Below are positions 1 through 64,000 of a DNA stretch of 64,000 bases, piece after piece. Numbering within the stretch: position 1 is the first letter of the stretch; each line of letters starts with the position of its first letter. The DNA is from Methanosphaera sp. ISO3-F5. GTDB lineage: Archaea; Methanobacteriota; Methanobacteria; Methanobacteriales; Methanobacteriaceae. The notes beneath the pieces are model-generated. The model was not told the origin of the DNA. It saw only the letters and a program-made list of their open reading frames with translations, and did not search any database. A program made the translations under genes and the position numbers. The stretch covers positions 1,769,426 to 1,833,425 of the forward strand of contig NZ_CP118753.2 in NCBI RefSeq assembly GCF_034480035.2, in the 5' to 3' direction.

Positions 1-985
1 TCTTTGCATTGTTGGCTGTGAATGTGCTCTGTTTTATGTTAATGTTTCCTGTATTGTAGATTGCTCCTCCATTCTTTGCACTGTTTTTTCCGAAGTATGT
101 TTTGCTTATTGTCAGGTTTGATTTCTGGTTGTATATGGCTCCTCCGTTTATTCCCTTATTGGACTTAAAGGAGGATGATCTTATTATTTGATTTCTGTTG
201 TTTTTCTTAATGAATATGGATGTGTTCCTATTATTATCATAGTTACATGAATAAACATTCATATAACCAGTAGTGTAGGTACTGCTACCATATCTGCCGG
301 CATTGTTATTGGTGAATGAGCATTTACTTAATGTTAACTTGTTTGTATTGTAAATTGCACCACCATACATTGCATTGTTGCCATTAAATGTGCTTTTATA
401 TGCATTTAAAGTACCCTTATTATAGATTGCTCCACCCATCTGTGTAGCCTTAGAACTTTCTATTTTAAGTGATTCAATACTCAGGCTTCCCTTATTGTAG
501 ATTGCTCCACCATTTTTGTCACGGGCATTCTTAATGGTGAATGTTTTTAGTTTAACATTAGCTTTGATGGTGAATGTATGCTTGTTTTTACTGTTAATTA
601 CTGTGGTGTTGGTGGCAGCTCCTACAATGTTTAAACTTTTGCCGATATAAATTTCTGATTCATCATATGTTCCACTGGCAAGGTAGATTGTTCCACCAGT
701 CTTAACACTTTTAATTGCATCTTTTATCGTAGCTTTTGGTGAATTTTTTGTTCCACTGTTTGAATCCTTACCCTTGGTACTGACATATACCTTGCTTTTT
801 GTCTGTGTGCTGCTCTTAACAGTTGTGTTTGTCTGTTTTGTTATTGTTTTATCAACATGATTGCTTTCATGTTGTATAGTGTTTTCACTAGTAATACTGT
901 GTGTCTGATTATCTTCAGCACTTACACTTGAAATACAGGTTAAAACTAATATTATGGCAAGTATTGGCAAAATTTTCTTAATCAT
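1..985 (-). CDS. Adhesin-like protein, N-terminal part (runs off left edge)
   Basis: I see an open minus-strand frame from an ATG at 985 to the window edge with no stop, about 328 codons. It opens with a secretion signal (basic MIKK, a hydrophobic stretch, then VSA before the mature end), followed by a Thr/Asn/Gln-rich spacer. About residue 70 a KVYVSTKGxDSNSGT segment starts a right-handed beta-helix region with many G-G-A-I-Y-N turns, typical of methanobacterial adhesin-like proteins exposed on the pseudomurein wall. The signal peptide and the first 45 bases upstream are almost the same as in the next gene (1137-3806), so the two are recent duplicates. The C-terminal anchoring part lies outside the window. 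Ligand unknown. Confidence 0.85.
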   Translation of the reverse strand, partial: MIKKILPILAIILVLTCISSVSAEDNQTHSITSENTIQHESNHVDKTITKQTNTTVKSSTQTKSKVYVSTKGKDSNSGTKNSPKATIKDAIKSVKTGGTIYLASGTYDESEIYIGKSLNIVGAATNTTVINSKNKHTFTIKANVKLKTFTIKNARDKNGGAIYNKGSLSIESLKIESSKATQMGGAIYNKGTLNAYKSTFNGNNAMYGGAIYNTNKLTLSKCSFTNNNAGRYGSSTYTTGYMNVYSCNYDNNRNTSIFIKKNNRNQIIRSSSFKSNKGINGGAIYNQKSNLTISKTYFGKNSAKNGGAIYNTGNINIKQSTFTANNAK

Positions 986-1035
986 AATAATGTAATTCCT
1001 ATTAATTTGACTTAAGAATATAGTTATGTTTGTAA
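986..1035 (-). promoter_or_regulatory. Shared leader/promoter of the adhesin genes
   Basis: The ~38 bases upstream of the start at 985 recur almost unchanged upstream of the start at 3806, including an AGGAATT ribosome-site-like stretch and a CTTAAG. A looser copy (CTTAAGGG-AATAGTTATG on the plus strand) is at about 6905-6924 upstream of the third gene. An AT-rich ACTATATTC on the coding strand could be the TATA element. Conservation of the leader suggests common control of the family; no transcript start is known. Confidence 0.45.
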
Positions 1036-1136
1036 TTATTATAATAATCTTTGGTATTATTATATCAAAATAGTGTTATAAAAAGTAGTCATGTCATATA
1101 AATGTGGAGGGGATATGTGGGGTGGTGGTGAATATA

Positions 1137-3806
1137 TTATAATTTGTCTGCTGATTTAGGATAGCCACTTATCAATCCCTGACGGAACAGAACATATCCC
1201 TCGGATCCTCCCATTAGTCCTGCCTTTATATCCTTCTCAAGTACGTTCACAGGAATCTTATTCAAATTCTCATAATATGTCTGTACCACGGACACTACCT
1301 GTGAGTATGGGCTTCGGTCAACAATGTACTGTGTTGCTTCCTTAATCCAGTTCCTGCTTGCTTTATATGAGTACCTGTACGTCATTGGCAACATAACATC
1401 AAGGTATGGGCTAAGTGCCGCATAATCCTGTCCATAATATTTGACCGTACCACCTTTTTCAGCAAATAATGAAGCAGATACTATCATGTTTTCATCATGT
1501 TTCTTAACTATTGTATGCACACTTTTCACAAAGTTAGTGATGACTTTTGGTTTCACGATTGATGGATTTAATCCACTATAACGAACATAATCTAATGAAA
1601 CTCCGTCCACTCCGTTAATATTAATTACTTTTCTGATAAAGTTTTTTATCCGGTTTTGTTGGGTTGTGCTAACATCAAATTTTCCATTTTTGTTTCTGAA
1701 ACATATTACCCATGCATGAACTCTTATATTAGTATTTTTACACAGGGATATTGTTTTTCTTAAGTTTGCAGTTTCATCAGTGGATGCTTTTGCTTGAACA
1801 TAAACATCAGTAATTCCTGCTTTAACCCACCTTTTAACAAGGGCTGGTGTTACATCATAGTATAGTTGCACGTATACTCCGGATATTCGTTTGTCTTTCA
1901 CATTTTTGTGGATTGTGGTATTGTGGACTAGTTTTTCATCATCTAGTATTGCTGTTATCACTGCTTTTCCTATTTCAGTAAAGTTGTTTACTAGTTTGCT
2001 GTATGTCTGGTTGGTTGTGAATGATTGGTTGTTTATTCCACACCCGTCCATGTGGATGTTTATCTGTACTTCCGGCAGTTTCTTTTCTACATCATATTGT
2101 TTCATGTTTTTTCCGTCATATATGTTGTTTAGTGATACTGTTGTTGTAATGTTTTCATTTTCATATCCTGATTCTTTCATTGTTAATGTGAGGTAGATCC
2201 AATTCTCTGGTTTTATATTAACTGTTCTCTTCCTGTTTATACTGTTTTTTCCCCACCAGTTATAATCAGCGTTTATGTTACCCTTATTGTATAAGTCCTT
2301 ATTGTTGTCTGCTAATATGTTGTAGTTTAGGATTATGTTTCCTTTAAAGTTGTGTAGTGTGCTGCCATAGTTTGCACTGTTTTCATGGAATGTGTTCTTT
2401 TTGATGCTAGTGTTTGTGTATGCGTTTCTTATGGCTCCGCCGTATGTTGCACTGTTTTTGGTGAATGTGGAGTTGTATATGTTATTTCCTGCCTGGTCTG
2501 TTTTAATGTATATTGCGCTTTGGTTGTTTGATTTGAATGTGGAGTATTTTATGTTGAGTATTGTGTGGTTGTATGCGTAGATTGCTCCGCCTGTTTTTGC
2601 AGTGTTATGTGTGAAGTGGGAGTATGTGATGTTTATCTTGATGGGGGTTCCTGTTTTGGAGTAGATTGCTCCACCATTTGTGGCACGGTTGTTGTGGAAT
2701 GTGTTGTTTTTTATGCTTAGTTTTGCGGTGTTGTAGATTGCTCCGCCGCTTAGTGTTGCGTTATTGTTGCTGAACCTGTTGTTGTGTAGGATTGTGGTGT
2801 TTTTGTTGGTTATTGTTGCACCATAATGGGCAGTGTTTGATTTGAATTGACTGTTTCTTATGTTTGTGGTTCCTGTGTTGTAGATTGTTCCTCCGCTTGT
2901 TTTTGCATTGTTTTTGGTGAATGTTACATTGTTTATTTTTAGGATGGATTGCTTGTTGTATATGGATCCACCATTTGTTGCGTTGTTGTATGTGAATTTG
3001 GATGATTTTATGCGTGTTTCATTGTTTGTTATGTATATTGTTGTGTTCTGGTTTTTTGTGAAGTTGCATTCTTCAATGTTCAGGTATCCGTTCGTGTATA
3101 TGCTGCTTCCGCTTCGGGCATTGTTTTTTGTGAATAAACAGTTTTTTAGCAGTGCCCTGTTGGTATTGTAGATGGCTCCTCCATTTGTTGCATTGTTTTG
3201 TCTGAGTGTGGAGTTGATTATGCTTAGTTGTCCTTCATTGTAGATGGCTCCACCGCTCTGTTTTGCGGTGGATGTGGTTATGGTCATGTTTTCTAGTTTT
3301 AGTATTCCTTTGTTGTGTATTGCTCCGCCGCTACCATTTGTTTTTGCTTGTTGTATTGTGAATAGTTTTAGGTTTGCTTTTGCTGTTATTTTTATTGCTT
3401 GTTTGTCTTGGCTGTTTATGATTGTTGTTTTCGTGTTTTCTCCTATGATGTTAATGTTCTTGTTTATTGTTAGTCCTGATTCATAGTATTTTCCGGGTGT
3501 TATATGGATTGTTCCACCAGATTTCACGCTTTTTATTGCATCTTTTATTGTTCGTTTGGGTGAATTTTCTGTTCCATTGTTTGAATCATTACCTTTGGTA
3601 CTTACATATATCTTGCTTTTTGTCTGTGTGCTGCTTTTAACAGTTGTGTTTGTCTGTTTTGTTATTGTTTTATGAACCTGATTGGTTTCATGTTGTATAG
3701 TGTTTTCACTATGAAGGCTATGTGTCTGATTATCTTCAGCACTTACACTTGAAATACAGGTTAAAACTAATATTATGGCAAGTATTGGGAAAATTTTCTT
3801 AATCAT
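1137..3806 (-). CDS. Adhesin-like beta-helix protein with C-terminal hydrolase-like barrel
   Basis: The frame is open from 3980, but the ATG at 3806 is chosen because it opens an MIKK...VSA signal peptide that matches the neighbour at 985; the product is 889 residues. Residues ~70-500 are beta-helix repeats (NNATNGGAIYN-type), then a linker with a DYNWWGKN motif. From about residue 640 a different domain follows (GVYVQLYYD, DVYVQAKA, HAWVICF, GVSLDYVRY, VMLPMTYRY). That strand order and the D-Y-R/M-T-Y motifs resemble TIM-barrel glycoside-hydrolase-like families such as DUF4015/COG1306. I infer an exported wall- or glycan-active domain tethered to an adhesin stalk; the substrate is unknown. 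Near-identical DNA blocks are shared with the gene downstream. Confidence 0.8.
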   Translation of the reverse strand: MIKKIFPILAIILVLTCISSVSAEDNQTHSLHSENTIQHETNQVHKTITKQTNTTVKSSTQTKSKIYVSTKGNDSNNGTENSPKRTIKDAIKSVKSGGTIHITPGKYYESGLTINKNINIIGENTKTTIINSQDKQAIKITAKANLKLFTIQQAKTNGSGGAIHNKGILKLENMTITTSTAKQSGGAIYNEGQLSIINSTLRQNNATNGGAIYNTNRALLKNCLFTKNNARSGSSIYTNGYLNIEECNFTKNQNTTIYITNNETRIKSSKFTYNNATNGGSIYNKQSILKINNVTFTKNNAKTSGGTIYNTGTTNIRNSQFKSNTAHYGATITNKNTTILHNNRFSNNNATLSGGAIYNTAKLSIKNNTFHNNRATNGGAIYSKTGTPIKINITYSHFTHNTAKTGGAIYAYNHTILNIKYSTFKSNNQSAIYIKTDQAGNNIYNSTFTKNSATYGGAIRNAYTNTSIKKNTFHENSANYGSTLHNFKGNIILNYNILADNNKDLYNKGNINADYNWWGKNSINRKRTVNIKPENWIYLTLTMKESGYENENITTTVSLNNIYDGKNMKQYDVEKKLPEVQINIHMDGCGINNQSFTTNQTYSKLVNNFTEIGKAVITAILDDEKLVHNTTIHKNVKDKRISGVYVQLYYDVTPALVKRWVKAGITDVYVQAKASTDETANLRKTISLCKNTNIRVHAWVICFRNKNGKFDVSTTQQNRIKNFIRKVININGVDGVSLDYVRYSGLNPSIVKPKVITNFVKSVHTIVKKHDENMIVSASLFAEKGGTVKYYGQDYAALSPYLDVMLPMTYRYSYKASRNWIKEATQYIVDRSPYSQVVSVVQTYYENLNKIPVNVLEKDIKAGLMGGSEGYVLFRQGLISGYPKSADKL
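2322..2735. repeat. Copy 1 of a near-identical 414-bp block (pair at 5768-6181)
   Basis: Reading the two stretches side by side I find only three base differences in 414 bases. They encode the same part of the beta-helix in the two adjacent adhesin genes, in the same orientation. Confidence 0.9.
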
Positions 3807-3855
3807 AATAATGTAATTCCTATTAATTTGACTTAAGAATATAATTATATTTCTA
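3807..3855 (-). promoter_or_regulatory. Leader of the second adhesin gene
   Basis: The first ~38 bases upstream of 3806 are identical to those upstream of the start at 985, including the AGGAATT stretch and CTTAAG. The match fades beyond about 3845. Confidence 0.4.
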
Positions 3856-3946
3856 ATAGGATATAATTTTTTTGAAAAAAAAGATAATATCTGGTTAATA
3901 CTTATAAAATGGGGTGGGGAAGGAGGTGGGTGGCTAATGATTATTC

Positions 3947-6865
3947 CTATTGAACTTTCACGTATCTGTCTGTAGAACAAAGCATTTTATTATTGGAGTA
4001 ATATGTTGCTTTAATATTATACGTACCTTCATTATTTGGCATGGTATATTTGAATGTATACTCCTTGCCTTCTACACTAACATTTTTAATCATTTTATCA
4101 TTTAATGTGTACACAATATTTCCTCTCATGTTCTGATTATTAATGTTATAAATATTAGTTTTTAAACAAATCGTAGAATTTTTCGGAATATCATGTGTGA
4201 TCTTTCCACCATATAACTGTATGAATGATCGTGCAACAGAATCACCCTTCATATCATATCTTTCAAACACTATTTTAATTCCATCTTTTTCCATAGTTTT
4301 CCGAGGATTACTTATTCCACCCCACCTGGAATAATTGTCATCCCAAGCCTTTTCCAGCCAATAATAATATTCACCATCAGGATTATATATGTCACCAGCA
4401 CCATGGAACCATCCAAGCACAATATCATTTCCTCGCTTTCTAACACTTGTAAGAAGATTATCATATCCTCTCAGATATTCTCTGATTACGTTAGCATCCA
4501 CACCATTACATAATACGAAACAAATACTATTTCTCACATTGTTTTTATACATGTAACGAGCAGTTTCATAAGTTTCTCCAGGACCATTTTTAACAGTTTT
4601 AACATTAAATCCATTGCTTCTTAAATTATAGGCAATATTATTCATTATTTTCATATCATTGGGACTATAGTTATATGAGGCTGTTGTTCTATCCATTGCA
4701 AAATAAACATCTTTTTTATTGGATGTTATTTTTGAATTGGAAATTAAATCGCCGGCTAATGTAATAAATGTTTCCTGCTTGATTTGTGCTTCAGGTTTAT
4801 TCACCGTAAATATATCTGCACAGGCTATTATGAACTTATTATTCCGGTAATACTTCATTTTCACGGAATAATTTCCTTCTTTTGGGGGCATATTAATTTT
4901 TAATGTAGAAAGATTGTTTTTTACTTCAGATGTTCCAACGTGTTTGTCATTCAAATAGAATTTTACTAATCCCGTATTCACTGTTTTTTTATTATTATTT
5001 CGTATTATGGTTCTTAATGTTCCTCGTTTTTCTGTAAATAATGCAGGATTATTCACTATTCTCATAGTGTAATCTGACTTTGGATTAACAGTTAATTTAA
5101 CATTTTTTGACACGCTATGATAATTTGGTGCACCAAACACTACTTTCAAATCATAAACACCTATATCATGTTTTGAAATCTTGATTTTATTGCTGGATGC
5201 ATTAACTGTTTGAATTTTTTTATTGTTTAAATATATTTTCAGACTTCCATCATGGATTGTATTATTCAAGTTGTCTGTAACATTAATTTCTAATGTTGCA
5301 GTATCTGCATTATTTTTCTGTAAACTTTTCATAAACAAGTGTGCAGTTTCGGTAGCATGAATGTTTAATGTGTTATTGGCTATCGTGTGTGGTGCTTTTA
5401 CAATAAAGTTTACATTGCCTTCTTTGTTAAATTTGTTTGTTAACTTGCAATAACCGGAATTACTATTATAGTTTTTAATTTTTCCGTCTTTTTTCATTAT
5501 TATCTTCATATGGTAATCGGGGATGTTTGTACTTCTGGAAATGGGTGTAATTTTTTTTCCATCAAATATATTATAGATTGAAATGGTTGTATTGATGCTG
5601 CTATTCATTAAGTATCTGTATTTGTGTTGGATGTGGAGGTATAACCATTTATTTACTTTTGTATTGATGATTCGTGACTGTTTTATATTGTTTTTTCCCC
5701 ACCAGTTATAATCTGCATTAATGTTGCCCTTATTGTATATGTCTTTGTTGTTGTCGGTTAATATGTTGTAGTTTAGGATTATGTTTCCTTTAAAGTTGTG
5801 TAGTGTGCTGCCATAGTTTGCACTGTTTTCATGGAATGTGTTCTTTTTGATGCTAGTGTTTGTGTGTGCGTTTCTTATGGCTCCGCCGTATGTTGCACTG
5901 TTTTTGGTGAATGTGGAGTTGTATATGTTATTTCCTGCCTGGTCTGTTTTAATGTATATTGCGCTTTGGTTGTTTGATTTGAATGTGGAGTATTTTATGT
6001 TGAGTATTGTGTGGTTGTATGCGTAGATTGCTCCGCCTGTTTTTGCAGTGTTATGTGTGAAGTGGGAGTATGTGATGTTTATCTTGATGGGGTTTCCTGT
6101 TTTGGAGTATATTGCTCCACCATTTGTGGCACGGTTGTTGTGGAATGTGTTGTTTTTTATGCTTAGTTTTGCGGTGTTGTAAATAGCTCCACCACTTGTC
6201 ATTGCATTGTTTTTTGTGAATAAACAGTTTTTTAGCAGTGCTTTGTTGGTATTGTATATGGCTCCTCCATTTGTTGCATTGTTTTGTCTGAGTGTGGAGT
6301 TGGTTATGCTTAGTTGTCCTTCGTTGTGTATTGCTCCACCTCTCTGTTTTGCGGTGGATGTGGTTATGGTCATGTTTTCTAGTTTTAGTATTCCTTTGTT
6401 GTGTATTGCTCCGCCGCTACCATTTGTTTTTGCTTGTTGTATTGTGAAATGTTTTAGGTTTGCTTTTGCTGTTATTTTTATTGCTTGTTTGTTTTGGCTG
6501 TTTATGATTGTTGTTTTCGTGTTTTCTCCTATGATGTTAATGTTCTTGTTTATTGTTAGTCCTGATTCATAGTATTTTCCGGGTGTTATGTGGATTGTTC
6601 CGCCTGTTTTCACGCTTTTTATTGCATTTTTTATTGTTCGTTTGGGTGAATTTTCTGTTCCATTGTTTGAATCGTTTCCTTTCTTGCTTACATATACTGT
6701 ATGGATTTGTTTGTTTTTGGTGTTGGGGGTAAGTGTTGTGTTTTGATGGGTGTTGCTTGTAATCTTCTTTTCGTGTGTGTCTGGTGTATTGTCTTGTGCT
6801 GATACGCTGGAGATGCATATTAGTAGTAATGCTATGAAGAGTAGGGGTGAGATTTTTCTTATTAT
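3947..6865 (-). CDS. Adhesin-like beta-helix protein lacking a canonical start codon
   Basis: The frame encodes a full secreted adhesin (about 972 residues) if read from an ATA at 6865, giving I-I-R-K-I then a hydrophobic segment ending ISSVSA, which aligns with the signal peptides of its two neighbours. No ATG, GTG or TTG occurs in frame between the upstream stop and 6613, where a GTG would skip the whole signal peptide. A GAGGTG ribosome site lies at 6880-6885. After the beta-helix come Ig-like segments and a unique C-terminal region (FITLAGDLISN, YETARYMYKNN, VLGWFHGAGD) of a kind seen in methanobacterial surface proteins; its function is unknown to me. Either a non-ATG start is used or the start codon has been lost. 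Confidence 0.7.
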   Translation of the reverse strand: MIRKISPLLFIALLLICISSVSAQDNTPDTHEKKITSNTHQNTTLTPNTKNKQIHTVYVSKKGNDSNNGTENSPKRTIKNAIKSVKTGGTIHITPGKYYESGLTINKNINIIGENTKTTIINSQNKQAIKITAKANLKHFTIQQAKTNGSGGAIHNKGILKLENMTITTSTAKQRGGAIHNEGQLSITNSTLRQNNATNGGAIYNTNKALLKNCLFTKNNAMTSGGAIYNTAKLSIKNNTFHNNRATNGGAIYSKTGNPIKINITYSHFTHNTAKTGGAIYAYNHTILNIKYSTFKSNNQSAIYIKTDQAGNNIYNSTFTKNSATYGGAIRNAHTNTSIKKNTFHENSANYGSTLHNFKGNIILNYNILTDNNKDIYNKGNINADYNWWGKNNIKQSRIINTKVNKWLYLHIQHKYRYLMNSSINTTISIYNIFDGKKITPISRSTNIPDYHMKIIMKKDGKIKNYNSNSGYCKLTNKFNKEGNVNFIVKAPHTIANNTLNIHATETAHLFMKSLQKNNADTATLEINVTDNLNNTIHDGSLKIYLNNKKIQTVNASSNKIKISKHDIGVYDLKVVFGAPNYHSVSKNVKLTVNPKSDYTMRIVNNPALFTEKRGTLRTIIRNNNKKTVNTGLVKFYLNDKHVGTSEVKNNLSTLKINMPPKEGNYSVKMKYYRNNKFIIACADIFTVNKPEAQIKQETFITLAGDLISNSKITSNKKDVYFAMDRTTASYNYSPNDMKIMNNIAYNLRSNGFNVKTVKNGPGETYETARYMYKNNVRNSICFVLCNGVDANVIREYLRGYDNLLTSVRKRGNDIVLGWFHGAGDIYNPDGEYYYWLEKAWDDNYSRWGGISNPRKTMEKDGIKIVFERYDMKGDSVARSFIQLYGGKITHDIPKNSTICLKTNIYNINNQNMRGNIVYTLNDKMIKNVSVEGKEYTFKYTMPNNEGTYNIKATYYSNNKMLCSTDRYVKVQ
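5768..6181. repeat. Copy 2 of the near-identical 414-bp block
   Basis: Matches 2322-2735 at an offset of 3446 bases. A second shared block (3118 onward against 6204 onward) has an offset of 3086, so the third gene lacks exactly 360 bases (120 codons) present in the second. Confidence 0.9.
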
Positions 6866-7005
6866 GTTATTGATATTGACACCTCGTATTTATTTTGTTA
6901 ATTGTCTTAAGGGAATAGTTATGTTTTTTATTATTTTAATATTTTTTTAAAAAGGGAGTGTATATCTGAAATTTTTTATAAAAAAAGTATTAGGGGGGGG
7001 GAGAT

Positions 7006-7941
7006 TTAGTTTCTTAGGATGATGTATATCATGTAAATTAGGAATAATGCTATCAGTATCAGTCCGTCTTTGCGGTTGAAATCTTTTTTATCGTATGCTA
7101 GTATGTATGTTATGACTGCTACTATGATCATGATTAATGTGTCAATGAACATGATGTTTGTTGTTTTTATTGGTGATATGGTGTTTGTTAGTCCTAGGAT
7201 GAATAGTATGTTGAATATGCAGCTTCCTATAGCGTTACCTATTGCAATGTCTGTTTTTTTGTTGTAGGCTGCGGTTACGCTGGTTATTAGTTCTGGTAGG
7301 CTGGTTCCTATGGATACTATTGTTAGTCCTACTAGTGTTTCGCTCATTCCGATGCTTAGTGCTATTTCTTTTGATGAGTCTACTACTAGGTTTCCTCCGA
7401 GTATTATACCGATTATACCTATGACGATATAAACTAGTATGTATCCATTGCTTAAATGAGTAGTTCCCACAGGCATTTTACTACTTTGTTTCATACTCTT
7501 ATAGATTAGGAAAGCTACGTATGCAATAATCATTGCCATGAATAAAATACCTTCAAGCCTACTGATTTGGCTACCTGTGAAGATAAATATTAACAATAAT
7601 ATGCTGCTGACTAACATGATAGGAAAATCATGAACAAGAGATTCCCTGGTAATATCAATCTTATAAAGCACAGCCGTAATACCAATAACAGCAAGCATAT
7701 TAAAAATATTACTACCAACAACATTACTTATAGCAATAGCATTACTACCACTAAGAGCAGATGAAACAGAAACGGCAGCTTCAGGAGCACTAGTACCAAA
7801 AGCAACAATAGTCAAACCAATAATCATGGAAGGAATCTTAAGCTTAGTTGCAAGATCACTGGCACCATCCACAAACATGTCAGCACCCTTAATCAGAAAG
7901 ACAAAACCAACCAATAACAGGATAATAGTTAAAATACTCAT
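7006..7941 (-). CDS. Ca2+/cation antiporter (CaCA family)
   Basis: A 311-residue membrane protein with about ten hydrophobic segments and the two inverted alpha-repeats that define the CaCA (NCX/YrbG) family: GTSAPEAAVS near residue 50 and GTSLPELITS near residue 213, each holding the acidic ion-binding residue. It probably exchanges Ca2+ (or another cation) for Na+ or H+. Its ATG directly abuts the stop of the upstream gene (7942-9171), so the two are probably co-transcribed. A run of nine C on the coding strand sits four bases after the stop. Base usage changes sharply inside the gene: the 5' half of the coding strand is GT-rich and the 3' half AC-rich. Confidence 0.88.
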   Translation of the reverse strand: MSILTIILLLVGFVFLIKGADMFVDGASDLATKLKIPSMIIGLTIVAFGTSAPEAAVSVSSALSGSNAIAISNVVGSNIFNMLAVIGITAVLYKIDITRESLVHDFPIMLVSSILLLIFIFTGSQISRLEGILFMAMIIAYVAFLIYKSMKQSSKMPVGTTHLSNGYILVYIVIGIIGIILGGNLVVDSSKEIALSIGMSETLVGLTIVSIGTSLPELITSVTAAYNKKTDIAIGNAIGSCIFNILFILGLTNTISPIKTTNIMFIDTLIMIIVAVITYILAYDKKDFNRKDGLILIALFLIYMIYIILRN

Positions 7942-9171
7942 CTAATCCGTTTCCTCAAGTTTATGAATTTCATCAAGCAATATTGGCAAGAAAGAACCAA
8001 TATCAGTAACAATACTAATAACCTGTGCACTACCCCTATCAGAAAGCTTAGTGACACTAGCATTACTAATATCTACACAAACACTTTTAATACGTGCAGG
8101 AATCAAGTTACCAGTAGCAACACTATGTAAGAGTGTGGCAATCATAATAACCATGTCAACATCCTGAACTTCCTCACGCATACGTTGCTGAGCTTCCTGT
8201 GAATCTGTGATAACATCAGGTAATGGGCCGTCATCCCTTATACTACCTGCTAACACATAAGGAGCATCATTTTTAACACATTCATACATGATACCACTAG
8301 TAAGAACACCCTGTTCAACAGCATCCCTTATACTTCCAGCCTTATTGATTGTGTTAATTGCACAGAGATGATGTTTATGGCCATGTGCAACAAGTTCACC
8401 GGTTTTAGTTTTCACTCCTAAACTGGTACCATATAATGCATTTTCAATATCATGGGTTGCAAGAGCATTACCTGCAAATAACTTGTTAACATATCCTTCC
8501 CGTATTAACTCGGCAAGTACTGGTGAACAGCCTGTATGTACAACTGCAGGACCACCAACTACACAAATCTTTCCACCTTTGTCATGTATTTTTTTCATTT
8601 CCTTAGCTACTTTATGAATAATGCTGCGTGTTGGTTTCTCGGCTGATGCTTCACTGTTCATGAATTCAAAAGTATTCTTTCCCCTTGACTTTTCTGGTGG
8701 TTTAACTCTAACACCCTTATGTCCTACCACTATCATTTCGCCCTTATGGATAGTGTTTAATGGTTTACAGGTAGCGGTTTTTTCTTTTTCATCAACAACT
8801 AGTAAACAGTCCATTTCGATATTGTCAATGTTTATCCAACGGTTATCATATCTTATTTCTGTGGTGTAATTAGTTGTTGAATAAAAGTTTTTAGGCACTG
8901 TCTTGTCTTTCTCGGATGCTACTAGTTCTACTTCGTCTTCTTCGACTAGTTGAGCACCAAGGTCTGTTACCATGTCTAATATTTTGTCTAATGTTTTTTC
9001 TTTTTCTGTTTCTATGCGTATTCTAGCGGTACTTATGTCAGTGTTATGTTTTCCAACATTTAATTCTTCTATTTCATAGTCTCCACCTTGGTCTATGATG
9101 GTGTCCATGACTTTTTGTATTGTGAATGAATCAATGATGTGTCCGCTTAGCTTAATTTTTTGAACGTACAT
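7942..9171 (-). CDS. LOR/SDH-domain protein, probable archaeal ornithine cyclodeaminase
   Basis: The 409-residue protein starts with MYVQKIKLSGHIIDS and belongs to the TIGR00300 group, recognised by the N-terminal LOR/SDH region (GGDYEIEELNVGK) and a C-terminal nucleotide-binding half (CVVGGPAVVHTGCSP, GNALATHDIENALYG). A methanococcal member of this family has been reported as an ornithine cyclodeaminase making proline from ornithine; I transfer that role by family, not from active-site proof. It is the first gene of a pair with the antiporter at 7006-7941. The start ATG at 9171 follows an AT-rich stretch without a strong ribosome site. Confidence 0.75.
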   Translation of the reverse strand: MYVQKIKLSGHIIDSFTIQKVMDTIIDQGGDYEIEELNVGKHNTDISTARIRIETEKEKTLDKILDMVTDLGAQLVEEDEVELVASEKDKTVPKNFYSTTNYTTEIRYDNRWINIDNIEMDCLLVVDEKEKTATCKPLNTIHKGEMIVVGHKGVRVKPPEKSRGKNTFEFMNSEASAEKPTRSIIHKVAKEMKKIHDKGGKICVVGGPAVVHTGCSPVLAELIREGYVNKLFAGNALATHDIENALYGTSLGVKTKTGELVAHGHKHHLCAINTINKAGSIRDAVEQGVLTSGIMYECVKNDAPYVLAGSIRDDGPLPDVITDSQEAQQRMREEVQDVDMVIMIATLLHSVATGNLIPARIKSVCVDISNASVTKLSDRGSAQVISIVTDIGSFLPILLDEIHKLEETD

Positions 9172-9321
9172 TTATTCAACATCCTATATTTGTTTATTAT
9201 TATTATTTTTTTTTATTGAATTATCATATGTTTATTATATTTATTTGTTATAGTAACTACTTTTTTTCATGAAAATTAGTAAATATAAATCGTGGGTGGT
9301 GAGAGAGGAGGAGGGGTATGC

Positions 9322-10335
9322 TTATATGATACCCATTGCTTTGTTGGTTTTTAATATTGATTTCTCACCATCTTCTTCTAATTCAAGCATTGCTCTTATT
9401 GCGTCAACGTTTTCCGGTACAACATCGGATTCCTGGTGAACTGCTTGCATATAGAATAGTTCTCCGTCAACTACATTTACTGATTCTTTCCATACTGGAA
9501 TTTCATAGAAGTCTCCACGACTTCTTCCAAGGTCTTTAGCATATTCCATGAGTTCTGCTGTGGAACCTAATTTTAGGCCTGCATCTACTGGCAGTACTCT
9601 GTGTGCTTTTTCGAATGCGTCGAGCACGTCATCTGTTGTTACAGTGTCTTCGAGTTCTACCATGATGTTGTGTGTGTGCATGAGTGTTGTTGGAACTGCT
9701 AATGCCATTGTCATAACATCCATTCCTTTGATGATTGTTTGTACATCAGGTCCGTGGTGTGATGGTACTGTGGTTACTGGTTTGATTGCATTTATTGGTC
9801 CTTTTTTTGCATCATTTGGGTCTGCTGCACGTCTTACCATTACTGCTCTTACCTTTTTTACACCTGCTAGGTCGTTTACTGGTTTTAGTGTACGACATAA
9901 TCCTGTGGTGTTACATGATACTACTCTTACATAGTCTTTTCCGAGGCTTTCTTCGTAGTTTGCTTCTGCGTTGAATGATGTGCCTACTGGGTCATGGTCT
10001 TCTCCACCTTCAAATATTGCTTTTAAGCCTATTTTTTTGTAGATGTTTTCCATGTTGTCTATACCTACTCCGCCGGGGGTACAGTCTACAACTAGGTCTA
10101 GTTTTTCAAATAGTTCATCAGCGGTTCCGCTTACTTTAATTCCTGCTTCTTCGAATTGTTCTTCTCTTTCTGGAACGCTAATGTATAGGTCGTATCCTTT
10201 TTCAACAGCAGTTTTTGCTTCAAAATCAGGAGTTCTTTTTGTTATTCCGACTATTTTCATATCATCTTGTGCGGTAACAGCGTCTGCTACTCTTTTACCA
10301 ATAGTTCCATATCCGTTAATTCCGATACCTTTCAT
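9322..10335 (-). CDS. gap: Archaeal glyceraldehyde-3-phosphate dehydrogenase (type II)
   Basis: 337 residues from the ATG at 10335 ([15 protein letters not shown]), preferred to the in-frame ATG at 10353 because archaeal GAPDHs begin exactly there. An N-terminal Rossmann motif GINGYGTIG is followed by the catalytic Cys near residue 140 in [11 protein letters not shown], then [14 protein letters not shown] and the C-terminal MQAVHQESD signature. The enzyme phosphorylates glyceraldehyde 3-phosphate with NAD(P); in methanogens it works in gluconeogenesis and triose metabolism. It stands alone with its own flanking spacers; a C-rich tract follows the stop on the coding strand. Confidence 0.95.
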
Positions 10336-10521
10336 ATTAATACGTCCTATCATAAAATTCTAAGGAAATTATCATGATTCGTTAAAAATCAATCATATAA
10401 TATATTACTATATAAGGTGGTAATCGTTATTTATAATTAATTGTAATATTTGTGTATGTTGTTTTTTGGGGGGTGGGTTTCTTGTTGTTGTGTGGTTTTG
10501 TTTTTTTTTCTTTGTTGTTTT

Positions 10522-10549
10522 GTATGAATATATTCATATTTGTTCATAT
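10522..10549 (+). promoter_or_regulatory. NikR-like operator
   Basis: GTATGA, then exactly 16 bases, then TCATAT. The E. coli NikR consensus is GTATGA-N16-TCATAC, so 11 of 12 half-site bases match with the right spacing. It also contains a perfect 16-base palindrome (10523-10538). It lies 223 bases before the transporter start. NikR-type nickel-dependent repression is inferred; no nikR gene is in the window. Confidence 0.55.
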
Positions 10550-10648
10550 GTAAATAAGTGCATTTATTCATTTATATGGTCTAAGCTTAACTGTTTTTTA
10601 TTATTATTTAATAAAACTTAAATTTATCCATGCGTATACCTGTTAGGG

Positions 10649-10657
10649 TTATATAAA
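10649..10657 (+). promoter_or_regulatory. Probable TATA box of the Ni/Co transporter gene
   Basis: TTATATAAA sits about 115 bases before the start at 10772, predicting a leader of roughly 90 bases. It is the best archaeal TATA match between the NikR-like site and the gene. Confidence 0.4.
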
Positions 10658-10771
10658 GTATTTATATTATCTATACTATACTATTAATTAGAAAAAAATA
10701 CAATAATTTTTCTTAAAAAAATTTGAAGAAATATTAAAAAAAATATTAAAAAAAATATGGGGGGAAAAATA

Positions 10772-11410
10772 ATGCATATACCAGATGGATTAATATCAGA
10801 CCCAATACAACTGGGAATATACACAATAATATACATAATTCTACTATTACTATGCCTAAACAAATACAGAAAAAACCACACAGAAAAAGACATACCAGTA
10901 CTAGCACTATTTTCAGCAGCAATACTGATAGTACAACTAATAGAAATACCATTACCAATACCAGCCTGTGTACACATATCACTAATAACCGTAATGGCAC
11001 TCTATGACCTGGAAGCATCGGCCATAGTATACACAGTAGTAACAATAGCACAAGCATTCCTCGGAGAAGGAGGAATAAGTACAATGGGAATAAACCTACT
11101 AAACCTGGCAATAATAGCACCATTCCTAGCATACTACATATACCACTTCCTTAAAAAACACGATCAAAACCTAGCACTATTCGCATCAGGATTTGGAACA
11201 ATAACACTACTCGGATTAATAGCCAGCATACAATATGCAATAGCAGGAGTATACCCAATAACATTCGGACTAACAGTAATAACACCAATAGAAGCAGTAG
11301 TAGGAGTACTTGAAGGTATTGTTACAATAGTAGTGATGAAAGCATTACACCAAATAAAACCAGAACTAACACCAGCACTAAACGAAAAAGAGGAACAGGA
11401 AAATGAATAA
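10772..11410 (+). CDS. ECF-type nickel/cobalt transporter membrane component (CbiM/NikM)
   Basis: The start at 10772 is chosen over the in-frame ATG at 10757 because it gives the obligatory MHIPDG N-terminus, in which Met1 and His2 bind the metal, and because a GGGGGGA ribosome site lies seven bases upstream. The 212-residue protein has about six or seven membrane segments. Family members are the substrate-binding S component for Ni2+ or Co2+ and work with CbiQ/CbiO-type energising subunits, which are not adjacent here. Nickel is the more likely substrate given the NikR-like operator upstream and the nickel demand of a methanogen. It overlaps the next gene by eight bases. The 15-residue tail is acidic. 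Confidence 0.88.
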   Translation: MHIPDGLISDPIQLGIYTIIYIILLLLCLNKYRKNHTEKDIPVLALFSAAILIVQLIEIPLPIPACVHISLITVMALYDLEASAIVYTVVTIAQAFLGEGGISTMGINLLNLAIIAPFLAYYIYHFLKKHDQNLALFASGFGTITLLGLIASIQYAIAGVYPITFGLTVITPIEAVVGVLEGIVTIVVMKALHQIKPELTPALNEKEEQENE

Positions 11411-11645
11411 AAAAGTATCAATACTAATAATTGCATTAATCATACTAGTCACATTAGTTGCTGTTTCACAAGCATTAAACATCTACGAAAAAGGAAACAT
11501 AACACTAGAAGAACACAACCACGACCATGGTGAACATAACCATGAAGAACACGAACACGAAGAACACGCAAATGAATCAAACAAAACAGAAAACCAAACA
11601 CATGAAGAACATGAACATGAAAATGAGCATAATCACACACATTAA
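11403..11645 (+). CDS. Small membrane protein with His-rich tail, NikN/CbiN-like accessory
   Basis: Eighty residues: a Lys-rich start, one hydrophobic helix (residues ~5-25), then about 45 residues made almost only of His, Glu, Asn and Asp in HNHDHGEHNHEEHEHEEH-like order, ending in HNHTH. It overlaps the CbiM/NikM gene by eight bases, so the two are translationally coupled. CbiN/NikN accessory subunits are small membrane proteins encoded right after CbiM/NikM; this one has a single helix and a metal-chelating tail instead of the usual two helices. I infer that the tail captures or buffers Ni2+/Co2+ outside the membrane. No database family can be assigned by eye. Confidence 0.75.
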   Translation: MNKKVSILIIALIILVTLVAVSQALNIYEKGNITLEEHNHDHGEHNHEEHEHEEHANESNKTENQTHEEHEHENEHNHTH

Positions 11646-11759
11646 TAACATTTAAAAATATATTTCATTATAAAAATAGCTTCTAAAATAAAAATAGTCA
11701 ATACCCCAAAAAAATAGCTAAAAAAATAAAAAAAATAATAATTGAGAAGAAAAATATTC

Positions 11760-12128
11760 TTACTCAATTAATCCTAATTCTTTTGCACAATAATAACCTA
11801 TAGCCCCACCTATTGCACCTAAAACAATATAAAATGGGAAAACAAATATTATTGAACTTAAAGCGTATGTTACATAAGCAGAACCATACATTATAAAGTA
11901 TAATCCACAAGATATTATAGCAGTAATCAAACAAGCAACAAACGTTGTTACAAGGCCAACAACTGCAGATTCTACTAAAGAATCATGTTTCATAATACCA
12001 ACTAAAATACTTGTCATAAAAACATATGGCAATATGTTTGAACTAGCTCCACTAACCAGGTATGTAATAATAATTATAATCACACCTAACGGTAAAGCCT
12101 TATCATTAAATATGTTCTTAAACTCCAT
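11760..12128 (-). CDS. DUF5518-like four-helix membrane protein (copy 1)
   Basis: 122 residues, four predicted membrane helices, a soluble N-terminal MEFKNIFND and a conserved end (FxxxLGAIGGAIGYYCAKEL). It is paralogous to the protein encoded just upstream at 12141; both share K-N-I-F near the start, a G-I-M/I-K segment and the final G-G-A-x-G-Y. Such small Gly-rich membrane proteins (DUF5518 type) are common in Methanobacteriales and have no known function. A GGAGGAAA ribosome site precedes the ATG at a normal distance. Confidence 0.7.
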   Translation of the reverse strand: MEFKNIFNDKALPLGVIIIIITYLVSGASSNILPYVFMTSILVGIMKHDSLVESAVVGLVTTFVACLITAIISCGLYFIMYGSAYVTYALSSIIFVFPFYIVLGAIGGAIGYYCAKELGLIE

Positions 12129-12140
12129 GAAAGTTTCCTC

Positions 12141-12512
12141 CTATTTCTTAAGTTCTCCTCTTATATGATAACCTAATGCTCCTCCAACACATCCTATTAA
12201 CGTGAAAAAGATAACATTTATCAAGGAATACTGTATGAGCGCAATAGCATAAAGTCCACCCTCAGTATAAAATACGAGAATTAACGATATTATAAACGAA
12301 ATAACAGATCCTATAAGGAATGCTATGAATGTTGAAAGTAACGTTTCATTCATATCAGCATTTTTTATTATTCCCGAGATTATTCCTATAAATAATATTG
12401 TTGGTAAAATTATGCTGATATCACCAGAGTATAATGATGTCGGCACAATCATTACAATGGTTAACAGCAGAGAATTTCCCTTAAATATGTTTTTAATATC
12501 TATGATTAACAC
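12141..12512 (-). CDS. DUF5518-like four-helix membrane protein (copy 2, unusual start)
   Basis: About 120 residues with four membrane helices, homologous to the copy at 11760-12128. The only canonical in-frame start is a GTG at 12512, but that GTG lies inside the ribosome site AGGGGGTG (12510-12517). Alignment with the paralog places the start at an ATA at 12503, six bases beyond the ribosome site: ATA-Asp-Ile-Lys-Asn-Ile-Phe against Met-Glu-Phe-Lys-Asn-Ile-Phe. I report the GTG for coordinates but think the ATA may be the true start. The two genes are 12 bases apart and probably co-transcribed. Function unknown. Confidence 0.65.
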   Translation of the reverse strand: MLIIDIKNIFKGNSLLLTIVMIVPTSLYSGDISIILPTILFIGIISGIIKNADMNETLLSTFIAFLIGSVISFIISLILVFYTEGGLYAIALIQYSLINVIFFTLIGCVGGALGYHIRGELKK

Positions 12513-12556
12513 CCCCTATAATAAAAGAAATAGTGTAAGGTAATATTTTACCTAGT

Positions 12557-13630
<1,074 letters not shown>

Positions 13631-13646
13631 AAATATCAGTTCCCTC

Positions 13647-15344
13647 CTATTCTTCTTCGTCTATTTGTTCTGTCATGCTCAGTTCTTCTTCTGCAAGTTC
13701 TTCCATTTCTGTTTTCATTCTCATTTTCTGTTCTTCTACTTTTATTTGCATTGGTTCTATTTCTGGTTGTTTTAGACGATGTTTCATGTCCATGATTTTT
13801 GCTTTGTGTGTTACTTCGTCCATTATTTTCTCGTATTCTGGAACGTCTTTTTCTGCTAGGAGTGCTGATTGTTTGATTACTACTGGCACTAGGTCTTCGA
13901 AGATTTTTGCTCTCATTTCTTCGTTTTTTGCTGCTTTTTTGGTTCTTATGTATTTTTCTAGTTTTCTTGCTATTTTCATTGTTGCTTGTCTGATTTCTCT
14001 TACTATTTCTTCTTCTGGTGCTACACTTTGTTTTCCTGTTGAGAGGTATGGAACGTTTGTTGAGATTATGTTTACAAATACTGATATTGGTGCGTCATCC
14101 AGGTTTCTTACTCCGTATCTTCTCCAGTCTATGCTTTTTAGTGCTTCTGTTATTGCACAGCTTCCCTGGTCGAAGGTTAATGGTACTCTGTTTGCGAATC
14201 TCATTATTTCTGCTTTTTTCTGTTGTCCTACTAGTCTTCCTGCTTTTCCTCCGTATGCTATTCCTGCTTCTACGATGAAGGATACTCCTCCTCTGTATGC
14301 TTGTGGTTTTCTGGTGATTGCTGTTGAGAATTCTGGTAGTAGTATTTCGTTGATTCCTTTTTCTATTTGTTCGTCTCCTATTGGTTTTAGTCCGCTGGTT
14401 GGTGGTGCCATGAATTTCATTTGTTCGAATTGTTGTACGACTTTTTCTGCTTCTTGCCATGTTATGCTTTTTGGTCGTTTGTTCATGTCGATTCCGGTTG
14501 CTTCTTCTAGTTCTTTGATTTTTGCTGCTGATACTCTGCTGAGTGAGTCCATTAGGAGGTTTTTGAATCGTTTTTTGTTGGTTGTTTTACATAGGTCTAT
14601 TATGTCGTCTGCTGTTACTCCTTTTGGGTGTGGGAGTACTGCTTTTGGTAGTGGTGGTATTTGGTCTGTTGCTCTGTCGAATGTGTATTTTCTTCCGGTT
14701 GGGTCTTTGAATACTATTTTTGCGTGTGGGTTTCCTATTACTGTTCTTCTTATGTATTCGTATGCTCCTTGTTCACTCATGGAGTATGATACGTCTTTGA
14801 ATTCTATTTCGATTCCTGATCCTGTTCTGTCTGTTTCGAATTCTTGTCTGTCTAGGATGATTCCGGTGTTCTTTTTTACGTCGAGTTTTACGCTCATTTC
14901 GACTCCTTTTAGTTCGTCTCCGTCTTTGTATCTTGATCTGATTTTTACTGGTTGTCCTGTTGTCATTTGTGATAGGAGTACGCATCCGCTACATCCGAGT
15001 CCTTGTTGTCCTCTTGATTGTATGTTTCTGAATTTACTTCCTGCGAACATTTGGCAGTATACTTTTGTTATGTAGTCTTCTGGTATTCCTGGTCCGTTGT
15101 CTGCGTGTTTTAGTAGGTAGTGGTCTTTTCCTAGTCTTTTTAGTTCTATTGTTATGTCTGGTAGTATTCCTACTTCTTCGCATGCGTCTAGGCTGTTTGT
15201 TATTAGTTCGTGGAATACTATGGTTAGGGATCTTATTTTTCCTGAAAATCCTAACATTTGTTTGTTTCTTTTAAAAAATTCTGATGGTGTTAGTTCCTTA
15301 AATTCTTCGAATATGTCGTTTGTGTCACGTTCCAAGGATTTCAT
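13647..15344 (-). CDS. top6B: DNA topoisomerase VI subunit B
   Basis: 565 residues with an N-terminal GHKL ATPase fold: [12 protein letters not shown] (Mg/ATP Asn-Asp region) near residue 47, [12 protein letters not shown] near 75 and GQQGLGCSG near 110. The H2TH and transducer domains follow ([32 protein letters not shown]). ATP binding dimerises B and gates strand passage by subunit A. The C-terminal ~60 residues are acidic and Met-rich. It is the first gene of the top6B-top6A operon. A long plus-strand open frame opposite it is only a shadow. Confidence 0.96.
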
Positions 15345-15479
15345 TCCTCCATTTTTTTAGATGTTTTTTTTTATTACTTCTCATATTTTTTTGTATTAAT
15401 TTTTTTCTTATTTTTTCAACTTTCTTTTTCAGTTGTTTTCTGCGTGTTTATATGAGTAAATAATGTTAGTTTAGTACTC

Positions 15480-15490
15480 TTTTATAGGTT
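15480..15490 (-). promoter_or_regulatory. Probable TATA box of the top6BA operon
   Basis: Coding-strand CCTATAAAAGA about 140 bases before the start at 15344 is a good archaeal TATA match. It implies a leader near 110 bases. Nothing else in 15361-15670 looks like a gene; that stretch also holds a G7 run (15601-15607) and AT-rich sequence. Confidence 0.4.
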
Positions 15491-15670
15491 TACCTATATG
15501 TACTATTTTTTTTCAGTATTTTTTTGTTATTATAATATATGTAAAACATTCAATATAAAATCATGGTATATATCCTACATTATGTAAATATGCTATTTTA
15601 GGGGGGGTCTTGGTAAGTATTCAAGGGGGTCATGATAACTACTAAAAAATAATAACAAATAGAGGAAAAA

Positions 15671-18600
15671 TTAATGTTCACATATCCAATCATAAACCCT
15701 CCTACAATTATCCTTATCAATAAACTTAAAGAAATTATCAACACGTTCAACAAACTCATCTTCCATCATACAACCATTCCCCAAATACCTTTCAACATTA
15801 TCCAACAACTCACTTTCACACCTGACAACCCTACCAAAAGCATCACGACTAAAATCAAGATACATCTTTCCATGATGATAATCATCCCTTGGCTGATAAT
15901 AAATAACAGGCTTTTTAAGATAAGCAAAATCAAAGAATACAGAAGAATAATCAGTAATCATCAAACTAGACTCATTCAACAAATCCTGATAACCTTCATC
16001 ACAAGAAACAACAATATCCTCATGAACATCAAACAACTCTCTGACACCACCACTACCAGCTAACTCCTCAAGTTTAGGATGAGCCTTAAACACAATCCTA
16101 TACCCATAACGCCCAGCCAAATCCACAAAACTCTCATCAGATAACAAAGTATTCAAATCATTATAATAATCTGAAGCCAAGAGTAAATCAACATTACCCA
16201 GATAATTCCTCCAAGTAGGAACAATCAAAATAATTTTCTTATCCTCATTAGACAAAGCATCAAAACGTGGCAAACCTAAAGTCTGAATAATACTCCTATC
16301 ATAATTATAACCCTCACTATACAAGGATTCCCTTTCAATATCAGAACTAGTATTAAACAGATACAAGTTCTTATCATATTTCCTAAGCCAATCAGACTGA
16401 TCAGCATAAATTACTCCATGCTGCAAGAAATACACTTTAGAAGTATTCAAACCCCTATACAATCCCCTCTTATCATCTTCAGAAGAATAAAACGGATTCA
16501 AATAACTGTCATAAGGATGAGAAGTAACAATCTTATCAGCAAACAGATAAAATAGTTTATGCTTCAAGGACTTATGAGCTAACACGCCACCCTTCTTTGC
16601 CATCATCTTATAATCAGAACAACTCTTAGATATAACAAAATACTTCCTATTACCATCCTTCAAGGACTTAGCATAATCATAAAGATAAGTAGCATTATCT
16701 CCAGCAGAATTCACACGATCCATAAACAAAAGAATATCCCTGTCACGTCTTCTGATAAAAGGATACAGACACATATAAATAAAGCGGATAAACAATGCAA
16801 TAACAAAACCACTTGGTCTATCACTTAAAAGATTACTCCATACACCTGCCTCATATGATAAAAGGCCACCATAGGAATACGAAGAAACCCTAAACCTATT
16901 ATCACTAAAACTAACAATATACGGTTCACAGACAATATAATCACTAATAAAAGACATGTTAGCATGATCCCTAAAATCAATGAACAAATATTGTGAAACA
17001 AGATTATCCTCACTAAAATTACCATTATCACCATCCTTATGATAATTCACCCTCAAAGATACACTGCAATCCCCTATATCCAATGGTACCTCCACGTCAA
17101 AACAATACTTGAACTGCCAATCAATACCCAAAAACCTCATATTACTACGGGAAGAATACCTGACAAAATCTGCAGTATAACAAGAAGTACAATCACCCTC
17201 TCGCACAGCCTGAACACTAATAAAATCACTGTTAAAATAACTTCCAAACATACCAGAAATCTTAAGCATATCACCATCTATTTCAACAATATCCAACCAC
17301 AACTTATGCCTGCTAATAGAATCAATCTGCCTATTTCTAATTTTTAACTTAACATCAACATCAACAATCTCAGCATGCAAATCCTTCAACTTAAGATACA
17401 AAAAGAAATTCTTTCTGAACAAATCCTTAATATACTCATTATTAACAATAACAGGAACATCAATATGCTTAACAATATTATCCAAGTAATACCAGAATTC
17501 CCTTAATTCAATCTCAGATTCTAATAAATCCAAATCCGGCTGTTGAAGAAGCCATTGTAAATCATAAGCAATCATATACTGTAAAAATCTGGGAACCCTA
17601 CTCTCTTTAAACTTAGCATAATCAATCAATTCCATAAAATAATACTTAAGTTTATCAGTAAAATACTCCTTCTGATCAATAACAATATCAATCGTTGAAC
17701 TGAAATCCTCACGTTTACGATAATAATAGAACACATCACTAATCACGCCCAACGCCTTCTTTTCAAGAAGAATCTTATTAACCAGAATAGCATCCTCTGA
17801 GAAAATAACATTAGTAGGAAACTCAAACGTATAAAACAATTCCCTCTTAAAAAAGGCAGAATTAGAAGCCAACTGTGGATTATTAGGTTCCTTAACCAAA
17901 TCAATAACACGAGTACTTTCAAACTTAGAATTCAATACATGTGACTTCTCAAACCTGCCAAAAATCATCTGAGGAATAGAAACAACATCAGTTTCATCTT
18001 CATGTTCAACAAAAAACTCATAAACACTGCTTAAAACATTTTCATCAAGATAATCATCACTATCCAGAAAATTCAGATAACGTCCCCTGGCATGCTTAAT
18101 ACCATTATTACGTGCAGCAGCCTGACCCATATTCTCCTGAACCAGAACACGAATATTCTCAGGATACTTGCTCTGATAATCCAATGCAATACTCCTGGAA
18201 GAATCAGTACTGCCATCATCAACAATAATTAACTCAACATTCTCCTCAAAGCCCAATGACTGATTAATAACAGAATCAATAGCTTCACACAGATAATTCT
18301 GAGTATTATACATTGCCATTACTACAGAGAATTTAAAAGGAAAAACCGTTGAATATGGTGAAACAATAAACCGGTTATCATTAAATCGCAGAATATATTT
18401 TTCCTTGATGAAAAAATTATTAATCTTAGAAATCCTTGTCCCAGGCTTAAAATCAACTTTCAAATATGAAGACACAATATTATCCTCACAGAAATCTTGA
18501 TTATCACCATTTTTATGGTAGTTAATTCTTAAGTTAATTTCATACTCTTCCAGGTCAACAAGTGGTACAGTAATACTAAAATTAAAACGGTACTGCCAAT

Positions 18601-19843
18601 TTCTTGATAGGAAACTACGATTGTTCTCTTCATCAAAATCTGCTCGTATAGTCTTAAGTGAATTATCAGTTTTTACCAATGCTTCAATTGATAAATAGGA
18701 TGTCTTGAAGTAACTGGTAAAATCACCCTCCAATAAGAGGTTATCCTTTTCAATATCAATATTATTTAACCAAAACTTATGCACACTAAGAGTATCAACC
18801 TTATAATCATCTATCTTTAGGAGAACATCCTCATCTAATATTTCGGAATGAAAATCATCATATTTAAAGTAGTATATGAAGTTTTTAAGAAAACTATCCC
18901 TGATGTTCCTGTTTTTAAGAATTACTTCATCATCAACATAATTCAAAACATTCCTTAATAAACGACAAAACTCTTCTTTATCCTTGTTTTCTTCAAAAAT
19001 ATCTAGAGTGTCCCTGTTTAAAAGTTTCTGCAAATCATATATTACTGTGTATTGTATGAACTTTGGAACTTCTCCCATTTTTTCAAGACAATAATCAAGT
19101 AAATCAATAAAATACTCCTTTAAACGTGGAATATAATATTCCATATGGTATGGTGCATTGTCATTTAATGAGTTAAGGGAATGTCTTAAACGAAGGTTAT
19201 ATTTAACATTCTTAACCATTCCATATCTCATCTTTTCTAATAATAACTTATTGATAAACAAGGAATCAGAGGAAGTGATTAAAGATTCCTTAAAAGCTTT
19301 TCCTGTTATGCACTCTCTTCTTATAAAACAGGAGGATATGCTTATTTGTGGCATATTCGGTTTTTTAATTAAATTTATTATTCCATCCTTGGTGTACTTA
19401 TAATTTAATTCATGAGCACAGTTTCTTCTGCCAAAGTAGTATACTGGTATTGATACTAGGTCAAACTTGTCTGGATACTTGTTAAAGTGATCATTTACCT
19501 TTTCCAGTGCCTGTTCTGATAAGTAATCATCACTATCTAAAAAGTTAACGTATTCTCCACTTGCATGGGATAATCCATTATTTCTTGCTGATGATACTCC
19601 TCCATGTTCCTGTGAGATTACATGTATGTTTTCTGGAAATCTGTTCTTGTATGTCTGTGCAATTTCCAGGCTATTGTCATGGCTTCCATCATCAACTATT
19701 ATTAGCTGAACATTTTCCTCAAATCCGATACTTTGTATAATAACTGAATCTATTGCCTGTTTTAGGTATGTTTGACTATTATAAACTGCCATTATTATTG
19801 AAAATTTAAATGGATATGTATGTTCTTCTGGTTTAATGTTCAT
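15671..19843 (-). CDS. Tandem glycosyltransferase-2 / CDP-glycerol glycerophosphotransferase-like fusion
   Basis: 1390 residues with an internal duplication. Unit 1 (about 10-490) and unit 2 (about 505-1030) each start with a GT-A family 2 domain (FSIIMAVYNSQTYL and FKFSVVMAMYNTQNYL, with IIVDDGS and the metal-binding FLDSDDYL), then a shared beta-rich module ending SDNRF/NDNRF-x-V-S. Residues ~1050-1385 are TagB/TagF-like (LQHGVIYADQSDWLRKY, VPTWRNYLG, FKAHPKL, LMITDYSSVFFDFAYLKKPVI). I infer synthesis of a cell-surface polymer of sugar and polyol phosphates. It stands alone. The start ATG has AAGGTG upstream. Base skew flips between the two halves, so the repeats share little DNA identity. 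Confidence 0.85.
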   Translation of the reverse strand: MNIKPEEHTYPFKFSIIMAVYNSQTYLKQAIDSVIIQSIGFEENVQLIIVDDGSHDNSLEIAQTYKNRFPENIHVISQEHGGVSSARNNGLSHASGEYVNFLDSDDYLSEQALEKVNDHFNKYPDKFDLVSIPVYYFGRRNCAHELNYKYTKDGIINLIKKPNMPQISISSCFIRRECITGKAFKESLITSSDSLFINKLLLEKMRYGMVKNVKYNLRLRHSLNSLNDNAPYHMEYYIPRLKEYFIDLLDYCLEKMGEVPKFIQYTVIYDLQKLLNRDTLDIFEENKDKEEFCRLLRNVLNYVDDEVILKNRNIRDSFLKNFIYYFKYDDFHSEILDEDVLLKIDDYKVDTLSVHKFWLNNIDIEKDNLLLEGDFTSYFKTSYLSIEALVKTDNSLKTIRADFDEENNRSFLSRNWQYRFNFSITVPLVDLEEYEINLRINYHKNGDNQDFCEDNIVSSYLKVDFKPGTRISKINNFFIKEKYILRFNDNRFIVSPYSTVFPFKFSVVMAMYNTQNYLCEAIDSVINQSLGFEENVELIIVDDGSTDSSRSIALDYQSKYPENIRVLVQENMGQAAARNNGIKHARGRYLNFLDSDDYLDENVLSSVYEFFVEHEDETDVVSIPQMIFGRFEKSHVLNSKFESTRVIDLVKEPNNPQLASNSAFFKRELFYTFEFPTNVIFSEDAILVNKILLEKKALGVISDVFYYYRKREDFSSTIDIVIDQKEYFTDKLKYYFMELIDYAKFKESRVPRFLQYMIAYDLQWLLQQPDLDLLESEIELREFWYYLDNIVKHIDVPVIVNNEYIKDLFRKNFFLYLKLKDLHAEIVDVDVKLKIRNRQIDSISRHKLWLDIVEIDGDMLKISGMFGSYFNSDFISVQAVREGDCTSCYTADFVRYSSRSNMRFLGIDWQFKYCFDVEVPLDIGDCSVSLRVNYHKDGDNGNFSEDNLVSQYLFIDFRDHANMSFISDYIVCEPYIVSFSDNRFRVSSYSYGGLLSYEAGVWSNLLSDRPSGFVIALFIRFIYMCLYPFIRRRDRDILLFMDRVNSAGDNATYLYDYAKSLKDGNRKYFVISKSCSDYKMMAKKGGVLAHKSLKHKLFYLFADKIVTSHPYDSYLNPFYSSEDDKRGLYRGLNTSKVYFLQHGVIYADQSDWLRKYDKNLYLFNTSSDIERESLYSEGYNYDRSIIQTLGLPRFDALSNEDKKIILIVPTWRNYLGNVDLLLASDYYNDLNTLLSDESFVDLAGRYGYRIVFKAHPKLEELAGSGGVRELFDVHEDIVVSCDEGYQDLLNESSLMITDYSSVFFDFAYLKKPVIYYQPRDDYHHGKMYLDFSRDAFGRVVRCESELLDNVERYLGNGCMMEDEFVERVDNFFKFIDKDNCRRVYDWICEH

Positions 19844-20038
19844 CCTGTTACACCTTATTTTATGGGGGGTATGAAAAAAAGTAACTGCTTATTCTCTTTA
19901 TGATGTTATTTTCTACATAAGATTTAAAGTTATTTATTAACAGATTATGGGGTGAAAGTGTAATATAATGATTTGTTCAGAGGAATATATGTTTTGTATC
20001 CTCTCTTTTGTTGAAAAAAAGAATGTGTGGTGGGGTGG

Positions 20039-20761
20039 TTATAATATTTCAGGAACTTCTTCGCTCTCTTCAGTATCTTCTTCTTCTGATTCTTCATTTT
20101 CTTCTTCGTCGAGAGCTGCTTGGTTGTAATCTTCTTCAGCATCAGTGAAATCTTCATCAGTATCCAGGTCTTCTCGTAAGAATTCTCTTTCATCTGGTGC
20201 ACCATTAACCATTTCATCAAATTCTTTTCTTTTAAGTTTATCATGCATCTTTTCAAGGTAAGCATATACTGTTTTCTGTCTGGAACCGTCAAGAATCATT
20301 TCTATGGCTTCTCTTGCCATTTGTATGTTTTCAATTTTTCCGATGAGTGACACGGTTTTACCATAGATGCTGATTTCCACGTCTAGCATGTCGTGCATGA
20401 TTTGTCTGGTTCGGCCGTTTTTACCTATTATTCTTCCTTTTTGTCTTACTAGTGCTTTCTTGGATTTTCCAACATAGTCTTGTAAGTTAATGATTTCTAG
20501 GATAAGATCATCATCTTGTAATCTTAATGCTAATTCTGGGTTAAATCCTCTTCCTATAGCTTTTATCATGTATCTTGCTTTCCATATTGCTAGAGGATCA
20601 TCTGTTTCTTCTGTTGAACTGATGGAAATGTTTCCTGTTTCACTGTCTATTTTTAATTCAGTTTTTGTTATAATTTCAAGTTGGTGTTTGATTTTACCGT
20701 TTTTACCGATAGTTACTCCTACACGGTCTTTTGGTATTTTTAGATATTCTGTGTTTACCAT
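20039..20761 (-). CDS. KH-domain RNA-processing protein (archaeal Pno1/Dim2-like)
   Basis: 240 residues with two KH domains: the first around residues 5-60 ([17 protein letters not shown]), the second around 90-160 ([19 protein letters not shown]). GKNG loops bind RNA. In archaea and eukaryotes this Pno1/Dim2 family acts in small-subunit rRNA maturation, often encoded beside RIO kinase and aIF1A, as here. The last ~50 residues are almost purely acidic, an added tail beyond the usual domains. AAGGAG precedes the ATG. A C-rich tract follows the stop on the coding strand. Confidence 0.88.
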
Positions 20762-20850
20762 AAATAAAAGCTCCTTAAATGTGGTGTTTATAATTAGTTA
20801 TATCAAATAAAATAATATGATTGAATTTTTTTTCTGTATTTTAATTACTG

Positions 20851-20883
20851 TAATCTCACTTTAAAAAGATTATAATGAGATTA
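20851..20883. repeat. Inverted repeat in the gap upstream of the KH gene
   Basis: TAATCTCA and TGAGATTA pair as an 8-base stem around a 17-base loop, followed on the plus strand by a T7 run. The 20762-21116 gap has no gene; the repeat could be a terminator-like hairpin for the minus-strand operon on the right or a protein site. No direct evidence for either. Confidence 0.35.
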
Positions 20884-21116
20884 TTTTTTTGGTGGTGATG
20901 ATACTTAGCCTAGCATCTTCACATTCTATTATTATATTGGTTAAGATATTATTTAAAATTATTTATATTTTCATAAAACAATAAATTAGTTTTTCTTTTA
21001 GGGTATCATCTATCTGTTATACTTGTTTATTCAATTTAATTAAAATCATAGTCTTTAATAAAGTATATTTGTATAATATTAAGATTTTAAAAAAAAGTTT
21101 AAAATGGTGTGGAAAA

Positions 21117-21329
21117 TTACAGATCCAATTCCTTCTCAAGCCGGACAAAAATAGACCTTTCCTCTTTCTGTTTTAAAATATCGCCACGAATCTCCTCGGG
21201 AGCCTCAATATCAAACATACAATTAGGACATTTAATATTAGCCCCACCACAATCATATCCACAATCACAACAGCCAGCATTCATATGATCAAACTCATGA
21301 CCACAAATATCACACTTAATCAACATCAT
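21117..21329 (-). CDS. Small zinc-ribbon protein
   Basis: About 70 residues. Two Cys clusters are visible, CDICGHEF and CPNCMFD, with a further CCDCGYDCGG between them, so one or two structural zinc sites are likely; the C-terminal 25 residues form a charged helix. It follows the RIO kinase gene by nine bases and is the last gene of that operon. The start at 21329 fits the GAAGGT just upstream better than the TTG at 21335. Function not recognised. Confidence 0.65.
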   Translation of the reverse strand: MMLIKCDICGHEFDHMNAGCCDCGYDCGGANIKCPNCMFDIEAPEEIRGDILKQKEERSIFVRLEKELDL

Positions 21330-21338
21330 AATCAACCT

Positions 21339-22121
21339 TCACTCTTTTCTCACAATTCTGTTCTTAATATAATCAAATGTTAAATTTAAATTAAACTTCT
21401 TACTATCATAAACAATATTCTCAATATCCCTGTCCAACAACTGCATACTAGACGGATGACTAGTAAGTGTAGCCTGGGACACATCAATAACATAAGGATG
21501 GCCATGAGAATAAAGAATATTATACCTTGAAAGATCCCCATGAACAAGCTGAGCCTCATTATATGCTACATCCATGAAATCAATAATCTCCTCAAACACT
21601 TCACCCGCATTATCAAGCTTAATCTTGCTAAGAGGTGGAGCAGCACTAGCATCATCAGGGGAATGCTCCAAGTACTCCATAACGAGCACGTTTTCATTAG
21701 CAGTGTAAGGCTCAGGAACATTCAAGCCCAACTTATATAACCTGCTAAGATTCTTAAACTCCTTCTGAGTCCAAGCAGTAATAATCTGACGAGTATTATT
21801 TCCATGACTTTTAAAACGTGGATCCCCCGCTATATACTCCTTAATCTTCTTAAAATCAAGAGTAACTACCCTGTAAATCTTAACAGCAACTTCCTTGTCA
21901 TCATCATCAATTCCAAGAAAAACGTTAGCCTCTTTACCAGTGCTTATAACACCATTCAAGCTCTTAAGATATCCCTGTTTAGCTAACTTATATAATACCT
22001 GCAAAGTCTTGTTATCAAACACTTCACTAGATACCTGCTTATCCTCAACACTCTTAAGCCTTTTTGTTTCCTCTAACTTTCGCATCTGGTTATCTGCATC
22101 CTGGTAATGTTTTTCCTTCAA
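21339..22121 (-). CDS. rio1: RIO1-type serine kinase
   Basis: 260 residues. The P-loop-like STGKEANVF and catalytic Lys in VAVKIYR are near residues 60-80, the catalytic loop LVHGDLSRYN near 195, and the metal-binding IDVSQAT near 215, all diagnostic of RIO1. RIO kinases act in late 40S/30S ribosome maturation. It starts with TTG behind GGGAGG at a seven-base spacing. It is linked to aIF1A, the KH protein and a zinc ribbon, a typical archaeal translation/ribosome cluster, here interrupted by a transporter gene. Confidence 0.93.
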   Translation of the reverse strand: MKEKHYQDADNQMRKLEETKRLKSVEDKQVSSEVFDNKTLQVLYKLAKQGYLKSLNGVISTGKEANVFLGIDDDDKEVAVKIYRVVTLDFKKIKEYIAGDPRFKSHGNNTRQIITAWTQKEFKNLSRLYKLGLNVPEPYTANENVLVMEYLEHSPDDASAAPPLSKIKLDNAGEVFEEIIDFMDVAYNEAQLVHGDLSRYNILYSHGHPYVIDVSQATLTSHPSSMQLLDRDIENIVYDSKKFNLNLTFDYIKNRIVRKE

Positions 22122-22135
22122 GCAACATCCTCCCT

Positions 22136-23080
22136 TTAATAATCTTCTCTTATTCTAAGCAATACTCTTGACACAATATACAATACTGGTAATTCAATTA
22201 ACGGCCCAACAACCAGGGCAATAGCAACCAACTCATGATTAGTGAAAGAACTAATTGCAATAGCCAATGCAAGGGGTGAATTACGGGCAAGAGTAGTTAG
22301 TGTAAGGCTTGCATAATCCTCGTAATTAAATTTTAATCTTCTGCTCACAACATAATCCAGTATAAAGTTCACAATAAAAAACAATATAACCGGAATAAAC
22401 AGTACACCTATCTGGTCAAGATTACTTATTAAACTCTTAGCCTCAGTATTGAACAATCCAAAAATTGCAATACATAAGAAAGGCAACTGTAAACTACTGA
22501 AACCTGATGTTATCTTATCTTTAATAGGTTTATCCTTCAATATATATTTTACTATTAATGAAGCAATAAATGGTAATACAATAAATGTTATTAAACTATC
22601 AGCCAGATTCACTAACTCCAAACTATTGGAACTGGAGAAAAACAATAACAGATAAACCGGCAACAGTACCAGTTGAAGCACCAAGTTAAGTGGCAATATT
22701 GATAAACTAAGTGGCAGGTTTCCCTTACTCATCTTCGTAAATACAAGATACCAATCAGTACACGGAGTTAATATCAGCATCACAAATCCGATGAACAAGT
22801 CCAGATTACCATTTAAAAACAGGTTACCAAGAAAATAGCCGAATAATGGTGTCCAGATAAAATTAATGATTAAACTGGTGCTCGTAAATTTAATGTTTCT
22901 GAAACTATTCCTGATATCATTCAGTGGAACATCAAGAAATAGTGCAAACAGCATTAATGCTAAAAAAATAGTTATGAGTGATGGACTTATACTTCGAAGA
23001 AACTCTATATCATGTAACATCAAACCTAATATGACAGAACCAAAAATAAGTGCTGGCTCTAATTTTTCTATTAAGTCCAT
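22136..23080 (-). CDS. BASS-superfamily (ACR3/bile-acid-symporter-like) transporter
   Basis: 314 residues, about ten membrane helices. A TPCTDWYLVFTKMSKGN segment near residue 105 and LARNSPLALAIA near 270 correspond to the two discontinuous-helix cores of the BASS fold; the first resembles the ACR3 Cys motif (APCT in arsenite exporters). It may move arsenite or an organic anion with Na+/H+; substrate cannot be set from sequence. It sits between aIF1A and rio1 with short spacers, so it shares their transcription despite an unrelated function. Confidence 0.75.
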   Translation of the reverse strand: MDLIEKLEPALIFGSVILGLMLHDIEFLRSISPSLITIFLALMLFALFLDVPLNDIRNSFRNIKFTSTSLIINFIWTPLFGYFLGNLFLNGNLDLFIGFVMLILTPCTDWYLVFTKMSKGNLPLSLSILPLNLVLQLVLLPVYLLLFFSSSNSLELVNLADSLITFIVLPFIASLIVKYILKDKPIKDKITSGFSSLQLPFLCIAIFGLFNTEAKSLISNLDQIGVLFIPVILFFIVNFILDYVVSRRLKFNYEDYASLTLTTLARNSPLALAIAISSFTNHELVAIALVVGPLIELPVLYIVSRVLLRIREDY

Positions 23081-23103
23081 CGAAATGCTTTCCTTATTAA
23101 TAC

Positions 23104-23442
23104 TTATATTTTTAAGAATCCTCTTCTTTCAAGGTAGTTAGCTTCGGTACGTGTGTACCTCCATATGACGTCAGCTTTTTCATCACTTTGGAAGTCCCAT
23201 GGTTTGACAAGTACCACATCACCTTCACGGATCCATATACGTTTTTTCATTTTTCCAGGTATACGGCATAATCTGATGTTCTTATCATTACATCTTACTT
23301 TGAGTTTTCCATGTCCAAGGATTTGTTCAACAATTCCAGGAATTTCTCCTTTTCGTGGACTTCTTACACGAACTGTTTGTTCTCCCTGCTGATTGTTGTT
23401 ATTGTTCCTGTTTTTATTATTATTCTTATTTGATTTCTTCAA
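23104..23442 (-). CDS. eif1A: Translation initiation factor 1A
   Basis: 112 residues from a TTG at 23442, nine bases after GGAGG; the longer open frame upstream has no family match. An Asn/Lys-rich N-terminal tail (residues 1-22) is followed by the S1/OB fold ([45 protein letters not shown]) and the C-terminal [14 protein letters not shown]. The factor helps place initiator tRNA on the small subunit. It shares an operon with the BASS transporter and RIO kinase. The poly-Asn tail is longer than usual. Confidence 0.93.
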
Positions 23443-23592
23443 ACTACATATCCTCCAAAATACTGTTTCATTTAAAAAGTAAATCCCTTTTAACCCTTTA
23501 AGGTTTAAAACCATCCTTATTAAATTGCACGCTTTATTATATTATTATATATATGGTATTGATTATATATTTTTTTCAAAAGAGAGCTAATT

Positions 23593-24198
23593 TTATCCTA
23601 CTTTATTAATTTTAATTAATGATTTAATAGGTACATTATTCAAGTCATTTAGTCCCTTCTTATCAACAAGTACTGTGACTGCTACTGGTTGTGCACCATG
23701 AGTTTTACATACATTGATTGCATCGGTAATAGTAGTACCACTAGTTATTACATCATCAACAATAACAACTTTCTTGTTTTTAATGGTTGCAAAGTTGTTA
23801 CTTATTGCTCCCTGTGCGGATTCATTCTTCATGTGTTTAACAGGGTGGAATACGGATAATTCTGCATCAAGTAAGTCTGCCATTATTGTTGCGAATGGTA
23901 CTCCGCTGACACTTATTCCAACAACAACGTCTATTTCCTGTTCCTCGATTGCAAGGTCTGCTAGTGCGCTTGAAACGTACTGCATTCTTGCTGAACTGGA
24001 TCCTACTGTTTTCCAGTTTATTGCGAAATCGTCAGGTTTTTGTTTTTGTTTGGTTTTGGTTACATTACTCATCTGCATGATTAACCATTGGGTTGTGTCC
24101 TTGGATATGTTTAATTCGTCAGCAATTTCACCTGTTGTTAATCCTTTGTTTCTTAATTCTGTTGCTTTTTCTATTAGTTTGTTGTTCATAGTACTCAT
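23593..24198 (-). CDS. gfcR: GfcR-like HTH/phosphoribosyltransferase regulator
   Basis: 201 residues. An N-terminal HTH (LRNKGLTTGEIADELNISKDTTQWL, residues ~12-38) is fused to a type I PRTase domain with the PRPP motif VVIVDDVITSGTTI near residue 150. This is the GfcR family, annotated earlier as orotate phosphoribosyltransferase-like; the halophile member activates glycolytic genes. In this methanogen its targets are unknown. It follows the Gfo/Idh gene by six bases and belongs to the hemC operon. Confidence 0.85.
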   Translation of the reverse strand: MSTMNNKLIEKATELRNKGLTTGEIADELNISKDTTQWLIMQMSNVTKTKQKQKPDDFAINWKTVGSSSARMQYVSSALADLAIEEQEIDVVVGISVSGVPFATIMADLLDAELSVFHPVKHMKNESAQGAISNNFATIKNKKVVIVDDVITSGTTITDAINVCKTHGAQPVAVTVLVDKKGLNDLNNVPIKSLIKINKVG

Positions 24199-24204
24199 CT
24201 TCTT

Positions 24205-25158
24205 TTAATCTAAATATATTAAACTTTTTTCTTTGGATGATTTCATTGCGGCATCAACAATTTTCAGTGCTTCAAAACCATCTTCTCCACTAACTTCTGG
24301 TGTGGTGTTATTTTGAACGGCATTAATGAATGAACGTAGTTCTTCTTTTAATGGTTCTTTGTTTTCTACTTTTACTTTTTCTACTTTATCATTTTCTTTG
24401 TAAACTGTTACGCTTTGTTCACCATAGTCTACTGATATTATTCCTTCTACTCCTGTTATGTTAAGTTGTCTTTTCTTGTATGGTGTTAGCCAGTTTGTTT
24501 CGAGAATTGTCAGTACATCGTTCTCGTATTTTGTCATGATTTCTGCATGATCTTCGAATGCACAGTTTTTAAGGTTGCTGCTCATATTAGCAAATACTGT
24601 ATGAGCTTTACCATCAAATAAATAGTTAAATATGTCTATGTCGTGTATTGCAAGGTCGATTGCTACTCCAACATCTCTTATTCTTGGTGGGTATGGGCCT
24701 AAACGTTTTGCATGTGCAGTTACAACATCTCCTATTTCTCCGGCTTGGATTAATTCTTTAGCCACTCTTACTGCTGGGTTAAATCTTTCAACGTGTCCTG
24801 TTGCCAGCAGTACTCCTGCATCATGTGCTGCGTCTATCATTTCCTGGGCTTCATCCAGTTTTGATGCTATTGGCTTTTCTACTAGAACATTTTTTCCGGC
24901 TTCAATTGCATTCATGACCACGTCATGGTGGAATACTGTTGGAACACAAATGTTTACTGCTTCAATATCGTCTAATTGGAGGATGTTATCCATGTCTACG
25001 TATCCGACGGTGTTGAATTCTTTGGATACTTTGTCAAGTGTTCCTCTGACCATGTCTGATATTGCTAATAAGTTGGCATTTTCTAGTTCGGAGTATATTC
25101 TTACGTGGTTGTATCCCATCGCTCCTACTCCGATTACTCCTACATTTGTTTCTTTCAT
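24205..25158 (-). CDS. Gfo/Idh/MocA oxidoreductase
   Basis: 317 residues. Rossmann GVIGVGAMGYNHVR at the N-terminus, the family EKP motif in VLVEKPIASK near residue 95, and GVAIDLAIHDIDIF near 170 with the catalytic-region Asp/His. Closest by overall pattern to UDP-N-acetylglucosamine 3-dehydrogenase-like members of methanogens, which would tie it to surface sugar synthesis, but this is not certain. Its ATG overlaps the hemC stop (ATGA), so the two are translationally coupled. Confidence 0.82.
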   Translation of the reverse strand: MKETNVGVIGVGAMGYNHVRIYSELENANLLAISDMVRGTLDKVSKEFNTVGYVDMDNILQLDDIEAVNICVPTVFHHDVVMNAIEAGKNVLVEKPIASKLDEAQEMIDAAHDAGVLLATGHVERFNPAVRVAKELIQAGEIGDVVTAHAKRLGPYPPRIRDVGVAIDLAIHDIDIFNYLFDGKAHTVFANMSSNLKNCAFEDHAEIMTKYENDVLTILETNWLTPYKKRQLNITGVEGIISVDYGEQSVTVYKENDKVEKVKVENKEPLKEELRSFINAVQNNTTPEVSGEDGFEALKIVDAAMKSSKEKSLIYLD

Positions 25159-26027
25159 AATGCATCCTCTTTTAATCTGTTTCCGATAGATATTGCTGTG
25201 TTGATTGCATCATCTTTCTTTGCAGTTTCATTAATGTCTGCTAGTATTTGTCCTTCAGGACTTAAGAGTTTGCAATGTATTTTAATATCATTTCCTTTTA
25301 CTTTTGAAACAATTCCGACTGGCCATTGACATCCTACTTCTATTGTTTCTAGTATTGCTTTTTCACATAATGCTTCGATTCTTGTGTCTTCGTGGTTGAG
25401 TTTGCTGATTACATCGTTGTATTCAGAATCTTTATGGGTCATTACTGCTAATGCTCCCTGTCCTGCAGGAGGTACGATGTATGTTTCATCAAATATTTCT
25501 TTTATATGTTCTTGTAATCCGAGACGGTTTATTCCTGCGATAGCCATTATTGTTGCATCATATTCTCCTTCTTCTACTTTTCTTATTCTGGTGTCAATGT
25601 TTCCTCTGATTGGTTTTGTCACTATGTTTTTTTCGTGTAGTTTGCAGAATGCTTCTCTTCTGACGCTGCTTGTTCCTAGTGTTGCACCATCTGGTAGTTC
25701 GTCCCATGTGTAGTTGGAGATTAGTACTTCGTTTACGGCTTCTCTTTTTGGGATTGCGGTTATTGTTAGTTGATCGTTTAATTGGCTTGGAAGGTCCTTA
25801 AAGCTATGTACTGCAAAATCTATGTCTCCGTCTATTAATGCAGTGTCTAGTTCTTTTGTAAATATTCCTTTTGCATCAATATTATATAATTGTGAATCTT
25901 TTATTTTATCTCCTGTTGTTTTTATTATTTTGGTGTCGATATGTTCACCGGTTATTTTTTCCAATGAGTCAACAACAGTTTGTGTTTGGGTTGTAGCTAA
26001 TTTACTACCTCTTGTACCAACTATCAA
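25155..26027 (-). CDS. hemC: Hydroxymethylbilane synthase
   Basis: 290 residues: VGTRGSKLATTQTQ at the start, HSFKDLPSQL near 93, GTSSVRREA near 120, RGNIDTRIRK near 140, and the dipyrromethane cofactor Cys in EVGCQWPVG near 235. It condenses four porphobilinogens to hydroxymethylbilane, the entry to sirohydrochlorin, cobamides and F430. Start codon is TTG behind GGAGG (26036-26040). First gene of the hemC-Gfo/Idh-gfcR unit. The C-terminal domain is short, as in other archaea. Confidence 0.95.
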   Translation of the reverse strand: MIVGTRGSKLATTQTQTVVDSLEKITGEHIDTKIIKTTGDKIKDSQLYNIDAKGIFTKELDTALIDGDIDFAVHSFKDLPSQLNDQLTITAIPKREAVNEVLISNYTWDELPDGATLGTSSVRREAFCKLHEKNIVTKPIRGNIDTRIRKVEEGEYDATIMAIAGINRLGLQEHIKEIFDETYIVPPAGQGALAVMTHKDSEYNDVISKLNHEDTRIEALCEKAILETIEVGCQWPVGIVSKVKGNDIKIHCKLLSPEGQILADINETAKKDDAINTAISIGNRLKEDAL

Positions 26028-26132
26028 TTAACTTACCTCCTGTTTTTATTGAATCGTAGCATTTTTAATGATATTATGTTAATTTTAGTTATCTTTTAAT
26101 ACTTTATTTAAATTAAATATTTTTATACTCTC

Positions 26133-26143
26133 TATTTATATAT
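26133..26143 (-). promoter_or_regulatory. Probable TATA box of hemC
   Basis: Coding-strand ATATATAAATA about 105 bases upstream of the hemC start; the rest of 26028-26251 is AT-rich and empty of genes. Confidence 0.45.
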
Positions 26144-26251
26144 GTTTAAAATTATTAATATAGTTTCTAGGGTTTTATTCTGGTGGGGTATTTTTTTTTA
26201 ATTTATTGTTTTTTTGAAGGTAAAATATTTTAACATGTCTTGTTGGATTGT

Positions 26252-27598
26252 TTATGGGATGTTGTTTAAATAGGATAGTTCCTTGTCATATTTTTTATAT
26301 TCGCTTCTGTATATTATTTGGATTAGGTTCACATCATAGTCTTTTAATCCTTTTTTTACTGCATCATCTAAGTGGGTGTAATGATTAAATTCCTGTTTTA
26401 ACTGTTTTTTTAACTGTTCTCCTAGTTCTCCTGTGAAAATTATATTTTTGTCTGTTATGCTTTGAAGGTATTGTGCCAGTTTTTCTTCATTTATCTCTTC
26501 ACAGGTTATTCCATAGTCTCCACCAATGATTAACAGGTATTCCTTGTTAAATTTTTCTAGATTGTCTATGCATTTTTTTATGGATGTTGTGTTGAGTCCG
26601 GGGTTTATGTCTTCTATGATTATTTTATCATCTATTTTTCTGTATGAATTTCTTCCTCGTATTTCATCATCCTTTTCCAGTTTTGAAATAATGATCTCTA
26701 TATCTATACCAACTATTAATCCAGCACTAACTGCAAATAACAAGTTGTTAATATAAAAATCGCTTAAAGCAAAATGACAAACAGTATACCTTTTATCAAA
26801 ATAATTAATGACAAAACGTGTTTCATCAATATCATACTCAATGTCACTGGCATATATGTCTGCACAGGTATCCTCATAACCTACAGTAACAGCATCCAAA
26901 TCATCATAATACATCCTATAACAATCAAGATCACACAAAGTAAACTCTGAACTAAAAACACTCCTTTTAGCAACAGAAGCACTACAGGAATTCCCAGCAA
27001 TAGGATAATCCTCAACAATATTAGTTAACACACTCAAAAACTGTCCAGGAACAACACCCAAAGACACTTCAAAAATACAAAAATCAATCCCACCAAGAAC
27101 ACCCTCAGCCTCTGCCCTATTAATAGCAGAAATTATACTAGCAGGAGTAATACTCAAATGCTCAACCAAAACCTTACCATTATAAGTTAAAGAATTACTG
27201 GTTAAAACAAGAAGATTATAATCATCCAAAACATTCTCCAAGAGACTGGTAACACTAGTCTTTCCCTTAACACCAGTAACCTGAATAATCCTAAAATCAC
27301 AACAACCCTTCTTCTTCAATAAATAACCAACAAACTCATGATGAGTATAATCAGTCCCTATAACAGGGGGCATATGAACAGGATTAATCTTAACAAAACT
27401 ATCCTCCTCAGCCTTAATCTCCTCAAGAGAAAGAAACGTAACATTAAAACGTTCACTATAACGTCTTTTCTCAGACAGACTAAGCTTATCATAAACATCA
27501 TAAAAAAATAAATTATTACTGGTGAACTTACAATACTCCTCCAATAATATAAGTCCCCCATGATTAGCATCACTAATCAAAACATTCTTTTCAGGCAT
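26252..27598 (-). CDS. cfbE: Mur-ligase-like protein, probable coenzyme F430 synthase
   Basis: 448 residues. A Mur ligase P-loop (VTGVKGKTSVTSLL) near residue 107, an EVSLGVVPG segment near 175 and the C-terminal ligase domain (EDINPGLNTTS, LLIIGGDYG). A methanogen with pseudomurein has several Mur-like ligases; the CfbE group closes the F430 carbocycle with ATP in the last steps of coenzyme F430 synthesis. Assignment to CfbE rests on the divergent N-terminal region and linkage with hemC and NAD kinase, as I recall from related genomes; a pseudomurein peptide ligase is the alternative. Coding-strand base skew flips near 26740. Confidence 0.68.
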   Translation of the reverse strand: MPEKNVLISDANHGGLILLEEYCKFTSNNLFFYDVYDKLSLSEKRRYSERFNVTFLSLEEIKAEEDSFVKINPVHMPPVIGTDYTHHEFVGYLLKKKGCCDFRIIQVTGVKGKTSVTSLLENVLDDYNLLVLTSNSLTYNGKVLVEHLSITPASIISAINRAEAEGVLGGIDFCIFEVSLGVVPGQFLSVLTNIVEDYPIAGNSCSASVAKRSVFSSEFTLCDLDCYRMYYDDLDAVTVGYEDTCADIYASDIEYDIDETRFVINYFDKRYTVCHFALSDFYINNLLFAVSAGLIVGIDIEIIISKLEKDDEIRGRNSYRKIDDKIIIEDINPGLNTTSIKKCIDNLEKFNKEYLLIIGGDYGITCEEINEEKLAQYLQSITDKNIIFTGELGEQLKKQLKQEFNHYTHLDDAVKKGLKDYDVNLIQIIYRSEYKKYDKELSYLNNIP

Positions 27599-27620
27599 AA
27601 TACAGCTCCAATGGATTGAT

Positions 27621-28448
27621 TTATCCTACAGTTAACTTCTTATTAACACTCTCATAGAAATTCTTTCTAAAACGAACAAAATATGCGAAATTATCAGACT
27701 TTCTAAGACGAATCTCTTCCAAATAACCATACTCCTTATCATTAATCCCATCAAGCACTGCAAGACCCTTCTTATCAGTATCATTAAACTTAACAGTAAT
27801 ATTACTATCAGCAGGCACAATCTTAGGCCTAGTATTTAATTTAAACGGACAAATAGGAATAATCACAGCAGCATCAACACGAGGATCAACAATAGGTCCA
27901 CCAGCACTCATGGCATAAGCAGTAGAACCACTAGGAGTTGAAATTATAAGCCCATCAGCACGAACATTATCCACAATCTCCTCATCAACAGTAATCTCAA
28001 GATCCAACATCTTACCCGGCTGACTAGTCATAATAAGCAACTCATTAAGAACAGTAATCCACTGCTCACTACAATAAACATCCAACTGGACACGTTCCTC
28101 AATAAAGAAATTATAACTAAGCAAAGCATCCAAACACTCAAAAACATCCTCCGGTTCAACTTCAGTCAAGAAACCAACAGTACCCATATTAATACTCAGA
28201 ATAGGAATCTTCTTAGGAGACAAAACATGCTGAGCATTAAGAACAGTACCATCACCACCAATACATAAAACAAAATCAGAAGTCATATCATTAATGGAAG
28301 TTCTATACTCTTCATAATCCGGCAACTTATCAGCAATATTAGAATCAACCTCAACATTCACCTTATTCTCCAACAAATAATTAATAATGCTCTTATTCAA
28401 TTCCAATGCTTCTATCTTATCAGTACGTGAAACAATTCCAATCTTCAA
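27621..28448 (-). CDS. nadK: NAD kinase
   Basis: 275 residues from a TTG at 28448 that follows GAGGTGG by six bases and gives LKIGIVSRTD; an ATG at 28463 would overlap that ribosome site. The ATP/NAD-binding GGDGT motif (CIGGDGTVLNAQ) is near residue 67 and the GSTAYAMSAGGP motif near 180. It phosphorylates NAD to NADP. It lies between the IMPase/FBPase gene (20 bases upstream) and the CfbE-like gene, a pairing common in methanogens. Confidence 0.93.
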   Translation of the reverse strand: MKIGIVSRTDKIEALELNKSIINYLLENKVNVEVDSNIADKLPDYEEYRTSINDMTSDFVLCIGGDGTVLNAQHVLSPKKIPILSINMGTVGFLTEVEPEDVFECLDALLSYNFFIEERVQLDVYCSEQWITVLNELLIMTSQPGKMLDLEITVDEEIVDNVRADGLIISTPSGSTAYAMSAGGPIVDPRVDAAVIIPICPFKLNTRPKIVPADSNITVKFNDTDKKGLAVLDGINDKEYGYLEEIRLRKSDNFAYFVRFRKNFYESVNKKLTVG

Positions 28449-28468
28449 GGCATACCACCTCATAATAT

Positions 28469-29296
28469 CTATAATAATCTTACAATATCTTCCTGTAAAC
28501 TTTTATTAGGAGTAGCAACAATAGTGGTCTTTGCAAGCAAATCAATCTGACTGGACAACTCATTAGAATCAATATCAGTAATATAACCACCAGCTTCTCT
28601 TATAATAAGCTGTGAAGCAGCAATGTCAAGCACACGCACTGCCTGTGTATCCAGGAAAACATCATAAACACCCTCAGCAAGATAACACATTTCAACAGCA
28701 ATAGCACCCATAATCCTCATCCTACGAACATTAGGGAAAATCTTATTCAAATCACGTTTAGTCCTGTAAATATAAGTACTTACAGTAGCATGCTTAGCCT
28801 CAGTAACACTAGAAACACTTATAAGCTTATTGTTTTTAGTAGCATACCTGTTCTTAACAGCTGTGTAAACATCATTAGTAGGGAAATTTTTAACATATGC
28901 CACTTCAATATCATCAAGTGTTACATTTTCAAGATCATCATCACCCTCTAACTTCCCAACCGCAATGGAAATACCATAACATGGAAGATTCTTAAGAGCA
29001 TTAGTAGTACCATCAAGAGGATCCATGATAATAACAGCCTGTGCTGAATCATCACCAATCTTAATAGTACCAATCTCTTCACTAATCAAAATCAGTGAAT
29101 AACCAGTATCTTCCAACACCTGAATAGCAGCATTCTCAGCATACTCATCAATCTTATGGGTAGGAGTTCCATCAGCACCAATCTTAGTAATACTAGTCAG
29201 TGAAGGGTCTTCTCTAGCAATAGCTATAGCCTCTTCAACATTTTCTGAGATATTATTACATAATTCTAACCAATACGTAATTTCGTCATCATTCAT
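28469..29296 (-). CDS. Inositol monophosphatase / fructose-1,6-bisphosphatase family enzyme
   Basis: 275 residues with the Mg2+-binding motifs of the Li+-sensitive phosphatase family: SEEIGTI near residue 75, MDPLDGTTNALK near 93, and a C-terminal VLDIAASQLIIREAGG near 225 (the second metal Asp). Archaeal members hydrolyse both inositol 1-phosphate and fructose 1,6-bisphosphate, so a gluconeogenic role is plausible. First gene of the operon with NAD kinase. Confidence 0.9.
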   Translation of the reverse strand: MNDDEITYWLELCNNISENVEEAIAIAREDPSLTSITKIGADGTPTHKIDEYAENAAIQVLEDTGYSLILISEEIGTIKIGDDSAQAVIIMDPLDGTTNALKNLPCYGISIAVGKLEGDDDLENVTLDDIEVAYVKNFPTNDVYTAVKNRYATKNNKLISVSSVTEAKHATVSTYIYRTKRDLNKIFPNVRRMRIMGAIAVEMCYLAEGVYDVFLDTQAVRVLDIAASQLIIREAGGYITDIDSNELSSQIDLLAKTTIVATPNKSLQEDIVRLL

Positions 29297-29427
29297 ATTT
29301 TACACGTCTACTTCTATTTATGTTAATAATTTTCTATGTCAAAGTATAAATAAATAAGAATGAAGTGTGTATTTATGTTTAAACAATATTATTTTTAATA
29401 AAAAAGTGGGGTTGTATTAGGGGGGGG

Positions 29428-31875
29428 TTATTGTTGGATGCTGGTCACATCAATATTTAGTGATTCAGCATGTGGGAGGTTAATGTTTAATGCTTCTGTT
29501 AACACTTCTTCGATAGTGTTCATTGGCTTGAATGTTAGTTCGTTTTTCACTTCTTCTGGTACGTCATCTAAGTCTTTCATGTTACGTTTTGGTAGTAGTA
29601 TTTTTTTGATGCCTGAACGGTGTGCTGCAATTACTTTTTCTTTTATTCCTCCGACAGGTAGTACTCGGCCTGTTAGGGATATTTCTCCTGTCATGGCTAT
29701 TTTTGAATCTACTGGTATTCCTGTTATTAGTGATGCGAGGGTGGTTGTCATTGTTATTCCTGCTGATGGTCCGTCTTTTGGGATTGCTCCTTCTGGTACG
29801 TGTATGTGGATGTCGTGTTTGTCGTAGTCTGATTCTTTTAGTATGTTGGAGAATCTTGACCTGATGAGGCTTTGTGCTATTTGTGCTGATTCTTTCATCA
29901 CGTCTCCTAGTTTTCCTGTTAGTTTTAGTTTTCCTTCTCCTGGTGTGAGTGCTGCTTCAATGTATAGTATGTCTCCTCCGACTGGTGTCCATGCTAGTCC
30001 TGTCACTACTCCTGCAGGGTTTTTATCTGGTACTAGTTCGTAGTGTGCTTTTTCGTGTCCTAGGATGTCATATAACATATCTGGTGTTACGGTGTATGGT
30101 GTTTCCACTTGGTCTACTATTATTTTTTCTGTTGTGTGTCTTGCTATTGCTTCTATTTGTCGTTTTAGGTTTCTTACTCCTGCTTCTCGTGTGTATTTTT
30201 CTATTAGTACTGTTATTGTTTCTGGTGTTATGGTTAGTTGGTCTCTTGTTAGTCCGTGGTCTTCAAGTACTTCGTCGATGAGGTGTTCTTCTGCTATGTG
30301 TTCTTTTTCTACTTTGGTGTAGCTGTCTAGTTTGATTATTTCTAGTCTGTCTCTTAGTGGTCCTGGTATGTCTTCTAGTGAGTTTGCTGTTCCTATGAAG
30401 AATACGTCTGATAGGTCGTATGGTACTTCCAGGTAGTGGTCACTGAATGAATCGTTTTGTTCTGGGTCTAGTACTTCTAGTAATGCGCTTGTTGGGTTTC
30501 CGTTGATGGATGCTGTCATTTTGTCTATTTCGTCTAGTACGAATACTGGGTTTGTTTTTCCTGCTTTTTTCATTCCGTTGATGATTCTTCCGGGTAGTGC
30601 TCCCAGGTATGTTCTGCGGTGTCCTCTTATTTCGGATTCGTCTTTTATTCCTCCGAGGCTTGCTCTTATGTATGGTCTGTCTAGTGCTTCTGCTATGCTT
30701 CTTCCGAGGCTGGTTTTTCCTGTTCCTGGTGGTCCTACTAGTAGTAGTATTGATCCTTGTTTTTCTTCTTTCATTTTTAGGACTGTGAGGTGTTGTATGA
30801 TTCTTTCTTTTACTTTTTTGAGTCCGTAATGGTCTTTATCTAGTTGTTCTTTGGCTTTTGTGATGTCTATTTCTACTCCTTTTTCTTTGTGCCATGGTAG
30901 GCTTAGTATGGTGTCAAGGTAGTTTCGTATTATGTTTTCTTCGGAGTTGTTTTGTCCTTGTCTTTCTAGTTTATGTAGTTCTTCTAGTGCTACTTTTTCT
31001 ACTTCTTCGGGTAGTTGTGCTTCTTTTATTTTTTCTCTGTATGTTTTATGTCCTTCTGTTTCGTCGGTTAGGTTTAGTTCTTCTTGTATCATCTTCATTT
31101 GTTCTCTGAGTAGTGATTGTTTGTGTGTTTCGCTCATTTTTTTGTTCAGTTTCTTTGCTATGTCCATTTGTAGTAGCATTGCATCTTTTTGTTCTATGAG
31201 TAGTTGTACGATTTTTAGTGCTCTTAGTTTTGCTGATTCCATTTCGAGTAGTTCTTGTTTTCTTGATATTGGTACTCTGATGTATGGGAATACTTCTGCT
31301 ACTTTTTCTTGTGTGTCTAGTTTTCCGATTATTTGTTGGGCGTATATTTCTGAGTTTGGTATCAGGTTGCTTATTGTTAGTACGGCGTCGTTTATGTTTT
31401 TGTTTATTTCTATGGATTCTTGTTCTGTTATGTTGCTTTCTTCGGGTATTTTATAGTATACTCCGTGGAATGTTCCGTTTGCTTCTCTTATTTCTGTGAC
31501 GAATACTTTGTCTTTTACTTTTAGTTCTATCTGGTATTGGTCTGGTTCTTCTTGTAGGTTTTTTAGTTGTAGTATTACTCCTATGTCATAAAATTCTATG
31601 CCTTCTGAGTCTGGTTGTGGTATTCCTTTTGGTGTTAGTATGATTCCTTCATGGTTTTCGTTTACTGTTTGTAGCATGTTTTCTGTGTGTGCCTTGTCTA
31701 GTTGTATTGTCATGTCTGTGTGTGGTAGGAGTATTGTGTTTGGGATTATGAGTATTGGTAGTTCGTTTTCTGTTGTTGTGGTTTTGTGGGTTGTTGTTTC
31801 TTGGATGTCTGTTATTATTTGGTTGTTTTTTCTTAGTGTTTGGGTGAAGGATAGGTTATCTTCATTTTGGGTCAA
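29428..31875 (-). CDS. lon: ATP-dependent protease Lon, bacterial LonA type
   Basis: 815 residues. An N-terminal LAN substrate domain (LPILIIPNTILLPH) and a coiled coil (IEQKDAMLLQ to LREQMK) precede the AAA+ module with Walker A GPPGTGKTSLG near 380 and VFVLDEIDKM near 440. The protease domain has the Ser-Lys dyad: Ser in PKDGPSAG near 700 and Lys in GGIKEKVIAA near 743. PKDGPSAG and the lack of membrane helices mark bacterial LonA; most archaea have membrane LonB. It degrades misfolded proteins. Start is TTG. Eight C directly follow the stop. Confidence 0.94.
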   Translation of the reverse strand: MTQNEDNLSFTQTLRKNNQIITDIQETTTHKTTTTENELPILIIPNTILLPHTDMTIQLDKAHTENMLQTVNENHEGIILTPKGIPQPDSEGIEFYDIGVILQLKNLQEEPDQYQIELKVKDKVFVTEIREANGTFHGVYYKIPEESNITEQESIEINKNINDAVLTISNLIPNSEIYAQQIIGKLDTQEKVAEVFPYIRVPISRKQELLEMESAKLRALKIVQLLIEQKDAMLLQMDIAKKLNKKMSETHKQSLLREQMKMIQEELNLTDETEGHKTYREKIKEAQLPEEVEKVALEELHKLERQGQNNSEENIIRNYLDTILSLPWHKEKGVEIDITKAKEQLDKDHYGLKKVKERIIQHLTVLKMKEEKQGSILLLVGPPGTGKTSLGRSIAEALDRPYIRASLGGIKDESEIRGHRRTYLGALPGRIINGMKKAGKTNPVFVLDEIDKMTASINGNPTSALLEVLDPEQNDSFSDHYLEVPYDLSDVFFIGTANSLEDIPGPLRDRLEIIKLDSYTKVEKEHIAEEHLIDEVLEDHGLTRDQLTITPETITVLIEKYTREAGVRNLKRQIEAIARHTTEKIIVDQVETPYTVTPDMLYDILGHEKAHYELVPDKNPAGVVTGLAWTPVGGDILYIEAALTPGEGKLKLTGKLGDVMKESAQIAQSLIRSRFSNILKESDYDKHDIHIHVPEGAIPKDGPSAGITMTTTLASLITGIPVDSKIAMTGEISLTGRVLPVGGIKEKVIAAHRSGIKKILLPKRNMKDLDDVPEEVKNELTFKPMNTIEEVLTEALNINLPHAESLNIDVTSIQQ

Positions 31876-32154
31876 CGTTTCACATCCTATTGTTTTTTAT
31901 TATTTTTTTTATCTTTTGTGTGGTTAGTTTGTTTGATTTTGTTTTATAAAATCTTTATTTTTCGTTTATGTTTTTCTTAATGTGTGTTATATTATTTGTT
32001 GTATAATGATTATATACTTTATCTAAATATTATTACCAAATGTAATTAAAATATTTTCTGCCCTCAACAACACAAAAAACACACTCCATAAAAAATAATA
32101 ATAAAAAACCTACAAAAATAATAGATAACCATACAAAAAGGAGAAAAAAATAAA

Positions 32155-32610
32155 ATGAAAGTATCACTGACAAAAGGAGCATCAGAAGGACCAACCAAAC
32201 TCAACGCATTCGACAACGCACTACTCGAAGCAAAAATAGGAAACGTAAACCTAATACCAGTATCAAGCATGCTACCACCAAACACACAACTAGTAGAAAT
32301 GCCACCACTAGAACCAGGACTAATGACAAACTGCGTACTTTCACACCAATACTCAGAAAACCCAGGAGACGAAATAGCAGCAGTAATCGCATACTGCCAG
32401 GCAGAAGAAATGGGCTGCGTAATAGAAACAACAGGAATCAACAAAACAATCAAAGAACTAAAAGAAGAAGCAAAATTCATGGCAGAATACATGATGGAAA
32501 AAAGACAACTAACAATAACCGACTACAAAGAAATAATACAAACACACACAGTACAAGAAAAAGCAAGCGTAGTAGCAGCACTAGTATACCACAACCCAAA
32601 AAGACACTAA
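32155..32610 (+). CDS. pdaD: Pyruvoyl-dependent arginine decarboxylase proenzyme
   Basis: 151 residues. Self-cleavage is expected between Ser37 and Ser38 in IPVSSMLPP, producing the pyruvoyl group on the alpha chain; NAFDNALLEA before it and EEMGCVIETTG later are family-typical. It decarboxylates arginine to agmatine, the first step of polyamine synthesis in methanogens. Monocistronic, divergent from lon; GATTATATAC at ~32007-32016 may be the TATA box. Coding strand is strongly AC-rich. Confidence 0.95.
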   Translation: MKVSLTKGASEGPTKLNAFDNALLEAKIGNVNLIPVSSMLPPNTQLVEMPPLEPGLMTNCVLSHQYSENPGDEIAAVIAYCQAEEMGCVIETTGINKTIKELKEEAKFMAEYMMEKRQLTITDYKEIIQTHTVQEKASVVAALVYHNPKRH

Positions 32611-32671
32611 AAAAAATAATAAAAAAATAAGAGACATACTCTTTATTCAAGAATACCTAATTTAATCTCCC

Positions 32672-33772
32672 TTATTCAACTAATTCCTTAAGAACTTCAA
32701 TAAATCTCACATTTTTCGGATGAGTTTCAATACTTATACGAATATAATATTCATCCAAATCCTGGAAACTAGTACAATCACGCACAATAATACCATATTC
32801 CATTAATTTCTCAGCAAGCTCTGCAGCAGTATAACCACTCTTATGAAGATCAATAAGCAAATAATTTGACTTAGACCTGTAAATATGCAGATTATCTATA
32901 GCATTAACACTATCATACAAGAACTCACGCTCAACAATTCCCTTACGAGTAGATTCCCTAATAAACTCTTTATCCTCTAAAGTAGCAATAACAGCCTTCT
33001 GTGACGGAACAGTCAAACTAAAAACAGGCTTTATACGGTTCATCTTCTCTAAAAACTCAGGATTACTTAAACCATAACCAATACGTAACCCTGCAAGACC
33101 CATAACCTTGGAAAAAGTACGAATAATAAACACATTATCATACTCATCTAAAAGATTCACATTATTAGTTTCACTAAACTCCCAGTAAGCCTCATCAACA
33201 ACAACCAAAGCATCAGTCGCCTCAATAACTCTGATAATATCTTCTTGAGGAATTAATCCACCTGTAGGGTTATTTGGAGTACAAAGGAAAATAGCCTTAG
33301 TTCTGTCACTAATTTTTTCTAACACACTTTCAACATCTAAACAGTTATCCTCAACATTCCACTTTGCATAAACAGGCTTAGCAAACTGCTGCTTAAAAAT
33401 ATACTCATAATAAGTGTAAGTAGGAGGATGTGTGATAAACTCATCACCAGGCTCAATAAGCGTCTTAGCAAGAACATCAAAAATCTCATCAGCACCATCA
33501 CCACCAACAATAACCTGATCAGCTCTTACACCAGCATACTCAGCAATCTTCTCCTTCAAATACTCATGATTACTCTCAGGATACCTGTTCATTTCACCAA
33601 TAGAATCACGTATAGCATCATAAACACCAGGTGCAGGACCCCAAGGGTTCTCATTAGAACCAAGCTTTATAATATCCTCCTCGGCAACACCATACTTTTC
33701 AGCAATTTCCTTCTTACTCCTACCAGGAACATAGGTTTTAAATTCATCAATCAAAGCTCTAGTCTTAACCAT
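32672..33772 (-). CDS. hisC: Histidinol-phosphate aminotransferase
   Basis: 366 residues, fold type I PLP enzyme. N-terminal KLGSNENPWGP, GADEIFD near 93, TPNNPTGG near 160, and the PLP lysine in RTFSKVMGLAGLRIGYG near 220. It converts imidazole-acetol phosphate and glutamate to histidinol phosphate; methanogen HisC can also serve aromatic amino acids. Ends near pdaD in convergent order and follows the carbonic-anhydrase-like gene by six bases. Confidence 0.92.
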   Translation of the reverse strand: MVKTRALIDEFKTYVPGRSKKEIAEKYGVAEEDIIKLGSNENPWGPAPGVYDAIRDSIGEMNRYPESNHEYLKEKIAEYAGVRADQVIVGGDGADEIFDVLAKTLIEPGDEFITHPPTYTYYEYIFKQQFAKPVYAKWNVEDNCLDVESVLEKISDRTKAIFLCTPNNPTGGLIPQEDIIRVIEATDALVVVDEAYWEFSETNNVNLLDEYDNVFIIRTFSKVMGLAGLRIGYGLSNPEFLEKMNRIKPVFSLTVPSQKAVIATLEDKEFIRESTRKGIVEREFLYDSVNAIDNLHIYRSKSNYLLIDLHKSGYTAAELAEKLMEYGIIVRDCTSFQDLDEYYIRISIETHPKNVRFIEVLKELVE

Positions 33773-33778
33773 AATAAT

Positions 33779-34249
33779 CTACTCTTCAAAATCAAATGCT
33801 AATTTCACATATTCCTCAGCATTATCCATAATTCCTTCTATTTCTTCTTCACTTAATTCTCTAACTGCTTTTGCAGGACTGCCAATAATGAGAGAACCTT
33901 CTGGAAATTCCTTGTTCTCAGTAACCAGTGCACCTGCACCAACAAGTGAATTCTTACTGATGTGAGCACCATTCAATACAATAGCACCCATTCCTATAAT
34001 AACGTTATCATCAATAGTACAACCATGTACAATAGCACCATGTCCAACAGAAACATTTTCGCCAATTTTAACAGGTTTTCCTTCACTAACATGTACAACA
34101 CAATTGTCCTGAACATTGGACCTTTCTCCAATACTGATAGGAGCTTCATCTCCACGGACTACTGCATTATACCATATGCTCACATGGTCACCCAATGTTA
34201 CATCTCCAACAATTCGGGCACCATCATAAATTCTTGTTTTATCAGACAT
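33779..34249 (-). CDS. Gamma-class carbonic anhydrase-like hexapeptide protein
   Basis: 156 residues of left-handed beta-helix repeats (DVTLGDHVSIW, RGDEAPISIG, NVQDNCVVHVSEG, VSVGHGAIVHGC). Three His residues in HVSEG and GHGAIVHG are the zinc or iron ligands of gamma-carbonic anhydrases. Members may hydrate CO2 or act as acyltransferase-like enzymes. Start ATG at 34249 is preferred over the GTG at 34258 because AAAGTGA is spaced correctly. Probably co-transcribed with hisC. Confidence 0.85.
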   Translation of the reverse strand: MSDKTRIYDGARIVGDVTLGDHVSIWYNAVVRGDEAPISIGERSNVQDNCVVHVSEGKPVKIGENVSVGHGAIVHGCTIDDNVIIGMGAIVLNGAHISKNSLVGAGALVTENKEFPEGSLIIGSPAKAVRELSEEEIEGIMDNAEEYVKLAFDFEE

Positions 34250-34374
34250 TAGTATCACTTTACTTTAATTTATTTTAATTTTATTTATTTTTTTGATTAT
34301 ATTTTAAGGTATTAAAAAGACAATATTTATGTTTTTCCTACAAAACTGAGGGATTACCAATTTTCAAATAAAAA

Positions 34375-34393
34375 GTATTGTTTTTTACAATAC
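34375..34393. repeat. Perfect inverted repeat A (7-base stem)
   Basis: GTATTGT and ACAATAC flank a TTTTT loop. It lies between the small AbrB gene and the carbonic anhydrase gene; read on the minus strand it is followed by T-rich sequence, as in a terminator. Confidence 0.7.
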
Positions 34394-34401
34394 CTATGAT
34401 A

Positions 34402-34422
34402 GTTATTGTTTTTTACAATAAC
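34402..34422. repeat. Perfect inverted repeat B (8-base stem)
   Basis: GTTATTGT and ACAATAAC flank the same TTTTT loop. It is eight bases from repeat A and has nearly the same sequence, 12 bases past the stop of the AbrB-like gene. Confidence 0.7.
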
Positions 34423-34433
34423 TTTTGATTCAA

Positions 34434-34574
34434 TTATTTTTTCCTGAATTTTATAATAATTTCACCGTCATCATTTTCAGTCCATATTACATAATCTTCA
34501 TCTTTTAAATCGTATTTTTTCAAGTATTTTCTGGGGATTAATGTTTTATCATCGTATATTCTGGTTTCTATCAT
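34434..34574 (-). CDS. Short AbrB/MazE-type DNA-binding protein
   Basis: 46 residues: MIETRIYDDKTL, then the swapped-hairpin signature IPRKYLKKYDLKDED and YVIWTENDDGEIII. This is the AbrB/SpoVT fold used by antitoxins and transition-state regulators. No toxin gene is adjacent; it may be a solitary regulator or the relic of a toxin-antitoxin pair. It resembles the N-terminal half of the antitoxin at 51589-51831 (MIET start). Translated by hand because it is short; confidence in it being expressed is moderate. Confidence 0.6.
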   Translation of the reverse strand: MIETRIYDDKTLIPRKYLKKYDLKDEDYVIWTENDDGEIIIKFRKK

Positions 34575-34730
34575 GGTTATTGTTTTATGTTTGTGTTATG
34601 ATAATTTTTGTCATTTATGATATTATTTTGTTAATAATTTCCTGTACTTTATTATTATTTAAAAATTATTTGTATATCCGATTACAAATATTATTTTATC
34701 AATAATAATAAATAGATTCTATGTGATTAT

Positions 34731-35444
34731 ATGAATATACAGCCTACTTATTCTTCATTGGATTATCCGGGGAAAATGTCCCTGGTCCTGTTTACTCCAG
34801 GGTGTGATCTCAGGTGTAAGTATTGTCATAATCCTCAGCTACTGAAGAATCAGCAATTAACTCGGTGGGATATTGAGGAGATAGAGGCTGAAGTTGAAAG
34901 TAATATGGATTTCATAGATGCAATAGTCTTAAGTGGTGGTGAACCATTACTGCATGTTGAAGATATAAAAAACTTCATAAAACAGGCAAAGGATTCTGAC
35001 TTGCTCGTGAAACTAGACACTAACGGTTTGCACCCCGACGAGACAAGGGAAATAATAAAAGATTTGGATTATGTTGCAATGGATATTAAAGCTCCACTGG
35101 ACAAGTATTATAAAATCACAGACGTATACCCAAAGGATACGGAAGAATTAATAAGAAAAACAATTAACATAATCAATGACAATAATGTCTTCCTGGAATG
35201 CAGAACAACTTATGTTCCACAATTATTAGAACCATCTGATATACAGGAACTAACAGCGAATTTGGACTGTGACAGGTACACCTTGCAACAATTCCGTAAT
35301 AGAGTTACATTAGATGCTAATCTATCAAATTATGAGGAACCAAACCCCGAATTTTTAAGGGAAATATTAGAAAAACTTGAAACAAACATACCAGAAATAC
35401 GTCTAAAATCAAGACAATTTGGTAACCAATTAATAAAGGGATAA
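34731..35444 (+). CDS. nrdG: Radical SAM activating enzyme (anaerobic NrdG-like)
   Basis: 237 residues. The 4Fe-4S/SAM motif is GCDLRCKYCHNPQ at about residue 24, followed by VLSGGEPLLH near 63 and KLDTNGLHPD near 90. The CxxxCxxC with an HNP tail is typical of the NrdG/TIGR02495 group that activates anaerobic ribonucleotide reductase by making a glycyl radical. No reductase gene is in the window, so the partner is inferred. It is followed after five bases by the TPR gene. Confidence 0.85.
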   Translation: MNIQPTYSSLDYPGKMSLVLFTPGCDLRCKYCHNPQLLKNQQLTRWDIEEIEAEVESNMDFIDAIVLSGGEPLLHVEDIKNFIKQAKDSDLLVKLDTNGLHPDETREIIKDLDYVAMDIKAPLDKYYKITDVYPKDTEELIRKTINIINDNNVFLECRTTYVPQLLEPSDIQELTANLDCDRYTLQQFRNRVTLDANLSNYEEPNPEFLREILEKLETNIPEIRLKSRQFGNQLIKG

Positions 35445-35449
35445 TTAAC

Positions 35450-36583
35450 ATGCCAATCTTACTGTTAAGAAATAAAGATATTGACTTAATCTCTGGAAAG
35501 AGAAATATTACTATAAGAAGGTTATGGAAACAACCATTATATGTTGGTGATAGATTATATTGTTACTGGAATATTTTATCGAAGGAGCGGGAAAAACTAT
35601 TCGAAGCTGAAGTAACACACGTGGACATACTAACATTTGATGAAATAATACATGACCCCGGATTACCTGCAAAACTGGGATATAAGAATTCAAGGGAGTT
35701 GGAGAAGGATCTTAGGAAAACATATCCTAACAACACCACACCTAATGATGAGTTCCAGGTATTTGAATTTCGTAAGTTACATGTAACACAGTGGGAAGGC
35801 TCTGCAATTAATCAGAAGAATACTATTATTAAGAAGGCTGATGTTCTCTTTGAGATGGGGGAGTATGAACAGTCATCCTTATGTTATCAGGCAGCCCTGG
35901 AATATGATCGGGAGGATTCTCACCTGTTAAACAGGATAGGTGATAATCTTACACGTCTTGGCCAATTCGGGGATGCTATAAAGAATTATAGGAAGGCTAT
36001 AAAGATAGAACCGGATAATGAGTACCTGTATAATAACATGGCAATAGCTTATCTTAACAAGGGAGACCCAGAAAAGGCGCTTAAGATGAGTACTGAAGCT
36101 CTTAAAATTAATTCAAGGAATACAACAATACTTTATTGGCGTGGACTTATCTATGAAATGCTTAACGACTTTGAGAAAGCTCTTAAATTCTTTGATTATG
36201 TGTTGAAGATTGATGATACTGATCCTGACGTTTGGAATGAACGTGGAACAATCCTTAACATGTTGGGCAAAAGTGAAGAAGCACTTAAATCATATGATAA
36301 ATCATTAGAATTGTGTTTGGATGATAAAAAGGATTCTAATACTTGGGCAAGTAAGGCAAATACTCTGCTTGGCTTGGAACGTTATGCTGAAGCAATAGAA
36401 TGTTATGATAATGCATTGAAGATTGATGATTCCAATCCAATAATACTTAATAACAAGGGAGTTGCATATATGGAGTTGGATGATTTTGAAAGTGCCATTG
36501 AATGTTTCACGAAGGTGCTTGTAATGTATCCTAACAATCCTGATGCACAGGTGCTCCAGGAAGTATGCCTTGAAAACTTATAA
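35450..36583 (+). CDS. TPR protein with N-terminal PUA/ASCH-like domain
   Basis: 377 residues. Residues 1-105 form a beta-rich domain (NITIRRLWKQPLYVGDRLYCYW, FEAEVTHVDIL, FEFRKL) resembling ASCH/PUA-like RNA-binding modules. From residue ~120 to the end there are about seven TPR repeats (GEYEQSSLCYQAALEYD, GQFGDAIKNYRKAIKIEPDN, GDPEKALKMS, ERYAEAIECYDNALKIDDSN). TPR arrays bind proteins; the pairing with an ASCH-like head suggests an RNA-linked scaffold. Coupled to the radical SAM gene. No specific function recognised. Confidence 0.75.
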   Translation: MPILLLRNKDIDLISGKRNITIRRLWKQPLYVGDRLYCYWNILSKEREKLFEAEVTHVDILTFDEIIHDPGLPAKLGYKNSRELEKDLRKTYPNNTTPNDEFQVFEFRKLHVTQWEGSAINQKNTIIKKADVLFEMGEYEQSSLCYQAALEYDREDSHLLNRIGDNLTRLGQFGDAIKNYRKAIKIEPDNEYLYNNMAIAYLNKGDPEKALKMSTEALKINSRNTTILYWRGLIYEMLNDFEKALKFFDYVLKIDDTDPDVWNERGTILNMLGKSEEALKSYDKSLELCLDDKKDSNTWASKANTLLGLERYAEAIECYDNALKIDDSNPIILNNKGVAYMELDDFESAIECFTKVLVMYPNNPDAQVLQEVCLENL

Positions 36584-36597
36584 AAATGTGATATGTT

Positions 36598-36681
36598 ATG
36601 GATAAGAGAACATTAAATAGTATAATAGTATCGGCGATTATAATTATAGTGATAATTATTCTGGGCTCATTCTTTAAGTAA
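36598..36681 (+). CDS. Possible 27-residue single-helix membrane peptide
   Basis: MDKRTLNS followed by an unbroken hydrophobic stretch of Ile/Val and a short basic end. It starts 15 bases after the TPR stop, on the same strand. A basic start and one helix fit a real micro-membrane protein, but it lacks a clear ribosome site and could be chance. Confidence 0.35.
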   Translation: MDKRTLNSIIVSAIIIIVIIILGSFFK

Positions 36682-36738
36682 ATATAATTCTAAAAAAAAT
36701 AGTCTGAAAATATTAAAAATATAGAATGGGGGGGGGAA

Positions 36739-36996
36739 TTATTCTTTTTTCCATCTTTTTAGTTGTGGTATTACCTTGTTTAGCATTATAGTCACTGATT
36801 GTTCATCCATGTCAGAGTTTGCCACGGTTAAAGGGATGCAAAATTCTATCATTTCTTCCATAGTGAAATCTTCCTGGAATTCACCATTTTTGTAACAGAA
36901 TTTACAGTAATCTTCGCTAATGCTTCCATCTTTGTTGGTGCCACGAATGTCATCTGTTAATGGCATAGCACATGATTGACAAAATTTTTCTTCCAT
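36739..36996 (-). CDS. Putative zinc-ribbon protein
   Basis: 85 residues. FCQSCAMPLTDD and YCKFCYKNGEF form a four-Cys zinc site (CxxC...CxxC), a small family of putative zinc-ribbon proteins found in archaea and bacteria. The C-terminal half is helical and ends in KRWKKE. No partner gene; function unknown. A G9 run (C9 on the coding strand) begins two bases after the stop. Confidence 0.7.
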   Translation of the reverse strand: MEEKFCQSCAMPLTDDIRGTNKDGSISEDYCKFCYKNGEFQEDFTMEEMIEFCIPLTVANSDMDEQSVTIMLNKVIPQLKRWKKE

Positions 36997-37097
36997 CTTT
37001 TTTCACCTATTGTTAACTTGTTGCTTGTTATTTAATACTATGTTTTTTAAATATATATTCTTTATATAGTATTATCCCGTGTTCATGTTTTTTCTAA

Positions 37098-37799
37098 TCA
37101 TTCTTCTATGTTAACTATTTGTGGAATTTTACCAATCTTGGCAAGGTATTCTCCTTTTATGACGATTACTCCATCATAATATTCCTCATATTCTTCTGCC
37201 TTTTCCAGTGAGTTTTCCACTATTTCTTCGTCAGTTTCTCCTCGTCCATAATTTGCTATTTGTGTTGCCAGGCTGTCGGATATGCTTGCATATTTGCTGA
37301 ATACTATCGTGGCATCTGTTTTTCCGAAGCTCTCGGAGGGTCCTACTGTCCCTGAAGAGGTGCATATGCCATATCCTTGTTTATATTTGTCTAGTTTTAA
37401 TCCTATGTTGTTTGTGAATATGCTTTCTCCTGCGTAGACTCCTAATGTTATTTTCTTGTCTGTTTTTAATGCTATGTCTCCACCATTTTCTATTATTGTG
37501 AATTTGGTGCCATGTTTCATTAATTCTTCCAGACATACTTGGCTGATGCTCCCCGCTACTGCGGCCATTGGTCCTGTTTCTGCTATTTGTCCTGCTTGTG
37601 TCATTAATTCCAGTATTCTGTGGTTTTTAATTATTTCTGTTGGCTTGTATCCTGTGAATTTGGGGTTTTTGTTTATTGTGTCCTGTATTATTTGTCTTTG
37701 TTGCAGTATTATGTTTTCGATATCGTGTTGTGTGTCCGTTTTTAGCATGATGTGTGTTGAGCCAATGCTTATTTCTTTTTGATATATCTTATTTCTCAT
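37098..37799 (-). CDS. UPF0280 family protein
   Basis: 233 residues of the UPF0280 group, common in methanogens: ILELMTQAGQIAETGPMAAVAGSISQ near residue 70, FTIIENGGDIALKT near 105, and CTSSGTVGPSESFGKTDATIV near 155. The fold is ApbE-like (FAD:protein FMN transferase), but catalytic use is unproved. Divergent from the PH-domain gene to its right. Confidence 0.8.
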   Translation of the reverse strand: MRNKIYQKEISIGSTHIMLKTDTQHDIENIILQQRQIIQDTINKNPKFTGYKPTEIIKNHRILELMTQAGQIAETGPMAAVAGSISQVCLEELMKHGTKFTIIENGGDIALKTDKKITLGVYAGESIFTNNIGLKLDKYKQGYGICTSSGTVGPSESFGKTDATIVFSKYASISDSLATQIANYGRGETDEEIVENSLEKAEEYEEYYDGVIVIKGEYLAKIGKIPQIVNIEE

Positions 37800-37910
37800 A
37801 TGTTCCTCACCCCCTTATATTCCCGTCTAATAGTTCTATTAAATATAATTATATTATTTATAAGTTACAAATATATTTAACATATTTAGATTAGTAGGAG
37901 ATATTATGTT

Positions 37911-38903
37911 ATGATGCCTAAACCAAACCAGAACACGCATAAAATTAACATTAATCGGGACAATTTTCAGGGAATATCCTCAGAAAAAGTGTTACTTGAC
38001 ACCAAACCAAATTTCTGGTTATACTCTGAAAACTTCATATTAAAAATAGTAGTGTTACTATTATTGGTTTTAATGTTTGCACCTATAATGACACTGGTCT
38101 ACTCAGTAAACAATCAATTAATTAACACATTTCGCATATCTATAGATAATGCAATGTTTTATGCAGAATTAATTCTCATACTCTTAATTGTCGTAGTTAT
38201 CATTAAACTGGCCCTGGATGTTCTCGACTGGAACTATACAAACTATATTCTAACGGATGCACGGATAATAATTGAAAGAGGATTTATTCATAAAGAAAAA
38301 CTAATCATATCCTACAACAAAATACAGGACATCGAAATAAGACAATCCATTCTCGAAAGAATAATAAACGTGGGCGATATCATAATATACGGTGCAAATG
38401 AAATGTCTGATACCATTCTTGACGACATACCTGCACCCAAAAAGGTCGAAGAAATAATAGTAACAAACGTGAATAAGAATTCTTTTACTAATCAAAACGT
38501 TTACCCAAACAATCAAACATACTACAATGGCCCATACCCAAATCAGCAAGCAAACATTCCCTACAATAACCAGCAAATGAACGGACAATACAATAACCAG
38601 CAAATGCCCGGACCATACCCAAACCAACAACAAAATCCACAATACAATAACCAACAACAAAATCAACAAAACAACTACAACAACCAAAACACACAAGAAA
38701 ACTACCAATACATACAACCAGACCATGACAACAAGGAAAAGCATCATTACCTAAAACATGACGAAGACGACGAAGTAATCATACCAGACAAACAAACAAG
38801 AAAACAAATGTATGAAAACAGGGAAAAATATTCAACACAAAAAATAAACAAGGAAGAAGTATTTAGAAAACACGACGAAATGTTCAGAAAACATAAAAAA
38901 TAG
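37911..38903 (+). CDS. Membrane protein with bacterial PH domain and Asn/Gln-rich tail
   Basis: 330 residues. Two membrane helices (about residues 45-65 and 82-105) are followed by a bPH2/YdbS-like domain (NYILTDARIIIERGFIHKEKLIISYNKIQDIEI) to about 190. Residues ~195-270 are low-complexity Asn/Gln/Tyr/Pro repeats (NQQ-rich), then a charged helix. The PH domain suggests a membrane-associated regulatory or structural role; no function known. First gene of a plus-strand run through 43155; GGAG precedes the start. Confidence 0.8.
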   Translation: MMPKPNQNTHKININRDNFQGISSEKVLLDTKPNFWLYSENFILKIVVLLLLVLMFAPIMTLVYSVNNQLINTFRISIDNAMFYAELILILLIVVVIIKLALDVLDWNYTNYILTDARIIIERGFIHKEKLIISYNKIQDIEIRQSILERIINVGDIIIYGANEMSDTILDDIPAPKKVEEIIVTNVNKNSFTNQNVYPNNQTYYNGPYPNQQANIPYNNQQMNGQYNNQQMPGPYPNQQQNPQYNNQQQNQQNNYNNQNTQENYQYIQPDHDNKEKHHYLKHDEDDEVIIPDKQTRKQMYENREKYSTQKINKEEVFRKHDEMFRKHKK

Positions 38904-38913
38904 TGGGATTTAA

Positions 38914-40074
38914 ATGACAGATTACGATATAATTGTAGTTGGAGCCGGACCCATAGGTTCAACATACGCCTACAAAATGGCAAAAAAGGGCTACGATGTA
39001 GCACTATTTGATATGAAAAACAGGATAGGACAACCATTACAATGTGCAGGCCTAGTATCAACAAACATCTGCGAAACAAAAAACCTACCCAAAGAATACA
39101 TAGACAACAAAATAAGAGGAGCAAACCTATACTCACCAGACAACACACAAATCACAGTAGAAAAAGACAAAACAGTAGCCTACGTACTAGACAGGGTAAT
39201 GTATGACAAACACCTCTTCGAAAGAGCCATAAACCAGGGAGTAACACCACACCTCGGAGAAAGAGTAATGGATGCGGACATAGAAAACACAACAATAAAA
39301 ACACAACAAAGAAAATACACCTCAAGACTAATAGCAGTATCAAATGGGCCAACATCACAAACATCCAAGAAAATGAACCCACACATCAAAGAAGAACAAT
39401 TCCTAGGACTACAATACACAGTAAAAACAGAAAATCAGGACACGGACTATGTTAACCTAAGCATAAAACAACCATTACTGCCCGGATTTCTATGGGAAAT
39501 ACCAACCTCACCCTACACAAAAAGAGTAGGACTATTCACCGACGGATCATACAACGAAGCAGAACAAATACTAAAAAACAAACTCAAAACAACAGATGAA
39601 ATAATAGAAAAACACAATGGAATGATACCACGATTCAACCCAAACAAGAAAATAACACAAAACAACACAATACTACTAGGCGACGCAGCAGGACAAGTCA
39701 AGCCAACAACAGGTGGAGGACTAATCTCCGGATTCAACTGTGCAGAAATAGCCACTAAAAACACCAACAAAATGCTCGAAGAAGAAAACAACAAATACCT
39801 CGAAAATTATGAAAAAGAATACCATAAACGATACAACTCAGAATTCAAAGCACAACAAAACGTACAAAACATAATAAAAGAAATGACAGAGGACGACTTC
39901 AATTACATGTTCCAACAACTAAAAAAACACAACGTGGACCAAATAATATCAGAACATGGAGACATGGACAACCAAACACCACTACTAAAAGAATTAGTAA
40001 AAAGAGGAGTAATATTTAAATTAGTACCAAAAATAGGAGTAAGGAGGCTTAAAAACATATGGAAATCACTGTAA
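38914..40074 (+). CDS. Geranylgeranyl reductase family flavoprotein
   Basis: 386 residues. FAD site VVGAGPIGSTYAYKMAKKG at the N-terminus, NRIGQPLQCAGLVS near 46, and the second FAD motif ILLGDAAGQVKPTTGGGL near 250. Members reduce the double bonds of geranylgeranyl chains in archaeal lipids (digeranylgeranylglycerophospholipid reductase) or related quinone/chlorin substrates. It overlaps the next gene by 16 bases. Confidence 0.85.
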   Translation: MTDYDIIVVGAGPIGSTYAYKMAKKGYDVALFDMKNRIGQPLQCAGLVSTNICETKNLPKEYIDNKIRGANLYSPDNTQITVEKDKTVAYVLDRVMYDKHLFERAINQGVTPHLGERVMDADIENTTIKTQQRKYTSRLIAVSNGPTSQTSKKMNPHIKEEQFLGLQYTVKTENQDTDYVNLSIKQPLLPGFLWEIPTSPYTKRVGLFTDGSYNEAEQILKNKLKTTDEIIEKHNGMIPRFNPNKKITQNNTILLGDAAGQVKPTTGGGLISGFNCAEIATKNTNKMLEEENNKYLENYEKEYHKRYNSEFKAQQNVQNIIKEMTEDDFNYMFQQLKKHNVDQIISEHGDMDNQTPLLKELVKRGVIFKLVPKIGVRRLKNIWKSL

Positions 40075-41129
40075 TATTATCCCAAGAAAACGAAACACTA
40101 CCTCGAGCAGAACTACTAGCCAGACTAGAAACACTAGAAATACCATATGAAATACAAAACGAATACCCAGGAGTAATAGAACTAGACGTAGATGCAGACA
40201 AACAAAAAATAACAGAACTAGGAGCACACCTAGGATACACACACGAAATACTAACAACAATAGACAAAACAACACCAGAAAAACTAACTGAAACAATAGA
40301 AAACATCCCCTGGGACAAGATAATTAAAGACTCATTCAAAGTTAGAGTAAAACGGATGGGAAACGGAGAAGTAGACAAGGACAAAATAGAACGAAGCATC
40401 GGAGGATACATACAAGACAAATGCCAAATGCCCGTATCACTCGACAACGCCGTGCACACAATAAAACTAGTATACACAAACCCAAAAACAAAAACCAACC
40501 AATACAAGGAAGAAAAAGTAATAGGATACAATAAAATAATAATAACCGAACTACTAATACAACAAGACAAGAAACACTTCTTCGACAACAAACCACACAA
40601 AAGACCATACTTCCACCCAGGATCAATGAGCCCAAAACTAGCATTATGCATGGTAAACCTCGCACACACAAGAAAAGGCGACACAGTACTCGACCCATTC
40701 TGTGGAACCGGAGGAATACTCATAGAAGCAGGAGACCTGAACACAACACTAATAGCATCCGACCTCGAACGATGCATGTACGAAGGAACAAAACTAAACC
40801 TCGCCCATGAAGGATTCAAAAACTACAAAGTATACTGGGAAGACGTAAGAAAACTAGAAATAGAAGAAACAGTAGATGCGGTGGCAATGGACCCACCATA
40901 CGGAATATCAACAACGCTAGGTGGAGAAGACACAAAAAAACTTTACACAGAAGCATTAAATGCAATAGAAAAACATCTTAAACAAGACGGATACATCTGC
41001 ATGGCAAGCCCACACTACATAAACATGCAAGAAGTAGTAGAAAACACTCCCCTAACCATAAAAGAACAACACTCAATAAGGATGCATAAAAGCCTGACAA
41101 GAATAATAACCGTACTAACCAAGAAATAG
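40059..41129 (+). CDS. tRNA (guanine(10)-N2)-dimethyltransferase
   Basis: 356 residues. An N-terminal THUMP-like RNA-binding part (to about 150) and a Rossmann methyltransferase with [13 protein letters not shown] near 207 and catalytic DPPYGIS near 276 (N2-guanine type). The [16 protein letters not shown] segment matches archaeal Trm-G10 enzymes that methylate G10 of tRNA. Start overlaps the flavoprotein stop, so they are coupled. Confidence 0.88.
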
Positions 41130-41140
41130 GTGAAAAAGAA

Positions 41141-42628
41141 ATGTTTGAAAAACTAAGAATATTAGACACCACACTACGAGATGGAGAACAAACACCAGGA
41201 GTACTAATAACATCCGATGAAAAACTCAAAATAGCACTAAAACTCGACGAACTAGGAGTAGATGTCATAGAAGCAGGATCAGCAATAACATCAAAGGACG
41301 AACAAAAAAGCATAAAAACAATCACAGAAAACAACCTAAACGCCGAAATATGCAGCTTCGCAAGACCAGTAAAAATAGACATAGACACGGCAATAGACTG
41401 TGACGTAGACAGCATACACCTAGTAATACCATCAAGCGACCTGCACATAGAACAAAAACTAAGAAAAACCAGGGAACAAGTAGAAGAAATGGCCGTGAAC
41501 GCAACAGAATACGCAAAAAGTCACGGACTAATCGTTGAACTATCAACCGAGGACGCAACAAGAACAAGCACAGACGACCTAAAACAATTATACAACAAAT
41601 GCATAACAGCAGGAGCAGACAGAATCTGTGCATGCGACACAATAGGACTACTAACACCCGAAAAATCATACGAATTCTACAAGGAACTAGCAACACTAAA
41701 CATGCCACTAAGCGTACACTGCCACAACGACTTCGGACTAGCAGTAGCAAACACACTAGCAGCACTACGGGCCGGAGCAACACAAGCACACGTAACAATA
41801 AACGGACTAGGAGAAAGAGCAGGAAACGCATCCTGTGAAGAACTAATAATGGCAATAGAATCATTATACAACACCAAAACACACATCAACACACAACTAT
41901 TCTATGAAACATCACAACTAGTAGAAAGAATATCAGGAGTAACACTACAAACAAACAAGGCAATAGTAGGAGCAAACGCATTCGCACACGAATCAGGAAT
42001 ACACGCCGACGGAATACTTAAAAACTCAGACACATACGAACCAATCAAGCCCGAAGTAGTAGGACACCGCAGAAGATTCGTCCTAGGAAAACACGTTGGA
42101 AAACACGTGATAAGCGAGAAAATCAAGGAAACAAACACAACAGTAACAGACGAAGAACTAAACAGAATATTCGAAAGAGTCAAAAAACTATCAGACATGG
42201 GAAAAACAGTAACCGATGTAGACCTACAGGCAATAACAGATGACATACTAAGCATAAACCCAGAAGACTCACTAGTACTCGAAGAATACACAACAGTATC
42301 AGGAAACAAAGTAACGCCAACAGCATCAGTAAAAGTAAACATAAACAACAGGGAAAAAATAGAAGCAGGAGTAGGAGTAGGACCAGTAGATGCAGCAATA
42401 GAAGCCATAAGAAAAAGCATAGAAGACACAGCAGACATAACCCTCGAAGAATACCATGTAGATGCAATAACAGGTGGAACAGACGCACTAATTGATGTAC
42501 TGGTAAAACTTAAACACGAGGACAAAATAATAACCTCCCGGAGCACAGAACCCGACATTATAATGGCAAGTGTAGAAGCATACCTGAAAGGAGTAAACAA
42601 GATACTAACAGACAAAAAAAGAAGGTAA
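41141..42628 (+). CDS. cimA: (R)-citramalate synthase
   Basis: 495 residues. The [12 protein letters not shown] motif near residue 10, [12 protein letters not shown] near 39, AEICSFARP near 67, HCHNDFG near 200 and ERAGNAS near 230 show the HMG-CoA-lyase-like TIM barrel; the C-terminal ~110 residues are the LeuA-type regulatory domain. VIEAGSA and AEICSF match CimA, not LeuA (which has EAGFP). CimA makes citramalate from pyruvate and acetyl-CoA for isoleucine. AksA is shorter and lacks the tail. Confidence 0.82.
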
Positions 42629-42633
42629 ACAAA

Positions 42634-43155
42634 GTGACACAAGACCTACAAAAAAAATTACTACAAGAACATAACATTACAGTACACACCTATGAAAACG
42701 TAACAGTAGAAGACATACCATTTCTACTAAAAAAAATAGATAAAATAACAGCAACACAAAAAGATTCAATAATACAGTTACTCCATACTGATAATATATG
42801 TGGACAGAAACACTTAAACCAGGCAATAGCACAAGCATTCAAGGCATTCAGTGAACAACAAAACTTTGCCAAGGACAGGGGACTGGAAATATGTGTCAGA
42901 TTATCAGCACAAAAACAGATAAGTCAAGCACTTAAAATGCTGGGAATACAAAAACAAGGAAACATTACAGTAGTATATATTGACACGACAAGTGAACAAA
43001 TACAGAAAACAGAAGAACTATTGGGAACAAGAAACGATGAACTTCTAGAACAATACAACTCAGAAAAAATACGAGAAACATATGGTATAAACAGTGATGT
43101 GGACATTACATGTAGTATTAATGAGAAAATAGCATTACTTGCTCTTAAAAATTAA
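42634..43155 (+). CDS. KEOPS complex Cgi121-like protein
   Basis: 173 residues from a GTG five bases after the cimA stop. An LNQAIAQAFKAF region and LSAQKQISQALKMLGI (helix pair near 60-105) and VVYIDTTSEQ match Cgi121, a subunit of KEOPS that binds Bud32 and helps make t6A in tRNA. It ends the plus-strand operon. Sequence is divergent, so I judge by overall pattern. Confidence 0.75.
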   Translation: MTQDLQKKLLQEHNITVHTYENVTVEDIPFLLKKIDKITATQKDSIIQLLHTDNICGQKHLNQAIAQAFKAFSEQQNFAKDRGLEICVRLSAQKQISQALKMLGIQKQGNITVVYIDTTSEQIQKTEELLGTRNDELLEQYNSEKIRETYGINSDVDITCSINEKIALLALKN

Positions 43156-43156
43156 T

Positions 43157-43174
43157 TAGTGGTTAATTCCACTA
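43157..43174. terminator. Hairpin after the Cgi121 gene
   Basis: TAGTGG, six bases, CCACTA, then a T-rich stretch. It sits two bases past the Cgi121 stop and just before the end of a convergent gene remnant. Confidence 0.4.
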
Positions 43175-43187
43175 TTTCCTTATATTT

Positions 43188-43490
43188 TTAGAATCTATAT
43201 GGGTATACTTCATTATTTTCATATTCAATTTTTAACCATCTTTTAAGCAGATCTTCTTTTACGGAATAAACTCCATTATTGTTTGAGATTAATTCTAATT
43301 GTATTAGATTTTTAAAGTATTTACTTAATGTTCCTGATTCAACTTCCAGTTTTTCTGCTAATTCTTTTCTTTGTAATGGTTGTTCTAATAATTCAATTAT
43401 TATGTCTTTTTCCATGTTTGACAGGTTTATCCACGTGTTTATAATGTATTTGATCATTGAAAAAAGGTTGTTGTCGAATGTGTCTATTAC
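43188..43490 (-). pseudogene. C-terminal remnant of an archaeal (PF01637-type) ATPase
   Basis: About 100 residues of a winged-helix end: NMEKDIIIELLEQPLQRKELAEKL, TLSKYFKNLIQLELI and the final LLKRWLKIEYENNEVYPYRF. This tail is typical of the archaeal ATPase (Arch_ATPase) family. The P-loop domain is missing: upstream, from about 43490, the sequence becomes transposase debris. I conclude the ATPase gene was cut by insertion of the element to its right. Confidence 0.65.
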
Positions 43491-43995
43491 AAGATCGAAA
43501 AGCCAATACAACAGACTTAAAACCCGAATACATGTCTCCCATCAATGCTTTAGGATTTAAACATCAATTTTGTAAATTCCATTTTAAACAAAATAACAAT
43601 AAAATTATTAGAAAATATGTTAAAGATAACAATCTACCCGAGGAAAAAAATAAAAGAATATAAAAAGTTTTTACCAGAATTATATGAAATATATGAAGTA
43701 GAAACTCAAACAGAAGTAGCAAAAATCGTAGAAAACTTGAAAAATAAAATAAATGACTTTCCCGAAGTTATTCAATACATAATTAATGAAAAATTAGCAC
43801 CGTATTTTAAAAACTTAACATATTTCCTTGAAAATGCAAAAATCGAAAGCACAAGCAATATCATAGAAAGAATATTTGAAGATCTTGCTCCAAAGCATGT
43901 GAAAAAAATGTTATAAAACCATAAAAGGATTTTTTATCAAGTTTTAATTTAAAATTAAAGCGATGGGATGAGAGGAATGCGATTTTACTGAAATG
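43491..43995 (+). pseudogene. Transposase remnant, left copy (C-terminal part)
   Basis: Reads as TDLKPEYMSPINALGFKHQFCKFHF, then with a frameshift LPELYEIYEVETQ and NIIERIFEDLAPKHVKKM, then with another shift YKTIKGFL and LKRWDERNAILLKW. These are the second Asp region and C-terminus of a DDE transposase. About 480 bases match the right copy (46385-46890) with few changes. Frameshifts make it inactive. Confidence 0.8.
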
Positions 43996-44106
43996 GCGTG
44001 AAAATACCCACTCTTGACAACACCCTTGCACCACCACCATAATTTATATAATTTAAATTACATAACTACCTATCGATATAAATTTTCTCAATAAGAGGTA
44101 ATGCAA

Positions 44107-44409
44107 ATGAAATGGAGTACACTTCAATCTAAAGCTTATGGATTAAATATTAATGATTTTATAAGTGAAAAATTTCTTGATAAACTTAGAAATGAGTTTA
44201 AAGATAAAGATGTTGATGTGATTACATTACAAATTACAGTTAGAGACAAAATAAGAGATCCTAAAAATGATGATGCCAAAGTAGAAATTATTTCATTATC
44301 TAATAGCACTATTGAAGATACATTACTGCATAACACTATTGTGGATGTTACATCTGATGAAAATTTTGAAAAAATAAAAAAAGTTATTGATAATTTTAAA
44401 ATTAACTAA
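44107..44409 (+). CDS. Unknown protein, first gene of PIN cassette
   Basis: 100 residues starting MKWSTLQSKAYG, chosen because AAGAGGTA lies seven bases before the ATG at 44107. It has a mixed alpha/beta pattern, a DVITLQITVRDKI strand region and a charged C-terminus (KKVIDNFKIN). No Cys cluster, membrane helix or known motif. It opens a three-gene block with one-base spacing to the next gene. In two- or three-gene toxin systems the first small gene is often the antitoxin; that role here is only a guess. Confidence 0.65.
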   Translation: MKWSTLQSKAYGLNINDFISEKFLDKLRNEFKDKDVDVITLQITVRDKIRDPKNDDAKVEIISLSNSTIEDTLLHNTIVDVTSDENFEKIKKVIDNFKIN

Positions 44410-44410
44410 A

Positions 44411-44941
44411 ATGAGGATGTTGAAGTTTATGTATTCTAATGAAAATGTTTATATAATAACTAATCATTATCTTTCTAAATCAGGCAATATTTATGATTCA
44501 TTTATTAATGCTATTAAAGAATTGAAAGAAATAATTTATTCAAATGTTGAAAATATCATTGCACAAGATAATAAACCTTCCTTAGATGAGTTAATTGAAA
44601 ATATAAAAGATTCATTTGTTAACACAGAAAATATTTTATCCCAACTTAATTTTTTTGAAGAAGAATATTATGATTTCTCATCTATTAAAGACATGGCATT
44701 CTATATTTTAGATAATAACTTATTAAATCAAATTTCAATCATTAGAAGTTTATTAAAGTCTTTCTATAATCTTGTTCAATTTAAAAAAGATGCTTCCGAT
44801 GAAGAATACAAACAAAAATATGAAGAATTTTCTTCTGAATTAATTAATACAGAACAATTATTTTATACTAAAATATATGAACCTACTGAAAACTACAATG
44901 AAGAAGTATTGTTAGAAATATCCAATTCATTAATAGAATAA
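44411..44941 (+). CDS. Unknown helical protein, second gene of PIN cassette
   Basis: About 176 residues from the ATG at 44411 (MRMLKFMYSNENVYI), one base after the previous stop; a TTG at 44387 would overlap the first gene. It is nearly all alpha-helix, Asn/Glu/Lys-rich, with no membrane segment, no zinc site and no catalytic motif I recognise. Between the first small protein and the PIN nuclease it could be a partner or inhibitor. No close family is recognised by eye. Confidence 0.65.
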   Translation: MRMLKFMYSNENVYIITNHYLSKSGNIYDSFINAIKELKEIIYSNVENIIAQDNKPSLDELIENIKDSFVNTENILSQLNFFEEEYYDFSSIKDMAFYILDNNLLNQISIIRSLLKSFYNLVQFKKDASDEEYKQKYEEFSSELINTEQLFYTKIYEPTENYNEEVLLEISNSLIE

Positions 44942-44958
44942 TAACAGGAGATATGTTT

Positions 44959-45618
44959 ATGAAATCATTTGTAGACACTAATGTTTCTATTGCATATATG
45001 TTCTCTATTGATCCTCTGAATAATAAATCAATGTCAGTTTTTAAAGAATACGAACGTATTTTTTGGTCAAAAATGGTTAAAAATGAATGTAAACAAGTAT
45101 TTGAAAATAAAAGGAAAATTTTAGTTAAGTTTTATAAAGACTTAGTTAATTATTTAAAACCTGAAAATTTCCATAATTATTCATTCAATGAATTAAAAAA
45201 ATACGTTTTTAGAAATTATTCTAGAAGTAAAAAACGTGAACAAATTTTAAGTTCTTTAGACAAATTTTGGTATAATTATGTTAATGAAAGATTTCCAACA
45301 TACACTTCTTTTGTTCAAGCAATAAACAATTGTTTAAAAGACTTGAAACATTTACTTTATTGCAGAAAAGAAGAATGGGAAAAAAATACTTTTTTAACAG
45401 AAAAACGAACTGAAAAATATCTTGATTTGAAAAATAAATTAAAGTCTTTGAATGTTCATTCCCCTGATGATGAAATTGTTCTTGATGCTCATGACTTTAA
45501 TTTAAGGAATAATATTCATTTAGATTTTATTACATTTGATAAAGATTGCTATGAAGGAGTATCTAAAATCAAAGAGTTTCAATTTAACAAAGTAAAAGGA
45601 AAAGATGACTATCTATAA
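44959..45618 (+). CDS. PIN-domain (DUF4935-like) nuclease, third gene of cassette
   Basis: About 219 residues from the ATG at 44959 (MKSFVDTNVSI), preferred because GGAG is nine bases upstream. PIN acidic residues are visible: Asp in FVDTNV near residue 5, DDEIVLDAH near 173, and FITFDKDCYE near 192. The ~120-residue insert between first and second acidic positions is Lys-rich and helical, longer than in VapC, as in DUF4935-type PIN proteins. It likely cuts RNA. Last gene of the cassette; codon use is AT-rich like its two partners. Confidence 0.7.
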   Translation: MKSFVDTNVSIAYMFSIDPLNNKSMSVFKEYERIFWSKMVKNECKQVFENKRKILVKFYKDLVNYLKPENFHNYSFNELKKYVFRNYSRSKKREQILSSLDKFWYNYVNERFPTYTSFVQAINNCLKDLKHLLYCRKEEWEKNTFLTEKRTEKYLDLKNKLKSLNVHSPDDEIVLDAHDFNLRNNIHLDFITFDKDCYEGVSKIKEFQFNKVKGKDDYL

Positions 45619-45659
45619 CTTGCTAATTATTAACTTGCATGAAATCTAAATTTAATATA

Positions 45660-46050
45660 TCATGAGTACACAAAGTACTTCTCTTTTAAAAACATAGCCC
45701 ATTGTTCTTCTCGTCTGTTAAAAAAATCGTCACCATATATTGATTCGAAATAGTATGCTGTTTGCCGTGACATTTCTACACTATTTTTAAAACGTATCAT
45801 TTCAGCCTTCTTTTCATAGGATAAATAACTAATGTATTCATAATTCAAACATTTTTCACATATGTCCAATGAATAATTAGATTATTCCTTGATAAAAAGT
45901 TCTAATGAAGTTACTCGTGTTTTACCACATTTAGAACAAATATATTGTTCTTTACGAATACATTCTAATTATTAAGTTTAAACACCCGTGACCATTATTA
46001 TCCATTTTACAACCACATTCTGCACATACAGGTTGTTTATCTTCATATAA
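45660..46050 (-). pseudogene. Transposase N-terminal remnant, inverted
   Basis: Minus strand reads EDKQPVCAECGCKMDNNGHGC, then with a frameshift IRKEQYICSKCGKTRVTSLE, then a stop, then DICEKCLNYEYI and an HTH-like KAEMIRFKNSVEMSRQTAYYF. This is the zinc-ribbon and HTH head of the same type of transposase whose body lies on the plus strand to the right. Confidence 0.65.
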
Positions 46051-46080
46051 ACTATTTCAGCATAATAATCTGAGAAAAAG

Positions 46081-46890
46081 AACTGGAAAAAATCAATGTA
46101 TTTAATATCTACAAAAGTACATGAAATTAAGATATCCCATCAAGAAATTCAAGACATCTTAGTCGATTATCATATTCATTTTAATCCAAATATTAAAGAA
46201 TATTCAGGATATTATGCATCTGATGCTTTATGAATAAAAATAAAAGAAATCAGTGACAAATACGTGTTTTGTTAGTCTTAGTGGATGTATCTTATGATAC
46301 TATTGTAGCTTATAAAGTTGTTGAAGATGAAACAGAAGAAGAAGTACTAAAATTTCTCAAAGAAGCCACATCAAATCAAGAACGAAAAGCCATCAACAGA
46401 CTTAAAACTCGAATATATGTCTCCCATCAATGCTTTAGGATTTAAACATCAATTTTGTAAATTCCATTTTAAACAAAATAACAATAGAATTATCAGAAAA
46501 TATGTTAAAGATAACAATCTACCCGAGGAAAAAAATAAAAGAATATAAAAAGTTTTTACCAGAATTATATGAAATATATGATGTAAAAACTCAAACAGAA
46601 GTAGTAAAAATCGTAGAAAACTTGAAAAATAAAATAAATGACTTTCCCGAAGTGATTCAATACATAATTAATGAAAAATCAGCACCGTATTTTAAAAACT
46701 TAACATATTTCCTTGAAAATGCAAAAAATCGAAAGCACAAGCAATATCATAGAAAGAATATTTGAAGATTTTGCTCCAAAGCATGTGAAAAAAAATGTTA
46801 TAAAACTATAAAAGGATTTTTTATCAAGATTTAACTTAAAATTAAAGCGATGGGGTGAGAGGAATGCGATTTTACTGAAAATGGTGTTAA
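46081..46890 (+). pseudogene. Transposase remnant, right copy (catalytic and C-terminal part)
   Basis: Reads HEIKISHQEIQDILVDYHIHF, then SGYYASDAL with the first catalytic Asp, a stop, then with shifts VDVSYDTIVAYKVVEDETEEEVL, RKAINRLKT, and the same C-terminal half as the left copy. At least four frameshifts or stops. Its 3' half (46385-46890) is the direct repeat of 43491-43995. Confidence 0.75.
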
Positions 46891-46986
46891 AATACCCACA
46901 CATTCTGGCACTGCTAAACCTGACATATATAATACTGATAATCTACAGAAAAATAAAACAAAGAAAAAAATCAAAGAAGGGAAAAA

Positions 46987-47553
46987 ATGCAGATAACGCC
47001 AGAAGAAATGAAAAAAAGCATACAAAAACTATACGATGTCCTTGATAAAGTATCACCCCTGGACTATGATTGTGGCAAGTTATGTGGGGAAGTATGTTGT
47101 CTCTACGATGAAGATGACTGTCCCAACAAGGATTTAGTATTGTACCTGCTTCCAGGTGAAGAACTTATGTATGATGACAGTGAATACTTTGAAGTATATT
47201 ATATAGATCCAAGAGAATTAGATTATCCTCGTTCATGGAAGGATGATGTATTTATAGTAGAATGTAATAATCCACCACACTGTGATAGGAAGCTGCGCCC
47301 AATCCAATGCAGAACATTTCCCCTAGTACCACATATAACAGGGGATGGGAAGTTTCATCTTATACTGGATGAAAATGAATTTCCCTATGAATGTCCAATA
47401 ATACGTGATAATCTGGAATTAAACAGGGACTTCATAGAAACAACATATAAAGTCTGGAAAGTGTTAATATCAAATCCTAATGTTCATTCATTAATATTGT
47501 ATGATTCAAGAAGAAGGGATAATAAAAGAAAAGGATACAAAATAATTAAATAA
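46987..47553 (+). CDS. YkgJ-like Cys-cluster (zinc/iron chelating) protein
   Basis: 188 residues. The metal-binding cysteines are CGKLCGEVCC near residue 29 and CNNPPHCDRKLRPIQCRTFPL near 95-115, matching the UPF0153/YkgJ family, which is thought to bind a zinc or iron-sulfur centre. Biological role is unclear. A TATATAATACT stretch ~60 bases upstream may be its promoter. It marks the return to ordinary sequence after the mobile island. Confidence 0.8.
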   Translation: MQITPEEMKKSIQKLYDVLDKVSPLDYDCGKLCGEVCCLYDEDDCPNKDLVLYLLPGEELMYDDSEYFEVYYIDPRELDYPRSWKDDVFIVECNNPPHCDRKLRPIQCRTFPLVPHITGDGKFHLILDENEFPYECPIIRDNLELNRDFIETTYKVWKVLISNPNVHSLILYDSRRRDNKRKGYKIIK

Positions 47554-47568
47554 TGTTTTAGGGGGTGG

Positions 47569-48528
47569 TTATTCTTTTAATTCATCAATGATAATCTCAC
47601 ACAGGCAGTTAATATCAGATGCTGTGACCGGGTCCATGTTTAAATTTTTCACTTCAATGTTGATACTTGCCTTTTTTATCCGATTATAGTTGGGCCCGGT
47701 TGTTATAATATTTCCATCCATATTTAACCGTTTTCTCATATTATATGCCAATGTTTTTGCCCGTTTTTTACTACTTACAGGAATTATAGTATTCAAGCCA
47801 TTGTATTCTGGGTGTATGACTGGTATTTCATTTTCTAGTAGTGTTTTTTTTACTTGCCTGTTTACTTGTATGCTTTTTTCAAGTATTTCGGGTGCTTTTC
47901 TTATTTCATTGGCTATTCCAGCACAGGTAACATTATCTGCTTTCAGGCTTTTAAGCAAATGTTTATTAAACTCTATTTTATCTGTTATGTTGCATATGAA
48001 TCCCCCGTTTTTTATGTTAACTATTTTGGGGCTTCCAGTGGATGCTACTTGTATGTCTCCGAGTTCACGGTTTTTTTCATCTCCAAGTGTCCCAGAAACA
48101 TCAATGATAAGCACCACATCATGTACATCACATAACTCCTGTATCTTCTCCAGTGGCTGTTGTGCAGTATAACCTGCAAGGCTTGTAATATACAATGATT
48201 TAATGTCATGTTCTTCAAGATAATTGCCTAGTACTTCAATATTTATCAGACCATAATCAGTTTCAAGATATTCTACTTTTTTATCAAATAATTCACAAGA
48301 CCTGATAAAACCATTCCAACCACCCATATCACAAACAAGAACAGGACCACCCACGGCCTCTGCAACACACAAAAGACAACTATTAGCACTATTCAAGATA
48401 TGAACATCAGACGAAGCAATCAAATCACCAATCCTCTCCCTAGCAATCATATAATAATCATCACCAGAACACAATGCATCCCTCATAACACCTAATGTAT
48501 CACAACTAATCTTCTTAAACTCCAACAA
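47569..48528 (-). CDS. PLP-dependent (fold type I) enzyme, MJ0158/SelA-like
   Basis: 319 residues. PLP-enzyme landmarks: LNSANSCLLCVAEAVGGP near residue 45, DVSGTLGD near 143, and the probable Schiff-base Lys in ASTGSPKIVNIKNGGF near 168. The pattern fits the MJ0158-like archaeal group once thought to be SelA. Substrate unknown. Starts with TTG preceded by GGGAG within the stop region of nreA, so the two are co-transcribed. Base skew of the coding strand flips near 48300. Confidence 0.65.
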   Translation of the reverse strand: MLEFKKISCDTLGVMRDALCSGDDYYMIARERIGDLIASSDVHILNSANSCLLCVAEAVGGPVLVCDMGGWNGFIRSCELFDKKVEYLETDYGLINIEVLGNYLEEHDIKSLYITSLAGYTAQQPLEKIQELCDVHDVVLIIDVSGTLGDEKNRELGDIQVASTGSPKIVNIKNGGFICNITDKIEFNKHLLKSLKADNVTCAGIANEIRKAPEILEKSIQVNRQVKKTLLENEIPVIHPEYNGLNTIIPVSSKKRAKTLAYNMRKRLNMDGNIITTGPNYNRIKKASINIEVKNLNMDPVTASDINCLCEIIIDELKE

Positions 48529-48540
48529 TCTACCAACTCC

Positions 48541-49710
48541 CTAGGAAAAATATGCATCAAGAGTAGTTTGTCTCTCCTTCAACACCTCATCAAGCAACTG
48601 ACTGGCACGCCTAAAATCATCAACACTTAACTTAAGCTTACCCTCAATATAATCAAGTGACTGCCTCATAGTTTCAAACTCACGAGGCTTCTCCTTCATA
48701 GCATGACGAATATTCTCACGCACATTAAACACACCCAAAGGAATATAATCCTCATTAGCCTCACGGAACACAATACAACCAGCCTGCAACTTATCAGCCT
48801 CTAACTGTTCCAAAATAGCCATCTTAGCAGTATAATAACAACCACCAACACGACTATACTCCTTCTTACCCTTATTATGCTCACAATCAGTGAAAATCAT
48901 ACTACCCTTCCCCTTAACATCAAGAAAAGCCTCCATCCACTCATACTGCCACTGCGTAGGCATCTCCAAAATAGCATAATAATTATTCAAACTCTCAAAC
49001 TCATAAACCCTGAAAATATCAAGAATATCATAATGACGAACATTACCAAGAAGCCTATCCGCAATAGTACTATCCACAGCAGTAATACTCCACCTGGTAG
49101 GAACAAGCTTCCTATTCTTCTTCTCACCCATAGTACCAACACTAAAAGCCTTCTGAATCTGAGAAAAAGGAACATTCTTATCATGCAGTATCTCCACAGC
49201 ATCAGCAGCCCTAAGATCAGTATCATAATAAGTTTTCTCTAACTGATGATCCCACCTGACATTATCAATATCAAACTTCTTCAACTCAGCACTAGGACCA
49301 TGAGGAGCATTCTCAGCACTGAACGTCATACCAACAGGCTTCTTATTAAACTCAGCTTCACTGGCAATAGACTTGGAAGCCATAGAAATCTCCTGCAACT
49401 TCTCAATATAATTATTCTCCAAATCCTTGATACCAATAGTCTGCTTACCACGCACAAGATTCAAACGGTAACCAATAATATCCTGTTGTGAAGCATTACT
49501 AGCAATCCATTCCTCCGGCCTATCCATGATGGCAGAATCATCAAAACTAGGAGCAAGAAGAGGACCAGCAAACACTTTAGGATAATTATAACTTCCAATA
49601 AAAACAGAAGGAGGCGTAGTACCATCAACTTCCTTACCAATATCCTTCGTCCGCATATTATACAACTGCTTCGTAATAGTCTTCAAATACTGATACTTAC
49701 TATCAATCAT
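48541..49710 (-). CDS. nreA: DNA repair protein NreA with PCNA-binding tail
   Basis: 389 residues. The NreA family core is visible: [19 protein letters not shown] near 33, [17 protein letters not shown] near 130, [19 protein letters not shown] near 205 and a [18 protein letters not shown] segment near 280. The C-terminus ends QTTLDAYFS, a PIP box for PCNA. In archaea NreA acts with PCNA in repair of DNA alkylation or crosslink damage. First gene of the pair with the PLP enzyme. Confidence 0.9.
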
Positions 49711-49934
49711 ATAATTCCCACCATTCCATCAATCATTATAATAATAACTCTATTCCTCTACCAATATTATAATTTATCATTTCCAATGAGACTTGGCATA
49801 AATTATTTTAAATAGAAAAACGTATTATTCTAAAATAATTAACCTTTTTTTCAAAAGTAATAATCTAATATTATGTCATAGGCTATCTAAATTTAGCAAA
49901 GATAAAATTAAAAATAAGATTGATGAAAAAAATA
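49711..49934. other. Spacer between nreA and the broken HTH gene
   Basis: AT-rich with no gene visible; it must hold the nreA promoter. Confidence 0.5.
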
Positions 49935-50357
49935 TCATATTTCTAATTTAATTTCATCATAATTTAAAATGGGAATTTTACTATTTTTATTTCCATCGAT
50001 TAATTGGATAAAACCGTTTTCATATAATTTATGAACTTTGGGTTGAATAGTTTTAACATCTTTATGCATTTTATCGGCTAAATCCCTAATGGAAGTTATT
50101 TCATTGTATTTAATTGCAGATAGAACTTCGAAATCTAGTTATGATAAATTAATTTTATTAGTTACTAAAGCTTCTCCTTTTTCAATAGTTTCATTAGGAT
50201 TTTCTAAGAAAAAATTCCAATTTTCTAAATCAATTAACATTTCCATATTACTTGTTTGATTAAATAAACGTTCCAATTCCTTTTTAGAACCATATTTTTG
50301 AGTTAAATCTTTAATGACATCAGTACCTTTCAGTCTTTTGATTAATGTAATCATCAT
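49935..50357 (-). pseudogene. HTH regulator (HVO_A0114/TumA-like) with in-frame stop
   Basis: Reads from ATG at 50357 for 72 codons to TAA at 50139-50141, then continues in the same frame for ~68 codons: LDFEVLSAIKYNEITSIRDLADKM, KDVKTIQPKVHKLYENGFIQLI and KIPILNYDEIKLEI. The second half is a winged HTH of the HVO_A0114 kind, used as antitoxin with a TumE/DUF6516-type toxin. One nonsense mutation separates the halves. No shift is needed, so damage is recent. Confidence 0.75.
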
Positions 50358-50457
50358 TTCAATAATTCCTCCCTTAATAATTCCAATTCAATTTTCTTAT
50401 ATTTTTCAATATGGGATTTAACAATAAATAATGTTTCATACAAAAACTCCGAGACAC
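50356..50457 (-). pseudogene. Possible truncated partner of the HTH gene
   Basis: A short open tail (ETLFIVKSHIEKYKKIELELLREELLK) whose stop overlaps the next gene's ATG, an arrangement typical of toxin-antitoxin pairs. The N-terminal part is gone. No motif identifies it. Confidence 0.35.
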
Positions 50458-50583
50458 ATTACTACCAATGTTGATGTCTAATGAGATTGATGTTTCTAGT
50501 ATAAAATTTTGATTAAATATAATATATATAATAATTATATCTATGTTTAACTAATTAATATTAATATACGGGAGTGGTTTTCA

Positions 50584-50829
50584 ATGGTTATGAAAACAAT
50601 ACGAGTATCAGAAGAAATTCATACTAAACTTTCCCATTTGGGTTTAAAATCTGAAACATATAATGATATCATTGGAAGACTAATATCAGCATACGAAGAA
50701 GAATATTTGGATGATTTTACAGATGAACAGGCTGCATATTATAATGAAAGAATTAGACAATTTGAAAATGGAAATTATGAAGGAACTGTCGAAGTTGATC
50801 TTGAGGATTTAAGAAAAAAATACGAATGA
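50584..50829 (+). CDS. VapB/RHH-type antitoxin
   Basis: 81 residues: MKTIRVSEEIHTKLSHLG and a NDIIGRLISAYEEE helix form a ribbon-helix-helix-like N-terminal domain, followed by an acidic helix (DDFTDEQAAYYNERIRQFENG) and EVDLEDLRKKYE, which would cover a toxin. It sits five bases before the RelE/ParE-type gene. Start with GGGAG upstream. It looks intact. Confidence 0.75.
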   Translation: MVMKTIRVSEEIHTKLSHLGLKSETYNDIIGRLISAYEEEYLDDFTDEQAAYYNERIRQFENGNYEGTVEVDLEDLRKKYE

Positions 50830-50833
50830 TAAT

Positions 50834-51113
50834 ATGAGTTATAGAGTTTTTATTAGATAAGACTGTGGAAAAATTTTTTGATAAACATTCTGATGATGTG
50901 GAATTAATTGAACGAATAGAGAAAAAAATATTAAAATTATCTGAAAATCCATATTTATGTGCGGAAAAATCTTTTAGAAGTCGAAAATGTCCAAAATGTA
51001 AAAAAACTAGAATTGGTGATTATCGTGTTATTTATTATATCTCAGATAATGCAGGATTTGTAGAACTAATTGATATTGGTCTTCGGAAGCATATTTATAA
51101 AAAGTGGGATTAA
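50834..51113 (+). pseudogene. RelE/ParE-type toxin with an early frameshift
   Basis: The expected N-terminus MSYRVFI is in one frame from ATG 50834 and stops after eight codons; the rest (KTVEKFFDKHSDDVELIERIEKKI, then SFRSRKCPKCKKTRIGDYRVIYYI) is in another frame. The C-terminal RIGDYRVIYYI is the RelE/ParE core. A GTG at 50865 could start a shorter 82-residue protein, so residual function is possible. It also carries CPKCKK, unusual in the family. Confidence 0.7.
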
Positions 51114-51588
51114 TCTCTTTACTATATTATTATTTTAAAATTTTTCTTCTTCGCTATACTATAATATTACGAAAAAATAATCCACAAAAACTCACATACA
51201 AAAAAAAATAATAAAATATTTTTCATAAAACATTCATATTCAACCATAAACTCATATTTCAACAAAATAAACAATACTTACACATGAAAACCATTCATAT
51301 ACAAATCATCACACTAATAAGTAAAGGATGAGAAAAAAAACTCCTCAGAAAACATTATCCTATAATGATGAATCACATTCCACATATAAAAACATACTAA
51401 TTCTTACATAAATCTTATTGATGCTATGTAGTGTTATAATTATCTGTGTCCCTCTCCAATTGACCAAAGATTTTAAGCACCTAAACACCATTTCTATATG
51501 ATAATCTTGATTTATCAATAATTATTATTTTATCAACAACATATCTATACCACTTGCTATAATATATTAAACATAAGGAGGATAATTA
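51114..51588. other. 475-base gap without a gene
   Basis: Very AT-rich. I find no convincing open frame, tRNA or repeat. GGAGGA near 51578 belongs to the next gene. Confidence 0.6.
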
Positions 51589-51831
51589 ATGATCGAAACA
51601 AAATTATATCGTGGTTCACAGACTGTAGTACCAGAAGCTATTAAAAAAGCGTTAAATGTGGATAATGATTGTATAATTCAATGGAAACTCAACAAGGAAA
51701 AACAGATTGCTGAAGTTTCATTTAGAAAAAAAAGATCCCTATCTGAAATCATTGCCATAGTTAAAGATGATGGAAAAGATAGTGTTAACATAAAAAAGAA
51801 AATATCAGAAGGAAAAAAAAATATAACATGA
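51589..51831 (+). CDS. AbrB-type antitoxin
   Basis: 80 residues with an intact frame behind AAGGAGG. MIETKLYRGSQTVVPEAIKKALNV is the AbrB/MazE swapped hairpin; the tail is Lys-rich (KKKISEGKKNI). Its stop overlaps the ATG of the following PIN toxin remnant (ATGA), so they form a former toxin-antitoxin operon. It resembles the small orphan at 34434-34574. Confidence 0.78.
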   Translation: MIETKLYRGSQTVVPEAIKKALNVDNDCIIQWKLNKEKQIAEVSFRKKRSLSEIIAIVKDDGKDSVNIKKKISEGKKNIT

Positions 51832-52097
51832 TTTATAATTGATAGTACTTATTATATTGCATTAATGAATGAAAAAGATACCAAAAAGCATAAACGAACA
51901 AAAGAATTATTTCCACAAGTGGATAAAGAAGATAAAAATACCTCCCCATTTTCATGTTATCTGAAACAATTACTTATCTTAACTCAAGAATCGATACAAA
52001 AAATGTGCATGATTTCTATGAAATCATAATAGACACGGTTCAAATTTATCATCATAATCCATTAGAAGTAGATGAAAAATATGGAAAGCATTACTAA
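51828..52097 (+). pseudogene. VapC-type PIN toxin, inactivated
   Basis: After ATG 51828 and three codons a stop appears; with one shift IDSTYYIALMNEKDTKKHKR follows (PIN first Asp), and a further shift gives SETITYLNSRIDTKNVHDFYEII and NPLEVDEKYGKHY, typical VapC helices. At least two frameshifts. The partner antitoxin is still whole. Confidence 0.75.
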
Positions 52098-52288
52098 ATA
52101 TAATTGTTCTGCATATTTTCGCTGATTTTTTGCCATATACATTACGAACAAACTAGACATTACTGAAATATAATTCTTTTGACTCCGATTTTAACAATAA
52201 ATAGTGTTAATGATGATGACAATACAAATAATTACAATTAACTTCATTTAATCCATTTATTGGATACTACTCGGACCATATTAAACAT
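52098..52288. other. Spacer without a gene
   Basis: AT-rich; contains no open frame of note. Confidence 0.5.
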
Positions 52289-52354
52289 TATAAACAATTA
52301 TCAAGAAAAAAAATATTTTAAACAATAATAAAATCCCAAGAAATAAAAGACTAT
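52289..52354. repeat. Left half of adhesin-flanking direct repeat
   Basis: Starting ATAAACAATTATCAAG. It continues after the IS at 53618-53659, and its counterpart is 61758-61860, same orientation. Together about 100 bases at roughly 75-80% identity by eye. The IS landed inside this copy. Confidence 0.65.
52345..52354. repeat. Target-site duplication, left
   Basis: AAAAGACTAT, repeated at 53608-53617 immediately outside the right end of the IS. Confidence 0.85.
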
Positions 52355-53607
52355 AGGGGTCTAGAAAATTAATATTTTTTTACGACCTAAAAACGCTGAT
52401 TTTTTAGTATTAAACATTTAATTAATCTTGGTTAAAAATAATACATTTGATTTTTACTTGGATTTTTATGAAAGGTTTTTATTATCGAAATATTTAAATA
52501 AAACCTTTAATAAACATATTAATAGTGAGTTAAATGTTATTAGGTTTAAATTTCGATAATTCCAACCCATATACTAGTTTGTTAGAAGAAATATTTAATA
52601 TTATTGATTCTAGAAGAATCCAACAAATAATAGCTTCAAATGGTATAAAACCATTGAATAAGTTTAATTTTACTTTAAAAGTTATTTTTATTAGTCAATT
52701 TTTTAATTTAAAGGTTTCATATATCATTGATGAGATAAATAGGAAACCTGAAGTTAGATCTTTTTTTAATGTTAAAACTGTGTTATCAGTTTCTCAGGTT
52801 ACAGAACTTATTGGACGTTTTTCTGCTCAAACAATAGAAAAAACTATCAATATGATACTCAGATATCTTAATAGAAATAATAGAGTTCAATCACATACTT
52901 ATTTACTTGATGCAACTCCATTGGATGTTGATTATAATTTTGATAGTAAGAAGATTTCCAAGAAAAATCTTGAAAATAAAGATCCAAAATGGGGTCATGG
53001 AACAAGTATTGGCTTCTATATAGGCTTTAAAGGAACTTTTGTACTGGATTACAATACCATGATGCCTGTTTTATTCATAATACATCCAGGTTCACCCCAT
53101 GACAGTCAAATATTCTCAGAAATACTTGAACAAATGAAAAAACACCACTTATTACATCACAATGATAAAATACTAGCTGATAGAGGATATTATAGTTATG
53201 AAAACTATGAAATAGGCTTAAAAAAATACCACATACAACCATTAATCCTCACTAAATCCAATTTCAACATAGAAAAACTAAACAACGCATTAACCTGTCC
53301 ATTAGAATATTTCAGACAAAACAAAAAAGATAAAGAAAATAAAAGTAAATTCATAAAATTAGCAAACTCATTTTGTAAAAACATAATCAAAAGAAAAAGA
53401 ATTAAATATGTAAGAAGCCATATCGAAGACTTTTTTAAATTCCTTAAAGAAGGACTAAATTTAAAACATTTCCACAAATATACAACAGAATCTGTTAAAA
53501 AAACAACATTACTAACTGTATTATTAGCATCCTTAATAATTAATCAAGGATACACAACAAAAACAGACTTACAAATGCTTTCTGAAGGACGAATAATCTA
53601 GACCCCT
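52355..53607 (+). mobile_element. Complete IS element with inverted ends
   Basis: 1253 bases bounded by AGGGGTCTAGA (52355-52365) and its reverse complement (53597-53607), with a 10-base direct repeat outside. One transposase gene, stop codon within the right end. Intact ends and duplication indicate recent transposition. Confidence 0.9.
52534..53601 (+). CDS. DDE transposase (IS4/IS5-like, PF01609 type)
   Basis: 355 residues, full open frame. First catalytic Asp in YLLDATPLDVD near 128, second region HPGSPHDSQIF near 190, then ADRGYYSYENY near 215 and the probable Glu in YVRSHIEDFFKFLKEG near 295. The N-terminal ~100 residues carry a helical DNA-binding part. Frame is undamaged, so the copy may be active. 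Confidence 0.88.
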   Translation: MLLGLNFDNSNPYTSLLEEIFNIIDSRRIQQIIASNGIKPLNKFNFTLKVIFISQFFNLKVSYIIDEINRKPEVRSFFNVKTVLSVSQVTELIGRFSAQTIEKTINMILRYLNRNNRVQSHTYLLDATPLDVDYNFDSKKISKKNLENKDPKWGHGTSIGFYIGFKGTFVLDYNTMMPVLFIIHPGSPHDSQIFSEILEQMKKHHLLHHNDKILADRGYYSYENYEIGLKKYHIQPLILTKSNFNIEKLNNALTCPLEYFRQNKKDKENKSKFIKLANSFCKNIIKRKRIKYVRSHIEDFFKFLKEGLNLKHFHKYTTESVKKTTLLTVLLASLIINQGYTTKTDLQMLSEGRII

Positions 53608-53617
53608 AAAAGACTAT
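53608..53617. repeat. Target-site duplication, right
   Basis: AAAAGACTAT, same as 52345-52354. Confidence 0.85.
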
Positions 53618-53659
53618 AAAAAGAAAAGAAAATACCCAAAAATTAAATCCCATAAAAAA
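53618..53659. repeat. Right half of the split left flanking repeat
   Basis: AAAAGAAAAGAAAA through TCCCATAAAAAA matches the end of the 61758-61860 repeat. Confidence 0.6.
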
Positions 53660-53713
53660 AAATAGAAAGTGGAAATTGAAGTTATGCTTATTAACTTCAA
53701 TCATATTACTTAT

Positions 53714-56700
53714 TTAAGCTGTTTTAACAGTACTAGTTTTACTATAAGCATTATAACGAGCATTACCCGGATAAGCAAGAGTTACCTTATAAGTACCTTT
53801 ACTTGCTTTAGAAGTGTAAGTGAAAGTACCTGTTTTATCTGTTTTTGCTGTACCCTGTTTACCGTTCAATGTTATACGAGCAAGACTGTTCATTAGTGCG
53901 TGTCTGTTACGGTCTGTGAAAGTACCACTGATAGTTACTTTACCATTACTGTATTTTACAGTATTGAATGTTATAACTATGTCCTGTTTAGCAACAGTAA
54001 ATGTTGTCTTAGCAGTTGCCTTATTATAATATTTGTTACCAGCGTATGTTACTGTTAAGTTGTTTTTATCCATAGTTGTTGCACGTGTTGTTACTTTATA
54101 GTAACCGTTTTTATCTGTTTTTGCTTTGTATGTTTTACCATTGAATTTTAAGCTTACCTGAGTATTAGCTACTGCTTTACCATTACCATCTACTAGTCTT
54201 CCACCAACAACTAATGGATCTTTGAATTTAAGACCGCTTGCAACTCTATCAACAGTTAATATAAGGTTCTGTTTATTAACCTTGAAGGTAGTTTTACCAG
54301 TTACTTTATTGTACTTGGTGTTACCATTATAGGTTGCGGTTATATTGTTGGTTCCCATACTTGTTGCACTGGTGGTGTAGGTGAATGATCCATCCTTACC
54401 TGTTTTAACAGTAACTGATTTACTGTTAATTTTAAGTGTGATTTGTGCTCCACTTATTGCTTTGTTATTGTTGTCCATGAGTGAACCAGTAACTGTTACT
54501 TTATCTTTATATTTAACAGCACTGATACTGTTAAGTTTAAGCACAGGTTTAGCCTTACTTACTTTGAAGGTAGTCTTAGCACTACTAGTAGTGTATTTAT
54601 CATTAGCAATTGCGGATACTGTTACATTACTGGTGCCAACACTCCATGCACTTGTGGTGTATGTGTATACTCCATTTGCATTAGTTACTGCTTTGGTTGT
54701 GCCAGTGTTGATCTTAATACTTACAGGCATATTGTTTAATGCTTTACCATTCTTATCTGTTACTTTACCAGTAACAGTTACTTTACCTGCATAGGTTGTA
54801 GTGTTAATTTTACTTACAGTTATTTTGGTTGCTACTTTTGTGGTTAGTTCTTTGATAGTATTGTCACGTGCAGCTACTGTCTTGTTGAGAGTGTCCACGG
54901 TTTTTGTTAATGCATCAACTTTTTGTTTTAGGTCTGCTAACTGTTTTTCTAGGTCAGCGTTCTGTTTTGTTAGTGTATCTATTTTCTTGTTTGCATCTGC
55001 TAATTGTTTGTTGAGGTTGTTATTAGCGTTTGTTAGGTTGTCTACTTTCTTGTTGGCATCATTTAATTTGTTGTTTAAGTCATTGTTTGATTTGTTGAGG
55101 TTGTTGATTTTGTTGTTTGCGTCTGTTAGTTGTTTTTCTAGGTTGTTTATTGTCTGGTTTTGTTCTGTTATTTTTTTGTTTGCGTTTTGTAGGTCTTTTT
55201 GTGTTTGTGTGAGTGTTTTGTTAAGGTTGTCTAGTGTTGTTTTTTGGTTATTGATGGTTTGGTTTGCATCTTTTAATTGTTTTTCTAGTGTTTCTGCTTT
55301 TTGTGTTGTGTTTTCTAGTTTTTCTGTTGTTTCGGTTAAGTTTTTGTTTAGATCTTCAATGATTTTATCTTTATCTGCTACAACATTTATTGTGGTTTCT
55401 GTTTCTGTTGGGTTTAGTGTATCATTACCTGCAAATGTGAATTTAATTGTAGTGTTACCAACTGTTTCAGGTGTGAAATCATATACTATTGCACCATTTA
55501 CAAGTGTAACTTCTTCTGTTTTATTGTTTATTGTCATGTTGATTGTTGTGTTTCTGATTAGGTTTCCTTCTTCATCGAATAACATTATTGTAATTGGTGT
55601 TGTTTTGTTTACTGTGTTTTCTGAAGGACTTGTTACTGTAATGTTACTTGCTATTCTTTTTATGTTGATGATTATTGTGTTTGATGTTTGGTTGTAGTAT
55701 TTTATGTTTATTTCTTCTTTTCCTTGTGTTTCTTCAAAGTATTTGGCTTCAATATTAAAGTTGTTAGTAGTTTTGTTAATAGTGTTTTGGTTGTTTACGT
55801 ATACTTCATAGTTTAGTTTGTCTAGTATATTTTCGTCATAGAATGTTGGGTTTACTAATCCTGCTGTGATGTTTAATGGAATCATTACTTTTACTTGTAC
55901 TTCTTTGTTTTCTAGTTCTGATGAGATTGTTAATTCTTGTATTCCTATTGGTGTGTTGATGTATTTGTTGTCTTGTATGTTTCTTGTAAATTCTTGTGTG
56001 AAGTATATTGTTTCTTCTTCTGCTGTATTGTCTTGGAATGTATTGTTGGTAATGTTTACTTCTAAGCCGTTAATGTTATTGGCTGTGAAGTATAGTATGC
56101 TTATGTTTCCATTATTTTCTTTGATTGTGTTGTTTTCAATGTTTATTTTAACATTAGGATTGCTTATTACAAAGTTTATTGGTCCTTGTAAGTCTGCTGT
56201 ATTGTTTTGGAAGATTGTTCCGTCAATGTTAATTACGGATTGGGCTTGTGGTATAATGGTAATAATTCCCCTGTTTGTTATAGGGTCTAGAATTGTTGTT
56301 TTGTTAATATTTTCGTTATTGATAAATTGATTGTTTCCGGTTATATTTAAATTTAATCCTTGGAAATAAATTGCTCCACCATATCCATATGCTTTATTAG
56401 AATCGAAGATGTTTGTACCGTTTATTGTTAAATTACCTTTATTCATTAGTGCGTATATGGCACCACCTGTTATGTCGTAGGTACCAGGATCTATTTTATT
56501 TTGGCTGAAAATATTGCTTCCATTTATTAATACATTTATGTCGACTGAATTTGCTCTTATGCCTAATGCTCCACCATAACATCTACTATTTCCATGAACG
56601 CTATTGTTTTCGAAAATATTGCTTCCATTTATGATAATTGTATTCATTATTCCTGATTGGCCAGTAAATGCAATTGCACCTCCAGTTCCACCTGCTCGTC

Positions 56701-59700
56701 CATTATTATCTATTTTATTATTTTCAAATATGTTGCATCCATTTATTATTAATGTTCCACCGCTTTGAAGATATATTACCCCACCAGCATTTAGAGATGT
56801 GTTATTGATGAATTTATTTTCTCCATTTATGATAATTGTACTAGGTTTATAAGAATAAATTACTGCAGTAGTTCCTCGATTATTTATAAATTCATTTTTT
56901 CCAATAATGTATAATGTTGCATTTTGATTATTAATAAATCCGTAATTATTTCTATCACCTTGTTCTATATTGTTTTCATATTTTGCTTCTCCATTTAGTG
57001 TTAATGTACCATTGTTACATATGGCAGTGTTTTTGCTGTTTTTTATTGAAACATTATTTAAGGTAATATCGTATCCTTGTGCAATAGTAAATAGGTGTGG
57101 TACATTTGAAGCATCAAATGTTACAGTACCGGTATATGATGTAATGTTGAAGGTATTTACTGAAGCTTTTGTTGTTAAATCATTTATGTCTATTTGGTTT
57201 ATTGCATAGTAAATTCCATCACTACCGTGTAATAAGTATATTACTCCATTGTTTGCTACTTTACTTATTGCATCTTCTATTGTTGTTGGATTGTCTATTG
57301 TTCCTTCTTGAGCTTCGAATATGTCTGGGCTTACATAAACTTCACGTGAAGTTGTTGTAATTGATACTGTGCTTGTTTTGTTATTGTAGGTTGCTGTTGT
57401 GTTGTAAGTTATTTTGAAATCTTTTTGTCCAATGTGTTTTAAGATGTTTGTGTTTAGTGTTGTTATTCCATTTTTTGTAGTGTTTTGTGCGATTATATTA
57501 TTGTTTTCATCATATAGTGTTACTATTCCTCCATCACTTACTGGATTGTTTTCTTTGTCTGTTACTTGTATGTTGAAACTTGTTGATTCTCCGTTAATTG
57601 CATTGATTGGTTCAGTTTTTATTAGAACATTTAGTAGTTCTCCATTTTGAACGTCTAATTCAATTTTATTGGATATTATGTTGGATTCGCTTGTTTTTAC
57701 GTATATTGTAACTTCATCTGCTACTTTTAATGTGGTTGTGTATTGTGGTGTATTTTTTGTTATTTGAATGTCTTTTTCATCGTTGATATAACCGTATATC
57801 TCCATTTTATCTAATAAGTCTGAATCATAGAATGTTGGATTTTTAAGGGTTATTTCTCCTACATTAACTGTTAATGTATCTCCTAGTTTTATTGGACTTG
57901 TGTATGGTTCTAAACTTATTGTTGGGATGTTTATTCCAATTGTTGTATTAATGTATGTATTGTTTTTGATAGTTACTAAATCAGGGTTAATTACATATAT
58001 TGTTTCGGTTGGACTAGTGTTATTAATAAAGGTATTATTTATTACAGTACCATTATTAATTATTCCTATTGCAGCTCCTTTACTTGTTGCACTGCAACCA
58101 ATGAATGAATTGTTTAATATTGTAATATTTGTTCCCTCAATTAAACCATTACTTGAAGTAGCATTGAAGTGACAGTTTATAAATTGTGAATTGTTTATGA
58201 AACCATTATTTGAGTAGATTATACTTAACACACAGTTGATGTTTTCGAAAATATTATTATTATTAATTTTTACATTTCCACCAATTAGTCTACTACTGCG
58301 GATGTTCTTGAAAGTATTATTCTCATCAATAACTAATTCTCCATAATTTTGTATATCATATCCATCTACTGAGTTGATGTTTTGTATTGTTGTGTGGTTT
58401 AATGTTAATTTACCATTCACTGTTATTATATTTGGAGATGTAGGAGATACTCTATAACTACCTTTACCTCTTGTGAATGTGACTTTTTCTATTAAAATAT
58501 CATATCCCTGTGCTATATCGAGAATGTATCCTTTGTTTTGTCCATCCAGTATTGCATTTTCACCACTAATTATGAATTTGTTAGCATTTGGTGTGGATGT
58601 TTGGTTAATAATTATTTGATTGTCAAGTAAGTATTTTCCAGGTAATAATAGGATTGTTTTATCGTTTTTTATTATGTTTAATGCATTAGTGATTGTTGTT
58701 GGTTTATCCATTGTTCCGAAGTCTGCACTGGTTACAGTAGGACTTACAAATATTTTGTCAGAAATAACTAGTAAGTTGTTTTTTGTTTGGTTAATGTATT
58801 TATTATTTGTGTCATTGAATGTTGTAGTTAGTGTGTATTCACCTAATGCTTTATTAGGTAAGGTAAATGTTGCTTGTGAATTTTCCACGTTTACTGTTGC
58901 AATTAATTCATTGTTTATATAATAGGATACTGTTGCATCTGTTACTGGTAGTCCAAATTCATCTATTAGTGTTGTTGTTATCTCATCATTTCCTAATGCA
59001 AGTATGTCATTTGTATTCATTGTAATAGCTCTTGGAGTGTCATATCTTACATCCACTGTTATTTCATTGGAATATTCATTCAGGAATTCAGGTCTTATTT
59101 TTGTCGTTACTTCTATAGGTATTTCAGTATTTATTGAGTATTTATTTTCTGTAGTGCTTTTGGTGTTAACATCGTTTTCATATATTAGATAATTAATGTT
59201 TTCTAATATGTTTGAATCATAGTATGTTGGATTTGTTAGTGTTATCTGGTTTATTTGTATGTTGCATGTGTCGTTTACGTTGATTTGTTCCGTGTTTTCC
59301 CTGTTGATTTTTATTGTATTTGTTTTTATACTACAATTTGTGTATTGGTTATTTTTCAGATTTTTGTTTCCAGTATTGTTTAAGTATAATGTTTCATCAC
59401 TACTTTGGATATTGATGAAATTATTGTTTATTAAATTTATGTTTCCTGTTCCAGTTATGTAAATTGCACCACCTTTATCGGCAATACTGTTTGTAAAAGT
59501 ACAATCAATAACTGATAAGTTAGAAGCTGTACTGATAAATCCACCATTTACTCCTTTTCCATTAATGAAATTAATATTGTTAATATTAATATTATATCCT
59601 TCGGAAATATTAAATACACAATTTCTGTTTAATCCGTTCATTGTAGGGTTGAAAGTAAATCCGGTAATTGAAAATGTTTTAACATCTGATTTTAAAGTGT

Positions 59701-61414
59701 CAGGGTTAATATTTATTGTACCATAGGAGTAACTTCCTTGTAGTAATATTATTGTACCGTTTTCTTCTACTTTTGTTAATGCATCAAATATTGTTGTTGG
59801 ATCATCAAGTGTACCACTTCTAGGGGTTCTTACAGTTGATTTAATATATATCGGTTTTTCAGGTTCTTTGGGTAAGTTATCCCTTACATTGGTAGAACTC
59901 CCTGCTGATGCATCACCGAAGGTATCCCTTGCAACAAGATAGTTATTAGTTACAGTACTATTCTCACGTGCGTATACGGTAAAAGAATCGTTTGTAACAA
60001 TATAATTATTTTCAACAGTTAAATTAGAACCGCTAATACATATATCAAATTCATTACCTCTAATTATTGCATTATTAAACTTCAAAGACGATAAACAATT
60101 ATGAATTTTATTATTTGAAATGTACATATTATGATTTTTAACCTTTGATTCAATAGACCTCCATGATATTGATTCTGATGTCACAAGATTAGTAATTATA
60201 GGTTTAGCATCAAGGAAGGTGTTACCCGTAATATTGAAAGAATAATCTCCATCAGTTAAATCTGTTAGGAGTACTCCTGTAGAATTTATGAATTTACTAC
60301 CAACAAGAGTTAAATTTCCGCTTTTGATATTAATATCACTTTGATCATTGTTAATAAAAGTACAGTTAAAAACTTGTGTAGATGTATTTACATTATATCG
60401 GAGGTAATAATCTGCTTCTCCTGAATTAGCAGCTATTCCAGTTCCATACAAATAAGCACTTTGACCATCATAACCTATACCATTTTGTAATGTACAATTT
60501 ATAACTGTTAAATTGTTATCATTAAGTATGGTTCCCCATCTTGCATAATTACTATCGAATAATGAATTAAAGATTATTGATGTTCCCTTGTTGTATATGA
60601 TTCCGTCGTTTCCAGTACTGCTACTTTTACGACATCCTTCAAATACTGAATTGTTTACAAGTAATGTAGAATTTGCATTGTTTCTTACTGCACTTCCAAC
60701 TCCACCATGGTTTCTATAGAAGTAAATATTATCTATTGTGAGGTTTCCATAATTATCAATATTTGCTATTGGATATTTCCTTATACTATCTCCACCATCT
60801 ACTCCAGGAGCCCAAGCATTTTGAACTGTAAAATTTGATATTTTGATGTTTCCTTTTCCTGTTGTGATGTTCATGAACCAGTTACCTGAATCATTCACAT
60901 AAGGTGCCCATATATCACTTGAATCCCAATGAAATTGAGTTATATCAATATCGTATTTTGCTTCACCATCAATAACTGTTTTATTTATACCTGCACCTAT
61001 AAAGTTAATTTTGTTGTTACCATTAACTGTTAGGTTAGTGTTTTTTAGTCCTTTGTATGTTCCTTCAGCAATGTGTATGTTATATGTGGCATCGCTGCCT
61101 GTTTTGTCTATTGCTGTTTGTATTGTTTTGAAAGGACTTTCTTGTGTACCAGTGTTTGTGTCTAGTCCACTCGTGTCTGAAACGTAATAATCTTTTGTTT
61201 GCCCTTCTGTTTTAAGACTTTTATTATGATTATTATTTTGTTTTTCTATTTTTTTGGCTTCTGTACTTGTTGCTACTTTTTCTACCGTGTGTGTTGTTTG
61301 TTCTAGTGTGTCTGTGTTTGTGTGTGTTGTTGTGTTGTCACTAGCACTTGCAACACTTATTGTTAGAAAGAGTAGTGTTATTAGTACTATGAAGTATTTC
61401 ATTTTACTCTTCAT
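53714..61414 (-). CDS. Giant adhesin-like protein with coiled-coil stalk
   Basis: 2566 residues. Signal peptide MKYFIVLITLLFLTISVASA, then three beta-helix blocks each opened by a Y-V-S-x-x-G-x-D/T-x-x-x-G-T...PT-I segment (near 80, 530, 900, 1430), with Ig-like linkers. Residues ~2005-2185 are a pure heptad coiled coil (LNKQLADANKKIDTLTKQN and similar). The C-terminal ~370 residues are four Ig-like repeats of ~92 residues (KVTVTGKVTDKNGKAL type). Presumed wall-attached adhesin; ligand unknown. The coding strand is Asn/Thr rich. Single gene, own spacers on both sides. Confidence 0.88.
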   Translation of the reverse strand: MKSKMKYFIVLITLLFLTISVASASDNTTTHTNTDTLEQTTHTVEKVATSTEAKKIEKQNNNHNKSLKTEGQTKDYYVSDTSGLDTNTGTQESPFKTIQTAIDKTGSDATYNIHIAEGTYKGLKNTNLTVNGNNKINFIGAGINKTVIDGEAKYDIDITQFHWDSSDIWAPYVNDSGNWFMNITTGKGNIKISNFTVQNAWAPGVDGGDSIRKYPIANIDNYGNLTIDNIYFYRNHGGVGSAVRNNANSTLLVNNSVFEGCRKSSSTGNDGIIYNKGTSIIFNSLFDSNYARWGTILNDNNLTVINCTLQNGIGYDGQSAYLYGTGIAANSGEADYYLRYNVNTSTQVFNCTFINNDQSDINIKSGNLTLVGSKFINSTGVLLTDLTDGDYSFNITGNTFLDAKPIITNLVTSESISWRSIESKVKNHNMYISNNKIHNCLSSLKFNNAIIRGNEFDICISGSNLTVENNYIVTNDSFTVYARENSTVTNNYLVARDTFGDASAGSSTNVRDNLPKEPEKPIYIKSTVRTPRSGTLDDPTTIFDALTKVEENGTIILLQGSYSYGTININPDTLKSDVKTFSITGFTFNPTMNGLNRNCVFNISEGYNININNINFINGKGVNGGFISTASNLSVIDCTFTNSIADKGGAIYITGTGNINLINNNFINIQSSDETLYLNNTGNKNLKNNQYTNCSIKTNTIKINRENTEQINVNDTCNIQINQITLTNPTYYDSNILENINYLIYENDVNTKSTTENKYSINTEIPIEVTTKIRPEFLNEYSNEITVDVRYDTPRAITMNTNDILALGNDEITTTLIDEFGLPVTDATVSYYINNELIATVNVENSQATFTLPNKALGEYTLTTTFNDTNNKYINQTKNNLLVISDKIFVSPTVTSADFGTMDKPTTITNALNIIKNDKTILLLPGKYLLDNQIIINQTSTPNANKFIISGENAILDGQNKGYILDIAQGYDILIEKVTFTRGKGSYRVSPTSPNIITVNGKLTLNHTTIQNINSVDGYDIQNYGELVIDENNTFKNIRSSRLIGGNVKINNNNIFENINCVLSIIYSNNGFINNSQFINCHFNATSSNGLIEGTNITILNNSFIGCSATSKGAAIGIINNGTVINNTFINNTSPTETIYVINPDLVTIKNNTYINTTIGINIPTISLEPYTSPIKLGDTLTVNVGEITLKNPTFYDSDLLDKMEIYGYINDEKDIQITKNTPQYTTTLKVADEVTIYVKTSESNIISNKIELDVQNGELLNVLIKTEPINAINGESTSFNIQVTDKENNPVSDGGIVTLYDENNNIIAQNTTKNGITTLNTNILKHIGQKDFKITYNTTATYNNKTSTVSITTTSREVYVSPDIFEAQEGTIDNPTTIEDAISKVANNGVIYLLHGSDGIYYAINQIDINDLTTKASVNTFNITSYTGTVTFDASNVPHLFTIAQGYDITLNNVSIKNSKNTAICNNGTLTLNGEAKYENNIEQGDRNNYGFINNQNATLYIIGKNEFINNRGTTAVIYSYKPSTIIINGENKFINNTSLNAGGVIYLQSGGTLIINGCNIFENNKIDNNGRAGGTGGAIAFTGQSGIMNTIIINGSNIFENNSVHGNSRCYGGALGIRANSVDINVLINGSNIFSQNKIDPGTYDITGGAIYALMNKGNLTINGTNIFDSNKAYGYGGAIYFQGLNLNITGNNQFINNENINKTTILDPITNRGIITIIPQAQSVINIDGTIFQNNTADLQGPINFVISNPNVKINIENNTIKENNGNISILYFTANNINGLEVNITNNTFQDNTAEEETIYFTQEFTRNIQDNKYINTPIGIQELTISSELENKEVQVKVMIPLNITAGLVNPTFYDENILDKLNYEVYVNNQNTINKTTNNFNIEAKYFEETQGKEEINIKYYNQTSNTIIINIKRIASNITVTSPSENTVNKTTPITIMLFDEEGNLIRNTTINMTINNKTEEVTLVNGAIVYDFTPETVGNTTIKFTFAGNDTLNPTETETTINVVADKDKIIEDLNKNLTETTEKLENTTQKAETLEKQLKDANQTINNQKTTLDNLNKTLTQTQKDLQNANKKITEQNQTINNLEKQLTDANNKINNLNKSNNDLNNKLNDANKKVDNLTNANNNLNKQLADANKKIDTLTKQNADLEKQLADLKQKVDALTKTVDTLNKTVAARDNTIKELTTKVATKITVSKINTTTYAGKVTVTGKVTDKNGKALNNMPVSIKINTGTTKAVTNANGVYTYTTSAWSVGTSNVTVSAIANDKYTTSSAKTTFKVSKAKPVLKLNSISAVKYKDKVTVTGSLMDNNNKAISGAQITLKINSKSVTVKTGKDGSFTYTTSATSMGTNNITATYNGNTKYNKVTGKTTFKVNKQNLILTVDRVASGLKFKDPLVVGGRLVDGNGKAVANTQVSLKFNGKTYKAKTDKNGYYKVTTRATTMDKNNLTVTYAGNKYYNKATAKTTFTVAKQDIVITFNTVKYSNGKVTISGTFTDRNRHALMNSLARITLNGKQGTAKTDKTGTFTYTSKASKGTYKVTLAYPGNARYNAYSKTSTVKTA

Positions 61415-61942
61415 AATAATTCACTTTTTTTTATTCAATTTTATTTTACATAATATTCAAATTATTTAGATTATTGTTAAATCTGTTTTGAATATGTTTA
61501 ATTGTTTATTTTTGGTAATTAATAAGTTTGTGGTTGTTATATTGTTTTTAGATTCTTATTTATTGGTTTTGTTTTGTATGGATGGGAGTGTTTCTTTTTT
61601 TATTTTAGTGGTTTGTTGTTTTTCTTTAATCATAAGGGGGGGGGGGCGTTTTGGTTGTTTATTTTTATTTTTCAGCGTTTTAAAGTTGTTTTTGATGTGA
61701 TTTTTTTTAGATGTTGGGGGGGGGGGTAATTTTTTAATAAGGTGATATTGGGGGTTCATAAACAATTGTCAAGAAAAAAATATTTTAAACTTGAGTTAAT
61801 GTCTCAGAAATAAAAGATTTTTAAAAGAAAAGAAAAACATATATTCAGTCCCATAAAAAAGTAATAATGCTATTTATTCAATAATTATAATAATTTAATT
61901 GTAAATGATGATTATTGTAGGATTTTACTATGGGTGTTGTTA
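61415..61942. other. 528-base gap
   Basis: Holds the adhesin promoter region, two runs of eleven G (61636-61646 and 61716-61726), and the right copy of the flanking repeat (61758-61860). The G runs fit C tracts seen after minus-strand stops, but no gene ends here. A low-complexity minus-strand frame across 61556-61765 looks spurious. Confidence 0.6.
61758..61860. repeat. Right copy of adhesin-flanking direct repeat
   Basis: ATAAACAATTGTCAAG through TCCCATAAAAAA; aligns with 52289-52354 joined to 53618-53659 with the IS removed. Confidence 0.65.
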
Positions 61943-62245
61943 ATGAATAATCGAATTCAAATTGCACATGATTTTGCAAAGGTAATTAGATCAGAATACA
62001 TTAAAGAAATTATTCTTTTTGGGTCTGTTGCTCGTGGTGATGATACTGAATATTCAGATATTGATATTTTAATCGTATCTGATTTTAAGGATATCATTGA
62101 ACCTATAGTTTCGGATGAAGTTTTTAAAATTGTTTTAGATAAAGAAGAATTTGTTTCAGCTCATATTATGTCTGAAAAAAAGTTAGAACAAATTAAAGAT
62201 TTCACGTTTTTTAAAAATATTAAAAAGGAAGGGATTATTCTTTGA
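61943..62245 (+). CDS. MNT-type nucleotidyltransferase (antitoxin)
   Basis: 100 residues. LFGSVARGDDTEYSDIDILIV near residue 27 holds the GS...D-x-D catalytic motif of minimal nucleotidyltransferases, which AMPylate HEPN toxins (MntA). A longer in-frame start at 61934 (GTG) is possible. No HEPN gene is visible on either side; the next 400 bases have no intact frame. It may be an orphan antitoxin. Confidence 0.8.
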   Translation: MNNRIQIAHDFAKVIRSEYIKEIILFGSVARGDDTEYSDIDILIVSDFKDIIEPIVSDEVFKIVLDKEEFVSAHIMSEKKLEQIKDFTFFKNIKKEGIIL

Positions 62246-62666
62246 TGAATTTGATTCATTGTTAAATTGCTATAATGTTATGGAATTAGTAAGTTGGGTT
62301 TTGAATCGGGTAAGTATAGAATTTCAATATCATATTATGCATTTTAGTGTTGGAACAGTATTATTACTTATTGGTATGTGTGGAAATTAATAAATATACT
62401 GGTTTGGTGAATAGGCTTGTAGGTTATTGTGTGAATGTTGGGGGATTTTAGTTTTGTTATTTAATAATATTTTTTAAGGGCTAAAATATTAAGAGAATAT
62501 GTTAGTTATGTATTATTTTGATGATTTTTTTTTTCTTTTGATATTATTTTTTATGTTATGTTTTTCTTCGTTATACAACTGCATAACGAACAACAAAAAT
62601 AAAAAAAGTTATTAAAAATTTAGATTATTTAAAAAAAGAAATTGAGTAAAATAAATATTTACTCAC
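62246..62666. other. 421-base gap without an intact gene
   Basis: AT-rich. A possible gene remnant is suggested only by weak codon-like patches; nothing identifiable. A HEPN partner would be expected here but is not recognisable. Confidence 0.5.
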
Positions 62667-64000
62667 CTATTTCACACTAAAACTAGACTTAACACTAGTC
62701 TTTTTATAATTAGTACTGCCTGCAAAAGTTACTGTGACAGTGTTGGTGCCTTTGGTTGTTTTGTAGTTGTATGTGTATACTCCCTGTTTATTGGTTTTTA
62801 CACTCACTGTTTTCTTGTTGATCTTGATTTTTACCAGGCTGTTCATGACTGGTGATTTGAGGTTGTCTGTTAGTTTACCTGTTATTTTTATTGTTTTGCC
62901 CTTGTTTGTAGTTGAGATTTTATTGACTGTTAGTTTGGTTGCACGTGTTACTGTTTTAAATGTGGTCTTCTTTGTCCCTGCTTTGTAGTACTTGTTTCCT
63001 GCATAGGTTACTGTTACGTTATTGGTTCCTACCTTATTGGCTGTAACCTTGAGGCTGTATATTCCTTTGCTGTTAGTTTTTACGGTGTATGTTTTCGTGT
63101 TTACTTTAACTTTTACATTACTATTTTTAATTATTGTACCTGTACTATCTGTTAGTTTACCGGTTATTGTCATGTTTTGTTTATAGGTTTTCTGTGCTAT
63201 CTTGGTTATTGTGGCTTTTGTTGTTCGTTTGGTGACTGTGAATGTTGTTTTTGCAGTGCTTGTATTATATTGTTTGTTGCCTGCAAAGGTTACTGTTATG
63301 TTATTTTTTCCCAGTGTATTTGCTGTTAAACTAACTGTGTAAATACCATTGGCATTTGTCTTATTAGAGTATTTTTTTCCGTTGATTATGATTGTTATTT
63401 TAGAGTTTATTATTTTATTTCCATCAATGTCAGTTAAATTTCCTTTTATTGTTATTTTATCTTTATATTCCTTGTTTTTTGGAGCATTAATGTTTATTTT
63501 TGTGTATGTTATTCCGTCATCAAATATATTATTTGTTATTGTAGCTGTTTCTGAACTTGTGTGTATGGTTGAACTATAACTTGAATATTCCATATTTTTA
63601 TTATTTTTTATTATTGTTTCTGTATCATTTATTATTGATTTTCCTGTTGTTTTTGCTTTGTTTTGTTTGAACGTGTTGTTTTGTATTTTCATGGTTTTGG
63701 CTTGATTATATATGGCTGATCCATTAATGGCTGTATTGTTTGTGAATATGTTTTTATTGATGTTTAAGTTATTTGATCCACAATATTTCCAATAGTCTCC
63801 GGGCCATGTTATATGTTCATATCCTCCTTCGTTGAATATTGCTCCACCATTTTCATTTGCATTGTTATTTTGGAATGTATTTTGAATTATGTTGTTGCTG
63901 CTTCCATAATTATAGATAGCTCCTCCTTCATATCCAGTATTTTTATTAAAAGTACAGTTTTTAATGGTGATGGAAGAACCATAAGCAGAAATTGCCCCAC
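62667..64000 (-). CDS. Adhesin-like protein, C-terminal part (runs off right edge)
   Basis: The frame stays open from 62667 to the window end (about 444 codons); the ATG at 63692 is internal, because the upstream codons still encode beta-helix (GGAIYNYGSS, ENGGAIFNEGG, NKNIFTNNTAINGSAIYN). The last ~290 residues are three Ig-like repeats of ~85-90 residues (ITGKLTDSTGT, ITGKLTDNLKSP). Same family as the 2566-residue adhesin but without its coiled coil in the visible part. Confidence 0.85.
   Translation of the reverse strand, partial: GAISAYGSSITIKNCTFNKNTGYEGGAIYNYGSSNNIIQNTFQNNNANENGGAIFNEGGYEHITWPGDYWKYCGSNNLNINKNIFTNNTAINGSAIYNQAKTMKIQNNTFKQNKAKTTGKSIINDTETIIKNNKNMEYSSYSSTIHTSSETATITNNIFDDGITYTKININAPKNKEYKDKITIKGNLTDIDGNKIINSKITIIINGKKYSNKTNANGIYTVSLTANTLGKNNITVTFAGNKQYNTSTAKTTFTVTKRTTKATITKIAQKTYKQNMTITGKLTDSTGTIIKNSNVKVKVNTKTYTVKTNSKGIYSLKVTANKVGTNNVTVTYAGNKYYKAGTKKTTFKTVTRATKLTVNKISTTNKGKTIKITGKLTDNLKSPVMNSLVKIKINKKTVSVKTNKQGVYTYNYKTTKGTNTVTVTFAGSTNYKKTSVKSSFSVK

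Follow-up and report, generated by a model that had tools for sequence, protein, structure and literature searches.

Toxins of the PIN and HEPN types have RNase folds that are not related to each other, and they are usually studied apart, each as a two-gene system. Among the PIN systems, VapBC is a short type II toxin-antitoxin operon in which the PIN gene lies directly after that of its partner; the PIN active site follows the pattern FxDTN, E, D, D, and VapB-type partners are recognised by a DNA-binding domain (RHH, AbrB, HTH or Phd). HEPN modules include HEPN/MNT, named for its nucleotidyltransferase (MNT), and those with HEPN proteins of PF05168. In TAC systems a third component, neither toxin nor antitoxin, accompanies the toxin-antitoxin pair (PMC5105189, PMC9098466), and an earlier survey treats possible three-component toxin-antitoxin systems in general (PMC2701414).

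We analysed a stretch of 64,000 nucleotides (the window) from the gut methanogen Methanosphaera sp. ISO3-F5 that holds a cassette of three plus-strand genes, g1-g2-g3 (Table 1), which is probably a ribonuclease module of the PIN toxin-antitoxin type with a third component, g1, common to HEPN modules. We did not find the trio described in the open-access literature. A first-pass annotation of the window had noted three tightly spaced genes, the first two of no recognised family and the third with PIN acidic residues, amid transposase debris on both sides, and had suggested an undescribed three-component toxin or anti-phage module. Its observations hold: all three genes are present and intact in that order and on that strand, g1 and g2 have no credible match to known families, g3 combines four invariant acidic residues with Pfam matches among its homologues and a VapC-like model, and the debris consists of frameshifted fragments of one insertion sequence (IS). 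As to the module it suggested, the trio does recur and its third gene belongs to the PIN family, but its core is made up of g2 and g3, with g1 as an optional addition.

Table 1. Features of the cassette and its surroundings in the window, with comparison loci from other genomes
Feature	Coordinates	Strand	Description
C-terminal remnant of ATPase-like gene	43188..43489	-	longer version adjoins the trio in MAG G088
Left IS fragment	43490..44024	+	frameshifted 3' portion of a gene for a 401-aa transposase
Candidate single promoter of the g1-g2-g3 operon, TATA-like element	44045..44056 (approximate)	+	read by eye
g1	44107..44409	+	100-aa small protein, optional third component; family common to g1-middle-HEPN operons
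g2	44429..44941	+	all-helical, 170 aa (176 aa from 44411); predicted g3 antitoxin/neutraliser
g3	44959..45618	+	PIN-domain nuclease of 219 aa (221 aa from 44953) that carries a helical insertion; predicted RNase toxin
Right IS fragment	46113..46903	+	same IS, same orientation, 5'-truncated, frameshifted
Loci of the two recurring g2-g3 sites	L062, L066, L071, L086, L212 and L077, L082, L083, L205, L206, L210, L211, L215		
MSTV1 integrase-g1-middle-HEPN block	L217 1314-2398, PP537965		human-gut archaeal virus

At 22.5% GC, the probability of a random 221-codon frame without a stop is ~5e-10. The first ATG of g2 is at 44411, giving a g1-g2 gap of 1 bp, but the g2 start in the closest relative matches the codon at 44429 (gap of 19 bp), and the extra N-terminus falls within the first 23 residues of the g2 model, which are of low confidence; the 1-bp gap thus depends on an ATG further upstream, at which the g2 of the closest relative does not start. 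For g3, homologues and ribosome-binding-site spacing favour the start at 44959, 17 bp after g2; the same two criteria point to 44107 for g1 and to 44429 for g2. In addition to the candidate promoter of Table 1, a motif resembling TTTATATA can be made out by eye some 55-60 bp 5' of the g1 start in L035 and L036, the two closest trio loci. The earlier description of the cassette as undamaged is accurate for this strain and has to be limited to it, since in G088, a metagenome-assembled genome (MAG) of the same species from goat whose trio is 97.6% identical at the DNA level, g3 is frameshifted by one base.

Alignment of 46 g3 homologues reveals that E45, D172, D178 and D196 are invariant and that the FxDTN motif is nearly so, with F6, D8 and N10 each conserved in at least 90% of sequences (D8 in 44, the other two being gaps). 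Pfam PIN (PF01850) is matched by 14 of the 46 (best E 2.4e-5), and the window protein itself has no Pfam match. With the predicted structure (pLDDT 96.7) as query, Foldseek returned VapC toxins as the most credible matches in the PDB (7vwo, probability 0.91, E 0.08; PAE0151; VapC2), although with TMt around 0.5 and a best E of 0.08 these are weak matches, supportive and not decisive alone. On the fold and active site read from sequence and model, g3 is a member of the PIN nuclease family, and it is predicted to be an RNase. It differs from VapC in its length of ~220 aa and in the helical insertion that separates its motifs II and III.

Our homologue searches were thorough within the Methanobacteriota, where g3 homologues occur in 56 of 152 genomes (E 1e-5); beyond it, genome contigs were scanned once by pattern with the protein from the window, a search that reaches close relatives only and that returned only Methanosphaera and Methanobrevibacter. 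A viral fold library gave no meaningful match. In the g3 copies at L035 (~5165-5215) and L038 (~5430), +1 frameshifts lie in T-rich runs just past the first active-site motif. Divergent g3 relatives have another partner upstream, a protein of ~290 aa (L219 2717-4295, L220 1145-2785, L221 2457-4050), in what is possibly a partner swap; this protein has no credible Pfam match, and the name 'Panacea-like', given on a likeness seen by eye, was dropped because Pfam returned no such match.

The product of g2 is predicted to be an all-helical bundle (pLDDT 83.5), for which neither family nor structure libraries returned a match and no structural relative of the model was found. Pfam and PDB searches detected no VapB-type DNA-binding domain in it and no likeness to a known antitoxin. 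The module is therefore not a strict member of VapBC, from which it also differs in its optional third gene. Scattered weak matches of g1 and g2 to named families, confined to one or two members each, were treated as chance.

The g2-g3 pair is the conserved core of the cassette. We identified 66 adjacent same-strand pairs, g2 then g3, in 46 of the 152 Methanobacteriota genomes, with tandem pairs at some loci, and the g2 and g3 proteins have diversified together (Mantel r 0.86, 0 of 5000 permutations), a correlation to which shared species history contributes; as in toxin-antitoxin systems, two adjacent, co-oriented genes are inherited as a unit. In genomes of the Methanobrevibacter group, pairs recur at two fixed sites, one by thiC and the other by a ribD-like gene (Table 1), and some of these sites carry g2 alone.

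Decay of the pair is one-sided. A broken g3 beside an intact g2 was seen in 12 pairs - ten from the pair survey, plus G060 and G031, the latter counted as broken because motif I of the active site sits in another frame - and the reverse only once, in G097, where g2 lies in two pieces around transposase-like ORFs. This ratio of 12 to 1 (one-sided binomial p 0.002; 0.006 when weighted by gene length) comes mostly from draft genomes, and MAG frameshifts may include assembly errors, but these should strike g2 and g3 alike and so should not favour one gene. A further 15 intact g2 genes stand without g3, some of them at the ribD-adjacent site where relatives keep the pair. Intact g3 without a scored g2 was found six times, and in each case, all being checked, there is another upstream ORF or a split g2. 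Such damage is the pattern expected from loss of a toxin, g3, with retention of its antitoxin, g2: toxin loss is tolerated, antitoxin loss is not. From the obligate pairing, the co-diversification and the one-sided decay, we infer that g2 restrains g3.

These data bear also on whether g3 might be a housekeeping RNA-processing enzyme of the PIN family, with g2 as its structural partner and no toxicity involved. The stable positions of many Methanobrevibacter pairs by thiC or the ribD-like gene do suggest long vertical inheritance, but g3 is present in only about one third of the genomes, is frequently frameshifted and tandem-duplicated, and is survived by a g2 that persists without it, so that we consider a housekeeping role very unlikely.

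The g2 family extends to a gene without a PIN partner that immediately follows the thermosome gene at each of the seven Methanosphaera loci inspected (L124, at 4708-5211, which is C1:142764-143192 in the window's own genome, and L196-L201). This gene is a true g2 homologue (hhalign 97%), every Methanosphaera genome searched contains a g2 match, and the thermosome-adjacent copy looks like a domesticated antitoxin-type gene.

A search for the same trio in conserved order elsewhere, which had been put forward as a check on the first-pass annotation, was successful: g1 lies directly 5' of g2 at 10 PIN loci among the 66 pairs, in several genera of the family, and wherever it accompanies g2-g3 its place is immediately upstream of g2. 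Most g2-g3 loci lack it, so the core function does not require g1. It matches no known family at a credible score and no VapB-type DNA-binding domain, save for a sub-threshold RelB match over 30 residues in one homologue, and Pfam gave no SecB match. The module shares with TAC a third component beside a toxin-antitoxin pair, but g1 matches neither SecB nor any other Pfam family; since g1 is not detectably SecB-like, the module is not TAC, and a chaperone role for g1 would be an analogy only. At two loci (L069 6044-6772, L072 3484-4239) a TIGR04255 protein replaces g1 directly 5' of g2-g3. Its sequence is unlike that of g1, and the idea that g1 is a fragment or relative of TIGR04255 was rejected, as no similarity was detectable.

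Further g1 homologues lie away from g2-g3, and together with their neighbours they form a second operon, g1-middle-HEPN, complete at 13 genomic loci. The alignment of PIN-type with HEPN-type g1 proteins spans their full length (hhalign 99.2%, E 1.4e-19). A profile of the third proteins matches the HEPN structure 9xbd in the PDB (E 1.3e-6), and R47, Y49, Y50, H83, R109, D113 and Y114 are invariant among them, which includes the R, H and RxxxDY pattern of HEPN proteins; taken singly, none of them reaches the Pfam cutoff, which the best narrowly misses, and in PADLOC the operon gives weak HEPN matches. The middle proteins make up one loose family with no nucleotidyltransferase match, in contrast to HEPN/MNT, and are unrelated to g2; a relationship of either g1 or g2 to them was considered and discarded, there being no similarity. 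The g1 family thus heads operons ending in HEPN, whereas the window carries PIN. As judged from sequence, g1 appears to be an optional third component common to PIN and HEPN RNase modules.

The g1-HEPN operon also occurs in a virus. In the GenBank record of the provirus of the isolated virus MSTV1, an integrase, a hypothetical protein (g1), a second hypothetical protein (middle) and a putative HEPN protein stand in a row (Table 1); several other g1-HEPN operons likewise come directly after an integrase-like gene, and on an IMG/VR contig a related HEPN gene adjoins genes read as capsid genes. An anti-virus role of the module is therefore possible, and it could even be the primary one, g1 and/or g2 sensing infection and unleashing the PIN RNase in abortive infection, with the viral HEPN version serving in superinfection exclusion. 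The patchy distribution and tandem duplication of the genes are typical of defence genes. However, the PIN gene was not found in the viruses or plasmids searched, PADLOC models gave no credible match for g1, g2 or g3, and the loci inspected lie mostly among housekeeping genes and not in defence islands. A primarily anti-viral function is, we think, a real possibility that falls somewhat short of being probable; it overlaps with the toxin-antitoxin reading, defence against viruses being one of the functions that a toxin-antitoxin pair can have.

Between the window and the Methanobrevibacter copy at L035, dN/dS is 0.16 for g1, 0.29 for g2 and 0.24 for g3, values in which dS is confounded by base composition but which indicate purifying selection. 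That selection maintains the cassette, as had been suggested, is thus borne out in this comparison; the frequent frameshifts of the PIN gene in relatives mean, however, that selection does not uniformly keep it whole. The same comparison informs the simpler interpretation that this is a plain two-gene PIN toxin-antitoxin system, g1 being an unrelated small gene co-transcribed by chance at some loci. With g1 present at only about 10 of 66 pairs such an interpretation has some appeal, but a chance neighbour would hardly be the most conserved of the three genes (86% protein identity to L035, with the lowest dN/dS), lie immediately upstream of g2 in every case where both occur, and hold the same first position in 13 HEPN operons. 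We therefore regard it as rather unlikely.

Protein identity across the trio is 71-86% between the window and L035, as against ~58% for the neighbouring leuA-like gene and 58-80% for the thermosome between the same two genera. This difference suggests that the trio was acquired horizontally in this strain, though synonymous distances are confounded by its low GC. The site itself is consistent with insertion: two related Methanosphaera genomes have just ~200 bp between the genes that flank it on the left and on the right, so that cassette and debris together represent an insertion into an empty site. The two flanking fragments are ~95% identical, in the same orientation, and both frameshifted and 5'-truncated, and thus derive from one insertion sequence, of which this genome has other matching copies elsewhere, one of them with an open transposase frame of 401 aa. 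Beyond the right fragment lies an intact chromosomal gene, and not more of an element. On the left, the IS fragment abuts what remains of an ATPase-like gene, of which G088 has a longer version; a rearrangement thus distinguishes the left flanks of the two strains.

The first-pass annotation took the cassette to be carried by a composite element, and two direct copies of one IS around it, with an empty site in relatives, are indeed what cargo of a composite transposon would leave. Yet both copies are dead, the left one is different in G088, and ordinary chromosomal genes surround the other trio loci inspected, including the closest relatives in other genera. We accordingly rejected a composite transposon as the unit of mobility, and consider it highly improbable that the cassette is its cargo.

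On the preferred toxin-antitoxin reading, g3 would be a PIN endoribonuclease toxin and g2, encoded immediately upstream, a helical protein that binds and restrains it. The product of g1 would act as an auxiliary third component able to precede either a PIN or a HEPN module; its likeliest role would be that of an adaptor, chaperone or regulator, either keeping the antitoxin stable or tying the release of the RNase to a trigger. Candidate triggers are virus infection or loss of the module, upon which the released RNase would bring about translation arrest in the cell. In this strain the module, which lies between two dead copies of one insertion sequence, would have arrived by horizontal transfer. 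It looks like an unrecognised archaeal toxin-antitoxin system and, by analogy, may still work like VapBC or TAC. Because the genes are small and a toxicity test is simple, the prediction can be checked directly.

More tentatively, the PIN and HEPN operons could be versions of one undescribed modular RNase system that serves Methanobacteriota and their viruses in defence or addiction. A small adaptor, g1, would then control interchangeable effectors, with a middle protein particular to each effector as intermediary, and the HEPN version would belong to viruses, the PIN version to cells. A third protein common to PIN and HEPN modules, found on chromosomes and in an isolated archaeal virus of the human gut, would show that RNase toxins of unrelated fold have a common control layer, and would do so in methanogens, where defence and toxin-antitoxin biology have been little explored.
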